This document shows, piece by piece, positions 1 to 64,000 of a stretch of 64,000 bases of DNA (positions within the stretch are counted from its first letter, which is position 1; every line of letters begins with the position of its first letter). This stretch comes from Bolinopsis microptera (Eukaryota; Ctenophora; Tentaculata; Lobata; Bolinopsidae), in NCBI RefSeq assembly GCF_026151205.1, contig NC_087073.1, positions 8,657,411-8,721,410 of the forward strand. The letters run 5' to 3'. The notes beneath the pieces are model-generated. The model made no database searches and had not been told where the DNA came from. It saw only the letters and a list, made by a program, of their open reading frames with translations. A program made the translations under genes and the position numbers.

Positions 1-238
1 TCAAAAATAAAATCAACCTTAGCAATAATATCATCTCAATTTTTGAATAGATCACCATATTGAACGTACCAAGCGATTGGCAAATCAAATGATCCTGAAT
101 TCAGGATACGTAAAGATTTTCAAAAAACACTGCATTCTATAAACCGTTAAAATAGGACAACCACATTGAGCGCATAAAAAGACTTCACTTGTACAGTATA
201 TAATGAATCTTATGACTTATCAAACCCATTCAGTCAGT
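1..238. other. Left edge, no gene seen
   Basis: AT-rich sequence downstream of the minus-strand repeat-protein gene, probably its 3' untranslated region and flank. I see no open frame of interest and no convincing polyadenylation signal on the minus strand here. Confidence 0.4.
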
Positions 239-951
239 TCATCTATAATTGTTTTTATTAAATTGATTAAACAGAGTTGACTTCCTAGCAGTAGTAGCAC
301 TGGATGAGGCGCGAGTAGCACTGGATGAGGCGCGACTCGACGAACTGGTAAACTTCTGACTACTAGAGTAGGTAGATCTCTGAGCAGCTGCTGTCGAGCT
401 AGCAGCATTCTTTACATTCTCTAAATTCCTGCTGCCAACATTGCACGTGCTCACGTTCTTACTGGTCTCCACATTGCACGTGGGCACGTTTCTATTTCCC
501 TCATTACACGTGGTCATGGTTTGTACATAAGAGTTGTCTGATAAGGAAACGTCCATGTATGACTTATCAGTGAGGTCCTCTAAGAGTTTGTAGTAGTGAG
601 GTCCCTTGTTCCTCCTCACATTCACCCATATTGGGGCTCTCACCCCGAACCCATCATCAGCTAACTGCAGGTAATCATCCTCAAATATCACCTGGGCCCC
701 CTCAAAGTGTGTTCTGATACAAGTTGTTACTTTCCTGATATCCTTGTCGTTAATGTTCCGGGTACCAGAGTTCCTGAGCACGAACACAGGGTCCTCACCC
801 AGTTCTGTTGAAACTGATCTGATGTAGTCCAGACAGTTTGCAGGGAGTCTCTCTACAAACCAGGTCCTCAGCAACCTCCTACCATCTGCCAGCTTACATT
901 CCAGGTTTATAACGTCCTCTAGGGGTTTCAGGGGTGCACGTCTCGCTCTAG
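239..951 (-). CDS. C-terminal part of the large module-repeat protein (other side of a frame break)
   Basis: This minus-strand frame has no ATG where it begins and is open across the stop of the upstream frame at 928-930. If the run of four G on the plus strand at 931-934 had five, the upstream frame would read straight into it (...DVHP then LKPLEDV...), giving one uninterrupted 1,433-residue protein with the ORF that starts at 4539. The segment has a globular-looking start (LRTWFVERLPANCLDYI), then short repeats around TCN, and ends in a Ser/Ala/Thr-rich tail with a repeated RASSSAT unit (direct DNA repeat near 297-340). The function is unknown. It could alternatively be a separate spliced exon, but I see no splice sites that would do better than the one-base correction. 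Confidence 0.6.
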
Positions 952-3900
952 AATCAAACTAACACTGTCCTTATACTTTACAACCGCGTACCCTGTCTGC
1001 GTTTTAGAGGGTCGCACTGCTTTGGGCCCCACTCTCACCCAGCAGCCTCGCACCAGAGCCAGGAACCCTGGCTCAATGTTATCATCAGACTCAGACACAT
1101 CTTCAGCTGTACACTCCTGACCAGGACATGCTGCAAACTTTACTGTTTTGGTAGGGGACTGAGCAGGAACGTATGGTATAATAGCAGTTCCATTAGGCAC
1201 TATCAGACGACAATCTCCTGCTCTAACTGTGAATTGTCCTGGAACCTGTTTCCTGGGTTTGAACTGTTTCCCAGTCACCACGTACGACACGGACTCTATA
1301 GTCAGGATGTACTGTTTGTCCGGGAACACTAAAGTTCCGTTTATCACCATGGGGATGGGACTAGTAGAGTTCATCTCCACTGCTCTACTGATGTTGTTAA
1401 AAGTGGGGTTGATGTACGGGGTGTTGGCTGTGTCGGTGCGTGCAGGACTCACCGGGGTATCGTTAGGATTGAGAGAGTTGGTTTGTTTGATGTGACTCTG
1501 AGGATTGTATGTAGAGATAGTGAGAGGGTTTGTGAGCTGGCTGCTAAGGTGAGGGTGATTTGCTCTTTCAGTAGGGAGCAGGACGAGGGGATTGGTCCCT
1601 CTTCTTGCAACTTGTTGTCCCACGCCAGGGTCTGTGAGCCCCAGTAGGGAAGCGTACTGTGGTTTGAGTTGTCCCTGTGGATCATACAGTGAACTGAGAG
1701 TCACAACTCCGGGAGGAAGCTCCTCTACTCCAGGAGTAGAATCACTAGAGCTCAGATAGTTGAGGTCCTTCAAACTAGGGTGTAGAGTGTAGTCTGGAGA
1801 CACTGACCTCTGCGTCCGAGCGGCGTGCTGTTCCGGAGAGATCGGGTGAGGGTGTACGGGGGACGAGCATGGAACATGGACTGGAGAAATGGTTGTGTTC
1901 TGAGGGTCAGGATAGTTTCCACCACCAGGCAGTGAAACAGGAACTACACTCACTGCCTTCACGATATACTTCTTGTTGTTGAATATCACCACATACCGTC
2001 CCGGCCTTCTCTTGCTGGGTCTAACATTGTTGTCTGGGAGTAACCGCCACTTACCATTAAGATAAATTCTGTAGAAACCGGTGTTCTTAGGTGTCACCTC
2101 GTCCTCCTCAGGTGACACTGGGCGGATGAAGTAGGATTTGTAGAGCTCGTTATCTATCTTCACTTTAACATACTTCCTATCTCTCTTCGTCTGGATAAAC
2201 TTGCCTGACACAATGATAGTGGTGTTGTTCTCCAGGAGGGCGGAGTAGAGGGAGTCAGGGAGTATCTGGATATTCTTGAAGACTGATGGGTTCACGTGGG
2301 GAGAGATGGAGGATGAGGTAGTGGTCTCCTCCTCGTCTGGAGATGAGGAGGTGATCTGGATGGTCTTCTTTTCGTTAACTGAGACACTCTTCTTCTCCAT
2401 CTTTTGTTGACTGGATGAATTGTTCTCTATCACTGTTGTGGTTCTGGAAGAACTCCTTAAAATTCCAGGAGGGGAGGTAGCAGGAGGAGGAGGAACGGGT
2501 TCAGGAAGAGGAGGTTGAGGAGGGACAGGCTCAGGTGGAGGAGCAGGCTGATCTGCTGCAGGGTTAGGAGTGCAGTTAGGACAGTGTAGAGGGAGTATGG
2601 TGCAGGATTGTGTCTGACAAGTACAGCTACCCAACTCCACCTTCTTCACTCCCTCCCTCAACACCTCCAAACTGGTATTATCAGTTGTATCTGAGTTCAC
2701 TATCACTTTCAGGTCCACAATCTCGTGATACGTCTCATCGTACCACACCATACCAACCTTCCTGGTTGTGTGGCGCTGTATCATGGAGCCTGGCACTATC
2801 AGAGCACCTGCACTCCCCAGGTCTACATAATACCTCTGGTCAGGGAGAACGGACACTTCTTTAACAGTGAGGCTGACTGGAGTGTAACGCTCTGGTTGGT
2901 AGACGAATATATCTGTTATGATGGCGGAGTTGAAGTTAGCAAAGTTGACGATCAGTGAGTTAGGATCGTTTTTAGCAGGGTGTAGCTGGTAGCCGTGTAC
3001 TATCTCCCAAACTGTATCTATCTTGACCTTGTACATCCTGTCTGAGTGGATGTTGAGACCCTTGAAAAGGAAGGGATAGTCTCTGTTTGAAAGAGGCACC
3101 GTGTTCTTAATAGGGTCGTATGGTTTCACTACCTCTTGAGAAGGAAGCTGTTGAGCCTGCTGGTTTGATGCAGGAGTGGGCTGCTGACTGATGTTATGTG
3201 AGGTTTGTTTGATAACCTCAGTGGTTGAAGTCTGCTGATGGTAGTAGTTGTTAGCAGGTGGTTGAGGTGATACTCTCCTCTTATCTGGAGAGGAAGGCTT
3301 GTAGTAAGGAGAGGGAGGTTTATATCCTGGAGAGGTAGGGACGTACCCTGGTGAGGAGGGTAGGAAACCAGAATATGAGGGTTGAGGGTAGGATGGTGAG
3401 TACCTAGGTGGAGAACGTCTAGAAGGAGAATACCTAGTGGGAGACCTTCTCTGGGGAGAAGAAGGACGGTCGTACCCTTGAAGAGAGGTGTGAGAAGTTG
3501 AGTCGGAGCTGACAGCTATGATCTGTGTAACTGTTATAGGAGAGGTAGGGTCCTGGTAGTATATCACCGCAGAGCCGTCAGGAGTCAGAGAGAGTTGGGA
3601 GCCTTGTACTATAACCCAGCTTGCCCTGATCAGTATCTTGTAGTACGAATGCGGGTAGACTGGGAGACCATTGTAGACAAATGAGTGGGTTGGTTGACCC
3701 GGTTGATAAGTATTAGTGGGTTGATTTGGCTGGTAGGGCTGACTAGGTACTTGGTGAGTGTTTGCAGGTGCTCCCTGCTGGAACGTCACCTCGTAAGGGT
3801 AGATCTCAGTGACAGTAACAAACCTGCCAGGTCCTTGACACATCAACACACACTGGTTCCCCGGATGGAGCTGAGATCCGAACACTACAACATACCTCCC

Positions 3901-4539
3901 ACTAACTTGTATCTTATACCTCCTGTCCCGGTATATGGAGACTCCCCTGTAATAGAAGGGGTAGACAGTGTTGGGGAACTCTAATCTTTGGTCAGCAGCA
4001 GTGGTAGGGTACAATTCGTACACTCGGAGAGGGAGACTGGCCTTGTTGCTGAATATCAGGAAGTTAGGGTCTCCTGAAGGTTGGAGGTGAGCTCCTGATA
4101 TCGTGACCCACTGATCATTTATACAGGTCTTGTAGAAGAGGTGGTGGTAGACGAGGAGAGATTTGAAGAGGAAGGGGTAAGTAGTGTTACCTTGTAACAT
4201 GACGTTAACTTTCACCCTTTCTCCGGCTATTGGACTGGAGCACTTCTGACAGAACTCGTCGTATCTCTGGGAAGTGCCGTCAGGCAGCATAACATGAGCA
4301 GCTTCAATCTTAGACATGTAGTGAGATCTCACGGAACCATCCGGGTGAAAGACTTGAGATCCTGGAACGCAGTGAAACTGTTCACCTTTACAGATCTCAG
4401 AGTGCAGAGAGCTGGCACGGGAGTTGACACGTGACGAGGAGCGGGGTGAGCGAGGGCTCCTCCGGAGACTGGCAGAGGGAGAGGAGGACCTGTGAACACG
4501 GATAGAGGCTGAAGGAGAGCAAGGTCTAGAGCACGACAT
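928..4539 (-). CDS. Large intronless protein of repeated YPF..GxxLxP modules with Pro/Ser-rich linkers
   Basis: I do not recognise this protein by family. The first ATG in the 3.7-kb frame is at 4539, and the protein opens with a Ser/Arg/Pro-rich stretch (RRSPRSPRSSSR). After that come at least five copies of a module of about 55-60 residues with the pattern YPFxFxG, a Tyr-Lys strand, W/YxxVxGxQLxP, then a hydrophobic strand ending in I-Y. Clear copies lie near 4179-4006, 3963-3798, 3684-3516, 3078-2899 and 2874-2700, and weaker ones near 2290-2150 and 1370-1190. Between copies 3 and 4 (about 3435-3270) the linker contains YSPS, SPGYVPTSPGYKPPSP and similar units that look like the heptads of the RNA polymerase II tail. 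A second linker near 2460-2560 is a PPEPVPP polyproline stretch. The alternation of small beta-rich modules and disordered linkers suggests a scaffold or cytoskeletal/matrix protein; that is inference. The frame stops at 928 after a G run, see the companion entry. Confidence 0.75.
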   Translation of the reverse strand: MSCSRPCSPSASIRVHRSSSPSASLRRSPRSPRSSSRVNSRASSLHSEICKGEQFHCVPGSQVFHPDGSVRSHYMSKIEAAHVMLPDGTSQRYDEFCQKCSSPIAGERVKVNVMLQGNTTYPFLFKSLLVYHHLFYKTCINDQWVTISGAHLQPSGDPNFLIFSNKASLPLRVYELYPTTAADQRLEFPNTVYPFYYRGVSIYRDRRYKIQVSGRYVVVFGSQLHPGNQCVLMCQGPGRFVTVTEIYPYEVTFQQGAPANTHQVPSQPYQPNQPTNTYQPGQPTHSFVYNGLPVYPHSYYKILIRASWVIVQGSQLSLTPDGSAVIYYQDPTSPITVTQIIAVSSDSTSHTSLQGYDRPSSPQRRSPTRYSPSRRSPPRYSPSYPQPSYSGFLPSSPGYVPTSPGYKPPSPYYKPSSPDKRRVSPQPPANNYYHQQTSTTEVIKQTSHNISQQPTPASNQQAQQLPSQEVVKPYDPIKNTVPLSNRDYPFLFKGLNIHSDRMYKVKIDTVWEIVHGYQLHPAKNDPNSLIVNFANFNSAIITDIFVYQPERYTPVSLTVKEVSVLPDQRYYVDLGSAGALIVPGSMIQRHTTRKVGMVWYDETYHEIVDLKVIVNSDTTDNTSLEVLREGVKKVELGSCTCQTQSCTILPLHCPNCTPNPAADQPAPPPEPVPPQPPLPEPVPPPPATSPPGILRSSSRTTTVIENNSSSQQKMEKKSVSVNEKKTIQITSSSPDEEETTTSSSISPHVNPSVFKNIQILPDSLYSALLENNTTIIVSGKFIQTKRDRKYVKVKIDNELYKSYFIRPVSPEEDEVTPKNTGFYRIYLNGKWRLLPDNNVRPSKRRPGRYVVIFNNKKYIVKAVSVVPVSLPGGGNYPDPQNTTISPVHVPCSSPVHPHPISPEQHAARTQRSVSPDYTLHPSLKDLNYLSSSDSTPGVEELPPGVVTLSSLYDPQGQLKPQYASLLGLTDPGVGQQVARRGTNPLVLLPTERANHPHLSSQLTNPLTISTYNPQSHIKQTNSLNPNDTPVSPARTDTANTPYINPTFNNISRAVEMNSTSPIPMVINGTLVFPDKQYILTIESVSYVVTGKQFKPRKQVPGQFTVRAGDCRLIVPNGTAIIPYVPAQSPTKTVKFAACPGQECTAEDVSESDDNIEPGFLALVRGCWVRVGPKAVRPSKTQTGYAVVKYKDSVSLILERDVHP

Positions 4540-4962
4540 TAAACATATGAGTAGTGAGAGCTGGAGACTATAGAGATGTAGAGATATATTGTAGTGTACA
4601 CTTTTACACGTGTGTAGACAGCTAGTGGACACGTGACATTTGATTACTTCATGTTAGCTACCAAAAATAAATACCGGTTTAGCTAATATTGTGGGAATTA
4701 TGAGGATAGGTTGGTTGAACGGTGTTGACTGTCGAGAGCTACTTCAGTGTTTATTGATTCGAAGTGGAGACTTATACATCTACATGCATACAATTTTATA
4801 CAGTAAACATTGTCCGACAGTATTATTTGGGAATGGGTATTTAATTAAAAGATCTATTTTGTTTTTGAATTTAAACATGAACAAATCATTGAATAAAGAT
4901 ATCGAGCATATCAAGTAAAAGTGACTTTTGAAATATTATAATCTTAACATTATATTGACAAT
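4540..4962. other. Intergenic spacer
   Basis: AT-rich sequence between the start of the repeat-protein gene and the last exon of the NCoR-like gene; both are on the minus strand. It would hold the promoter of the former and the 3' untranslated region of the latter. I see no SANT-domain or other coding exon here. Confidence 0.5.
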
Positions 4963-6740
4963 TCACGGTAGGCCACCTTTCAGGCGGTCTATTCTCACGT
5001 ACTGGAAAGTAGAAAAAATGTACGTGGTAAATGACCATATTTGGTAAAGACCAAAACAAACCTTATTATCAGTGTCTTGCTTCTTTTTCCATAGATACTC
5101 GACCAATACCTTCTTGAAGGTGCCCTCCTTCCAACTAGAAGAGATTTACTTGTGAGCGTTTTATTTTTATGACGGAGTGTGACATAAATAATCAAAGATA
5201 TAACCAACAGAACAGTTAACAAAGTTGAAAAAAGTTCAACAAAGTTTAGCAAAGTTCAACAAAGTTCAACAAAGTTCAACAAAGTTCAACATTACATACC
5301 TTTTCACAATATCATGATACTGAGGCAGGTCACCCGGTTGTTTATACAGCGCCTGAGAAGGGATACTATCAATAACAGATTAAAAGGAGAAATAACAATC
5401 AGGTTCTGATTCATCAGAGTAAACAAACAATTATACTGCTGGGAAGAAGTGGTGAGTAACTCACCAAACCAGGAAGTCTAGGCTCGAGGAGAGGACACCC
5501 CAAATGTAACATTGACATGCTCGTCTGTTGGGCTCTAGCCTGCAAAAGGTAAATCATTTATTACATGCTGGCCCTACATTTCCTGGGTCAGAACATAATT
5601 GGTGAACTGATTTGGTTATATATTTCTGTTATTTTGAGATCCTGGCAAGCAGTGAGTAGATACATTTGTATTAATATCATTGGAAGAGTAAATCGTTGAG
5701 TTTGCTCGTTTGTATGCTAGCCTCTATCGAAATAAATTTCTTGAGTCGGGAACAAAAACAAAATTGAACTGACAAAGTAACTACAGGGATTTATGATGGT
5801 GAACGGTTGACTTGACTATGATTTCTGGAGGTGGCTTCACATTGATTTGACAGGTGATAATCGATTAACCAATCAGCTTACAGCTACAACAAATGAAAAA
5901 GGTGCGACCTGTTCTCAAATGTCAAAACGAAGTAATTGACCCGCCATAATAACCCACAATTTGACATACCTTGTTTTCTTCATATATCCTGTTAATGAGG
6001 TTCACATTTTCAGTAACCTCAGTCTTTCTAGGATTAACAGGGATAACCTCAACACCAGGAATACCAATGTTCTCTTGTTTCTGAAAATACAACTTTATTG
6101 CTTTTACAACTACTAGTCATACTAATTTAAACTTACACAGGGGCAAAACAACAGCGTGAACCAGGCACGACGAATAATAGGGGGAGAGCGCCTTTTTTAA
6201 AACGGACTTAGTGCGCTGTAGGTGTGAATGTACCGTGTATTTTCAGTGTTAATACACCTTGTAAGTACAGTTTTATATAGGAAATAACTTTCATACAATG
6301 GTCAATGGAATGTAGAGAAATAAGCATATTTACCACTGCTTATACAATTGAATTTGTGACTGATAAAAACTCCTTGAAAAACATTCTATTGCTAGCAAAG
6401 GTTTAGGATCTCGTGGCAATGGTTTAAGAATAAAATCTTGAATTAAATAGTCAAACCAAATAGTAGTACTAGATGTCTGTTTCCTTACCGCTAATTCCGT
6501 GTTCACTTTCTTGATAACTCTGTCCATGTCCACGATGTCCTTATCCACTTTCTCCATGGATGCAAGGATCTGTTCCATAGAGGGTGGCGGAACGGGAACA
6601 GGTGACCCAATGGGTGTGTAGGGCTGGGGTTCAGGGAGTGGGGAGCCTGAGGGGGTCTGGGGCTGGGTCGGGATTCCGATCATTGTTTGGTCTTCTCCTT
6701 CTTCTTTTACATGTTCTTCTTTTACATGTCCATTGTTCAT
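4963..6740 (-). CDS. Short NCoR/SMRT-like corepressor N-terminal protein, six exons, 200 aa
   Basis: Exons on the minus strand are 6740-6489, 6080-5970, 5539-5465, 5352-5300, 5134-5062 and 5001-4963. All junctions are GT/AG and the reading phase is kept throughout, giving 200 residues. The protein has a Pro-rich acidic start, then blocks that match the N-terminal GPS2/TBL1-interacting region of NCoR/SMRT from memory of that family: MEQILASMEKVDKDIVDMDR (coiled coil like LIQxMDRVDREI), NLINRIYEENK (like LVQIIYDENR), LYKQPGDLPQYHDIVK (like LYNQPSDTRQYHENIK) and TFKKVLVEYLWKKK. In vertebrates this segment recruits GPS2 and TBL1 to the HDAC3 corepressor complex in the nucleus. The usual following SANT domains are absent: the final small exon ends in a stop and a different gene follows on the same strand. 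The last exon is the least certain. The first ATG follows an AG that could be a splice acceptor for an untranslated leader. Confidence 0.78.
5221..5290. repeat. 10-bp tandem repeat in NCoR-like intron 4
   Basis: Five to seven imperfect tandem copies of a 10-bp unit, AAAGTTCAAC, lie just inside the donor end of the fourth intron of the NCoR-like gene, about 10 bases from the splice site. Confidence 0.85.
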
Positions 6741-6986
6741 GCTTAAATGAGACAAGTTAGACGTATCGTCAGATCTACATAAACAGAATAAATTGTCGCG
6801 TTAACTGTTTGGCGCGGAAAACTCAATTAATAGAGCACCGCGCTCGGCGCTGGGTTTTTAATCAAAACATGAAATTTGCCACCACACCGGGTGGGAGTGA
6901 AATCGAGCAATGCAATGCAAATAGGATCAGTAAAAACATCTGAAATAAATAAATTAAACTCTGAATCTACAAATAATGTTAATAAA

Positions 6987-8388
6987 TTAACTCCCCTCAA
7001 CACCCAACCTCTGTTCCGGAACATCTTCAACATGTACTTTCCTCTTTTTAAATCCCAACTCTCTCATATTCTCAACATAATGTTTAACTTTATCGTCAAC
7101 AAAATGTCCTGAAATATCTTCAACAAGGGTTGTTTTATTCCACGCTTTTTTCGGCTCCTTAACTTTCCCACTGTGTATCGTGGCAATGTGTCGCTCAAAC
7201 GCAGCTTTGTAATAAAACTTCATCGGACAAATCGCACAGTTGAAACGTTTTATACCCTTGTGTTTGCTCTGGATATGTTTTACTATGTTGGACTTGGATT
7301 TAAATATTCCGAAACATTCTGAACATTTGAACTCTGTAACATTAATGGTATTGTGAACTGACTTCATATGTTTGGTCAGCACTGCTTTACTTGAGAATAT
7401 CTTGTGGCAGGTAGCACATTCAAACGATTTCACAACTTTCTTATTCTCAGGTATACTAGCATCAGTCTCCTCTGCAGTCGTCTCTTCTTCAAATATATCA
7501 TCAACATCATCAGAATACTGAACAGAGTAATACCCTACACTACTATCCACACTGCAAGTATCTGAACGAGTATCTGGTGCTTTAGTTAACTGATCAGGTG
7601 TTATAACTTCAGTTCTCAGTTCAACTGAGCTTTGTGAACTGGAACATGCTGTGTCATTTCCGATGTGAACTTTAGAAATGTGACTGTTCAGATTAGTGTG
7701 AGATGAGAAAGTCAAGCTGCATTGTGCGCAGTGGGGTTTCTTCTTGTGCGCTTTACCCAGGTGCTTTTGAAGAGCGCTGAACTTATCAAATATCTGATAA
7801 CAATCTGTGCACATAAACCGTGACAAGTGCTGGTTTTGAGTGTGTCTGTTCAGATGAGACTGGTTTGTGAAGTTAGTCTTACAAACTTCACACTTGAAAG
7901 GAGTGCTAATCGCATGCTCTGATAACAGGTGCGAGTAAAGCTGCGTTTTCTTCAGAAACGCGCTGTCACAGTCCACAACATGACATGTGTACGGTTTCTT
8001 GCCAGCATGTATTTTCTCATGTTTGCGGAGGTTGGAGAGCACTTTGAAGGCTGAGTTGCAGATGGAGCAGGAGAATGGGCGTTCGTCTGAGTGTGAGAAA
8101 GTGTGGCGCTGTAAGTGCGCTTTGCGCACAAAACTCTTATCACACCCTGGCTCCGTGCAGATGAAAGGTCTTTCTCCTGAAGTGGACGGTGGAAATACAA
8201 TAAAAACTAACGATACAATTTATTTGTTTAAATGCATGCAAAAATTAAGGATTGCGAATTACTGAAATAAAAGGGTAGAAAAGACAAGAAAACGTACCTG
8301 TGTGAGAGCAGAGGTGTTCGTCTAATTTCCATTTCTTATCGAACTTTCTGGTACAATTTTCAAACACACATTCCAACGAAGGAGACAT
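6987..8388 (-). CDS. Ten-finger C2H2 zinc finger protein, TFIIIA-like
   Basis: Two exons: 8388-8298 and 8176-6987, phase kept (HT-G/ERPF across the junction). The first finger has the TFIIIA-type WKLDEHLCSHTGE signature with long C-x4-C spacing, and finger 2 also has C-x4-C (CTEPGC). Seven fingers follow almost back to back (to about 7670). Then comes a spacer of roughly 85 residues rich in Ser, Thr, Asp and Glu, then three more fingers (about 7415-7160), then a short basic tail. TFIIIA binds the internal control region of 5S rRNA genes and 5S RNA; nine fingers is the usual number, so ten with a long spacer is a variant. Known TFIIIAs also vary in late-finger spacing. Another poly-finger factor remains possible, since the later fingers are generic. 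The intron between the exons is short (121 bases). Confidence 0.75.
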
Positions 8389-8419
8389 TTCTATCTGCTC
8401 CTGCAACCATCCACCCTCC

Positions 8420-9655
8420 TAGTTTAAAATAAAGATGTTCAGGAGAATTTTATGTATTAAATCAATTAAGTAAATTCTATTTGTAACAATATATTGCACT
8501 AGGCAACTTTGTATTGCCACATTTAGTTTTATAATGAGTTTGGTGGGAAACAAATACAAGAAGGATTACAGCAATTTGCAACAAAAATGTAGACCAGGCA
8601 GGGCAACACGACCTTTAGATTAGATAACAAGTTATGACTGGTCAGAAATAAGATTATGAGAGTAAAAATCCTGATTTTACCGTTTCTCAAAATGAACTTC
8701 AGAGTTGTTACTTTAATTGGTCTAAGTTCTAACTTTTATAAACCACTGAAAAGCAACTGATGCTAAACGTGACACAAGAATTTTCTTCTTAATCTTAATT
8801 CAATGAAACACTTTGTACTTATCTCTCAACAGTCATTAATGATTATATGAATACGACAATTATTATTCCATTAAGTTCTAAATAAATACAATATGATAGT
8901 TAACTTTATCTTTTAATCTGTAATACAATCAAATTCATACACAAATTCGATGGGTGTAAATTGACAAAAAAGGAATAGAAGACAGTAAACATGGGATGTA
9001 AATAAATAAAACGTCAAATAAATCGAGCATTTTAGAGCATATTCTGCTTCATAAGTGGTAGTATAGAAATGTGACCCTTGCAAAAGTTCTACACTACTGT
9101 ACTCCTTAACCGATTTATGGAGAAAAAAGCTTTACATTACGTCCCATGATTACTGGAGCCTATTATTTAACCAAAACACTGAAATTAAGCATTGAAAATT
9201 GGACAGAAAGTAATAATAACTAAGTTAAATAGATTCCAATATACAAATTCAATGGGCATGACTGTAGCCTCACAAAGTTGTTTATAATCGTTTGTTAATA
9301 ATACATCAATATCACATCAAAACTGAACAAATCCCACATAAATATCATTATACACACGATTAATATTATACATTTAAAAGTAATTTATACAGTATTAAGT
9401 ATCCCATTGTTCAAAAACATCATGGAACAAATTAGCAATTATCTGAACAAACTTGAAATAAAACGTAGCATGTCATTGGTTAAGTATATTAAATATTACG
9501 TTTACATAAACGATTCTAAAACGTAAATAGCAAAGAGTCTGATAATAGAACAAAAACACAAGATAACTAAATATGACACTATAAAAAATCTAATAATTCA
9601 AGTAATTCAAGATGCATCACTACAATTTAGTAATAACAGCTTCCCAACTTTAATA
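8420..9655. other. Gene-free AT-rich spacer
   Basis: About 1.2 kb of AT-rich sequence upstream of the TFIIIA-like gene and downstream of the membrane-protein gene (both minus strand). I find no open frame with coding character, no hairpin of note and no recognisable RNA gene. Confidence 0.5.
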
Positions 9656-10441
9656 TCAATTATTCCAAATTAATGAAAATGTGTTCCAAAAACCCGATTG
9701 TTCAGCCCTTAGCAAATTCCCTGAAGCATCAAATAAGAACTCAATCAGCAAATAGTACGGCATCCAGAACAGCCACCTTCTAAATCTCCAAGGATAAGAA
9801 ACAGTACCTCTATGTGAGAAATATGTGAATGTAGATCTGCTGGAGAGAGTACCACCCTGGAATAAAGAACATTCCCTGCACTGCGGATAGAGACGCTGTG
9901 GAACCTCCTTGTTGAGATACATAACGGTGGGAGGCATGTGATCTGAAATGTACTGCTCTGAAAACTTGCCACAGTGGTGACACCCATACTGTGCTCCAAT
10001 CTCCTGAACTCTGTGTTTCATCGAGGGACTCGGTGTCAAGCCTTTGTTATCAACTGTCACATATTTCCTTGCAAAAGCTCCAGGACAAGCCACATGGCTG
10101 GGAAAGAGTTGAGCAGGAAGGCCTCCAGAGTATAGAAATACCAATAGTATTATTAGAGTTGTACATAATAACATGCCCCAATTTGTTGCCATGGCAGCTG
10201 TGTTTTTGAACATATCCACCTTCCAATGTTCACACAGGTAGACAAAACAGAGAGATGCAAAGTAATTTGACAAAGTGATTGTGCTAATCCCGGCTATAGT
10301 GCTTGTTATTTTCTGAAAGCAACTAAAACCAATCACCAATGATAACATGTAAAACATTCTTAACATGAGGTTGAAAACAACAAAAGTAATCCATGCCAAG
10401 ATAAAGGCAGTAACACAGTCTTTGATTTCAGCTTCAACCAT
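9656..10441 (-). CDS. Multi-pass membrane protein with an HNH-like zinc motif, 261 aa
   Basis: A single exon; I use the ATG at 10441 rather than the longer GTG reading. The N-terminal half holds about four hydrophobic segments (residues 10-120 approximately). The soluble part has the motif GCHHCGKFSEQYISDHMPP, then YPQCRECSLFQGG. This arrangement, C-x2-C ... DHxPP ... YPxC-x2-C, resembles a treble-clef HNH-type zinc site that I recall in uncharacterised animal membrane proteins. Four cysteines would bind zinc and the DH pair would sit where an HNH nuclease has its catalytic residues. A hydrophobic segment follows near the C-terminus (WLFWMPYYLLIEFLF). The membrane of residence and the activity are not known; nuclease activity is only a structural suggestion. 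Confidence 0.72.
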   Translation of the reverse strand: MVEAEIKDCVTAFILAWITFVVFNLMLRMFYMLSLVIGFSCFQKITSTIAGISTITLSNYFASLCFVYLCEHWKVDMFKNTAAMATNWGMLLCTTLIILLVFLYSGGLPAQLFPSHVACPGAFARKYVTVDNKGLTPSPSMKHRVQEIGAQYGCHHCGKFSEQYISDHMPPTVMYLNKEVPQRLYPQCRECSLFQGGTLSSRSTFTYFSHRGTVSYPWRFRRWLFWMPYYLLIEFLFDASGNLLRAEQSGFWNTFSLIWNN

Positions 10442-10784
10442 AATCAACACATATAGTCCGAATCAGTGAAATTTACACAGCTTCCAGCATGATATTAGAC
10501 AGGAGGCACTGACCGAGCTAGGACAACTGGTAAGCTCACTTGTCAGTCTCTGTTACTAGTAAATCATACCTAAAAATTAATATTTAACTGAATGAAATTC
10601 ACTCTGAATTATCAACTGAACATCAACATTCAACAATACATAACATTATTGAATCAATTGTATAAAAACATCCATAGAAGGAATGTGAAACACCCTGAAA
10701 GTATAGCCTTTAATGTCAATGAAGTAATTAATGACTACAGGATGTAAGGATAGAACCTGCACTCCTACCTGTTCAACCAACTTC

Positions 10785-11251
10785 ATTCTTCAGGAAGACC
10801 AACACCCAGGATGAAGCCCGTCTGGATGTAGCAGCTGTTGGACTGTATTCACCATTCGAAAGAACATTCTTTGACATCAGGGTCACTCATCACTCATCCA
10901 CTAGATAAAATCTACAGTGCGCATGAGAAAGAGAAGAAAGATCTCTATGAGGAGAGAGTACTTCAGTCAGAGAAAGGGTCCTTTGTCCCACTAGTCTTTA
11001 CAAAATCCGGAGGTATGGGCCCACTCTGCACTGTGTTTGTAGATCGTATTTCTGAAAGGATAGCTGACCACAATAAAGAAGCTAAGAGCCAGGTCAAAAA
11101 TCACATCAGAACACGATTCAGGTTTGATCTGCTACGAAGCACACTCATAGCACTCAGGGGAATCAGAGGAAGACAAAAAGCCCAGCACCTTAGACTGGAT
11201 GACGTATCCTTCAATCTCATTCCTCAGAAGACGAGCTTTGAGGTCTCTTAA
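10785..11251 (+). pseudogene. Retroelement-associated ORF remnant with frameshift
   Basis: Two overlapping frames together give DEARLDVAAVG...FFDIRV, then, after a one-base shift near 10890-10905, YEERVLQSEKGSFVPLVF, SGGMG and HIRTRFRFDLLR. I recall this order (ARxDVxAxG, FFDxRV, FxPLVFxxxGGMG, IRxRxxFxLxR) from the C-terminal region of reverse-transcribing elements in invertebrates, where the acidic FFD segment looks like a PD-(D/E)XK-type nuclease core. The piece is 5'-truncated and broken, so it is a dead copy. The family assignment is from memory and tentative. Confidence 0.55.
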
Positions 11252-12700
11252 GTTTTTTTATGTAAATTTTATTGATTTAACTTATTGTAGCTTTTATATT
11301 GTGTAAGATTTTACGGACGAAATGATCCCAGGGAGAACTCCCACCTACTCGGCGGGTAGTTGATACACCGTTCACAAGCAAGAGCCACTTTAGTCTACTT
11401 GCTGTGAGGTGTCTCAGCTACATGGGTTGGGGGTCCCCCCTTTTTATTTCCTTTTTTTTCTACAAAACACATAAACTACATTTTAAATAAGCATCTACAC
11501 TACAGTTGTCAATTAAAATATCATTCTATCAATGTGCGTGGTGCAGTTAACAAGCACGATCTGGTGAGCCCAGTGGATTTTCTGGCTATAAAGCTAGCAG
11601 GAAGTATCAATGATGATTTCTGCCTTTTGGAACGGCTTTTATGCCCACTAAAGCAACTACTTGTGTCTATAAACTTAACTGAACTAGCGTTTCGGTGTGT
11701 GCAAAAGCTTCCAGGCACACGCATTCCATGCCCCGTTAGTTACCTGTCCCTCTAAAACCAAACTAGCAGTCAAGGACAAAAAGTCATACACCAAATGGGC
11801 ATTATATTTTATGAATTGTTTTACATCTATTTATTCTGTAAAAATGTGCTAAAATTAAATTTCATTGAAAAAAAATTCTTGTTTCATTGAACTTATATTT
11901 ATATTATTATTACAGTCTAGAACTTTTGTTTCTAGACTAGAATCCCGAGTCCCGACGGCAAAACTATGTTATAACCATCTCACATACAGATTCAGGTGAA
12001 GCAAACCCTGATAGAAAGAAAACTCCAAGAAAAATTGGAGCAAATGTCATTATGACACTCTGCTGCCCCCAGCAGATCAAGGTGCTCAAAGATACAAGTG
12101 CGGTCATCCTGCACATAAGAAACAATCTGCCATATGTTAAGCATCATAACCTGACCTGTTACACAATTGTAACGGTCAACATAACGGTCTAACAGCGGAA
12201 TTATTATTAAATTGTGTTAAGAAATCAATGCTTTTTACAGCATACAGTACACACCAATGACATGTGTCATGTGTGTTACAAAATTCAAAACCTTTTGGTG
12301 GTGCTCCTCCCGATCCAACCTTCAATTGCAGTTTCATTATAACTCGGCTGTGACATACATGCAATTAATAGTGTCCTGTTTCAGGATCCTTCAGTTAAAA
12401 ATACATATATAAATAAGTAATGCATGTTACGTTGATTGATTTGCTATTTATATTTTATACAGCTAATTTAATAACAAAAAAGCTTTTTTTAAATAAAAAT
12501 GTACAACGTGTAGCAAGCCAATCCTTGTACTGTGCGCAGCTCAACTTTTTTCAATTTCAAGCTTTTTGTATATCCGTGCGAGTACTAAGCAACAAAAATA
12601 AACTAGAGTACTAGATAGCAAAAATGTTTATTAACCAAGCATGCAACACGTTATATTAACGATTTTATTAAATATTTGTTCCAAATATGAGACTGCATGT
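11252..12700. other. Retroelement 3' flank and gene-free sequence
   Basis: Follows the retroelement remnant. 11280-11460 contains GC-richer stretches ending in a C run and a T run, probably the element's 3' untranslated part. Small frames on both strands near 11521-11755 show no family I know. The rest is AT-rich with no gene seen. Confidence 0.4.
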
Positions 12701-12764
12701 CGACAAGTCCAACTCTGCGCACGTCTCGGTAGGTTATAAAACCACAAATTAAAAAGTAATATTA

Positions 12765-13290
12765 ATTGAGCTTGCGCTTGTAGCGCGCGCGATACACTAC
12801 TGGGCCGCGCCGCGCATCAAATAATGTTTCTTTTAATGGATGATACTCGTAAAATTGATCCACGATGTCAAATATCCTTCGCATTTCGCCGATTTGCATA
12901 CGATCGGAGAGTTGCTCTAACCAGAGCCCTCTCGCTTGCAGTAGCGCGCGACCGCCGTACGCGTAGGCATGCATGGCTATGTGAAATCGGAGAAATGTGG
13001 TTGACATACGTTGCATGCCACTTTTCGCGCTGATATTGGGATACGAAACATGTATCAAAGATGTGGTTGCAAGAAGATGCGCGGCGCACCCCAGTAGTGC
13101 ATTGCGCTACAACTCGTAAAATATTTGTTTGGCCTCGTCGACGAGTCCAACTCGGCGCGCGTCCCAGTAGGTTATAAACCTACAATGTTTCTTGCAACCA
13201 CTTTCGGTCGAAATCTAATCGCGATCTTCGCACTTGCAGTAGCGCGCTCGTAAAGACTTGCGGTTATGCAAATGCACCACTGGTTCACCT
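12765..13290. repeat. GC-rich dispersed repeat cluster, several orientations
   Basis: Against an AT-rich background this block is rich in CGCG. It contains the core GCGATACACTACTGGG followed by GCGCATCAAATAATG (about 12785-12827), an inverted core (CCCAGTAGTGCATTGCGC, about 13090-13107), and a sub-repeat, GTCCAACTCGGCGCGCGTC, with a diverged copy near 12707-12726. A further direct copy lies at 14010-14070. Open frames here are by-products of the CG-rich repeats. Confidence 0.6.
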
Positions 13291-13675
13291 AGCCATGAGT
13301 CTACGCGTACTGCGTGACGCGTTTGTTTCACAAGCTACTGCAAGCGATAGGGCTCTGGATAGAGCAACGCCAGTACCAAGAAATAAACTCTGTCCGTAAT
13401 CCAGGTCTTGGGTAAATCTTGTCATACGTTGTAAGACCCGCCGCGCACGAGTGCGCAGCTCCCCCTGTATCCGTCGAAACTCTACAGTGAAGCGACAGTG
13501 GGGGTCACCACGTGATACAAGGTAAATCAGGAAAAATAAAGGATAAAGGAAAAGAAGAAGAAGAAAAATGTGTAAGTGTACATCATCAGCAAATGACTTG
13601 GCTATCGGTTTCGGGGGTTTAACTCCTGTACCGATATTAAATTGCCAAGCCCCCCTAACAATCACTCGTCAGTGA

Positions 13676-14000
13676 TCACCTGTCTACATTGAATGTGATG
13701 TCGAATATTTCGTCGACATCAACTATTCCGTATTTGTGAAGTACGTTGGGTCGGTCACTTATCCAGTCATCCAGCTTATTGTATAGCTTGGTTGTGACGA
13801 TACCTGACTCACTTAAAGAAAGGTTAATGTCAAGGTAGTTGATGTTCTTATTGTCGTCACTGCTTCTCTCCATGAGTAGGTCTGGTGGATAGATTGACCC
13901 GATGAGATTGGCAAACTTTATATAGTTGATAGTGCCAAGATCGTCAACATATCTGCAGTTCTCAGAGAGAAGCTTACCAAGGCAATATAAATTTAATGGT
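13676..14000 (-). pseudogene. Reverse transcriptase fragment (YVDD box, Penelope-like or related)
   Basis: The minus frame is open from about 14000 to 13676 with no start codon. It contains CRYVDDLGTIN, the YxDD active-site box of a reverse transcriptase, then IYPPDLLME, then NYLDINLSLSESGIVTTKLY ahead of a YNKLDD segment. That order (RxxDDLxTIN, IYPxxL, xLDxxI, TxLYxKxDDF) is what I recall from a retroelement class common in cnidarians. Only the end of the palm domain survives, so it is a truncated dead copy. Confidence 0.75.
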
Positions 14001-14007
14001 GTCTTTC

Positions 14008-14075
14008 AGCTTGTAGCGCGATGCACTACTGGGTCGCGCGCGCATCAAATAATGCTTCTCGCAACCACTTCGGTA
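14008..14075 (+). repeat. Second copy of the GC-rich dispersed repeat
   Basis: Carries TTGTAGCGCGATGCACTACTGGG, split here as TTGTAGCGCGATG and CACTACTGGG, then GCGCATCAAATAATG and CTTCTCGCAACCACTT, the same order as in the cluster at 12.77-13.29 kb. Confidence 0.6.
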
Positions 14076-14319
14076 GATCGGCGAGATGCACCACTGTGCC
14101 TCACCGAGCTGCGAAGGATTGACATCGTGAATCAATCTTTCAGCTTACCGGCCGAGAAGCAGATAAAACCGCTGTATTCCTTTTTGGAGAAAAAACAATT
14201 GCATTTAGACATTATTAAATATATATTTAGACATTATTATATATATTTTGTTATAAAATTATTTGAAAGAAAAGGCCTCAGACTTTGGGCACGGGCATTA
14301 TGGTTTGTGTAATCCTCAT

Positions 14320-15690
14320 GGTGGCCCATCCTCATGGCTCCCATCACCTGCATGCGAATATCTGGACTGCCTATCGTTTTTATGGTTTAAATTTAAATAA
14401 TTAAAATATGTCTGAGGCATTTTTACCACATTAGCAATACAACCGATTACACCAAAGCTTTACTGTTAGGGAAAATCTGCTATGGCCATGGCTGTATGCT
14501 GTTACACATCAGTTCATGATATCAGGATCCGAGGCACCCGTTGCAAATAAATGGGTCCTGATCAAATGTATGGTGCTTGTAATGGGTGTGCACCGGATTT
14601 GTAGTCGGTAGTGTCCTGACTATTCTTTTTTGTTGTCATGGGATTTCTGATCCTTCAATAATTTTGTTTGGTATTTAGGTCTAGGTAGTTGTTTATTGTA
14701 TTATTTTACATTATTCAAGACTTACTGAGGGAAGTAGGGACAAACTCTAATGATGAACTGCAAACCCTGATGCGGGACAGGGATGCAGATGTATGGAGGG
14801 GGTTTTCTGGCGCAGTTCCGACTTAGGAGTAGTAGTAGTTAGACAAGAAAATATAGTCACTTTTACTGTTTTTAACAGCTTTAAGTCACTTGCACTGGTA
14901 TATTTAATTGACTCATTTTGTTTTAAATACATGCTATATGTTTAGTCTGGAGACTTGGAGCCCGTAAATATAATGATACAAGCCAATAATTGGAGTAGGC
15001 AGGTAGCCCTGACGGCTGACATGGTGGGTGTATAAACCTTATGGTCTGCTCTCCAAGATCACCCTGCTTATCTTCTGTAATAATTTTAAGTAGTGGTTAT
15101 TAAAACTAACCAAGTAGTAATTAATAATATATCGTGACATGTAATTGTAAGATAACAAACCTCGCGCGCGCGGCGCTTACATCTGCACCTGAGAATCTCT
15201 CAGCAATGTGTGGCTGTCTGCGCGGCGGGCTGTGTATTGTGTATATAGCTGAATTTAAATTTAGATTTATTTGTAAATGTATAATAATATTAAATATGTT
15301 TTGATTGATTGTGGTAAATAAAAATTTTTGTTTTAAAAAATTTTTGTTTTACTATAGTCACGTTAAGTAAGATTGGGATGACACCAATGCAAATTTTATT
15401 CCTCGCACTCCAGAAATGACATTGAAAAAGGAGCAAATGTTCAAATAAACAAGACGTATGGATGACGTAATATTAAAGCAAAATTTTGTGGTTTTGACAT
15501 GATGCATCCAGAGCTTCTGTCGTGCCACATCTGTTGTAATAATAATTTCTCATAAAAAAAAGTAAAGTAAAGTAGAAATTATGACATAACATCATCACTA
15601 ATGTCTACAAAGTATCATCACACTACATGGAAAAATAACTATTTCTCCATCAAATTTAAAGGTAATAATTTATCAAATATTAATCATGAA
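14320..15690. other. Gene-free stretch with repeat fragments
   Basis: No gene seen. A segment near 14940-15060 (TGGGTGTATAAACCTTATGG, then CTCTCC and a run to CACCCTG) is repeated in diverged form near 16735-16790, so both are pieces of one dispersed repeat. A CG-rich patch lies at 15163-15230. Confidence 0.45.
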
Positions 15691-15715
15691 TAAAAACAAC
15701 ATTACAAAATTCAAT

Positions 15716-16420
15716 TTATTCATAAGTGGAGTAAAGATTTATAAAACGTTTCTTTGCTACATAAGGATGAAACCACAGATAATCATAGTGTTTTTCCTTA
15801 TTACTGATGTAACTGGTACCTTCAATTCTTGTTAAAACTTCTTTCGAAACATTCCAAAAATGAAAGTCATTTACAATACATTTAGAAATCATATTCTTTT
15901 TAAAACTTTCCAATCCAATTTTAAAACTCAAAACCGTCATGCAGTTCTTCACCTCCGAAGGGAGTTTGTTCCAATAAGGAACAACCCGCTCTGGAAGAAA
16001 AGAACACTGAAGATTCTTGACCTTTGTCACACTCTATTGGATGAAACCAGATTAAGACCTGATTTACTTGGTCTGAACAAGTCTGAACCATAATCAGTCC
16101 AGCCATTAATAACCTTAAAAGCTTCAATAAGGTCCCCACGTATTTGCCGCTCTGCCAGCGTTGTCAAATTAAGGATTTCCAGTCTACAGCTGTAAGGAAG
16201 AGTACCCACCTCATCAATCAGACGGGTAAACCGCCTCTGGACGCTCTCCAGCTCCAAAACAGTCCCCCAACTTCCATGAGCCACAACTTGATTCCACAAT
16301 TGGACACAATACTCTAGATGAGGTCTCGAATGGTAAATTGTTGAAGGTAAACTTAAAAGATACTTGGACTCCAAACAATTTAAATTGTAGTAATCTAATC
16401 TAATTGCAGCGGCACACACT
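15716..16420 (-). pseudogene. CR1/Jockey-type LINE remnant, 5'-truncated, one frameshift
   Basis: Two minus frames that meet near 16027-16030 give the end of a non-LTR reverse transcriptase. The first has SRPHLEYCVQLWNQ, LELESVQRRFTRLI, YSCRLEILNL, LAERQIRGDLIEAFKV. The second has LPERVVPYWNKLPSEV and FKIGLESFKK. These are the familiar post-palm motifs RPHLEYxxQxW, LExVQRRxTR, LxxRRxxGDLI and RVVxxWNxLP of CR1/Jockey LINEs. The upstream domains are missing (5' truncation) and a frame break marks it as dead. It is a different element from the long LINE at 32.5-38.3 kb. Confidence 0.88.
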
Positions 16421-17450
16421 TACTTGTCATGATTGTACTATAGACTGAAAATCTCTAAAATCGATTTTGGGCGTTTTTAACCATTGGTTGTAATGTTTTT
16501 AAATACTAAATATCTTAATTTTTTAATTTTTCAATCGGAACAATTAATTAATATTTGATAATTTATTCGGTAGTTTGGTCTGATATTGATATTGATATTG
16601 ATTATATTGATATTGTTATTATGGAATGAAGCTAACTCCAGACATAAATAATATTACTTCTTTTAACAAAGGGACTTGGAGCATAAACGACCAAGTTTGC
16701 ATAAATTTCTATCCAACCAAGAATTCAGGAGGCAAGGGTGGGTGCGTAAACTTTATGGTCTGCACTCTCCGATCCTGTATCACCCTGGATTCTTTTCCAC
16801 GTATCTTTGTAAAAGGTATATACCTTCTAGTCAATCTCTTGCTACTCCAAGGCCCCTAGGACATCTGATCTAAAGTTCGTGCTAGTTATATTATATATGA
16901 AATATATGTTTTTGTCTGCTTTAATTGATACTAAATAAGATTGTTGTTTTCTTGAAATTGTTGTTTTCTTCATTTACCTTTACTGGTATGACTTGTTATA
17001 TATATAAATATATTATATATATATATGTTAAATGATTTGTTTGCATAATCTTCACTCTTAGGTCATATATTATAATCTGAAATGCAAACCTATCAGGGCA
17101 CTCGCCACTCAATTGTTGAAGAGATGTAAAACCTGTATTTTATTATTGATTTTTATACATTATTCATCACAATCACATCTTACAACCTATCTTTAGTGTT
17201 ATCAAAAATGAATAAGAAGCTGAAACATTACACCATTGTAAACGTAAAATATAGAAAACAACATTAATCAATATCAGAATATAAACAATTGGAACAGCTC
17301 TGTTTGTATGCTTCAGTTCTATTATTAAAACAAGACCTCTATTATTTAATGTATTGTTATTTTGTTTACACTTGGTCAAGGCATATAAGGTCATTCAGCG
17401 AATTTTCTTTGGAATAAAATAAAAATGATGTATTTGTAAACATTTTGACA
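16421..17450. other. Gene-free AT-rich stretch
   Basis: Contains a TTGATATTGATA microsatellite (about 16580-16617), the second copy of a dispersed repeat (16670-16800) and a TA-rich stretch near 17000-17030. No gene seen. Confidence 0.5.
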
Positions 17451-17452
17451 GT

Positions 17453-17458
17453 TTATTG
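17453..17458 (-). promoter_or_regulatory. Polyadenylation signal of the P450 gene
   Basis: AATAAA on the minus strand about 60 bases past the P450 stop codon. Confidence 0.6.
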
Positions 17459-17519
17459 ATTTAAAAAAATATATTATATATTTATACTCAAATTGCAATT
17501 GATTCCTGGCTGAAATCCA

Positions 17520-19028
17520 CTAAGCAACTGTGATGAAGACTCCATTCTTTGGCTTAACTGTTAAATCTGTCTCTTTTTCCAAATGTTTCTCTTCTGGCCT
17601 AGCATCAGCTATTTGTAAATTATGAAGCAGTTTGGTCAGCAGTACCTTCATCTCCATTATTGCAAAATGCTTGCCAATGCAAACCCGTGGCCCTGCAGTG
17701 AATGGGATGAATGTGAAGGGCTCGACTTTTGAACCAGGCCCAAATCGGCCTGGATCAAATTTTTCTGGGTTGGACCAGTGAACATGTGACATATGCACTT
17801 CATGAATTGAACACCATATTCGAGTATCAGGTGGTAAAATTACTCCATCTACTGTCGTATTATAGTTTGGAGCGAGTCTAAAAGTCCCTTGTACTGGTGC
17901 GTGTAATCGCAATGCCTCCTTTATACACTGCTCCATGTACACAAGTCCATTCAGATCATCAAAATCGAGTTCATCTTTTCCATTCAGCACTGATTTAATT
18001 TCGTTCTTTAGGTCTTGGGTAATTGTTGGTTTTTTAAGAATCTCCCAAATGAAGCATGTCATGGTGATGGCAGTAGTTTCCATTCCCGCAATGAGGAATA
18101 CAAAGAAATCGTCTAGCAGATCTTCAATGGTAAGCTCGTCTGAAAAAACATTTCCTTTCACAATGTATGACAGTATATCATTGGTTTTGTCTTTTTCTTG
18201 ATCCCGAGATATCGCCTCAAATCTGTCTTTCAGATGGTCTTTCATGTAGCCCCTCAAAAATGTTGCTGTCCTCTTCAAGGTGGCTTTTTCCTCTGTGTAT
18301 TTCCATGGCAATAAAAACGACATCCAATTGTAGGCATGCAAAGCGGCAATTTCCAATAGTTCATTTACTGATTTATTCATTTTTGAATCTTCTTTGGTGA
18401 TAAAATCATCGTACAAGTTGAAACCACAGGTGCAAATCACTTCTAATGCAGTTCTATTCATTACTGGGAATATATTAATTTCCTTTTGTTCTGACATATT
18501 TGTTAACTGAGAGCATAGTTGATCTGCAGAGTAGGTCATCTTGCCCATCAACTGACGGAGAAACTTCTTTTGAAATGCAGGGTCCATTATCCGGCGTTTG
18601 TTGTGCCAAATTTCTGTTCCCTGATCAAGTAGGATATTTTTTCGACCCAAGAAGCGCTGTCCTTGGATGAAGTCAACGTGCGTGTTCTCCGGTTCCCTTT
18701 TAAGATATGTGCGGTGATCACTCAAAATTTTGGAGTTTATGCTTGTTTTCACCGTATAGATCATGCCCCTAAATTTGGGTCCAAAAACCAACGCTACAGT
18801 TTCACCCCCAGTTTCTTTACGTATCACCTCCAGCAGAACGTTTAAGTTAAACCCATGAATCTTGGACAATTTAGTGAATAAGAACAAGTGTCCGAAGTAC
18901 CAGAGCGGTGATATGGGTATCGGAGGAGAGGGAAAGTGCGAGTACTGACTCCTCTTTCTAACAATGTACACGTGGTATACAGCAAACAGTGTTATCACCA
19001 GTCCAAATAGAGTCGAGATGAAAATCAT
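17520..19028 (-). CDS. Cytochrome P450, CYP46A-like (cholesterol 24-hydroxylase family), intronless
   Basis: Full-length 502 residues from the ATG at 19028. An N-terminal membrane anchor (IFISTLFGLVITLFAVYHVY) is followed by a Pro-rich hinge (PSPPIPISP). The oxygen-binding I-helix AGMETT is near residue 313, the ExxR motif (EALRL) near 369, a FDPGRFGPG segment is present, and the haem loop FTAGPRVCIG has its ligand Cys near residue 450. The wording of several segments (KEALRLHAPVQGTFRLAP, FGPGSKVEPFTFIPF) is closest, in my memory, to CYP46A. That family is an ER-bound monooxygenase hydroxylating sterol side chains with electrons from P450 reductase. The true substrate in this animal cannot be read from the sequence. 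The lack of introns is unusual beside its intron-rich neighbours and may reflect a retrocopy origin. Confidence 0.93.
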   Translation of the reverse strand: MIFISTLFGLVITLFAVYHVYIVRKRSQYSHFPSPPIPISPLWYFGHLFLFTKLSKIHGFNLNVLLEVIRKETGGETVALVFGPKFRGMIYTVKTSINSKILSDHRTYLKREPENTHVDFIQGQRFLGRKNILLDQGTEIWHNKRRIMDPAFQKKFLRQLMGKMTYSADQLCSQLTNMSEQKEINIFPVMNRTALEVICTCGFNLYDDFITKEDSKMNKSVNELLEIAALHAYNWMSFLLPWKYTEEKATLKRTATFLRGYMKDHLKDRFEAISRDQEKDKTNDILSYIVKGNVFSDELTIEDLLDDFFVFLIAGMETTAITMTCFIWEILKKPTITQDLKNEIKSVLNGKDELDFDDLNGLVYMEQCIKEALRLHAPVQGTFRLAPNYNTTVDGVILPPDTRIWCSIHEVHMSHVHWSNPEKFDPGRFGPGSKVEPFTFIPFTAGPRVCIGKHFAIMEMKVLLTKLLHNLQIADARPEEKHLEKETDLTVKPKNGVFITVA

Positions 19029-19039
19029 GCTGTCGTTCT

Positions 19040-22000
19040 GAATTAATATTTGGTTTAAAAGTGGAATTTATATATTGATAAATTAAGTTTACTTGAAATC
19101 ATGTTAGTTCATCTCTTTTTCAGAATACAGGCGGACGCGGAGTTCTATTGAGTAAATAATATTCTATTGAAGTTAATTAGTATCAATCAACAAGCAGTAC
19201 GTATCAAAACATGTTTAATTAGTGTATAATAGGACATTTCCGCAAAACATACAAAATAGGGCAGCTGGATAGTTATCAAAACTAAATTTTTAAAACACGT
19301 CAGAACGAGTTAACACAGCCTACATGTGCACATGTGCACAAGTAATGCTGATACAACATTTCACATATTTTACTTCCACAAATTGTTATCTACCACTGCC
19401 TATTAGGCACTGGTAGTGCCACTACCTCTGAACAATGTGAACGCGCATCAGAGAACTCGACGTCACGACTCATGGTAATTAGATTATTAAATGTTCTAGA
19501 ATCTAGAGAATGTCCTAGAAAACTCGCAGCTGTAATGTCCCGTGTGGCCCCTTGCCAATGATGTAGACACTAGTATATATTATATAGTGTGATCTCATTG
19601 TTGTGTTGTGATCTAATGTTGCCGTTAGTTGGGACACTCGTGTGTGACCTAAGTCTGACGTCTTTGCAGAGGTAGTTTATTTAGGAAGCATTTTTCACAT
19701 TTCTCAATCTCATCGTTTCTCAATTTTCAGTTAACAGCTCTACTAACTTACTGAAGTACGCTTACTGTTGACTTTATTTCGCGTCCAGAAAAAGCTCGAG
19801 CATTATATTAATTCTCTCCCGGTGCGCACCAGATGGTTATTTACAGATTAGTTTTACAGTTCAAGTTACATTACTGGTATAATAGCCTCGAACAATCTAA
19901 AGATGCAGTAAAACGTCTCTCTAGATAATATTATTATATGGAAGTGATAAGCTTACATCTTTCTACAATCCTGCGTTTACCATCATCTACTTTTGCGATG
20001 TGAGCTGTTTTCATTGTTTTCATTGTTACAATGCTATCTTACTACTGCAGTAAAAGTGGTATTGTTTATGTTTTCGTTGATAATGATAGGCAGGTTCTCG
20101 TGTACTAAGACCGTGTGTTTATGAGCAAATAGTGCAGATCTTCTCAAATATATTTTACTTAGCATTCCTGATTGTGCTATAGATCTAGCCTGGATGTTAT
20201 ATAATGTGTCTATTCTGCCCATATATGGGCATTATATAGTTCAGCTCATATCAAATAAGAGTGCCAATTGCGATTATACCATGATGGTATATTCTTGGCA
20301 GTGAAAGAGCGATTGTGTTAAATCACAAAATACATTAATTGTAGTCTGTCGGAGGTTTTCACACAATATCTAGATTGCTTAGATGAAAGGAAATATCTAT
20401 TGTTATCTTCCCTCCATCAATCAAACTTACATGTCAAATTGCACATTAAAGTTCATCGCTGCATCTGTGGCTGTTCTTTTCATTAGGTTTTACATATCGC
20501 TCTACAGGCAGCTCTTTTATTGAAACGTGACGAATATTGTTAAGTTGAAACAAATCCTAAATTCCCGTAATTTTACCGAACCAGTATTAATTGCAAGTCC
20601 ATTGTTTTTTGTGGACTGCAAATGACTGGCTTAGCATACCAAGAGAAACAACTAATAAACGTGAGCTTGTAAAACTTACATACTCAGGACCGGTGTAAAA
20701 TGTGGAATCAGGAATGTGGGTGGTGTCGGAATGCAGAACTGCTCACAAGAAGTCTGTATAATTGTTGAAAACTTTGTAACTTCTGAAATATTGAATTGAG
20801 TAATGAGTATTACATTGAGAAAACTAAGTTTTTTCTTTGCTACATTAACGTACAAGGTACTGTACACTTGCACATTAAGTTCTCAAGACACACCTTTTGT
20901 TTTTCTGTTCTGAACCCATCGTTTTTTCCGCAGCGTTTATTAAATAAGTACTTCCTTTAGACTTTCGGTCTTAGCCTGCTTTGTTAGTCACATACCTTTA
21001 TACTACATTACTATCCGTTCATGTGACTCACACGTGGTGGTCACACGAACCTAATATTTCGACGGATACCGTCACCCTGCCCTCGTAGCCTTAGCGTGTG
21101 GCTCTTTATTTATCGGGCCCATTACAAAACAGCGACGGGTCACACTATAGGGTCTCAGAGCAGTGAATACGTTCGCACGTGACCTACATCTGTCAAGATT
21201 ATTCGTTCGCACGTGACTCTTACGTGGCTCTTTATTGGCACTATATTATTGGACAGTGGACACGATATTCAGACTTTCAGAAAATCGGTGTGATTAGTTT
21301 TGTAATGGCACCAACTATGTTTTCGGTTGTTTAAAAAAAATTAAAAGCCGTGTGATCAGTTTATAATCGCACTCCCTGTCCGGTCACAAGTTTCATTTAG
21401 TCCGGAGGAGGAAAAACTGAAAAAATCCGGTACGATTATGAAGAATATAATTGACCGTAATTATTTCAACCGTATTGTTCTTTCTATAACTATACCATGA
21501 AACGATATTTGTCTGACCGCCTATTTCGAGTGTTTCACTTGTTGTAATGCTCCTGTCTGCAGTTGAGCACTGTCTTTGGGAAACCAAGCAACGACAAATT
21601 TTAACTTAATATTTATATAACCTTTACATATCACTAGCTAATATTACAAATACAATTTATAAAATCATAAATATACAGGGTCACGAGTTGAAAATAGCGT
21701 GTAGAATGTAAATATCGATAATTTTTTTATGAAGGAGCAAATTTTGAAAGGTGAATTGCTATCAGTTCATAAACGTTACAAATTTCATTCTTGCCTCTCA
21801 TTTGATTATAACTCATAATTTGGTAGACTCCGTGTTCAGACTTTGGCTTTTTGTACCATTTTATCATTAACTTGGAATTTTATTCCGATTTTATTTTATT
21901 CCCACTCTCCAAGCTAGCATTCCGGTCATTTTAGAGCCTCATTTAATCATTCGGTCTTACTAAAGAACCTCTCACCTTCTAAGATTTTTTACCGCTTCGT

Positions 22001-22640
22001 TCATTTTAAGCTTTATTTATTCATTTTATCATTTTTATTGTACACACTGGCTGTTTACTTTACAAAGTACAAAAAGTCCGAACAGTACACGGAGTCTAGG
22101 AAAAACCTGTGAACCAAATAAGCAGAATGGCACCCGTACATGATGTGTTAAAATATATACCGTTTTAGAATGCCTTCGTAAACGTTTTCTCTTTTGTAAG
22201 GTAAACAGGTAGTGTGTACAATAAAAATGATGAAATGAATTCCAACCACTACCAGTTAGCTCAATCTTCTTATATCTTGAGGTATGTTACACAGCATGCC
22301 CTTACTTTGTTTAGTTGCTAAGTTTGTCTATCAGTTACATTGTCATATCATTACACTTAACACTGATCAGGATTTTATTGTTCGATATAAGGAATGTTCT
22401 AGTACAATTCTTGTAGGATTGTTCGTTCATTCCCTTTCATGTTATAATAGCGCTAACCATTATTTTCATCGCTTCTTTGTATTCGTGCCGAATACAAGCA
22501 GACACCAACCTAAATTGAATTTAGCTATTCATACTTTATTGAGAGCCAGATCTCAAGCGCCTTTTGAGTTTTATACATTTTAAAAACTTTTATAAAAGTG
22601 ATATTAATATTGTTGTTAACCTAGTTATTACTATTAGCAA
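19040..22640. other. Gene-free spacer of about 3.6 kb
   Basis: Separates the P450 gene (minus) from the stomatin gene (plus), so the divergent promoters of both must lie in it. Frames present are short and without family resemblance. Around 21000-21250 the words TTCGCACGTGAC and TGGCTCTTTAT recur two or three times, a weak local repeat. No RNA gene recognised. Confidence 0.45.
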
Positions 22641-22657
22641 TAGGTATCTCACGCAAT

Positions 22658-25600
22658 ATGGTAGATGCGGAGAAAGGTCCCGGCCCTTCTAATGCACATC
22701 AACAAAAGAGCAGCAACAATAACAATTACGAAGGTAGGTGGAAGTTCCCCTTTTTAAAATCTTTTCTAGTTATGTTCTGTTCAGCTCTTTAGAGCTTTTG
22801 ATGTGGTTTGCTAGGAATGTTATCGATGGAACTGACTGGAAATAAAGGGGAAAAAACTAACACACGTCACACTATGACAATTTATCAAATTGTATTAGTA
22901 TTCACTCACGCTGCCAATTATTGTGATACGTCATAATATATCACTAAGTCACGAGAAGGTTTATCAATCAGTACCGACCACCATTATTGTGCAATGCTTC
23001 GTATACATTAGAGTATTAAATTTCAACGTGTAAACTCAATTACCCAACCTCCATGTTGCCACTGTAAATGCATGATGTAGTTTTTATTTTGTTGTTCCAG
23101 GCATGATCAAATTTCTATCGTCCAAGGCAATTACTCCTGATAATTGCCTTGGGGGGCCGGGGATCATTAAACAATTTTAACGCTGCCTTTAAAAAGAAAT
23201 TAGACGGTAATGTTATATGAATGTTACATCAACTACAGGAATGTTATCAAGCGTCAACAAAAGTTTTGTAAATCAATTCTTCTCAGAGAACTCTTTTATT
23301 TTTCCATTTGAGCTCCACGATCCTTTCTCACCTTCCCGTTTATAAGCTCCTAGCGTGTACTCTTAGCATCTTTTTCATGATAATTGCCCCCATTTTGTAT
23401 TACATGCTAAAAGTACGCCCACTCGGTTCCGCTGCAATGGTATTACGCCCAAATTTGGTTAAAATCTCAATACAAAAAGACCACATCCCCGACAAGGATA
23501 TATATATATCTATATATATATATTCCTTCTTTGCTCTGTAAGTGTTTATATTATGCAGTATTAGATTTTATAATAAAGTCATATCATGCATTAACCTCCC
23601 TTTTTTATGCGATTGTCCTTATCTTACGTTTATATTTCTTATCTCATATATATATTACATAGACTTAATCTTATGATGGTTGTCATGTTCAAAGAGGACA
23701 GTTGCCACCTTAGTGCCATTGCGATAGACACTGACTCTGAACTTTAGAGTTTAGTTGCGCTTGTGAGCATGTCATGCTTGTCACAGATCCTCGTATGGGT
23801 ATAAATAATAAACCAATCCTATTCCTGGAAACTTTGCATTGCGGCAATTGCGCTGAAGTTCAATTTTATGATAAAATTGATATCACTAAATGACTGCAAT
23901 CGATTTCCAATTTAAGGCATACACAGTTACTTTTTATAAGAATAGTCCGATCCAAACAGTTATGGTTATCTATTTTCAGCGATAGGAATGGAAGCCGTCC
24001 CAAATGGCAATTCTAAATCCACGGCCCGCTTGATAACTGAACATGAACGTGTGTATAATAAGTGTTACGTTGCTATTGTAGAAACGTCTGCTTGAATGGG
24101 ACTCATTTTAGAAGTTGGTGTTTGAATTGGAACGAAGGAGAAACATTCGTTTATCTTTTGCAACGTGACAGCAATTTGTCTTCAACAGATCGTATGCGAA
24201 CTGCAGTCACGTGGCAAAACTAAGGAATTTTTCCCTTCTTCCAACTTCACTACACCACGGCCGTGACAAGTTGGCCTCTAAATTTAAAACTTTTAGCAGC
24301 TAGCTTTTCGCCGACTACCTGTCTTTTTGTGCTGTGCATGTCTATTTATGAATGTATTTAGTTTGTCTTGTTTGTTCATTTATGTTTTAAGAAATGTTTT
24401 ACTTCAAAATGATTAGATCTACGGTGAATAGTAAGTAGCTACCCAGAACAAAATATCCATTAAGAGGGAAACAAACTTTCCTTCCTAATTGTATAATTGA
24501 ACCTTTGTTGTAAAGTTTAATTGCAGGAATGATGTCGCATGTCTATGATTTGCAAATTATTCTTTACCGTACAAATCAATCTTAGATGATCCCTCTTTCG
24601 TTTGCTTCTTGAATTTCTGCAAAAGCTAAATATTTATATACGTACTCTTTTAATTTGAAATAAGTTGTGTCTCTTTGTAAACATGCCTAAAGGCTTCAGT
24701 AGTTTCATCAGTAATACTTATGACGGTGAGATTAAAATAATACCATCCCCCAGCCGCCCACCCTCCTCCACAAAAACGTAGAGGGTGGAAGAATAAAATA
24801 CCAGAAATTCCACCGCAATTTTCTTACATTCTTAATTAAAACGCTTTTATCCTGTCAGATCCGTCGGTGGCATGACGCTCGAGAAATTTATTTAATAATT
24901 AAATTGTCCTGATTTTGGCACCTGTCATGCACTGCTGTCACTATCAATCCGATTAGTAATTTAACCCCTCAATGTCATCAGAAAGAATGAATTGCTAATT
25001 ATTTAATTAAATTATAAATTAAATTTAAAAAATAAATAATTAATTAATTACTTTAATAATATTATAAAATCATTCATTCATACAAATTCATATTATATTC
25101 ATTCATTCATAACTACTCACCTAATTTGAATTAGATTATTCCGCAGAACACGATGTGGGCTTCTGTGGCGCTATTCTCATAGGGATTAGTATACTTCTCT
25201 GTATCTGCTTCTTCCCTCTTGCACCTTTCTTCATCATCAAGGTAAATTTAAGTGGTTTAGCTGCACTCAGTAGTTATTTGATAATGATTAACTATGCTCG
25301 TTAATAAACGATTATTTGGACAATCTTAATGTCTTGTTCATTATGACATTTAATAAATCCATTAATTATCATTTGTCTTAGTATCTGTAATCCAAGTTGT
25401 CTCATTATATCCAAGATATAATTGCACATGCCAATCCGCCTCCAATATTGAACGAAAGCCATTATTGTCTAAAAATTACAACACGAACGCGGACGAAATA
25501 ACAACTTACTGTTAATTAACATTCTTGACCACATCACTTTTAAAGCTACACAATACAACATGTTTTATATAATTTACTTGCTCTGTCATACTGTTGTTTT

Positions 25601-28600
25601 ACGCTGCCCAATTAGCAGAGTTAGTCCACTAACTGCCAACTGGTTCAGGTGGTAGCACAGTACGAGAAAGCAGTAATATTGAGACTGGGATGTATCAGAA
25701 AGGGTGGAGCAGCAGGACCTGGTCTCTTCTTCTTCCTGCCTTGTGTAGATGAGATTCACGTTGTGGACATGAGAACCATTTCATTTGATGTTCCCCCACA
25801 AGAGGTAAATATGGTATACAAGTATAGGGCGCACGTCGGGGTGGGGGGGGGGGGGGTGATCAGTGATTATTTCATATTCGGTCATTCTCTTCGAGCTCAC
25901 ACAAAAGTGGTTGTCATTGCTTTTGGTAATTTGGGGTTGATTTAATAAAATTACACACAAGCTGCACAGTATTCAATTAGGCTGAAATCTTTGCAGGAAC
26001 ATTCGAGTATATTATAGTAATAGTAGTAGTTATAGTAGTAGTCACTAGTCGGATATATTCTTTATAATAGTAGTTATTGACTACTATTACTAGTGGGTAC
26101 TTGGTATCTACAATAATGTCGCTGATAAATCTGTCTATCCAGATTCTGACAAAGGACAGTGTAACAGTGACAGTTGATGCAGTCGTCTACTTCCGTATCC
26201 AGGACGCCGTCTCCTCCGTCTGTAACGTGGACAATGTCAAGACTGCCACCAGATTGCTTGCACAGACCACCCTCAGGTCGGTGGTGTGACTTCTTTAATC
26301 TTTCACTATCAATGAAACTAATTATATTTATACAATATTTTATGTCTTTTAGGATAAAACAACATCTAAAACCCTCTTTTACAGTTTTACTGTTTCAGGA
26401 ACATGTTGGGAACCAAATCTCTGTCCGAGATTCTATCAGAGAGAGAGGAGATTTCCAACAGTATGCAGGTACAAGTTCAGAGCCTGTTACAGAGGCCCTT
26501 TTACACACCCTGTCACCCTCACACAGCGTGGCGCTGTCACACACTCTGTCACACACTCTGTCACACATATTTCACTGTCACACACCCTGACAGACCCCTG
26601 TCACACACCCTGTCACACACTCTGTCACACACTCTGTCACACATATTTCACTGTCACACACCCTGTCACACACTCTGTCACACATATTTCACTGTCACAC
26701 ACCCTGTCACACACACTGTCATACATATTTCACTGTCACACACCCTGTCACACACACTGTCACACATATTTCACTGTCACACAGCCTGTCACCTTGCCAA
26801 TTCCAATCACACTTGTATTTCACATTAATAAGACTAGAGTGTACAGCCATCCCACTATACTTGTACTGCTACGTTACTCACAAAATTCTTATATTTAATC
26901 TATATATAAATTAAGTGTGTACTGTGTAGTAATATTTATATTATGTCACATTTTGGACTTGCGTATTTAAACATAGTACTATAGTAATGTAAGAACAAAG
27001 CTTAGAGACCAACTTTTATTGTATACTACATAGTCTCGTATCGTTATTATAGGTCTACCCAGCCCTGCCCTAGTCCCTACTAATGAGTACTAATTAGCCC
27101 TAATTAGTCCCTACTAAACTGTCTTGTCCGCCAGATAATATTCTAAAGTCCAATAGCATTCCTAATCACTAGACGGTTCCTTCATTCATTTAAACAGTAT
27201 ATGTAGGGGAAATATTTAAAAAGCTAATCCCAACCCTGGTAGAAATATGACCAGCTAGCTTGGCTCTCCTGACAATATATTATTAGTATAACAAGAACAC
27301 TTGTTTTCAAGATCACTTTTCTAATTGAACTCAGTTAGTAAGTCATTTGAAAGCCGACAGAGGGTATATAAACGATATGCTCTGATGAGTGATGACTGGC
27401 TACCGATTTAGGAGGGCGGTTCGGTTTATTTCTAGGCTACAATATGCCGCTAAAGAGTCTTGTGAGGATACAATACGCTGAGTTTCTGCCCTATGGTCTA
27501 TTACTCTTATTCTAATGATGTGGTTATGTCGATAATGTATCGATCAATCCGATTCGAGACTAAATCTTCTAGTTGTGAGCATGAAAACCTTCTCTGTTAC
27601 ACATAGAATGATTCTGATGTAATGATAGAGTGTAGTAGAATGATTCTGATGAGGTGTGACTCATGCTCTCAATATTACTTCTAGAAGTGTATTTATTCGG
27701 AGTGGTCTCCCAACACAATAGGTCTCGTTCCAGAGAAGTTCCACGAACTCTCCCCCACCTGATTTGGAATAATTATTGTGGGCGTTACAGCTTACAGACT
27801 GACAAGTTTCGGTATTAATAATCTCATTATGCCTCCCCTTTACAAGATAACCTGACAAGAAACTCTCGCCTATTTAGTAGATATTTAAAGCAAAATATGT
27901 TCATAGACATTGGATTGACGTGGCCTTAAATACTAAATAAAGCTAAAGGTGGAGCTCCCACTGTAAATTTAACTGCACATTGCACTTGTATAATTACACG
28001 GACCCCTTCACAAGGTTCGCTGCACTTGTACTGTGGTAAATGTTATTATAACAGTTGTAAAATTGAGGAAGTACCCTATTATTACAATTAGGACATGTTC
28101 CTCTGTAAGTAAAGCTTAGGAAACTTGTTAATTGTTTTAACAGACAATTGAATTGTCTCTTATATACAGAACCATACTAGCTAGCCTAGCTAGGCAGTAG
28201 GTATCAAACTTGTTCTTATATAATTACTTTCTGATCATTGATCATACGCATTAATCACTTGCCTCATTCGTCATCTCCAGAGCCAAACAACGGTATCACC
28301 ATGCACATCACCCTGTCATACACCCCAATTTCACAGAAACATCACACTAATTTAACTGGATGTGAGGTGAAGGTATGAGGTTGATACTGTCTAACTGACT
28401 AAAATTTGATAGAAAATAAGTGAGCTAAGTGTGACGTTTTTCTAATCCATTTCAGCGTATTCTTGACGTAGCGACGGACCCCTGGGGCGTTCTGGTAGAG
28501 CGAGTTGAAGTGTGAGTTTTAATGTAAATAGCACTCTTATCTTCATCTGATAGTTTAATGTTTCAGCAAACTCTTGATGTGGCGACCGATCCATGGGGTG

Positions 28601-29454
28601 TATTAGTTGAGCGGGTTGAAGTGTAAGTTAGAGTGTACGCTAGAAATAGAAATATCTAGATTGTGGAACTCTAGAATCTACAGTTCTACGATGTAGAGTT
28701 TGGTACTTTGCCAACCTTGCTGAAATCTTGTCTGTGTGCGCAAATTGGTAGAATTCTTTGTTAAAGTTTAAATATTTGCGTATCAATAACCCTACGTTTG
28801 AACTTTGTTTACAGGAAGGACGTCAGACTGCCACAGAATCTCCAAAGAGCCATGGCTGCCGAGGCTGAAGCTCACAGGGATGCCAAGGCTAAGGTAAGCT
28901 CGTGCAGATTGTTTTGATTTACTTTTAACTTTTTAATTAGAACCTTTTTGAATATATTCAGAAAAGTGTAGCGGGTTTGTGGAAAATTAAGAGCTGGTAT
29001 TATATAAATTAAAGGTGTTAGAATGGCTTTGGATAGATTCGAACCCGGTTCAAATCTATCCAAAGCCCATTCTAACACCTTTAAGTTTCCTTATACCAGC
29101 TTTTAATTTTCCGCATTATATAGCGAGGCAGCATAAATTTAGCTAATTGAGCGAGAGTGTACGACAAGTCCAAAAGGAGCCATACAAATAACAGGTAAAT
29201 TCGGCACACAAGTATACCATTAAGTTTTAAAATTTCCTCTTATTAACAAATTGCCTCCACTCCAGGTTATTGCTGCTGAGGGAGAACTGAACGCCTCCAA
29301 AGCACTGAAGGAAGCTGCTGATGTTATCGCTGAGTCCCCCGCTGCCCTCCAACTGAGATACCTGCAGACTCTGAGCGCCATCGCTGCCGAGCGTAACTCA
29401 ACCATCCTCTTCCCAATGCCAATTGACATGATGAAGGCTTTCGCTGGAAGGTAA
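22658..29454 (+). CDS. Stomatin/MEC-2-type SPFH membrane protein, multi-exon
   Basis: Exons: 22658-22733, 25147-25241, 25649-25804, 26143-26276, 26399-26468, then one of 28456-28511 or 28567-28622, 28815-28893 and 29266-29454; junction phases agree throughout. The domains are a short variable N-terminus, the hairpin membrane segment ([20 protein letters not shown]), then the SPFH/band-7 core with [88 protein letters not shown] and [12 protein letters not shown]. Stomatins form oligomers on the inner face of the membrane, bind cholesterol and tune ion channels; MEC-2 serves touch-sensing channels. The last exon reads MKAFAGR then TAA. The same spot (AG/GTAATC) could act as a splice donor, so a longer C-terminus is possible. 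Confidence 0.95.
23118..23151. repeat. Short hairpin in stomatin intron 1
   Basis: Inverted repeat CCAAGGCAATTA / TAATTGCCTTGG with a seven-base loop, followed by a G run. Confidence 0.7.
23988..24048 (+). CDS. Possible third alternative first exon of stomatin
   Basis: Starts with ATG ([20 protein letters not shown]) and reaches a GTGTGT donor in phase 1, the phase needed to join the membrane-hairpin exon at 25147. The donor is weaker than those of the other two first exons, so this is only a candidate. Confidence 0.3.
24683..24725 (+). CDS. Alternative first exon of stomatin
   Basis: ATG followed by [13 protein letters not shown] and a strong GTGAGA donor. It ends with one extra base (phase 1), exactly as the 22658-22733 exon does, so both can splice to 25147. 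Its use would replace the 25-residue N-terminus by one of 14 residues, which suggests a second promoter inside intron 1. No transcript evidence is available here. Confidence 0.55.
26508..26795. repeat. CACACWCTGT / TATTTCACTGT minisatellite in a stomatin intron
   Basis: Tandem array of CACACACTCTGT and CACATATTTCACTGT units with higher-order repeats of about 41-47 bases, directly after the exon ending at 26468. The long frames over it are artefacts of the repeat. Confidence 0.9.
28456..28511 (+). CDS. Stomatin mutually exclusive exon a
   Basis: 56 bases, reading [18 protein letters not shown] plus two bases of the next codon. It is flanked by TTTCAG-type acceptor and GTGAGT donor. It starts in phase 0 and ends in phase 2, like its twin 55 bases downstream. 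Only the first two residues differ between the twins (RI versus QT), while the DNA differs at many third positions, which points to selection on the protein in both. Confidence 0.85.
28567..28622 (+). CDS. Stomatin mutually exclusive exon b
   Basis: 56 bases, reading [18 protein letters not shown]. This version is the closer to typical stomatins, which have Q-x-x-LDxATDxWG here. It has a TTTCAG acceptor and GTAAGT donor. Using both twins or neither would shift the frame, and the 55-base intron between them is probably too short to splice, so one must be chosen. Confidence 0.88.
28981..29112. repeat. Foldback element (65-base arms) with B-box-like centre
   Basis: A near-continuous inverted repeat: arm 28981-29046, arm 29048-29112, with almost no loop. 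The centre on the minus strand reads GGGTTCGAATC, which matches a tRNA-type B box. It sits in the stomatin intron before the last exon and is probably a MITE or a palindromic SINE relic. Confidence 0.8.
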
Positions 29455-29459
29455 TCAAA

Positions 29460-31180
29460 GAACTATCATGAGACTGATCAAAGATTTAAATGTTTCTCAA
29501 AATTTTGTCTTCAAGGAACAGATTTTAGTTTTGTTAATTGTGTTGTGACTTAGCTTAGTCTAATGTACCGTATAATCGGACAAGGCAGATATTTAATAGA
29601 ATGATTAAATGAAGCTAATTAGTTAATTACAAAGCTAGTTGATTATGTTAGGATCATTTTTGTTGTTGCATGTGTTAGCTAATTGTTCATAATTTGATAG
29701 TGCTGTCAGAGAGATCATTTTGTATCGAAACCTTTTACATGGACCCCTTTTCTTGGACCCTCAATTGGTGTACTTTTTAAAATATTTTAGGAAAATGTTT
29801 TGTTTCTTTACATTTTGGACGAAAGTTATAAAATCGTGTTATACTTTACTTTTTGCCTCTTTGTCGGTATATAACTGGAAGGTTTTATCCCAGATTATAG
29901 AACTTTCATGATCATGACAATCTTATTTCGATGATCTCATTCTTCCATCTAAATGTGCTGTTATGCTAACAGTTAATACATTTCTAGTTTATACTTCTCT
30001 AAAAATAAATACTTCTTGTTTTATTTGTCACATGACACAAATCTCAAGTAGATCTCAAAGATTTTGAAGTGCATGCTCATTTCTAAGATGAGTCATCTCG
30101 TGAAGTCTCCTCAAATATATCATTACTTATGACCTATCATCATGCAAATCTTAAAACTTATAACGTTATGATAAGGATATATCCTAAAATATATAAATAT
30201 TTCACTCTTATGAAATTTAGTAATTGCCCTAACTTTTAAAACCTCATTTACCGACCTTTAGCCCGGCGTGTAGCATTCGGTGTTAAGTTCTGGCTGCTAG
30301 AACTATTGTCCTGTTGCTATGGTAACGAACCATTACCTCTATGGAAACATCGTAAACAACACATTAACTATAGAACTAATGTTTCCTAGTGTACAGGTGG
30401 CTCTTGCAGTCTAATATTGTTCAATGAAAGAATTTGAACTCAACTTTTTGATCTATATATACCCAAGTAATTATTCTAAAAACTCAGCTAAAGTCTCTGA
30501 TTTTCCCAAAATAAAACATCTGCGACCTCATCTGAATCATGTGTTAATTTAGAACCTACATAATTACCATTACGAACCGAAAATTGCCGATCTCAAACAC
30601 GGAGCCACCATAATTTCCCGCAAATCAGTTGCAGTAATTTTCCCAGACTCTGCGATGACAGTTGCTGACGTTAGACTATTATAGGTATTATTTAAAACGA
30701 AAATGGTTATGGTATAATCGGAACGGGTGTTAATAATTCTGATACACAGTCCACTGTTCAGCCTAACACTCTGTTTAGTGGATCGTGGCGCTAAGTGCAA
30801 TTTATCAACAACACATTACAACACATTACGCATTTACGCAACTTCTCGAACAACTCAACATGAAACCTGAGAGTGGCTCAGCTCCTCCTCTTCATACATT
30901 GTGTGTACAGTGTACACTTATATAACTACTCGCAGCGGCCTCTATATATATCTGTATGTAGTACTATGTATTCTATATATATTATATAGTCACATCACGA
31001 GAGTCCGCTTACAGCTCCGTGTAGAGTGTCTATAGAATATACATCATATAATAGAATATAGATTACTATAATTACAGGTCCCACAGCAAGGTTTATGTCT
31101 ATTTTACTATAGGAAGAAAGGGCAAACTCTAAAGAAGAACTGCGCGCTCTAATTATGTAGGATATACTATGAAGAGATAT
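29460..31180. other. Spacer downstream of stomatin, no gene seen
   Basis: AT-rich with TA-rich patches near 30940-31060. A stretch at 31113-31165 is a diverged match to one near 14715-14765 (both read AACTCTAA.GA.GAACTGC), so a repeat fragment is present. If stomatin is spliced past its TAA, an acceptor at 31112 (ACTATAG) would add a short basic tail; this is speculative. Confidence 0.4.
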
Positions 31181-31187
31181 AATGTAG

Positions 31188-32162
31188 ATGAGCCCTAATT
31201 CCGCCCTGGTACTAGTAACAGTATTAGTAGGATTAACGTGTGCTGTAACAGTGTCTGAGCTGCTTGTAAGTAAATACCAGTATGTTACCGTAATCCGCCC
31301 ACCTTTATATCAGTCACATAAGTTACAAGCAAATATTTCCTGTACGAGCTGTTCGCAGTTACATTTTACTACTATACAGCTAAACGAATGAAATAGTTTT
31401 GTAAATCTCTGATCATTAACATATTATGGAAGTACCGTAGGGAGAAAATATTTTCATGTATCAGTTTTGTCTTATATAATGACTCATTGAAAAGTTAGCT
31501 ATAAGGCTTAGCTCATTGTTAATGAGCTAAGCCTTATAGCTAACTTTTTTACTTATCACCCGGTATACCTTGTCCGTGTTACGGTGCTCGTAAATACACA
31601 TCCAATAGTATATAAGAAAGTCTAGATGGGAGCTTATTGTTGAGATTTAAAGTAAATGGTCCATTCACAGAACACACAGAGCAGTTAAGTATGAAGGGAA
31701 TACCCGAAATAGACCTTTATTTTAGAACGCCGTCCCTGGAGATGTTGGCTCGGCAACTTCTTAAAAATGCCAAATATTCTGCAAGTACGTAATGTTGGGA
31801 TGAAGCCAACTGTCTCAGGTCTCTGGTTTGAAGCTCACTGTGGTAATTTGTGTAATTATATGATTACAGCATCGTTTATATCCAAATTTCTAAGTTTAAA
31901 TATTGAAAAAGGGGTGGTATTAGTAGCTACGCACCAAGCTGTAAATAACCATGTAAATGTCACTGTAAATGCTGTATTTCAGCTTATTCTTTGTCAGATA
32001 CCATTAAAAGCTGAAATAATACCAGTGCTCTACACCTCTCGGTGTAATGCCAATCTTTATGCTCCAGGTAGCAAAAGTAAAAGAGTTATTTACTCGCAGT
32101 CAAATACGATTAGAAATCTATTAATAAACGCGTCGTGTCGGGTGGTATTAAGAGAGGTTTGA
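31188..32162 (+). CDS. Possible small secreted or membrane protein, three exons, 156 aa
   Basis: I do not recognise it. Exon 31188-31265 encodes a signal-peptide-like start (SALVLVTVLVGLTCAVTVSE) ending at a strong GTAAGT donor. Exon 31685-31784 reads KGIPEIDLYFRTPSLEMLAR and ends at GTACGT. Exon 31870-32162 follows an ATTACAG acceptor and runs to a stop. Phases agree at both junctions, which is the main support, as no family match is apparent. The third exon has several NVT/NAS-type glycosylation sites. The gene sits between stomatin and the 3' end of the long LINE. Confidence 0.4.
31490..31548. repeat. Perfect 28-bp inverted repeat with 3-base loop
   Basis: AAAAGTTAGCTATAAGGCTT... at 31490-31517, loop GTT, and its exact complement at 31521-31548. 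It lies inside intron 1 of the possible secreted-protein gene. Confidence 0.95.
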
Positions 32163-32996
32163 CAACCGTCGGCCTCGGCTCTCTAATCACTTTTAAGCAG
32201 CTTGTCAACCAGGGGCCAATCAGTGACGTGAACTGCCCTTCTGTTTGTCAGGATTAATTAAATACCTTTCTTACCTGTGCTAGACATTAACTTTTACAGG
32301 GATCCTAACTGGTTAATTGTCACATACCAATGAGAGCAAGCAGTTTTTATTAAAAAGGATTTTATTGTGTCTTAAAATGGGCCTGATTAATAAAAGAAAT
32401 CGTTCTGCCTAATTTGTTCTCAAATAGACATAGCTAATATATTAGACATGTGTCTATGTAGAATATTTCCACCAACCCAGTGGTATAACATACTATACCC
32501 TGCTACCCTCGCTATCTGAACTACTTTGAAGCAGCCGAAGGCTTCAAGTCCAATAATCCACTTTTTTCTCTTTCGTCGTGATTATCGACGAAATTTAACT
32601 TCTTTCGGACTTCGTTTTCAGACTTTTTTTTTTGTTGGGGACTGGCCCGTGGTACCAGCCAATGTTTACTCAAAAAAGTATATATAATATCAATGGTAAT
32701 AAGAAATTCATCCCCGTGGGGCACATGCATAAATATAAAATGTAAAGGAAATCTCAAACTATTCAATTTAGACTCTACCGGTAAAGTATGCAATGAAGGT
32801 TTATAGCTTAAAGTTTTATTTTCCAATGGTTAATAGGTAAAGATAAGAAAAGTAAAACAAGACTGAGCACTTCAAATTTGTAGAATTTGTAACTTGATTT
32901 GAAATCGCGGCGATAAAAAAGAATGTCCTATGTTGGCAGTGTAATTTATGAGATATGCGACGTTTATTGAGTGATGCATAAGTGTGTGCATATAAT

Positions 32997-35900
32997 CTAA
33001 GATGTAGAGACAAGGTTATTATCGGCATTTTGGTTTATGTTACGCTTTGATTTTCTTAGTCCTGTTATACAATATAACATGAAATTAGGCCAATCGTCTT
33101 CGATGTTTTCATTTTGCTGATCGATGAGCATAGTTTTTATACAAGTTTTGTAAATGTTCAGGTTAAATAGACTAGGCGGGGAAGTTGCTGCAACATTATA
33201 TCGGTTTATTGCTAATAATGGACCTTTAAAAAATACTGAGTTGTTGTAAGGGTGTTGACCATACTTTTCTGACCATTGTGTAGTGAGAATAGAATCCAGG
33301 TTAGTATTAAATAATGGTGCGCTTTTGGGAATTGTTTTCTTGAGAGACAATGGTACTAGATGAGGAAAGTTTTTCAATTTATGCATTAAAATGAGTGCGT
33401 TCTTTACAATGATACTGTGTACTGTCAATATTTTATGTGAATAAAAGCCAGACTTGGTACTTGCTGGGGGGATACCGTCCTTGTACCAGTAATTGACGAA
33501 ACCAGGTAATACTGCTCGAAGGCCCATTTTCTGTTTTACAAAAAGCGATTCAATATGAGACTTGGCAGCAAAACCCCATACAAGGCTGCAATAATTAAGG
33601 TGTGACTGCACAAAACTTTGATAAATTTGAAGACGTGCTTCGAGAGGCAGATATTTTTTAAGTTTGTACATGACTCCTATGTATCTGGACATTTTCATTT
33701 TCATGGCAGAAATATGATGGGACCAGTTTAGTTTATCATCTATTATAACTCCTAAAAAACGGGCTTCTGTTTTTCTCTCAATTGTGACACCAGAAATTGC
33801 CACATCACGATAATTAAGATTTCTTTGTCGAGAGAAGATCATATAATTTGTTTTCTTAAGGTTGAGAGCTAAACCATTATTATCTACCCATTTAACTAAA
33901 GCATCGCTAAGAGTTATTAGTTTATCGTAAACTTCATTAAGATTTTCTCCTATCAGGAAGATGTTGGCATCATCTGCGTACATAATGAAATTGGCTATAT
34001 CTGATATTTGAGGCAGGTCGTTTATGTAGATTATAAAAAGTAAAGGTCCTAATATTGACCCTTGAGGCACGCCGTATAAAATTTGGTTGGTTGAAGATTT
34101 TGACGAGCCAATTGATACAAACTGTTTCCTGTTAGTGAGATATGACTTAAACCAGTTTAAGGCTTGACCCCTTATGCCGTAATGGTCCAGCTTGCGCAAG
34201 AGTATGGAATGATCCACAAGGTCGAAAGCTTTGCTGAAATCGATTAAAAGAAGTAAAGTTACCTGCTTTTTAGACATTGAATTAAGAATGGTGTCTTTTG
34301 CGTTGAGAAGAGCATGTTCACAAGACCTACCCGGGCGAAAACCGTATTGGTTTTCACATAGTATGCTGTATTTATCTAAAAAACTTATAACTCGGTTATG
34401 CATTAGCTTTTCAAATACTTTAGAGAAAGAAGCAAGAAGAGATATTGGTCTGTAATTTTTTATGTCAGATTTAGATCCACCTTTGTGAATTGGGACCACC
34501 TTCGCTTCTTTCAAAGCCTGTGGAAAGATCCCCTGTTCAAAAGAACTGTTGACAACGTGGGCTAGTACACTAGTAAAACTGGGACAGCTGTTAGCGATTT
34601 TTAGAGGTTCAATTTTAGTGTCTAGTGTGGCTTTATTCTTAAGCAGGTTTATGACGTCCTGAATTTCTGTGGCAGTGACTGGCTTTAAGTAAATACTACT
34701 TGGAGTGGCGTTGCGAAGTGTGCTATGGGTTCCACCAGGATCAAAAGTGGTCCTACTACTAATTTCAGACTTAATTTTAGGAGCGATGTTTGAGAAGTAA
34801 TCGTTAAATTTTTCTGCTACAGCTGCCGGAGTGCTGATTGAGCCGTCTTCGTCAGTCAGTTTAATTGAAGTAGGTTTAGATTTTTTCCTATTAAGAAGAC
34901 TGTTTATCATTTGCCACTGCTTCTTAGAATTTTCTTTGTTTTGCTCAAAAAATTTTTTGAAGTGCTTGTTTTTAGCTTTATCGATGTGTTTATTACAAAA
35001 CTTCTTCAGACGGTCATATTTACTGCGGTTACTATCAGATGGTTCCTTAACAAAATCATAATATGACTCATTTTTACGTTCTATAGCTTCTTCGAGCCAG
35101 GGCAGCATCCATGGTTTCGGATTAACACGTTCATTTTGTCTTCGTGATTGTCTTTTTGTGGGATAGGCGGACTCGTAAATCTTATTATAAGCCGTATTTA
35201 AATTATTGAACTGTTCGTTGGCATCATTGGTATTGTTAAAAATTTCTGACCAACTTTCATCTGTAATTAAGTCTCTGAATTTTTGATTGTTGGTGTCGTT
35301 AAATCTACGTGTTTCAGTTTGAGATACATTTTGTGAGTTAGACGCAGAGCGGTAGCTGCTGGTTGGCGTGTTATCAAGATTTATTGTAGTGACTATTGCT
35401 AAGTGATCAGACATATCTGTCGTTAAGACGTTACAGCTTATTGTATCCTCAAGATTGTTTGTGTAGATGTGGTCAATAAGCGTGGCACTATGGTCCGTTA
35501 GGCGAGTTGGGCGTGATACAATTTGAATAAAACCGTAAGAGGACGCAATATCTATAATGTTCTGACATGCTTGGTCGCTGCTGTGCTTCAGTAAATCAAG
35601 GTTGAAATCTCCATGAAGCGTCATATGTTTACGGGTGTGTCTCCCTAGGTTGTGCAGCGTATTTTTGAAAATTTCTAGAAACGCTTCAGGTCTCCTAGCG
35701 GGAGAACGGTAAACATTGCCAATTATTTTCGTTCTGTTGTATCCTTTGCACTGATGGAGCTTGATAAATTGAAATTCGCCACTAGTATTAGTTGGTTCAG
35801 GGTTTGGAGTGAAAATATCAATTTTATCATAATCGACTACACGTTTGTGTACATAAGTGGCTAGCCCCCCACCTTTTCCAGATGGGCGAATTGGATCCTG

Positions 35901-36470
35901 GATAAATGGTTCATGAAATCCATCTAAGGTAACGTCGTTTATTCCGTTCGGTAATTTCCCTAAAGTGCAATTAGTTTCGTTAAAACACAATATATCATAC
36001 TTATCATAAGTCTCAATATCATCACGTAGTTGATCTATATTCTTAATAAGGGATCTTATGTTCATAGAAAATGTTTTAAGTTGAGAGCAGGTAGATTTTT
36101 TCACGTTACGTTGTTGTTTATACTGACAACTAGTTAGGAAAGATGAAATATTGCTCCAAGTTGAATCTTGATGCTCTTCGTTGGTCATGGCGTCGCCAAT
36201 AAGATTAAATCGACTATTCTGATCGTACGGATTAAATATGTCACTATTAAGTTTACTGTAGTCGTCATAGATTTCATAGTAGGTTGCGTGAAATCCAGGA
36301 ATGATACTTTCACAGCAACTCGTACAGCCTAAATTATCCTTAAAACATTTGACATGGACATTACTTTGACACCATGAGCATGTGCGAATATTTCTAATAG
36401 AGTAACACCAGCCGCTGCAGCTTGAACATTTGATCTTGACTTTATTTTCAGATGTAACAGTGGGTTCCAT
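32997..36470 (-). CDS. LINE ORF2: PHD finger, EEP endonuclease, reverse transcriptase, 1157 aa
   Basis: An uninterrupted 1157-residue frame with an ATG. Residues 15-55 form a PHD-like Cys/His finger (CSSCSGWCYSI...CSWC...HVKCF...CTSCC). Residues about 130-360 are an endonuclease of the EEP/AP type: SMNIRSL, FNETNC, HGDFNLDLL, SDHLAIV. The reverse transcriptase covers about 610-880: VVPIHKGGSKSDIKNYRPIS, FRPGRSCEHAL, LIDFSKAFDLVDH, GVPQGSILGPLLF and the catalytic YADD near residue 830. The usual RT tail follows, with LNYCSLVWG. The protein nicks target DNA and copies its own RNA at the nick (target-primed reverse transcription). No stop or frame break is present, so this copy may be young. Confidence 0.96.
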   Translation of the reverse strand: MEPTVTSENKVKIKCSSCSGWCYSIRNIRTCSWCQSNVHVKCFKDNLGCTSCCESIIPGFHATYYEIYDDYSKLNSDIFNPYDQNSRFNLIGDAMTNEEHQDSTWSNISSFLTSCQYKQQRNVKKSTCSQLKTFSMNIRSLIKNIDQLRDDIETYDKYDILCFNETNCTLGKLPNGINDVTLDGFHEPFIQDPIRPSGKGGGLATYVHKRVVDYDKIDIFTPNPEPTNTSGEFQFIKLHQCKGYNRTKIIGNVYRSPARRPEAFLEIFKNTLHNLGRHTRKHMTLHGDFNLDLLKHSSDQACQNIIDIASSYGFIQIVSRPTRLTDHSATLIDHIYTNNLEDTISCNVLTTDMSDHLAIVTTINLDNTPTSSYRSASNSQNVSQTETRRFNDTNNQKFRDLITDESWSEIFNNTNDANEQFNNLNTAYNKIYESAYPTKRQSRRQNERVNPKPWMLPWLEEAIERKNESYYDFVKEPSDSNRSKYDRLKKFCNKHIDKAKNKHFKKFFEQNKENSKKQWQMINSLLNRKKSKPTSIKLTDEDGSISTPAAVAEKFNDYFSNIAPKIKSEISSRTTFDPGGTHSTLRNATPSSIYLKPVTATEIQDVINLLKNKATLDTKIEPLKIANSCPSFTSVLAHVVNSSFEQGIFPQALKEAKVVPIHKGGSKSDIKNYRPISLLASFSKVFEKLMHNRVISFLDKYSILCENQYGFRPGRSCEHALLNAKDTILNSMSKKQVTLLLLIDFSKAFDLVDHSILLRKLDHYGIRGQALNWFKSYLTNRKQFVSIGSSKSSTNQILYGVPQGSILGPLLFIIYINDLPQISDIANFIMYADDANIFLIGENLNEVYDKLITLSDALVKWVDNNGLALNLKKTNYMIFSRQRNLNYRDVAISGVTIERKTEARFLGVIIDDKLNWSHHISAMKMKMSRYIGVMYKLKKYLPLEARLQIYQSFVQSHLNYCSLVWGFAAKSHIESLFVKQKMGLRAVLPGFVNYWYKDGIPPASTKSGFYSHKILTVHSIIVKNALILMHKLKNFPHLVPLSLKKTIPKSAPLFNTNLDSILTTQWSEKYGQHPYNNSVFFKGPLLAINRYNVAATSPPSLFNLNIYKTCIKTMLIDQQNENIEDDWPNFMLYCITGLRKSKRNINQNADNNLVSTS

Positions 36471-37112
36471 TTATAACTAAATATTATGATTATGATACTG
36501 ATAGTATATAAAACTATAGTTCAAATCAGATTCTTTCACGAGAACCGGAGGTCCTGTATGCTACAGAATCGTGATATGATTTAAAAGTAAATTATATTAT
36601 TTTAAGCTAAAATCGGATAATTAAGTGAAATAAAGTGTCCTTATCTAGGGCCTTATCAGTATGATTTAAATAACTGATTTGGCTAAAAAATAGAAATCGA
36701 ATAAAGTGGTTGCTTTTGTGTTGTGTAGTTTTGTGAGGTGTTATTTGTATTTGATTTGTTTGTAGCGTTTACGTAATAAGGGACTATCGCACTGAACTTG
36801 AGTAATACTGAAGAGAACGCACTTGATTATTTATAGATTTGTATGTGAATTTTGAATGTTGTATAGAGTTATGAAATCTCATTGATTTAGGATGATACAG
36901 ATTTGTAGAGTAAGATGTTTTGTGTGCGATCGGGTGATAAGAGATACTGATAATGAATGAGCTTATCAGATAATGAGAAAAATTCCACCAATCAGATCAT
37001 TTCATTATAATATGATCTATCTTGGTAACGATCTGTTAAAGGTGGACTGGAAGTTGAGAAAAAAGTGAATCGCATTTTTTAATCAGAATGGTATCAATGA
37101 TTTGTAAAGCGC
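36471..37112. other. Spacer between the two LINE-region ORFs
   Basis: 640 bases without a coding frame. This is long for a gap between LINE ORFs. It may be an internal untranslated spacer, decay, or the border between two units. Confidence 0.5.
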
Positions 37113-38297
37113 TCAGCTTCGGTTATATCTGGAGAGACTGTTAGGCTTGTGGTGATAGAGCCACTCACAGTTCCTGTGACGTCTCTGTTCAGATCCACAT
37201 AACTTGCCAACGCAGTTAACAAGTTCATGTGCCACTACCCTTTGCACCTCGTGATATAAGTGGATGCCATGTCTGTCGTTGCGGTCCCATACGTAGTATG
37301 AGTTAGCACGCTTGATCACGGCATGGGCATCGAAAAAACTCAGATTTGGAATATCCTTAGCCAGGTTCAACATTATGATATTAAAAGCGTCAATCTCTGC
37401 ATTCAACCAGTTAAATTTAGTCATAGATAAAGCACAAAACATAAACTCGGTATTCTTGTTATTGTTACAAGAGTCTATAAAACGGGGACAGAAATTGTCC
37501 GCAAGACTCCTGGCCGACTGCCCATACCTAGCTAGGTCATTAATGCCGCAGGAAAGTACGACTGCTTTAGAATGTTTGAACTCATGTTGATGTTCCAGTG
37601 AGTTCACTAGTTGATAGTTAAGGCGCTTTTGACATCGGTGGCCAGGTATCTGGTCGAACAGCCATTCTGGCGTTTCTCGGTGTATTGAGTCGTGAATTAA
37701 GAGGACTCTGGAGTGACGGGACGCTGGTGACTGTACCTGTGTAGGTGGTGCAACAGGCGGGACCCGAGTAGGGGCTGCAGGTGCTGGTAAGGCCGTGGGA
37801 TCAGGCTGTTTCAACTTGCGAAGAGTGAGCGAGATTCGTGGCTGCCTTAACATAGGATCACGTTCAATGCCGTGCTGCCAGTGGTTCTGATCAGATCGAG
37901 ACATTGCAAAGACAGAGCCGTGCTCAAGCGGGATGTTATGCTCAACGAAAGGGCCTGTCGACGTTGACATTCTCATAATTCTGGTAGAGCCAAATGATGC
38001 AGTGTAAATCAGACTATCTTCAACAATGCTGGATTCGCTGTCACTATGCAATGGAATACCAACTGACCCGTCCTTATAGTAAGTACAGAGGCAGGTATAG
38101 TTCGTGGGAGTAAAGTCAGGATCGGATTCATGCAAACAATCAAAAATGCGCTTTAGGACAGGTGGCAAGGGCTTATCATGGGTTGCACGGTGGTTGGTTC
38201 TGCCATAACTGTAAGGTACCGAGCCAAAATATGACTGAACTGTAGTATGAAGGATTATCTCTCGAATGATCAAGACTCCATAGGAAACTGACCCTCA
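37113..38297 (-). CDS. AlkB-like 2OG-Fe(II) dioxygenase fused to SGNH esterase, probable LINE ORF1
   Basis: The frame opens just after an in-frame stop and has no early ATG; numbering here starts at the TTG at 38273. Residues about 15-155 form an AlkB domain: SYFGSVPYSYG, NYTCLCTYYKDG, the iron ligands HSD (H76, D78) and H134 (QHGIE), SFGSTR, and the 2-oxoglutarate arginine pair in RISLTLR. A Pro/Ala-rich linker (160-185) joins a GDSL/SGNH domain: LLIHDSIHR with Ser196, CGIND (G243, N245) and DRHGIHL with His338. AlkB proteins remove alkyl groups, including methyl marks, from nucleic acid bases. SGNH esterases are known in the ORF1 of CR1/L2 LINEs. The GC content is visibly higher than in ORF2. 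Being upstream on the same strand and carrying a LINE-type esterase argue for ORF1; a captured host gene is the alternative. Confidence 0.85.
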
Positions 38298-38300
38298 GAA

Positions 38301-40136
38301 GTCAAGTAATGATCGTTTCTAAAAGCTTGGGTAAGCTAAAATTTCACGCAAAATTGTCTGTGCGCCAATAATTATGATACCCTGCTGTGTCTACCATTAT
38401 TCCATACCTCGTACATACCTGCATTCTTCTGTACGGCTGAAAGTGTTACTTTTATCAATATTTAATACTGTGTCTCACTGTCTAGCAGGCGTAGTTCTCT
38501 CCAGTTTGTGTGGCTAGACAGAGAAAAAAGCAATATATTGCGAGGATATAACCGGAGTTAACTCTGCAAAATATATAGATTAGATTTGGGTACATTTTAT
38601 ATAGTAGATTCTCTGATATGGTATTGGAATTGATATAATCTCAAATCTGCCTACCTTGGGTCAAGTTCGACGATTGGCCTTTTAATCTTATAGTCATTGT
38701 AAGTTAACTGTACAAACTGCGTACGGGACCGGATCACAGCTCCTCTCTATTGAATTATTAACAGCATTGTGTATCTGCAATGACTAGTAGTATATAGGAA
38801 GTTAATGTAAGAATGTTTTCGAATGAACCTACTTTCTGTTTACAAATGAACTAATTTCTTATCAAAAGTTCCGTGTGGAACTTGACATAATACCAGAATA
38901 TATCCACAGGTAAATCATTTGATTATTCACATCATGTAAAAGAGATTAGGAACACCGAGAAAAATTGTGGCCTGGAGATAGTTATAAATAGAATGTGGAC
39001 GCAACTGTGGTCTACGTTTATAGTGTGGCTAGGCTGGTGGTGATGGATCCTCGTGAACAGTTTTATAATCTGCCCTACACTATGGGTGAACGCTTCTTTT
39101 TACAGCTAGGCGACACATTGTAAAAGTTTGTCACTTTGTAATAAGGTGGACCGATACTTCCGTGAGGTGTAAATTTATTGCCAAACCTTTCAACGAATAT
39201 AGTGTCTGTTCCAAGAGAAACCCGCAAGTTCTGATTTACTCCCTGGCGGTGGTCAGCAGTGCGTGTTGCTGAAAGAAGAAGTCGCCTGAAACTTTAAAGA
39301 TGCAAGCTATAAGCATGCCTTCCAACAAATAGTCAAGCAAAACTATATAATTATAGCATGCTAATGATTGAGATATGATTTGGTAACGATACCGAAAGAA
39401 ACGCCACGAACAAAATATAAATCACGTGGCCTGGATTAACTAAAATTCGATGGTACTGTCATGTATTGTGGGAGAGGCGATGTTTTCTCAATATTCTTGG
39501 CCCGCCCCACACTTGCCCCATCTATATCTGACCGTTTTAGAGTTCACTGTATGTGTTTGGTATAGTTGGCTAAAGTCAGAATAGGTAGAATAATACCTCG
39601 ATAATAGGCAAATTACAATATGGGGGCCGTGCCTCCAAAATCGAGAATGAATCCTCTGCGGTATCCTCCGACCTCAGCACCCTCTGGGAGGCCCTCGGAA
39701 ATAAAATATTTTACGGAACGCGCGGCTGACAAATTTGTTGAGTAAGCCGCGCGTAAAAACTCCGTTGCCTTGGAGATCAAGAAATTCGATTAATTGAAGG
39801 GCGCTCTGGCTCATTTCAGCTGCATCTTTCTGTGTTTCGTTTGTGTAATTTAGGTTGTAGGTGGCCCGTTGCAAACAGACCGCTCTTGCCCGTCGCTGTC
39901 CTGACTAGTCAGACAAGATTTGGCTATCGTTTTGTCGTTTCTGTAAACATTTAAACGCCAGCCACTTAATGACCCAGCTGAGAGTCTGTACTCTGTATGT
40001 GGAGTCTCTGATAAAGCATTGTACACTGTGTTACACGTAGTAAAATTATTTAATATTTCATTAGATAAATGACTAACGGTCAGATAAATCTTTCGAATTC
40101 AAGAACTTAATACTGTATCGTTAAAGGGATGAGGTG
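38301..40136. other. Spacer between LINE and dynein gene, no gene seen
   Basis: Contains the promoter region of the dynein gene. A short ATG segment at 39043 ends at a GTGAAC and cannot be spliced in frame to the dynein start. The GC-richer patch near 39660-39900 has no recognisable product. Confidence 0.45.
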
Positions 40137-43100
40137 ATGCAAAGTGTCCCCAACAATAAGCAAAGGGGCTTCTACTCGGACATTTTGTCCAAAGAGGGGG
40201 CCCCTGATTTGAGCGTAAGTTGTTTAATATATTTTGCAATATTGAAGAAAATATCACTCATAAGAATTGGGGGCTGAATATGAGCAGTAAAATGGGTGTT
40301 GGTAATAGTAGCACTTATGTCTTATCAATTACAATACATAATAGTTAATACATATCCATCAGAGCATCAACCAAGGACCTGAAGTTGCACACAGCACTCT
40401 TTGGAATGTTACCAAAGAGAAACATCGTCCTAAAGCGTCCTCTTTCAAAATTCCCGATGATTTTGACGAGCAACTAGAGAAACAGATATATGGGCCGTCA
40501 ACACAAATTGCCCAAAATACGGTAAGATCCTGAAACAGACTCATTCGTAAATTTATTGACTCATGAAATGCCGCGGTTATACAGTAAAATCATCAAACTC
40601 GCTATGAGAAGATTATGCTTTTAAAAAACCTCGTTTTTAAAATCTATCGTAGAAAATTATAAATCATGCCAAAAATAATCATCGTACCCTGCTGTTTATG
40701 CGGATTAAAGCACGATAATAAGAGACAAGTAATATATTGCAATTATGTTCCTATCTGAATCTCATTTCAGGATTACCCAATGTCATCCTGGGAGCCGAAA
40801 GTTCAGATGCCATATTACACTCCACCTGGTAATACGCCAAGAAAAGTTGCCATCGAGAGGTAAATTTATAGAGGGCGTGAAATGGAGTGTCCAAGCCCCA
40901 GCCGGGTGGTTTGAATCATTTTTATTGTCTCAAAATGGACTTTAATTTGTAAAGCAACACTAATAGTCCGTAGGACGGGCATACCGCTAGTAAATATAAT
41001 AATGCTAGGTACTGTTCTCAAATGAAGCGATCGTCTGACTATATAACTCATGTCCATATCTAGCATATATTATTTCTCTATAATTATCCATAAAATTATC
41101 AGAATCTGTTTACAAGAAACATTATTCATCCAGATTGAGGCGGAAATTCGAGAGTTTAAACATAGAAAGTTTACTTCTTGATGCTGGAGTTGAAACAGAT
41201 CAACTGATGCCAAAAGACGAGGTTTCTGCTAGGATAAACCTGCCGTCACCAGTCAACGCTTCTCTCACGTATGTACTATGCTTGCTTCATTATTTCGATG
41301 CATCATAAACTCATACATGCACATTGCACATTTGCATGGACCTCCAACAGCTTGAACCACTCGAGGAGAGCTAGTGCTTAATAAATAGTCTCGAAATTAT
41401 CATTATTAATTCACATTTTATATCTAACAACCAACGCTTTCGCCAGCACGTCTAAAGATGACTTGGCAAGTCTCCAGGAATCACTCACAAAGAAAGTATC
41501 ACAAAACCTTTCAAGGGAAAGGTTAATAATATTCACTATACCTCATTATCATTATGCACTATACTTCATTGTCATCGCCTCACTCCACCAATTTTCACTT
41601 AGATAAGAATTACGTCCCTCAATTGATACATCGTGATCACATTTTACAATAAACTAAATGAACGTCTGAAACAAATTTCCATCACCTTGCAGTGTTAAAA
41701 GTCAATCCAGTTCCCGTGCATCATCAGCTGCAAGTCTGAAAGAGGCAGGGATAAAGGTCGTGTGTCCTAATGGTGAGCGTAAAAACAAGGGTCTGTTTGA
41801 CGGCAACTCTTTGTTAACGAACAGGAAATCAGCTCCAGTTAACCAGGGACCCCCTGCAGCTGGACCTCTTCATCAATACTTCCCCATATACCTTCCTCTC
41901 GAGGTAGGATCCAGTTATAAATCATTAATATGCACTAAAAATATCATGCTTTAATTTGTGTAAATTAAATTTTCTGAAATTGGTTGTTTGATCTCAATTT
42001 CCATCGGAAGATCTGAATGTACTGTTCACAGATATTCGACAATGAGGAGTACGACTGTCACACCCCAGACGAGTGGATAAGCAGGCTGTACGACGAGGAT
42101 GGAAGTGCTAAAGCAGTACCCGGCAAAGCACTCCTCAAAACCCTGATAACCAGGGAGAATCAGAGCCAGATCGGTAGTTCAGCTACCGCTGCAAATGACC
42201 CTACTCCGTCTCCTCTTTTACCCATACCATCGTGGCAGTGGGTCGATGTAAGTATTTTAACTCGGTTATTAACATAGCATATTATGTGATGATCAAACTT
42301 GTATTTGTGAGTATAAAACCAAAGTTATATTTTTCGAAACAGTTTTACTCGAGTTCTAATGAATGACAATTACAGGTTGGTGTACTGGCGTATTCCCCGA
42401 GGACAAAACGATATTTAGTACAGCGAGCCAACATGGGTCTATCTTGGAGACATCCTGCTCCCAATGGAGGTCTAGCCAATTCATTGGACGGGACTCCGGC
42501 TAACACTGGTGACTGCAAGGATGGCAATAGGGTAAATTAATATCCTTATCAAAATTGAAAATTTGATTTTGATCTGATTTTGAATAGGTATATAATAAAG
42601 TATATGATAAATTTGATTATAATCTACCATTAATTCCACATTTTTGGCAGATTTATAATATTTTAACAAGATAATTTTCAGTATTGGGTGCCTCGCGTCC
42701 GACTTCTGTTCGCAGCTGAAAACCCATACCGTTTTACTCGACGTGTGGTAGAAGCTCACAAACTGAGACTCGATTCAGAGTCTGTTATTCGGTAAATATG
42801 GAATCGTAATACGAGCCAGCATTTTGCGGTATCTTGCAATATGATAGTCTAGTTGATTCCCTACCTATACTTACAAACAGACCAAACAAATACACATTTT
42901 ATTTTCCACCATATTTCTGATGGAATAAAAGTATCTTACCAAATTAATTCCAGGTATCAGATGTATGTGGACTGTATGCACACCAAATCAGTTCCTGATA
43001 TCGACAAACAGATGTTAGATAATATCACCAACCATGCTCTGGGAGCTTGCAAACTTGACGGCTCAAAGTAAGAATAATATCTGGGTATTCACAAGGATTC

Positions 43101-46100
43101 CGTAAATAAGTAGCTGCAACATTATCCTGATCTGAATGTTACCACTACCAGTATCGCAGTTATATTCTTTTCGGCCAGTATGGCAATTGGCAAATGCACA
43201 AAGTACAAACCCCTTCAAAAATTTAACGACGTGGTCTCAGGTTGAGTTGGTTGGTACAACGTCTCCGGAAGCAGATTTCTCTGGACTACCAGCGAGCACA
43301 CAACAGGATTGCATTCGACAGCGTGGCCCACACCCTACCCGGCTCCTTTACTTATGTAACTATCCCTGACGTCCCTGAGATCTGTAAAAGTGCTGCTAGG
43401 ATCGATATTCCCAAATATCCCTTCCACAGACAGTTTGACAGTTTCATCTTCAACTCTTTTCTAACCAGACCCGAGGCTATCATGTCCTTGGGGGATGTGC
43501 GCGCTGAGTGCAACAAAGTAAGTATAATTCAATTTGAGAAAAATTTTACCAGACAAAAATACGAATATGGTAATGTTTTCGTTTTTTCATAATGGGAGAT
43601 TTTAATGTTCCGCATCTTAACTTAATTCTAATCAGGTATCGAGCAAGGATTTGTTCCAGACTCAGATCACGAAGTCCATGAGACTTGAAGAGTTTGAACA
43701 AACTCAGAATCAGAGCTGTATGCAAGTCCAGTCCTACCTCAAGGACACGTGGCTGACAACACTTTGTACCCGAGTCACTAGCTCGCTCAGAGATGTAGGA
43801 AAGGGCTGGTTCAACATAGAGGAGAATAAGTGGGAGGTTTACGAGATCTCTAAACTTCGCAAGTTCATGGAACTCGTCAAATTCGCCATGCAAGATTCTC
43901 TAAGGTAACTTTATATTGTTTTTATTACCTCTAGTTCAGTTATGTATCGTCCGATGGACCGCCGCGCTCTATATGTCAATATAATTAGCTGTCATTTTAA
44001 CTTAAATGTTCCTTTATCAGATATCTAGTGGAACAATCGCTGGAAGAATTTGCCCACATTATCACAGACACAACTATATCGGTGATGGAACTCAAAGAGG
44101 GCATGGAATGGCCTCACAAGGGTAACCTTGCCGTGTCCCCCTACCAACCCCTCAAAAACCCCCTCTTTGTCATTGATCTGATCCTGGATCAGGAGGGTAT
44201 CAGATACTCTACCCCACTGGAGAATTTCGAGTCGACCATTGTCAGCGTGTTTGACAGAGGAATATTCGTTACTCAGTCCATACCCCAACTTGAGAAGGTG
44301 TGTAAATTGAACTTTAATTGAAAACGCTTATTTCGAATAGAGCTAATGAATATTATTATAAAGATCTTGTTTGAAGGGAATAACTTTTCAGAAGTGTCTT
44401 TAGTATTAGCTTCAGCATTCTGCCTTTCATAAAACTTATCTGCCTGTCAATAAAGTTCCTAAAGTATTTCATTCTAGCAAAACTGATCAAAGGATCAAAA
44501 TTACTCCGCAAAACAAAACAGAAAACTTCAATCAAAGCAATCACATGATAGCTAGTAAAATAGCTTTTTAAATCCAGGAATATTTCCTTTTCCACAGTTC
44601 CTCTATAATTCACATCTATCCTTGTATACCAGTACATCTTTATACCTCGTAAAACTAAGACTGGTAAAATAAGAGATAGGTTCACAGCAATTGTCATTGA
44701 TTCAACGACGACCACTCTTCGTTCTATTCTACGATTCCACATCACTTGCCGTTGACATAAAAGCGAACACATAAGATATAACAGACATAGTACCATTGAA
44801 ACCACTGGAACAGACAAAAGTATTATTTCTGTTGAGAGCAAAAGGACTGTTATCTTGTTCCTGCTTCCTTTCTTGAATACACAGCAATACATGTCCTTCT
44901 CGTCGGAGAAAAGCTCCATGTTTCCGTTTGATAGAAACACCAAATTCACAGAGGTTGTCGTGATAAAATAGATCAGACATACGATAATAACATACGTTAG
45001 TCTCAGTTTAACTCTCGATTCAGCCAGAGCTAATGTCCGGAAAGTAGTTGTGATACCTAATAATACCACAGTTAGTTTTTGTAACGGATGCCATGTCCAT
45101 ACCCAAAATTTACAAAACCAACTTATCTGATGATTGTTAAAAACCGCATCCACCATGGCAAGTGTAAGTGCGCTCAAGCAGATTAGAATGTTAACAGAAC
45201 CAATTACTTGACTGAGAACCTTGAAGAGGAACCCGTGAGGAGATCTTGACTGACTGTGTCTCGCTGTAAACCAGAAAGCTAAAGTATTGGACACCACACC
45301 CCAAATACAGAACAATCCCAGTAGGATAGCAACAACGTAGCCGTTAGAAAGTGATGGGTAAATGTACCAGTGTTTCATCGTCATAAGTAGTGGAGTAGAG
45401 TCGTAGGTACAGAAGCTCAAGCATGCGGCAACGGCCAAGTCGTAAATTTGGCAAACGAACTGGAGACAGGCTAGGTAATGGAGATGGACAATGTGGATAT
45501 TTGATAAACAATGTGGTTGTACCTCAATAATCAGTTACTCACATTACATATCCATGTAAAGTGTAAACCTTTTCTCGGTGTACTAACTGCCAAACTCTCT
45601 CTCTCTCTCTTTGATCATTTTACAATTACAGCAACTCACCAGCTGGCTACTGACCAGAAAGCTAACGTGCTCTTATAATGTCCACCTGTAAAACTGGAAC
45701 AAAAGAACATTGTTCATTATTCATTAAGTAACAGGACTAGTAGACCGAATATCACATTATTACGTGTCAATATATAGAATTCAAGTCACGCCAGGAACTG
45801 CCATTATCTGAATATTCTGAACTTCTAAACTCATTTCCACGGCTCTTAACAATTTCAGAGGGTTATGAGCAAGCTGTTCTGGGCGGGATGTCCCATGCTG
45901 GAGAGTGTTGGAGCACACGAACCCCACGTGGAGATTCTGCGAAGCAAGATCCGTAAGGGCATCACCCAAGCTCTTATTCCCCTGAGGGCTTATCTGAAGC
46001 GGTACGAGAAGTTCAGACCTCTCGCCGAGCTCAACGTGGCGGATTATTTGAAGTAAGTTTTCATGTTTGCCACTCCTTTCTAATATCATTTGGCCCTAAT

Positions 46101-49100
46101 AAGGGAAAAATAATAAAAACGTTTGCACACGGACTTATTATATGGGCCTCCCAGCTCCCTGTAGTTTACTTTAGTTTAAATATTTATGCTTACTTATCAT
46201 GTGGCATATTCACATGATATATAATATATAATTCATTTATCATACAGTGGTATAATGAAAAGATCCGGAATGACTTCGGATAGTAGGTATTATGCACTCT
46301 CCATCGCGTCGTGATTTACTAACCTTGGCCTTTTTATGACACTACGAAAAAATTGTTCTATTTTCCTCAATTCTTACAGTTTCATGACTTAAGACCTATG
46401 CTAAGATCAATCAAAGACTTGAAATGTACTTGTGCCTCAATTCTTGATCAAAAATGGCATTTCTGCCAAATTTAAACCTTTCTACAGCAATTTACTTATA
46501 CACCTTGGGTCAATAGGTCAAATACTGACCACCTCTGAAAAAGAGGTGACGAATCGATTTTGATTTTAAAATACTTTGTGTTCAAGTAAGCCTCAATTCA
46601 GCGAATAGTGGTAGTTAGCAGACTGGTCTTGCTTTCTCATGATACGTTCTTATTCTTAACTTATTCTACTGACTCATTGTACATAGCTTCTTTACAATCT
46701 ACAAAACCATGTTCTAATCCCCACCATCTAGATCATATCTCACCCGCAGATCCATCATGGAGAAGGACATGTCAGCTTACGACGTGAAACGAGAGATTGA
46801 GATACACCAACAGGAGAAAGAGAGTCTAGAGGCGGATATACCTAGCTCTATTGTTATTGGGCCCTTCTGGATTAACTGTGACACGGTCAGGAATTTCCTT
46901 GTTAAGAAGAGGAGAGAGTTGGCTAAGGCTGTTTTGGAGTTACTGGCCAAGAAACTTAGGACACAGACTGAAGAGGTTTGGACATTGATTTATATTAGTT
47001 TTTTTTTTCTGCAAATCAGACTTTCTTTCTGATTAAGATAAGGTTACTGAAAGTAACTGTTACGATCAAAACACAAATATTTTAATACTCGATGCTTAAT
47101 TTTTTGATATACTTTAAGGTTAATTTCTTCAGATCTGTGAAGAGTTCAAGGTGGTATCCCGGAAGCTTTTCGACAGACCAAACGCGATCGAGGATGCTGC
47201 TGAGATGCGAGAGTACATCCGGTCATTACCGGACACTATCACTCAGAACCAACAGAAGATCGATAAGGTCATGTCAGATTATGAGCTTCTAGAGGACTTC
47301 TATTACAACTTGTCCACTGATGATTTTAACGCAAAGTAAGACATGTTTATGTTGTTCGTTTTGGTCATTGCTGTGTTTAAACTATTGATGCATGGTAGCC
47401 CATAATTAATTATACAATATACATGTTGGCATGTATTACCCGCTTGTGTCTCTAGATTAGATGATAATTTATGTTTTTTTTTGGTTCAATGTCCAATCTT
47501 GTAATAGCAAATTTATGAACTTCTTTTTACAATCAGATGGACATGCTTCGCGTGGCCAGCAAAGATAGATGACCTGATCGATCGAACGAACGAGAATCTG
47601 ACTCAAGACGAGGAGAGATTCTCTAAGATTCTGTCGTCTGACCAGGCCAACTTCGAGGATAAAATGGATTCTCTGCAGATGACTGTCGCAGGTAAATTTG
47701 ACATTTATCTTTTAAAAAATTCAAAGTATTCAATTCTCGTGCCATGATATAATACGAATTATCCCAAAATTGAATTCATATTTTGTTCGCCAATTTTGTA
47801 CTTGAATTGATCACAATCTTGATATCAGGTTTCTCGGGCCACTCGGACATCAACAAGGCTCTTGAGATAAGTCTGGATGTTAAGAGAATCAGTAACCAAC
47901 TTAAAGAGTGCCAGACTTTGGCCCAACTTTACAACCAGCGAGAACGATTGTTTGGTACTCCTGTTACTCAGTATGACAAGGTATTTATTATTAAGACTTT
48001 AGTTTTCGTTTAATCATTTTAATTGTCAATATATTTTTAGATGAGCTGACCGAATATCTAACGCCTAATAACTACCAGTACGGATAGTTTAAGGGTTAGG
48101 GGAAACAGTACGGATTCGGTCAGTTAGGGATTCGGTCCGCTACCCAATTCTTATCACATGGTAATATCTCAGCGCAAGCGATAGAATAACCAGCAAAAAT
48201 CTATAAGAAAAAGATAACACCAATGTAGAATGTAATAGGTATGATGTATCATTTTTATTCTGGACACTTTACAGCAATTAACAAATCAGCTTCCAGAGTT
48301 GATCAAACCCAAAATCACTGTCACGTATCGAGACAAATATACCTCCACACTCGTATCCAGGTCTTCTTGGTAATGTTAATATAGGTCTTCTTGGTCGTCC
48401 CATTAATGGCAGGGTGTAATTCTGATCGCTCTAGTTGTAATGATTAGTAGGAAGTTTGCTGTCGTATTATCATAGGAGTGGGTGCAAAACAAAGAACCAA
48501 CTCAAAATTATAGTGAATCTATCCGGAGCTCTCTGCAGCGCTTTGTTTTTAGCTGAAAATACAAATTGTTGGTTTTTTAGTTAATACTGATTTCGGAAGT
48601 ATGATTTGACGCTTTTATGTCGTGATCATCGAACATAATATTACGATTATAAGTATTTTACAATTACTCACAGATGCATATTGGAGATCCTCTCATCGGA
48701 TCAGGAATTAACTCTCCATCATGGCACACAGCCGTTTCCCCGCCATTGTTGATGTTATAGGTATCAAAAGAACAAAACAGCTTCAACTCGGTGCCGTGAT
48801 CTACCGGCAAGAGTGGGTCAGTCCTTACTTTCTTCGGTAGTGGCTCTGAACATTCGACTGAAAAGATGAACACTTTATGCTGTGGTCATTCTTGCTAATA
48901 TTCCCAATACCATAATTCCAATAAATATTGATTTAAATTATTGGCCCGGCTATAACAAATTATGTGGTCAATACCACGACATTCTGGTGGTACTTCTCCC
49001 TCTGTCTGTACCAAACGACCATCTATACAGGTCGCTGTCTTCGCTCCGTTGTTCATTTGCCCGTTAGAGCAGGCCAAGTGGAGCTTCTGGCCGTGTTCTA

Positions 49101-52100
49101 CTGGTAATCTGGGTGATGTGATCACGTGAACCCACTCACTATTAGGCACGTGACAGGCGGCTGAAAAGATTATTCTTGTTAACGGTTAAGACTAGGCAAG
49201 CAAGGCGAATAGTGAAGCTACTTGCATTTACGGATGCATCGATATTTAGTCTCGTATAAGTCTAAAGAATTAGCAGAAAATTACATTTACTTTAATGATC
49301 AGTACAAGAAAATTACAATGTATATTTCCCGGATCTAGAAATTCTAGATTAGATATCGGTCTGCCATATTATATAGCTGTGTCAACACGTCACCTACCTG
49401 TAATATACTACATAGAGTTAACAGTACCTACCTACAGAACAGCTATACGCTAAGTTGATGTGAAGTCCAGTTTCACTTCTAGTCCTAGTTTCATTTTCAC
49501 CTCCAGTATCAGTTTCACCTCTAGTCCTAGTTTCACATTCATCTCTAGTTTCAGTTTCACCTCTAGTCCTAGCTTCACTTTCACCTCTATTCCTAGTTTT
49601 ACTTTCACCTCTAGTCCTAGTTTCACTTTCATCTTTTATAATCCTAGAAATAGAGAGAGGACAAAGGGTGTCAAATGTGGAGGTAGAAATGTTGACCACA
49701 CATTCAAGTTGGTTCTCGCAAACCTGCCTCACAATCTGAAAAAATGTTTGCTAATAGATATTGCTAATAGATTAGATTGGAATTGATTTAACTTGCCCAC
49801 CCCCCCCCCCCCCCCCCCCCCCCCCCCCATTCCTCATTTCATGCATAGTTGGCAAACATCTGTGTATTACTTAAGCGAAGATAATATGATTTATCATATT
49901 AACCTGTGTAGAGTTGTCAGATTTGCAGCCAGTTACTTCAGCATTCAGTTCTGCAAGTGAATTTCTAATATACGATTTTATTCCCACTGCAAATGTTGCG
50001 GCACGAATTTTGATTTTTCCACTTTTACATACGATCTGTACAGACGAATCCTGGTGAACAACTTTATGTATGACACTGTTAACCGGCACCTCTGCTGTCG
50101 GTGTTGCAGTTAATACTGGCTCCACCACCCCAGCACTCCCTGCTGAAATCAATTTTACTTTAATAAGGGGTCATTTTATAAGGGGTCACCGGCAAATAAA
50201 TTAGAAGACCCAGTTTCCACACAGTTAACCGATCAGCGCGCCCAGTCGACCAAACAACAACTCTTTCCAGGTCGTATGACAATATTTATTACAATTTCGC
50301 TAAAGCAGAACTGAATTTAGAATATTTTTGATAAGGTGATTTTAAGTGGGTGTAACCATGCAGAAATTCTTTTTTGAACTGGAAATATTGAAACTAATAA
50401 ATTAGTTGTTACTCACTCCTGTAGTCCATGCAGCGTTCGCATGTGCAAAATTGTGCTGCAGGTTCACCTCCGCACCATCCCTCTGGACAGCAGCAGCTAA
50501 AACCATATGGGTCGTCAGGATTGCACTGAGCTGGATTACCGTTGGAAAGAGGAAAGTTGGTTCCACATCGCCCGTCTTCTCTCCACATTGCTGTAATTAA
50601 ATCTTGAGATAAACACAAATTTTACTGGGTTTCACCACTTACGATTGAATTTCTCTACCATTGAATACAATGACCAATTTAACTGCATTTAAGCCATCTT
50701 CCTGTCGATAACAAGTAAATAATTGATAGAAAATTACATTGTGCGTAAATTTATCAATTTAATTTATCAATCGACTTAATTCAAATCCGTATATTAATTA
50801 TTATGTATATTAATATATAGCAGCATCAGCTAAACTCACTCTGATTTGGAGCTGGACCTGGGTTGAAGAGCAATAGGTCGAGGAGAAAAAATGCGCTCTG
50901 TAAAACATCCACCATTGTGATACAGCAATGGGAGCAACCTCAAAATAATAACATTTTTTGTCCGATGAACCATCAAAAGAAAGGGACACTTTACTTTATC
51001 GTGACGAAAATCACAGCAATCTGATAGAGCATAATATATTTTTGTTTAAATATAAGAATAACCTTTTCTAGCCTTTCTAGTAGCTGCATCACTATACAGT
51101 AACCGTGGTTGGACAGAGCATTGTCAAGCCAACACTACATTTTCAATGGTTATTACAAGATCGCTACCACGGTGTCCTTCAATCAAATTAAGAAATATGA
51201 AGTTGGCACCTATAAGATAACTCAATCTCCCTCACAAACGATCCCAGCTAATTCCACAATATCGTCCACAGGTCAACAAACTCATTCGAGAGTTTGAACC
51301 TTACAAGAACTTGTGGACGACAACGGCTGACTGGCAGAAGTGTCACGAGTCCTGGATGAACGAGCCTCTCAACAAGATAGATCCTGAGTTTCTGGAGCAA
51401 AACATCTCGACCAGTTACAAGACAATGCACAAGTGTATCAAGGTGTTTAAAGATAACCCTGGCTGCCTGGCTGTTGCCCAAGAGATCAGGCACCAGTTGG
51501 AGGAGTTCAAACCTAAAGTTCCTCTCATACAGGGTCTTAGGAACCCTGGTATGAGGAACAGGCATTGGGAGAGTTTGTCTGATGATATCGGTACGTGCGA
51601 CATTCCATTTTTGGTATAATTTGTTTTCTCCCTATCAAATATGACTGAACAGATATTCTTCAATTTGAAAGATTTGCAACTTTTCAAACAGCATATTTTA
51701 AATTTTCACCACAAACATTTGACAGGAATCGTAGTGAAACCGAAGTCGTCCCTGACGTTCAGCAAATGTCTTGATATGGGACTCATGGACCACGTGGACC
51801 AGATTGCCAAGATAGCCGAGGTTGCTGGAAAGGAGTTCGCTATTGAACAATGCCTGGAGAAGATGGAGAAAGACTGGGCGCCTGTTAACCTCGAGGTTGT
51901 TATTCAAATTTAACTTGTTTATTCAATTTTGCCGTTTATCTGATAAAAATTACGCTGAAAACTAATCTTTATAATGCTTAATAATACTTATGAAATATGG
52001 TCTAAGTAGGTTTTTCATACGGAGAATTTGTGCTACCATATAGAAGATTTCATTGAAGATTTCTATTTAAAGCTCGATCATGTTTCAAACAAAGGAAATG

Positions 52101-55100
52101 CCTATCTTATCATAAATAATTAACTGTAACTAAATGTTTCAGATCCTGGCCTACAAAGAGACAGGTACGTACATCATGAAGGCAGCGGAGGAGATTTCGC
52201 AGCTTCTTGACGATCACATCGTGATGACCCAATCCATGTCGTTCTCACCCTACAAGAAGCCGTTTGAGAACCGCATCATGAACTGGGAGAGCAAGTTGAG
52301 GATGACACAGGATGTGATGGAGGAGTGGGCTACCTGCCAGAGAGCCTGGCTGTATCTGGAGCCTATCTTCTCCTCTGAAGATATCAACCGGTATGTTAAG
52401 CAGTTATTTCTAACACTGAACATCGTAACCTTCTCTCTGCCAACATTTTATTTTATATGTAAGTATTTTGGAGTAAGCTGATAATGGTATGATATGGTGC
52501 ACTGTGACCACTTTTTCCCCTTTTCAGACAACTGCCAGTTGAGAGCAAACGTTACCAAACAATGGACCGAATGTGGCGCAAGATGATGGCAATGGCTGCA
52601 AACAATCCCAACGTTATTACATTCTGTCCAGACGCTAGACTCCTTGAGAACTTCAGGGAATGTAACAAGCTTCTGGAACAAGTCCAGAAGGGTCTCAGTG
52701 AGTATCTGGAGACGAAGAGAGCTTCATTCCCCAGATTCTACTTCTTGTCTGATGATGAACTCCTCGAGATCCTGTCTCAAACCAAGGATCCAACTGCTGT
52801 ACAACCTCATCTCAGAAAGTGCTTCGAAGCTATTGCCAAAGTATGTGATTATAATGAATTATTACATATTTACAAAACACGAAGTATAACATGAGAATAG
52901 GTGATATAATAAGGATTGAAAAACAACAAAATTTTGTTGCAGCATCGCTCAGAATCTAACAAATACTTGTCTCAGCTTACTTTCCAAGAAGATCTCAAGA
53001 TCACAGCGATGCACAGTATGGACGGAGAAAGTGTTCCGTTCTCTGAAACTCTGTACCCAACTGGTAACGTAGAGGATTGGTTGCTGGAGGTGGAGCGGGT
53101 TATGAGGCAGAGCATCTTAGAGTCCGTCAAACTCTCTGTAGAGGATTATCCTAGGGTAAGGGATAGATTGTCTTCAAATACTGCTTCGATCTAATTAATT
53201 TAATTAATTGTTTGAAGATTCAACTTTCAACATGGCCTATTTATCTTGTACGCTCAGAACTAATGCTGATCCCTTAGAACAATCCTCAGACCGCTCGAAC
53301 AGAATGGGTGTTGAACTGGCCAGGTCAAGTAGTAATCGCTGGGTGTCAGATCTTCTGGACCAAGGAGGTGACGGAAGCTATTGAGGGTAATGATCTCCCG
53401 GGGTACTATGACAAGCTAATGGACCAGCTGGCCGACTTAGTGAACCTTGTTCGAGGAAACTTGAGTGCTATTTGTAGAGCGGTTATGTCTGCCCTTATTG
53501 TGGTGGAGGTAAGACTAAATCATGTGACCTAAAATTAAATAAACAATTCTACTTACTCATTTGATTTGTTCTAATGATGGGGGGGTCCAACCCGATGTCC
53601 GATATGAGGGTTGATGAGGCCAAAATCGGAATCGGAAAAATCGGAAAAATCGGAAAATTGAGAAATTTTAGAGAATCGATCTCTAAAACCTCTCAGAAGT
53701 GAGGAAGTGATAAAAAACCCCTACATATGCTATATTGTTATGAGAAAACGAACTAATTAGACATTCCAATAGTATGTTTTATGTGTTTTTCCACTGCAGG
53801 GGCTAGTATGCTCACTACTAGTTGGAGTTGTTATGTACTCCCAGACCCGAGTGCTTTGGCCTCTTGACGTGAGATCGATTGTTTCTGCTCATTAATTTTA
53901 TCCCTGTTACTTGTTATTATGTATTAGTACAACACTAGGGTTATATTTTGTGGTCCGGTCTTTAAACATACCATAATATCACTAGTACACTGCACCTTAA
54001 ATGTATAGTCAAGTACATTTGTATCGTAACACATGCTTGGCTGGGGGATCATGTTTTGTGTCCGTTCGGTACCCTGTATTTTCAAAACGGACAAAAAGTA
54101 GGGCGGACAAAAACAGACAAAACATTTAGATGTCCTCCTCCTCCTCCTCCTAAGTCTTCCTCCTCCTGAGTCCTTCTCCTCCTCAGTCCTCTTCAGTCCT
54201 CTTCCTGACTCCTCGTCCTCGTCCTCGTCCTTCTCCTCAGTCCTCCTCACCCTCCTCCTCAATCCCCTTCTCCTCCTCAGTCCTACTCCCAGTCCTCCTC
54301 CTTCTCCTTCTCCTTCTCCTTCTCCTCCTCCTCATCCTCATTTCTCCTCCTGATCCTCCTTCTCCTCCCCATCAGTTCTCCTTAGTCCTCCTCATAGTCG
54401 TCCTCCTCCTCCTGAGTCCTTCTCATCCTCCTCCACCTCCTGAGTCCTCCTCCTGAGTCCTCATCCTCCTCCTCAGTCATCATCCTCTTCCTCCTGAGTC
54501 CTCCCCCAGTCCTCCTCCTCCTTCTCCTCCTCATCCTCCTCCTCCTTCTCCTCCTCATCAGTCCTCATCCTCTGTCCTCCTCATAATCGTCCTCGTCCTC
54601 ATCCTCGTCCTTAGTCCTCCTCCTCCTTATCCTCCTCCTCAGTCCTCCCCCAGTCCTAATCCTCCTCCTTCTCCTCCTCCTCCTACTCCTCCTCATCCTT
54701 CTCCTCTTTCTTCTCCTCCTAATCATTCCTCCTCCTCAATCGTCCTCCGCCTCCTCCTCGTCCTTAGTCCTCGTCCTCTTCAGTATTCCTCCTCAGTCCT
54801 CCTCAGTCCTCATCCTCCTCATCCTCCTCCTCCTCCTCAGTCCTCCTCCTCATCCTCCTCCTCCTTCTCCTCTTCCTTCTCCTCCTAATCAGTCCTCCTC
54901 CTCAGTCGTCCTCCTCCTCTTCATTAGCCCTTGTCCTCATCCTCCTAGTCCTCGTCCTTAGTCCTCGTCCTCATCCTCCTCAGTCTTCCTCCTCAGTCCT
55001 CATCAGTCTCATCGTCCTCATCCTCCTCCCCAAGTCCTCCTCTTCCTCAGTCCTCCCCCAGTCCTCCTTCTCATCCTCCTCATCCTCTTCAGTCGTCATC

Positions 55101-58100
55101 TTGTTCCTCCTCAGTACTCCTCTTCCTCCTACTCGTCAGTCCTCCTCCTCCTCCTTCTCCTCAGTCCTCCTCCTCCGCAGTCCTTCTCCTCCTCGTCAGT
55201 CCTCCTCCTCGCCAGTCCTCCTTCTCCTTCTTCTCCTCCTACTCCTAAGTCCTCCTCCTCCTCCTCAGTCCTCCTCCTCCCTCTCATCCTTTTCCTCCTT
55301 CTCCTCCTTCTCCTCCTACTCCTAAGTCATCCTCCTGCTCCTCAGTCCTCCCCCAGTCCTCCTCCTCATCAGTCCTCTCCCAGTCCTCCTTCTCCTCCTC
55401 CTCATCCTCAGTCCTCCTCCTCATCATCCTCCTCAGTCCTCCTCCTCCTCAGTCCTCCCTAAGTCCTTCTCTTCCTCAGTCCTCCCTAGTCCTCCTTCTC
55501 CTCCTCCTCATCCTCAGTCCTCCTCCTCATCCTCAGTCCTCCTCCTCAGTCCTCCTCGTCCTTAGTCCTCCCCCAGTCCTCCTTCTCCTCATCCTCAGTC
55601 CTCCTCCTCAGTCCTCGTCCTTCTCCTTTTTAACAGTCCTCCTCCTCAGTCTTCCTCCTCGTCCTCGCTCTCGTCCTCCTCCTTCTCGTCTTCCTCCACA
55701 CCAATCCTGCTCCTCTTCCTCAGTCCTCCCTCTCCTCTTCAGTCCTCCTCCTCCTCAGTCCTCCTCTTTCTCCTCAGTCTTCCTCCTTTTCCTCCTCCTC
55801 CTCATTTCTCTTCCTCATCCTCCTCCTCCTCCTTCTTCTCTTCCTTCTCCTCCTAATCAGTCCTCCTCCTAATCAGTCCTCCTCCTCAGTCGTCCTCCTC
55901 CTCGTCCTTAGTCCTCGTCCTCATCGTCCTTAGTCCTCGTCCTCATCCTCCTAGTCCTCGTCCTCATCCTCCTAGTGCTCGTCCTGGTCCTCCTCAGTCT
56001 TCCTCCTCTGTCCTCCTCAGTCCTCCTTCTCCTCAGTCCTCCTCCTCCTCTTCCTCATCAGTTTACACAATTTATTGTTACTAAAATGTTTTTAAACGCA
56101 TTTGAGTCTGTAACATATTGACATGTTACTGTTACTGACTCAAAATGTGCCCGAGAATTTTTTTGTTTAACAGAGTTTTACTCTCCAGTACTATGGAAAA
56201 GTTGTTACATGATAAATAAAGATTTTGATAAATAAAGTGATTTTCATCCCTTTTAATGTTATTGAAAATTGTGTAGACTATTCTTTGTATCTAACTGAGG
56301 ATTGGAAGTTTGAGAAAGGACCATAGTCATTAACCGTGCTACCCATTTCTGCAGATAGCCTGTTACAAATTGTGGAGACAATTTAAATCAAAAGTTACTA
56401 AAGCGTTCGCTATTTGTTACGATTGTTATTACCAACCGTACCTCTTTCAATTGTGGACCGGGGTGGATGTTCATGTCAAACAAGAGTTGGTACGACATTG
56501 TGTTGTTTTTCGGACGAAACGATTCTTGTTTAGAACAAGATACCATTTTGGGGTTCTGGGACCACCACCAATCGATTTCTTGTCATATCTAAGTACAGAA
56601 ATAGCTACCTATATCGCCTAGAAACCTCAGAGGGAAGATTTAAATTTTCCCGATTTTTCCGATATGAGGGTTGATGAGGCCAAAATCGGGATCGGAATGA
56701 TCGGAATTGATCGGGTTGGACCCCCCCCCCCCCCCCCCCCCCCCAATGATAAAACAGTTGATATTTGAGGGTTTAAGATATTTAATAACTACACCCCAGG
56801 TGCACGCACGTGACGTCACTGCAAACCTGATTGAAGTGGGAGTAAAGAATCTGAACGATTTCGAGTGGATCCAGCAGATGAGGTACTACTGGGACGAGGA
56901 GCTGTTGAGTAGAGTAGTGAACAGTGAGTTTAAGTACGGGTACGAGTACCTGGGTAACAGTGGTCGTCTCGTCATTACTCCTCTTACTGACAGGTTAGAC
57001 CTAGCTTTAACGCTCTACGTTGGCAATTATTGCAATCTTTGTTAAGTATTTGTGAGAATCCTTGGATTTATTAAAGATAATACATGTTGCAAATTTGTAA
57101 TTAAGAGTTTTACTTACACACTTTTTGTAATGATGAAAGCATCCATGATATGGCGTAGTTCATAGTTGGTGGTATAATGTACATATTATCTTGACATGTT
57201 GCACATTCCAGATGTTATCTGACGCTCTGTGGAGCACTTCACTTAAAGTTCGGAGGAGCACCTGCCGGTCCTGCTGGTACTGGAAAAACAGAAACTACCA
57301 AGGATCTTGCTAAAGCTCTGGCCTACCAGTGTGTTGTGTTCAACTGTTCTGATCAGCTTGATTTCATGGCTATGGGCAAGTTCTTCAAGGGATTGGCATC
57401 TGCTGGTGCCTGGGCATGTTTCGACGAGTTCAACAGAATTGACATTGAGGTGTTGTCAGTGGTGGCTCAACAGATAACAACCATTCAGAAAGCACAGATA
57501 CAGAAGGTAATTGGGTTTCAAAAAGAGAATCAATTCAAAATAATACATTAATATAATGGTAGCTGAGATTATTGGCTAGTACTGTGGCAAATTATTGGTT
57601 CATCGAGCGAGGTCAGAGTAAGCCGATGTTAAAAGATCTTTCACTAATCTTTTATAATTAATCAAATCCATTTTCTTCCTGACAACGTTCCCTTTGCAGT
57701 TGGAGAGGTTCATGTTTGAGGGCGTGGAGATTGTGTTGAAAGCATCTTGTTCTGTGTTCATTACAATGAACCCTGGTTACGCTGGCAGAACTGAACTTCC
57801 TGACAATCTTAAGGTTTGACATTTGGCATTATGATTAAAGTACGAAACTTCATATAAGAAAACACAGTAATAATACTATATATTTAATTAGAAGATTCTG
57901 GAATTATGAAACTAACCATTTAAGACTAAGTAAAGTATGGGAAAATTAAAGGAATTATTCTCTCAGTTAGAAATATGATATTTTCTCAGGCTCTGTTCAG
58001 ACCAGTCGCTATGATGGTGCCGGACTACGCTATGATTGCTGAAATTTCGCTGTTTTCCTTCGGGTTTTCAGATGCGAAGGTCCTTTCCAAGAAGATCACT

Positions 58101-61100
58101 AGTACCTTCAAGCTAAGCTCAGAACAGCTTTCTGCCCAGGTAAAAGATGAAGAAATATCAAACAGTTAAACCTTGACTTTCACCAGAGTTACCTGACTGT
58201 ACTCAGTAATCTGACGCTTTTAACTTAACTTTACTCACAGGACCATTACGATTTTGGTATGAGAGCCGTGAAGACTGTGATCTCTGCCGCTGCTAATTTG
58301 AAGAGAGATCTCCAAGATACTTCAGAGGAGCTGATCTGTCTTCGTGCTATCAGGGACGTCAATGTTCCTAAATTCTTGCAGGATGATTTGAAACTCTTCA
58401 ACGGCATCGTGTCCGATCTTTTCCCCAAGATCAAGTACGTTTTCCGACCAATTTATCATAGTGCAATCTACTATTTTATTTCCATTATTCGATGTAAAAA
58501 AATCTTAGGTCAATTTTAATAATAGCACAAAAACACCATTCAGAAACTAGGATTTAATCATTTGAATCATCTCAGACAAGAGGCGATCGATTATGGTGAC
58601 CTCGATACCAGCATCAAGAAAACATGCGCAAAGAAGAATCTTCTAGCTGTGGATGGTTTCATGAACAAGTGTATTCAGCTTTACGAAACAACAGTGGTGC
58701 GGCATGGCCTCATGTTGGTTGGTCCCACCGGTTCTGGTAAAACCAGATGTTACGAGGTCCTCCAAGAGGCTATGACCGACATAAAAGGTTACAGTATAGG
58801 AGCGTACACGTTCGAGAAGGTGATCACGTACGTTCTGAACCCCAAGTCTATCACAATGGGTCAGCTGTACGGAGAGTTCGATGCCATGACTCACGAGTGG
58901 ACTGATGGTATTCTGTCATCCCTTATCAGGCTCGGTAAGAAAATACAAACATAAAACTCGACAAGTTAGTCTATATTGATTGATGTAGTTTTGTTTTTTC
59001 TTGGCGAAACTTATTTGTGTGTCGCGTAATTATAATGAGCTACATAACTTTATAATTTATATATTATTCTCTTAATCAATGCTGCTGTTCCTCCGTAGGG
59101 TCCTCTAGCACTGAAACCACAAGACGTTGGTACGTGTTCGACGGTCCGGTCGATGCTGTGTGGATTGAGAACATGAACACTGTCCTAGATGACAACAAGA
59201 AACTCTGTCTCAGTTCTGGAGAGATTATCAAATTAACTGATGTTCGTCTACTTTAAATTTTTATTCCATCTTTATATGTATTATTTTTAAATTGTGAAAA
59301 ATTGTCGTATCATAAAAACGACTAACGTTCAATAATAATAGTATGTAATTTGCTCAAAACCATTACGTAAAATACTCACCGCCCAAATATTGCAGTACAT
59401 GACGATGATGTTTGAGGTAGCTGATCTAGCTGAAGCTTCTCCAGCTACTGTCAGCCGATGTGGTATGGTTTACTTGGAGCCTCAGATCCTCGGCCACACG
59501 CCTTTTGTCACCTGCTGGCTCAATACCCTACCTGAGATCATGAAACCGTACCGGGAACACCTACAAACTCTATTTGATACTTATCTTGAGGTATGATATT
59601 ATCTCCTCTTATCTGAGGTGTGATAGATATTACATCCTGAGTCAACATTATTGACGTATGTTGGATAGTCTGTATCTGCAACCCTTGTATGGTTTTCAAT
59701 TTTAATACTATCCCAGCAAACCATATAATCCATATGCTGTATATTTTATACAAAATCTGCCGTACAACTCGTACTGCATATATAAGCATACACCACTATT
59801 TCACAATGGTTGTAACCACAGGGAGCCCTCAAAGCATTGAGAAAGAACTGCAAAGAAATGTTAACCACGATGAACAGCAGTCTGATCGACAGTACTAACC
59901 GATACATGGAGTGTTTCTTTGCTCCTTTCACTAAAACAGAGGTATAACCAACTTTCACTAAGACAGAGGTGCAACTCTTATCTATCTTGACGAATGTATT
60001 TATGTCCTTTTAATTAATCGATAAAAAGAAGGCTATAATGATCGTACCAGTAAGTTCTAATAATAATTAGAACTTACTGATACAATCATTTTTACACAAT
60101 ACTCATGCTCACAACCAAGCGCGGTCGCCGATTGCAGGGTCCACAAATTCCTGAAGAGAAATCAGCCATGATCCCGATGTTGATCGAACCCTGGTTCATA
60201 TTCTCTCTGACTTGGGCGATACCTGCTTGCTGTGACAGTGATGGCAGGAAGAACTTTAGTCTTTGGTTGAGGGGTGCAATGAAGGACGCTAACGTAAGAC
60301 AACTTTAAGATACACTTGTTTAATATTTCAATCACCATATAAAAATGATGAATTTTTTGGAAAGTCCTTATCGGTTTAGGATGATCTCTAAATCATATCA
60401 CTTTCAGGCTCAAATGCCGTATCCAGAAGCTGGTCAAGTATTCGACTACAAGCTGGACGATGGTGGAGCTAGCATATTTGATGATGACGAAGAGGAAATT
60501 AAGGACAGAAAGGTATTAAACTTTGATTTAGATCGATGAAACAACATTTTAATTGCAAATAACTGATCAGTAATAAATGCCATTAAATCGAAACAACTTA
60601 ATATAATGGCCTCCTCACAATAATTGTTCTTCAAGATTTGCTGGGAAATGTGGACAAAGGAAATGCCAGAACTGAACATCACTCCCGAGAGCAAGTTCCA
60701 AGATATCATTGTTCCAACTATGGACACCATCCGTTCCGAATACTTGATAGAAATGCTGCTTGTCAATAAAAAACAGCTTATGTGTATCGGACCAACTGGT
60801 ACTGGAAAGTCTCTGACGATTGCAAACAAGCTCAGTTTAGGAATGTCTGAGGAGTACATCTCTAACTTCCTCATGTTCTCTGCAAGGACTTCGGCCAATC
60901 AAACTCAGGTTTTTTGAAATCTATGTACCATAATTTCACTTTTTTGTACATGTCAAATTTTAAATATTTCCGCTGATATAGGTTAAAAACTTTAAATATT
61001 GTATCGATTAAATTGATGACAGTTAACAAGTTCAACAATAGCTATTGATATAATAAAGAGATCACATTAATTAAATATGCCTCATCTCTAGGACATTATA

Positions 61101-62665
61101 GATAGTAAGCTTGATAAGCGGAGGAAGGGAGTGTTTGGACCTCCACTCGGAAAAGAATTCGTCTTCTTTATCGATGATTTCAACATGCCCGCTCTTGAGG
61201 TATACGGAGCCCAGCCACCTATTGAGTTGATCAGACAATGGCTTGACCACAAAGGTTTGTGATTAAAAATGTCTACATTTAAATGATACATCAAGTTATA
61301 GCCTAATTATAGCACTTTGAATTCAAACGAATGCTTAACCTGGCGACTGATAAGTGATAGCTATAAACTAATCACCACCAATCTCTCAGGATGGTACGAC
61401 AGAAAGGTGATCGGAGCCTTCAAAAACCTGGTTGATATAAACTTCCTTGTAGCACTAGGACCACCAGGTGGCGGCAGGAACCCTCTTACAAGTCGTATTG
61501 TTAGACATTTTAACCTTCTCACCTTCTGTAATCTTCAAGATGACAGCAAGGAGAGAATCTTTGGCACCATCCTGGCGAACCACTTGTCCTCAATGCCCGG
61601 AGGAGGAGCTGAATTTAGTGGAAACGTTTCGAAGGCCACCATCATGGTAAATTTTATGAAATATATTATAATATTAATAAACAACACAGCTGAATCTGTG
61701 ATGGATCCAGATTCCTGCTTATACTTTGTTATTTAGATTAGCTATATTATGTACTAGATGAAAACCATTCATTGCCATGGTATGAGATTTATTATGAACA
61801 AAGACATCAGATATTGTTTCATTTCTAAACACAATTATAATCGCAGGTTTACAACACCATCTGCTCACAACTTCTGCCCACCCCAGCTAAATCTCACTAT
61901 ACCTTCAACTTACGAGATCTGGCCAAGGTATTCCAAGGTATGCTCATGCTGGATATGGGAAAATCCCGACCACAGTTTGAAATTCTTAGGCTTTGGTATC
62001 ACGAGTGTAAGCGGGTCTTCGCTGATCGTTTGGTGAATGATCAGGACAGAACCTGGTTCGATGAACTTCTGAAAGAGCGCCTGGTCAAAGACTTTGACAC
62101 GTCCTACGATGCAATTGCATCCGAAGACATGCTGGTTTACGGAGACTTCATGGTTCCCAACGCAGACCCAAGAATGTACGAACATATCGACAACGTCGAG
62201 AAGATGGTGCTCATTCTCCAGGAGTACCTGGAAGATTACAACGCTCTGAGTACTGCCCAGATGAAACTGGTGCTGTTCCTGGACGCTGTGAGTCACGTGA
62301 CTCGTATTAGTAGAGTTATCAGGCAGCCTCTTGGCAACGCTCTCCTTCTTGGAGTTGGAGGTTCCGGAAGACAATCTCTGACTCGACTTGCTGCGCATAT
62401 GGCAGAATACGACCTCTTCCAGGTAACATAAGTGCTCATTATGTTGTTTTATCGTCAAATCTAGATTCTAGAATATTCTTAAATTTGGATTATTCTAACA
62501 TTTTATTTAACGTAAATCAGTTATTATGTTCCTGATTGCATTGTCTTTCAGATTGAGTTGAGTAAGAATTACGGAGTGTCCGAGTGGAGGGAGGATTTGA
62601 AAAACATGCTTCTCAAGGCTGGTCTTCAGAATAAGAGTATTGTTTTCCTCTTCTCTGATACACAG
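40137..62665 (+). CDS. Axonemal inner-arm dynein heavy chain, DNAH1-like, 40 exons, 3' end outside window
   Basis: Exons: 40137-40214, 40363-40521, 40771-40859, 41134-41268, 41447-41521, 41693-41903, 42032-42247, 42376-42531, 42682-42791, 42954-43067, 43241-43517, 43636-43904, 44021-44297, 45859-46052, 46732-46975, 47133-47335, 47537-47691, 47829-47980, 51272-51590, 51726-51895, 52143-52390, 52528-52840, 52943-53155, 53278-53508, 56800-56993, 57212-57506, 57700-57813, 57990-58139, 58241-58434, 58576-58934, 59099-59241, 59396-59590, 59822-59941, 60138-60293, 60408-60512, 60636-60908, 61092-61254, 61390-61646, 61847-62422, 62552-62665. They sum to 8,016 bases (2,672 codons) with every phase consistent. 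The ATG has an in-frame stop just upstream. Tail and linker ([12 protein letters not shown]) lead to AAA1 ([22 protein letters not shown]), AAA2 (GPTGSGKT), AAA3 ([16 protein letters not shown]) and AAA4 (GVGGSGRQS). The stalk, AAA5 and AAA6 lie beyond the window. The N-terminal block (IFDNEEYD...VPGKALL...[10 protein letters not shown]) recalls DNAH1. It powers sliding of ciliary doublets. Confidence 0.96.
44356..45384 (-). CDS. Rhodopsin-like seven-transmembrane receptor nested in dynein intron 13
   Basis: A single exon of 342 residues from the ATG at 45384, wholly inside the dynein intron 44298-45858 on the other strand. Seven hydrophobic segments are visible, starting with [20 protein letters not shown] (TM1, with the conserved Asn). 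TM3 begins after a Cys (WFCKFWVW) and ends in an AESRVK segment where class A receptors have DRY. TM7 carries NFDPLISF in place of NPxxY, followed by a basic amphipathic stretch (RMKYFRNFI) like helix 8. The frame is open a further 100 bases upstream without an ATG, so an extra 5' exon is possible. The ligand is unknown; it looks like one of the many lineage-specific orphan receptors of invertebrates. Confidence 0.8.
   Translation of the reverse strand: MTMKHWYIYPSLSNGYVVAILLGLFCIWGVVSNTLAFWFTARHSQSRSPHGFLFKVLSQVIGSVNILICLSALTLAMVDAVFNNHQISWFCKFWVWTWHPLQKLTVVLLGITTTFRTLALAESRVKLRLTYVIIVCLIYFITTTSVNLVFLSNGNMELFSDEKDMYCCVFKKGSRNKITVLLLSTEIILLSVPVVSMVLCLLYLMCSLLCQRQVMWNRRIERRVVVVESMTIAVNLSLILPVLVLRGIKMYWYTRIDVNYRGTVEKEIFLDLKSYFTSYHVIALIEVFCFVLRSNFDPLISFARMKYFRNFIDRQISFMKGRMLKLILKTLLKSYSLQTRSL
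45597..45613. repeat. CT microsatellite
   Basis: A short (CT)n run in dynein intron 13, upstream of the nested receptor. Confidence 0.8.
48672..50915 (-). CDS. Secreted SUEL-lectin/sushi protein nested in dynein intron 18
   Basis: Exons: 50915-50840, 50590-50417, 50142-49904, 49735-49432, 49160-48975 and 48857-48672; phases agree. A signal peptide ([13 protein letters not shown]) is followed by a Cys-rich domain ([13 protein letters not shown]...CNPDD...[10 protein letters not shown]...[10 protein letters not shown]) that I recall from cnidarian and amphioxus extracellular proteins. The next two exons form a SUEL/rhamnose-binding lectin domain ([15 protein letters not shown]...[13 protein letters not shown]...LHINLAYSC). 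It is interrupted by about 55 residues of GE(S/T)xTR repeats. Two sushi/CCP modules, each one phase 1-1 exon with four Cys, follow. The last exon is not settled: phase-1 acceptors near 48463, 48428 and about 48211 each give only a few residues before a stop. It probably binds carbohydrate outside the cell. Confidence 0.82.
49473..49640 (-). repeat. Coding minisatellite inside the SUEL domain
   Basis: Tandem units of 18-24 bases (plus strand TCACCTCTAGTCCTAGTT) that encode GESx[16 protein letters not shown] and similar. The unit length is a multiple of three, so the frame survives copy-number change. Confidence 0.9.
49800..49828. repeat. Run of 29 C
   Basis: Homopolymer in the intron between the two SUEL exons; the length may be unreliable in the assembly. 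Confidence 0.95.
53579..56744. mobile_element. 3.2-kb element with inverted termini in dynein intron 24
   Basis: The left end is a G run (7) then TCCAACCCGAT (53586-53596). The right end is ATCGGGTTGGA (56710-56720) then a C run (24), an exact inverted match. Both sides are flanked by AATGAT (53573-53578 and 56745-56750), a plausible target-site duplication. Next to each terminus is a copy of CCGATATGAGGGTTGATGAG plus GCCAAAATCGG, with short ATCGGAA repeats. The inside is mostly pyrimidine-rich satellite. Frames at 56370-56621 do not resemble a transposase, so it looks non-autonomous. Confidence 0.7.
54128..56062. repeat. Pyrimidine-rich (TCC)n / AGTCCTCCTCCT satellite
   Basis: About 1.9 kb in which one strand is almost only C and T, with GTCCTCCTCCTCA-type units separated by CAGTC or CATC. 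All long frames across it are low-complexity artefacts (Ser/Leu/Pro or Glu/Arg/Asp runs). Confidence 0.95.
60037..60093. repeat. Inverted repeat in dynein intron 33
   Basis: Arms of 25 bases (AATGATCGTACCAGTAAGTT... and its complement with two C/T differences) around a loop of five to six bases. In a minus-strand RNA both differences would be G-U pairs. Confidence 0.75.
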
Positions 62666-62877
62666 GTAATAATATATTTTAATATTGTTAGCTAAGTTAA
62701 AATCAAACAATTTCGTGTGGATCACAATCAATTTATTTAAACATTATCTATACTACTACTACAATCATAGAATAGGTTATCATCAATCTATCTCGTGGAA
62801 TTGCTAATGTAATTACTGACCTAATAAAAATTCAAATTGATACATCCCTCATCTTCTCTTACTATTCTGAAGCATTG

Positions 62878-64000
62878 TCAATCGGCATGGTTGCAATCTG
62901 CCATAACTTCTTCATATGTTGCATCTTTTGTTTCTTTCGACCACAAAATGCCTCCAATCATTGAGAGTAGGGAGGCAATTACAAAACCAATGATAACATA
63001 GAGAGGGCTAAATGAGTAAAGGAAATAAACCAGAAAAGTACTGATCGCTCCAGCAGTTTTACCCCAGAAATTGATAACTCCCGTTGCTGTGTTTCTAATA
63101 ACAGTTGGATAGATCTCGGGAATTATTATCCAGATTATGATGTTGAATGCGGAGGCGAAAAATTTAATAAAGAAGAACGATGCTTTGGTAAAATTTAGGT
63201 TAATGCACACGAGCAGACTCGCTGTAAAAAGGAAGCCTATGATACCAAATGCCTTTATCGGCCAGACCCGCCCTAGTTTCTTTGCTACAAGCAAGCCCAA
63301 GGTCACGGCAAATAGTCCTGCGGCGGAAATGAAAGTAAGATCAAGCAGTTCCCTTCGTGTTAGAGTTTTACAAGTCCGCTCGATGGACCCTGACCCAACA
63401 CCACCACAGATATCTCTGGACACAGCGAATGGTAGATAAACTATGAGCCCAAATATCAGGAATATGTTTCCAGCATACATTATGGAGAGCAGTATTGTTT
63501 CTTTTCTGAACTGAGGTTTAAGGACGTCTGTTAAGGTACCACGTTCGTCGTTGAAAGTTTTTATCCTGAGGTTTTCTGGAAAGGGTTTGTTGTTCCAGTC
63601 AAAGTATATCCTGAGAGCATTTTTAGCTTTTTCCTCTTGTCCGCTGGCAACCAAATAACGAGGTGATTCAGGGACCATTGCTAGAATTACTATTGCAATC
63701 AAGATGGGCAAGTTGGCTACAATAATGAACACTCGCCAACCAAAAGTGTTCAGAAAAAGCACAGCCTCTATAGAAATGACTAGTAAAGATATGTTACCGA
63801 TCAAAAGCAGCGAAAATACACCATATTCTTTGTATTTTGCGCAGGTGATTTCTGAGCTGAACACCAAAGCTGTTGGAAAGTTTGCACCAATGCAAAGGCC
63901 GACAGAGATTCTTGTAAATAAAAACATCCATTTGTTTATCGATGCGGCAGACAGGAAACTGCTGACCGCTAAAATGAAACCTGCTATCAGAATAGTTTTT
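62878..64000 (-). CDS. MFS transporter, SVOP/SLC22-like, N-terminal part outside the window
   Basis: The minus frame enters at the window edge and stops at 62878, at least 373 residues. The motifs are those of the organic-ion/SV2-like branch of the major facilitator superfamily: a TM4 region R-x-SVGLCIGANFPTALVFSSE, the central VPESPRYLVASGQEEKAKN loop, a cytoplasmic loop with TLTDVLKPQFRKETILL, TM11 with PEIYPTVIRNTATGV, and a C-terminal SKETKDATYEE tail. About nine or ten membrane segments are present; the first two or three are outside. The substrate is not predictable. It is intronless as far as seen and lies on the opposite strand just after dynein exon 40. As dynein still lacks its stalk and AAA5-6, this gene must sit in a dynein intron or interrupt the gene. 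Confidence 0.87.
   Translation of the reverse strand, partial: KTILIAGFILAVSSFLSAASINKWMFLFTRISVGLCIGANFPTALVFSSEITCAKYKEYGVFSLLLIGNISLLVISIEAVLFLNTFGWRVFIIVANLPILIAIVILAMVPESPRYLVASGQEEKAKNALRIYFDWNNKPFPENLRIKTFNDERGTLTDVLKPQFRKETILLSIMYAGNIFLIFGLIVYLPFAVSRDICGGVGSGSIERTCKTLTRRELLDLTFISAAGLFAVTLGLLVAKKLGRVWPIKAFGIIGFLFTASLLVCINLNFTKASFFFIKFFASAFNIIIWIIIPEIYPTVIRNTATGVINFWGKTAGAISTFLVYFLYSFSPLYVIIGFVIASLLSMIGGILWSKETKDATYEEVMADCNHAD

Follow-up and report, generated by a model that had tools for sequence, protein, structure and literature searches.

Some plant RNA viruses are RNA-based replicons that carry an AlkB domain of their own, in the context of the viral replicase. AlkB in a retrotransposon is also already known, from the Tat/Ogre-like Ty3/gypsy elements of orchids, for which the accessible part of the study describes an ALKBH5-like m6A demethylase (PMC9289625). 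Among LINEs, the closest described system is ZfL2-1 of zebrafish, a CR1/L2 element with an esterase-type (type IV) ORF1 (PMC3905857; PMC4120745). As far as the accessible text of these two articles goes, elements of the ZfL2-1 type have two ORFs, of which ORF1 encodes a protein (ORF1p) with a predicted coiled coil and a C-terminal SGNH hydrolase, and ORF2 encodes an endonuclease (EN) and a reverse transcriptase (RT); a PHD-type finger is present in some type-IV lineages of CR1/L2. The domains given for ORF1 in a 2014 survey of the Jockey superfamily are RRM, CCHC, PHD, esterase, CTD, coiled-coil, and zf/lz (PMC4120745), and neither article mentions AlkB. In the open PMC literature, as represented by titles and abstract openings, no LINE with AlkB was reported; an earlier mention may exist in subscription papers or in Repbase. 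The element described here shares this architecture, with a PHD/C1-like finger read by eye, and differs from the ZfL2-1 type in the AlkB domain that lies ahead of the esterase. It also differs from the orchid elements, which are plant LTR retrotransposons with an ALKBH5-like domain, whereas the AlkB domain of the present LINE is of ALKBH2/3-like type and is joined to an SGNH hydrolase.

The window, that is, the whole 64-kb stretch of DNA analysed, contains a minus-strand frame at 37113-38294 that is open from stop to stop (393 aa); all parts of the element given below lie on the same strand. The initial annotation had read this frame as an AlkB-type domain fused to an SGNH esterase, and the motifs that it named (HSD, QHGIE, RISLTLR, HDS, GIND, and GIHL) were all present. 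The AlkB (2OG-Fe(II) oxygenase) domain (37809-38234), cut at its N-terminal edge, matched PF13532 (2OG-FeII_Oxy_2) with an E value of 1.1e-19 and 71.9 bits against a cut-off of 31.2, and its closest solved structures were human ALKBH3 (8.7e-16) and ALKBH2 (3e-11). In the transposon AlkBs, the Pfam match covers positions 54-194 of 194 and the first quarter of the profile is absent, a difference from ALKBH2 and ALKBH3. Within the domain, HSD (38040-38048) provides the first two iron ligands (HxD), the histidine of QHGIE (37872-37874) the third, and RISLTLR (37818-37838) the 2OG-binding R-x5-R; each of the 16 ORF1 proteins in the alignment retains the three iron ligands and both arginines. A proline-rich linker (37719-37808), corresponding to low pLDDT at residues 369-392 in the model of a homologue (P0001), leads to the SGNH hydrolase domain (37170-37718). 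The same 16 proteins all retained the nucleophile serine of block I (DS, 37686-37691) and the oxyanion asparagine of block III (GIND, 37536-37547), and 15 retained the catalytic histidine (37260-37262) of block V (RHGIHL). The aspartate of the DxxH motif, three residues before this histidine, was found in two of the 16 and is a histidine in the window copy; thus, esterase activity is doubtful in the family of the window element. The Lipase_GDSL_2 match (5.2e-4) is below the Pfam cut-off. When this part was modelled alone by AlphaFold (pLDDT 89), Foldseek retrieved GDSL esterases and PAF-AH (best E 3.5e-7), which supports an SGNH hydrolase fold.

The window frame is, however, the remnant of a longer ORF1, a point that the initial annotation had missed. 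A protein search returned 15 homologues, 11 of them with 511-634 residues; P0001 (593 aa) is 92% identical. In tblastn of the 15 homologues against the window, homology ended at about 38234 (P0001 residue 221), and nothing in the 64 kb matched the first third of this protein. At the DNA level, homology to a full copy from the same genome starts at 38240. The frame of the element thus begins only at about 38234 and, because the copy is 5'-truncated, the first 20 residues of the 393 (38235-38294), which have no ORF1 homology, are in-frame flanking DNA. This copy has no start codon ahead of its AlkB domain, so that only a remnant of ORF1 is left, in contrast to the intact ORF1 of other copies. 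An acceptor-like CAG immediately 5' of 38234, together with a database fragment (P0139) that ends at the same residue, had suggested an intron; intact single-frame copies in the same genome and the absence of the N-terminal part from the window favour truncation instead.

Downstream of ORF1, a 642-bp spacer (36471-37112), whose predicted RNA folding was unremarkable (z -1.62), is followed on the same strand by ORF2 (32997-36470), an open frame of 1157 aa. Of the PHD-EN-RT composition initially assigned to ORF2, the APE-type endonuclease (35403-36065; PF03372, 6.9e-7) and the reverse transcriptase (33741-34472; RVT_1, PF00078, 1.8e-36) were recognized by Pfam; in place of a PHD domain, for which Pfam made no call in the window ORF2, a C4HC3 zinc finger of PHD/C1-like type was read by eye at the ORF2 start (36315-36428). 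A relative (P0021) gave a weak C1/PHD-type Pfam call, as did the ORF2s of two further groups. The relatives of ORF2 included a Mnemiopsis leidyi protein (55%), and the genome is likely that of a ctenophore. The 3'UTR (32624-32996) ends in CCCCAAC and a run of A. Its limit was set by 39 other 3'UTR matches, among the best-scored of 394 candidates, which stopped at positions 367-381 of the 551-base query and hence within 15 bases of each other, a common 3' end. The window copy therefore spans 32624-38234, with its 5' limit from protein homology, and comprises the 3' part of ORF1, the spacer, ORF2, and the 3'UTR with its A tail. A repeat of 7 bp (CTGAACT) that abuts the 5' junction was considered as a target-site duplication; it would imply a 3' end at 32522 and was taken as a chance match, because the 3'UTR search places the end of the element at about 32624. 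Elsewhere in the window, we noted a 1.9-kb, strongly C-skewed tandem array rich in (TCC)n (54133-56062) and a 41-bp tandem repeat of the CTGTCACACACC type (26534-26792).

In the window alone, with AlkB and LINE on the same strand, 642 bp apart, and no start codon, the frame could be taken for a host gene beside, or overrun by, an unrelated LINE. We addressed its membership in the element in the genome assembly that includes the window (264.65 Mb, 232 contigs), where searches scored the best candidates only and all counts are lower bounds. The ORF1 part had at least 42 DNA matches, of which 14, the window included, covered the whole query at 98-100% identity. Thirty of the 42 loci were retrieved with 1.5-kb flanks, 19 of family A and 11 of family B, the latter matching the query at about 72-73%. 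A same-strand ORF2 followed ORF1 in 28 of the 30; the two loci lacking it (L017 and L019) both had a broken ORF1, and one further locus (L012) had an internal deletion in ORF2. Conversely, the first 500 bp of ORF2 gave at least 40 matches (the best 40 of 66 candidates), and ORF1 lay upstream in 20 of the 30 loci retrieved. In the other 10, homology started past ORF1, either in the spacer (eight) or inside ORF2 (two), as 5' truncation would give. When aligned with L004, 12 of the 18 other family-A loci shared its 5' end, about 90 bp ahead of the ORF1 start codon, and the remaining six began later. Intact ORF1s of 589-599 aa were encoded by 10 of 19 loci in family A and 7 of 11 in family B, and six family-A copies differed by only 1-7 bases over the 1767-bp ORF1, which indicates recent movement of this family. 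No clear target-site duplication was seen in nine copies inspected; the long shared flank of L006 is a tandem repeat of the target and so proves none. In the oriented loci L004-L016 (at about 715-790), the 5' ends of the element also differ in how many short repeats of the AATCATTTTACTACTTTCATTACG kind they contain.

The two families were further compared for selection. When intact copies of family A were paired with those of family B (70 pairs), dN/dS was 0.087 for AlkB and 0.074 for SGNH, and the N-terminal region gave 0.295, values that are approximate with dS saturated; they indicate purifying selection on both domains between the families. Within families, AlkB ratios of 0.40 (A) and 0.785 (B), each based on few differences, revealed no clear constraint.

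These results indicated that the AlkB-SGNH protein is encoded by the retrotransposon itself as its ORF1, as initially proposed, because it is multi-copy, has a fixed order and spacing relative to ORF2, shares common ends, and is under purifying selection between families; this conclusion is strongly supported. Since related copies in the same genome carry AlkB too, the domain looks like a working part of the element rather than a neighbouring host gene. An ORF2 with EN and RT, dispersed near-identical copies, frequent 5' truncation, and a common 3' end are the hallmarks of a LINE. Thus, the window frame almost certainly represents the 3' part of an ORF1 that belongs to a LINE with recent activity, CR1/L2-like by its architecture.

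AlkB-bearing elements also proved to be abundant and diverse in this genome, which the initial annotation had not recognized. A genome search with the PF13532 profile gave at least 151 matches (with the best 150 of 587 candidates scored), and those listed grouped as repeated open frames, among them frames of about 551, 593, 611, 646, 676, 707, and 778 aa, with some in giant frames of 2225-3388 aa. With the AlkB of a giant frame as query, at least 150 matches (the best 150 of 731 candidates) were obtained, adding groups of about 537, 630, and 697 aa. Pooling the two 150-match listings with 17 matches of the ORF1 DNA search gave at least 265 distinct AlkB places, host genes and some fragments included. 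We read one member each of the 551, 611, 646, 676, and 707 groups, in stretches that exclude the RT part of ORF2, and all five had an ORF1 with AlkB followed by a same-strand ORF2. AlkB was Pfam-supported in every one of these ORF1s; a GDSL match below the cut-off was present in four, and the SGNH domain of the 707 group was read by eye, as was the DxxH motif, which is kept in all five groups. EN was called in the three ORF2s scanned (551, 676, and 707), that of the 676 group at only 0.0035, below the cut-off. Weak PHD matches lay near the ORF1 start in the 676 and 707 groups. A 222-aa frame (L081, C2:1946700-1947500), which contains AlkB and the first part of an SGNH block (ILIGDSN), is a fragment of the 676-aa group, to which it is nearly identical in the AlkB tree.

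Compared with family A, the N-terminal part of ORF2 in the five groups was 22-25% identical where alignable, and therefore the lineages are old. The ORF2s of the 611 and 646 groups were 46-47% identical to that of the 551 group. Between the 611 and 646 members themselves (L083, C3:20037800-20041400; L084, C1:9139900-9143600), DNA identity over ORF1 was about 51-77% (blocks of 150 columns); starting about 18 bp ahead of the ORF2 frame, it was 97-99%. Two distinct AlkB-SGNH ORF1s here precede one ORF2, which looks like a swap of the ORF1 module. The giant frames (C10:16875843, C3:14441692, C12:8338315, C9:15868177, C12:2469580, and C9:11092850) form a separate observation; in a 1-kb piece of one of them (L087), tandem repeats of about 23 residues each come after AlkB.

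The origin of the transposon AlkB was addressed with trees. Among the PF13532 matches listed, locus L078 encodes a 234-aa protein for which human ALKBH2 is the closest relative of solved structure (3.9e-60); this is a separate gene, the ALKBH2 of the host itself. In a first AlkB tree, 21 LINE-type rows and a giant frame were split from the host side with support of 98/93, and L079 and L080 clustered with the host rows; in a second, from which the giant frame, the 676-group row, the 222-aa fragment, and L080 were removed, 19 transposon rows were split at 97/95. A tree against ALKBH1-8, FTO, and viral AlkB had been proposed initially; the reference set used here comprised three local host, two human, and two viral rows, with ALKBH1, ALKBH4-8, and FTO absent, and the proteins P0002-P0139 were classed as transposon by architecture only, without genomic context. 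The AlkBs of two viral contigs lay on the host side together with ALKBH2/3, and the transposon rows, judged against these few references, did not group with host ALKBH2/3 as orthologues would. The transposon AlkBs thus form a single clade, separate from the ALKBH2/3-like genes of the host, and one capture followed by long residence is the simplest reading. They also read RxSLTxR where ALKBH2/ALKBH3 read RxNLTxR. The two viral AlkBs (L001 and L002, on contigs of 578 kb and 29 kb) have the RISLTFR form of the 2OG motif as in the LINE AlkBs, yet fall on the host side; they are distant, and the viral contig collection contained no relative of ORF2. No AlkB relative was found in the genome contig collection (genome_contigs). 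With the multiple copies, their fixed order and common ends, the separate host ALKBH2 gene, and the distinct transposon clade, a host gene next to an unrelated LINE is now extremely improbable; single-copy, spliced status and copies of the LINE lacking the ORF, which that explanation predicts, are contradicted.

The fold of the full-length protein bears on its function. The AlphaFold model of P0001 (pLDDT 72) has a disordered start, short helices, and a helix at 90-163, followed by AlkB and SGNH; the N-terminal region is helical and probably a coiled coil. Foldseek ranked ALKBH3 and ALKBH2 at the top (best E 4.2e-14), and the domain combines the double-stranded beta-helix of the AlkB family with HxD...H and R-x5-R. 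A family profile matched ALKBH3 (8e-23), ALKBH2 (4e-21), NMAD-1 (2e-5), and ALKBH8 (0.02), and no other AlkB-family chain, ALKBH5 and FTO included, up to an E value of 0.1. In sequence and in fold, ALKBH2 and ALKBH3 are therefore the best matches. Pfam found no RRM or CCHC domain in ORF1, and esterase-type ORF1ps are described, in the accessible text, without structural RNA-binding domains (PMC3905857); AlkB might thus serve mainly as an RNA-binding platform, with catalysis secondary. We consider such a structural use very unlikely, since the iron and 2OG ligands are kept in every aligned ORF1 protein and, by eye, in six further transposon AlkBs.

We proposed that the full ORF1p, with its helical N-terminal region, ALKBH2/3-like dioxygenase, and C-terminal SGNH hydrolase, would package the element RNA; ORF2 encodes the zinc finger-EN-RT protein. 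Its AlkB would oxidatively strip methyl groups from the base-pairing face (m1A and m3C type), lesions that would otherwise stop the element's own reverse transcriptase, and their clearing would give longer cDNA. The SGNH domain may tie the RNP to lipid membranes, by analogy with what has been suggested for ZfL2-1 (PMC3905857; PMC4120745). We give the whole explanation, the LINE ORF1 identity together with template demethylation, a probability of about 0.5; demethylation of the template with membrane tethering, taken as a mechanism, has slightly less than an even chance.

The closeness to ALKBH2/3 makes m1A/m3C-type lesions likelier targets than m6A. An eraser of m6A or another regulatory mark, keeping host readers or decay factors off the RNA, has a precedent in the orchid ALKBH5-like domain, reported in the accessible text as active in vitro (PMC9289625); that domain is unlike the LINE AlkB, for which the profile reached ALKBH2/3 and no ALKBH5 or FTO chain. 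In human cells, moreover, METTL3 favours and ALKBH5 suppresses L1, according to the accessible part of that study (PMC7873242), so that erasing m6A need not help a LINE, and we regard this role as unlikely. The same relationship to ALKBH2/3, and the match to NMAD-1, deposited as a DNA 6mA demethylase, would also suit a repair of single-stranded DNA that is alkylated or marked with 6mA, be it in newly made cDNA or where the target is nicked. Indeed, ALKBH2-type enzymes act mainly on DNA, and a DNA substrate would therefore fit too. Action on DNA is nevertheless rather improbable, since AlkB resides in ORF1p, the protein described as packaging the RNA (PMC3905857), and not in the EN-RT protein that handles the target DNA.

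Returning to template demethylation, we tentatively suggest, at somewhat below even odds, that AlkB-SGNH ORF1 has long served LINEs as an exchangeable module for clearing RT-blocking methyl lesions from the template RNA, captured once, carried by several deeply diverged lineages, swapped at the ORF1/ORF2 junction, and perhaps taken up by a giant-polyprotein element. If so, methylation of the template RNA would really limit retrotransposition, and hundreds of parasite-encoded demethylases would be present in one animal genome. ORF1 proteins are viewed mainly as RNA packagers; template repair by ORF1p, if true, would represent a new function, with RNA methylation (m1A, m3C, and m6A) becoming testable as a limit on reverse transcription in the cell. 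The LINE AlkB is an animal counterpart to the AlkB of the orchid LTR elements and provides a large set of naturally diverged AlkB enzymes. With at least 265 AlkB places in the genome, counts of host ALKBH genes in these animals could err if transposon ORFs are annotated as genes.
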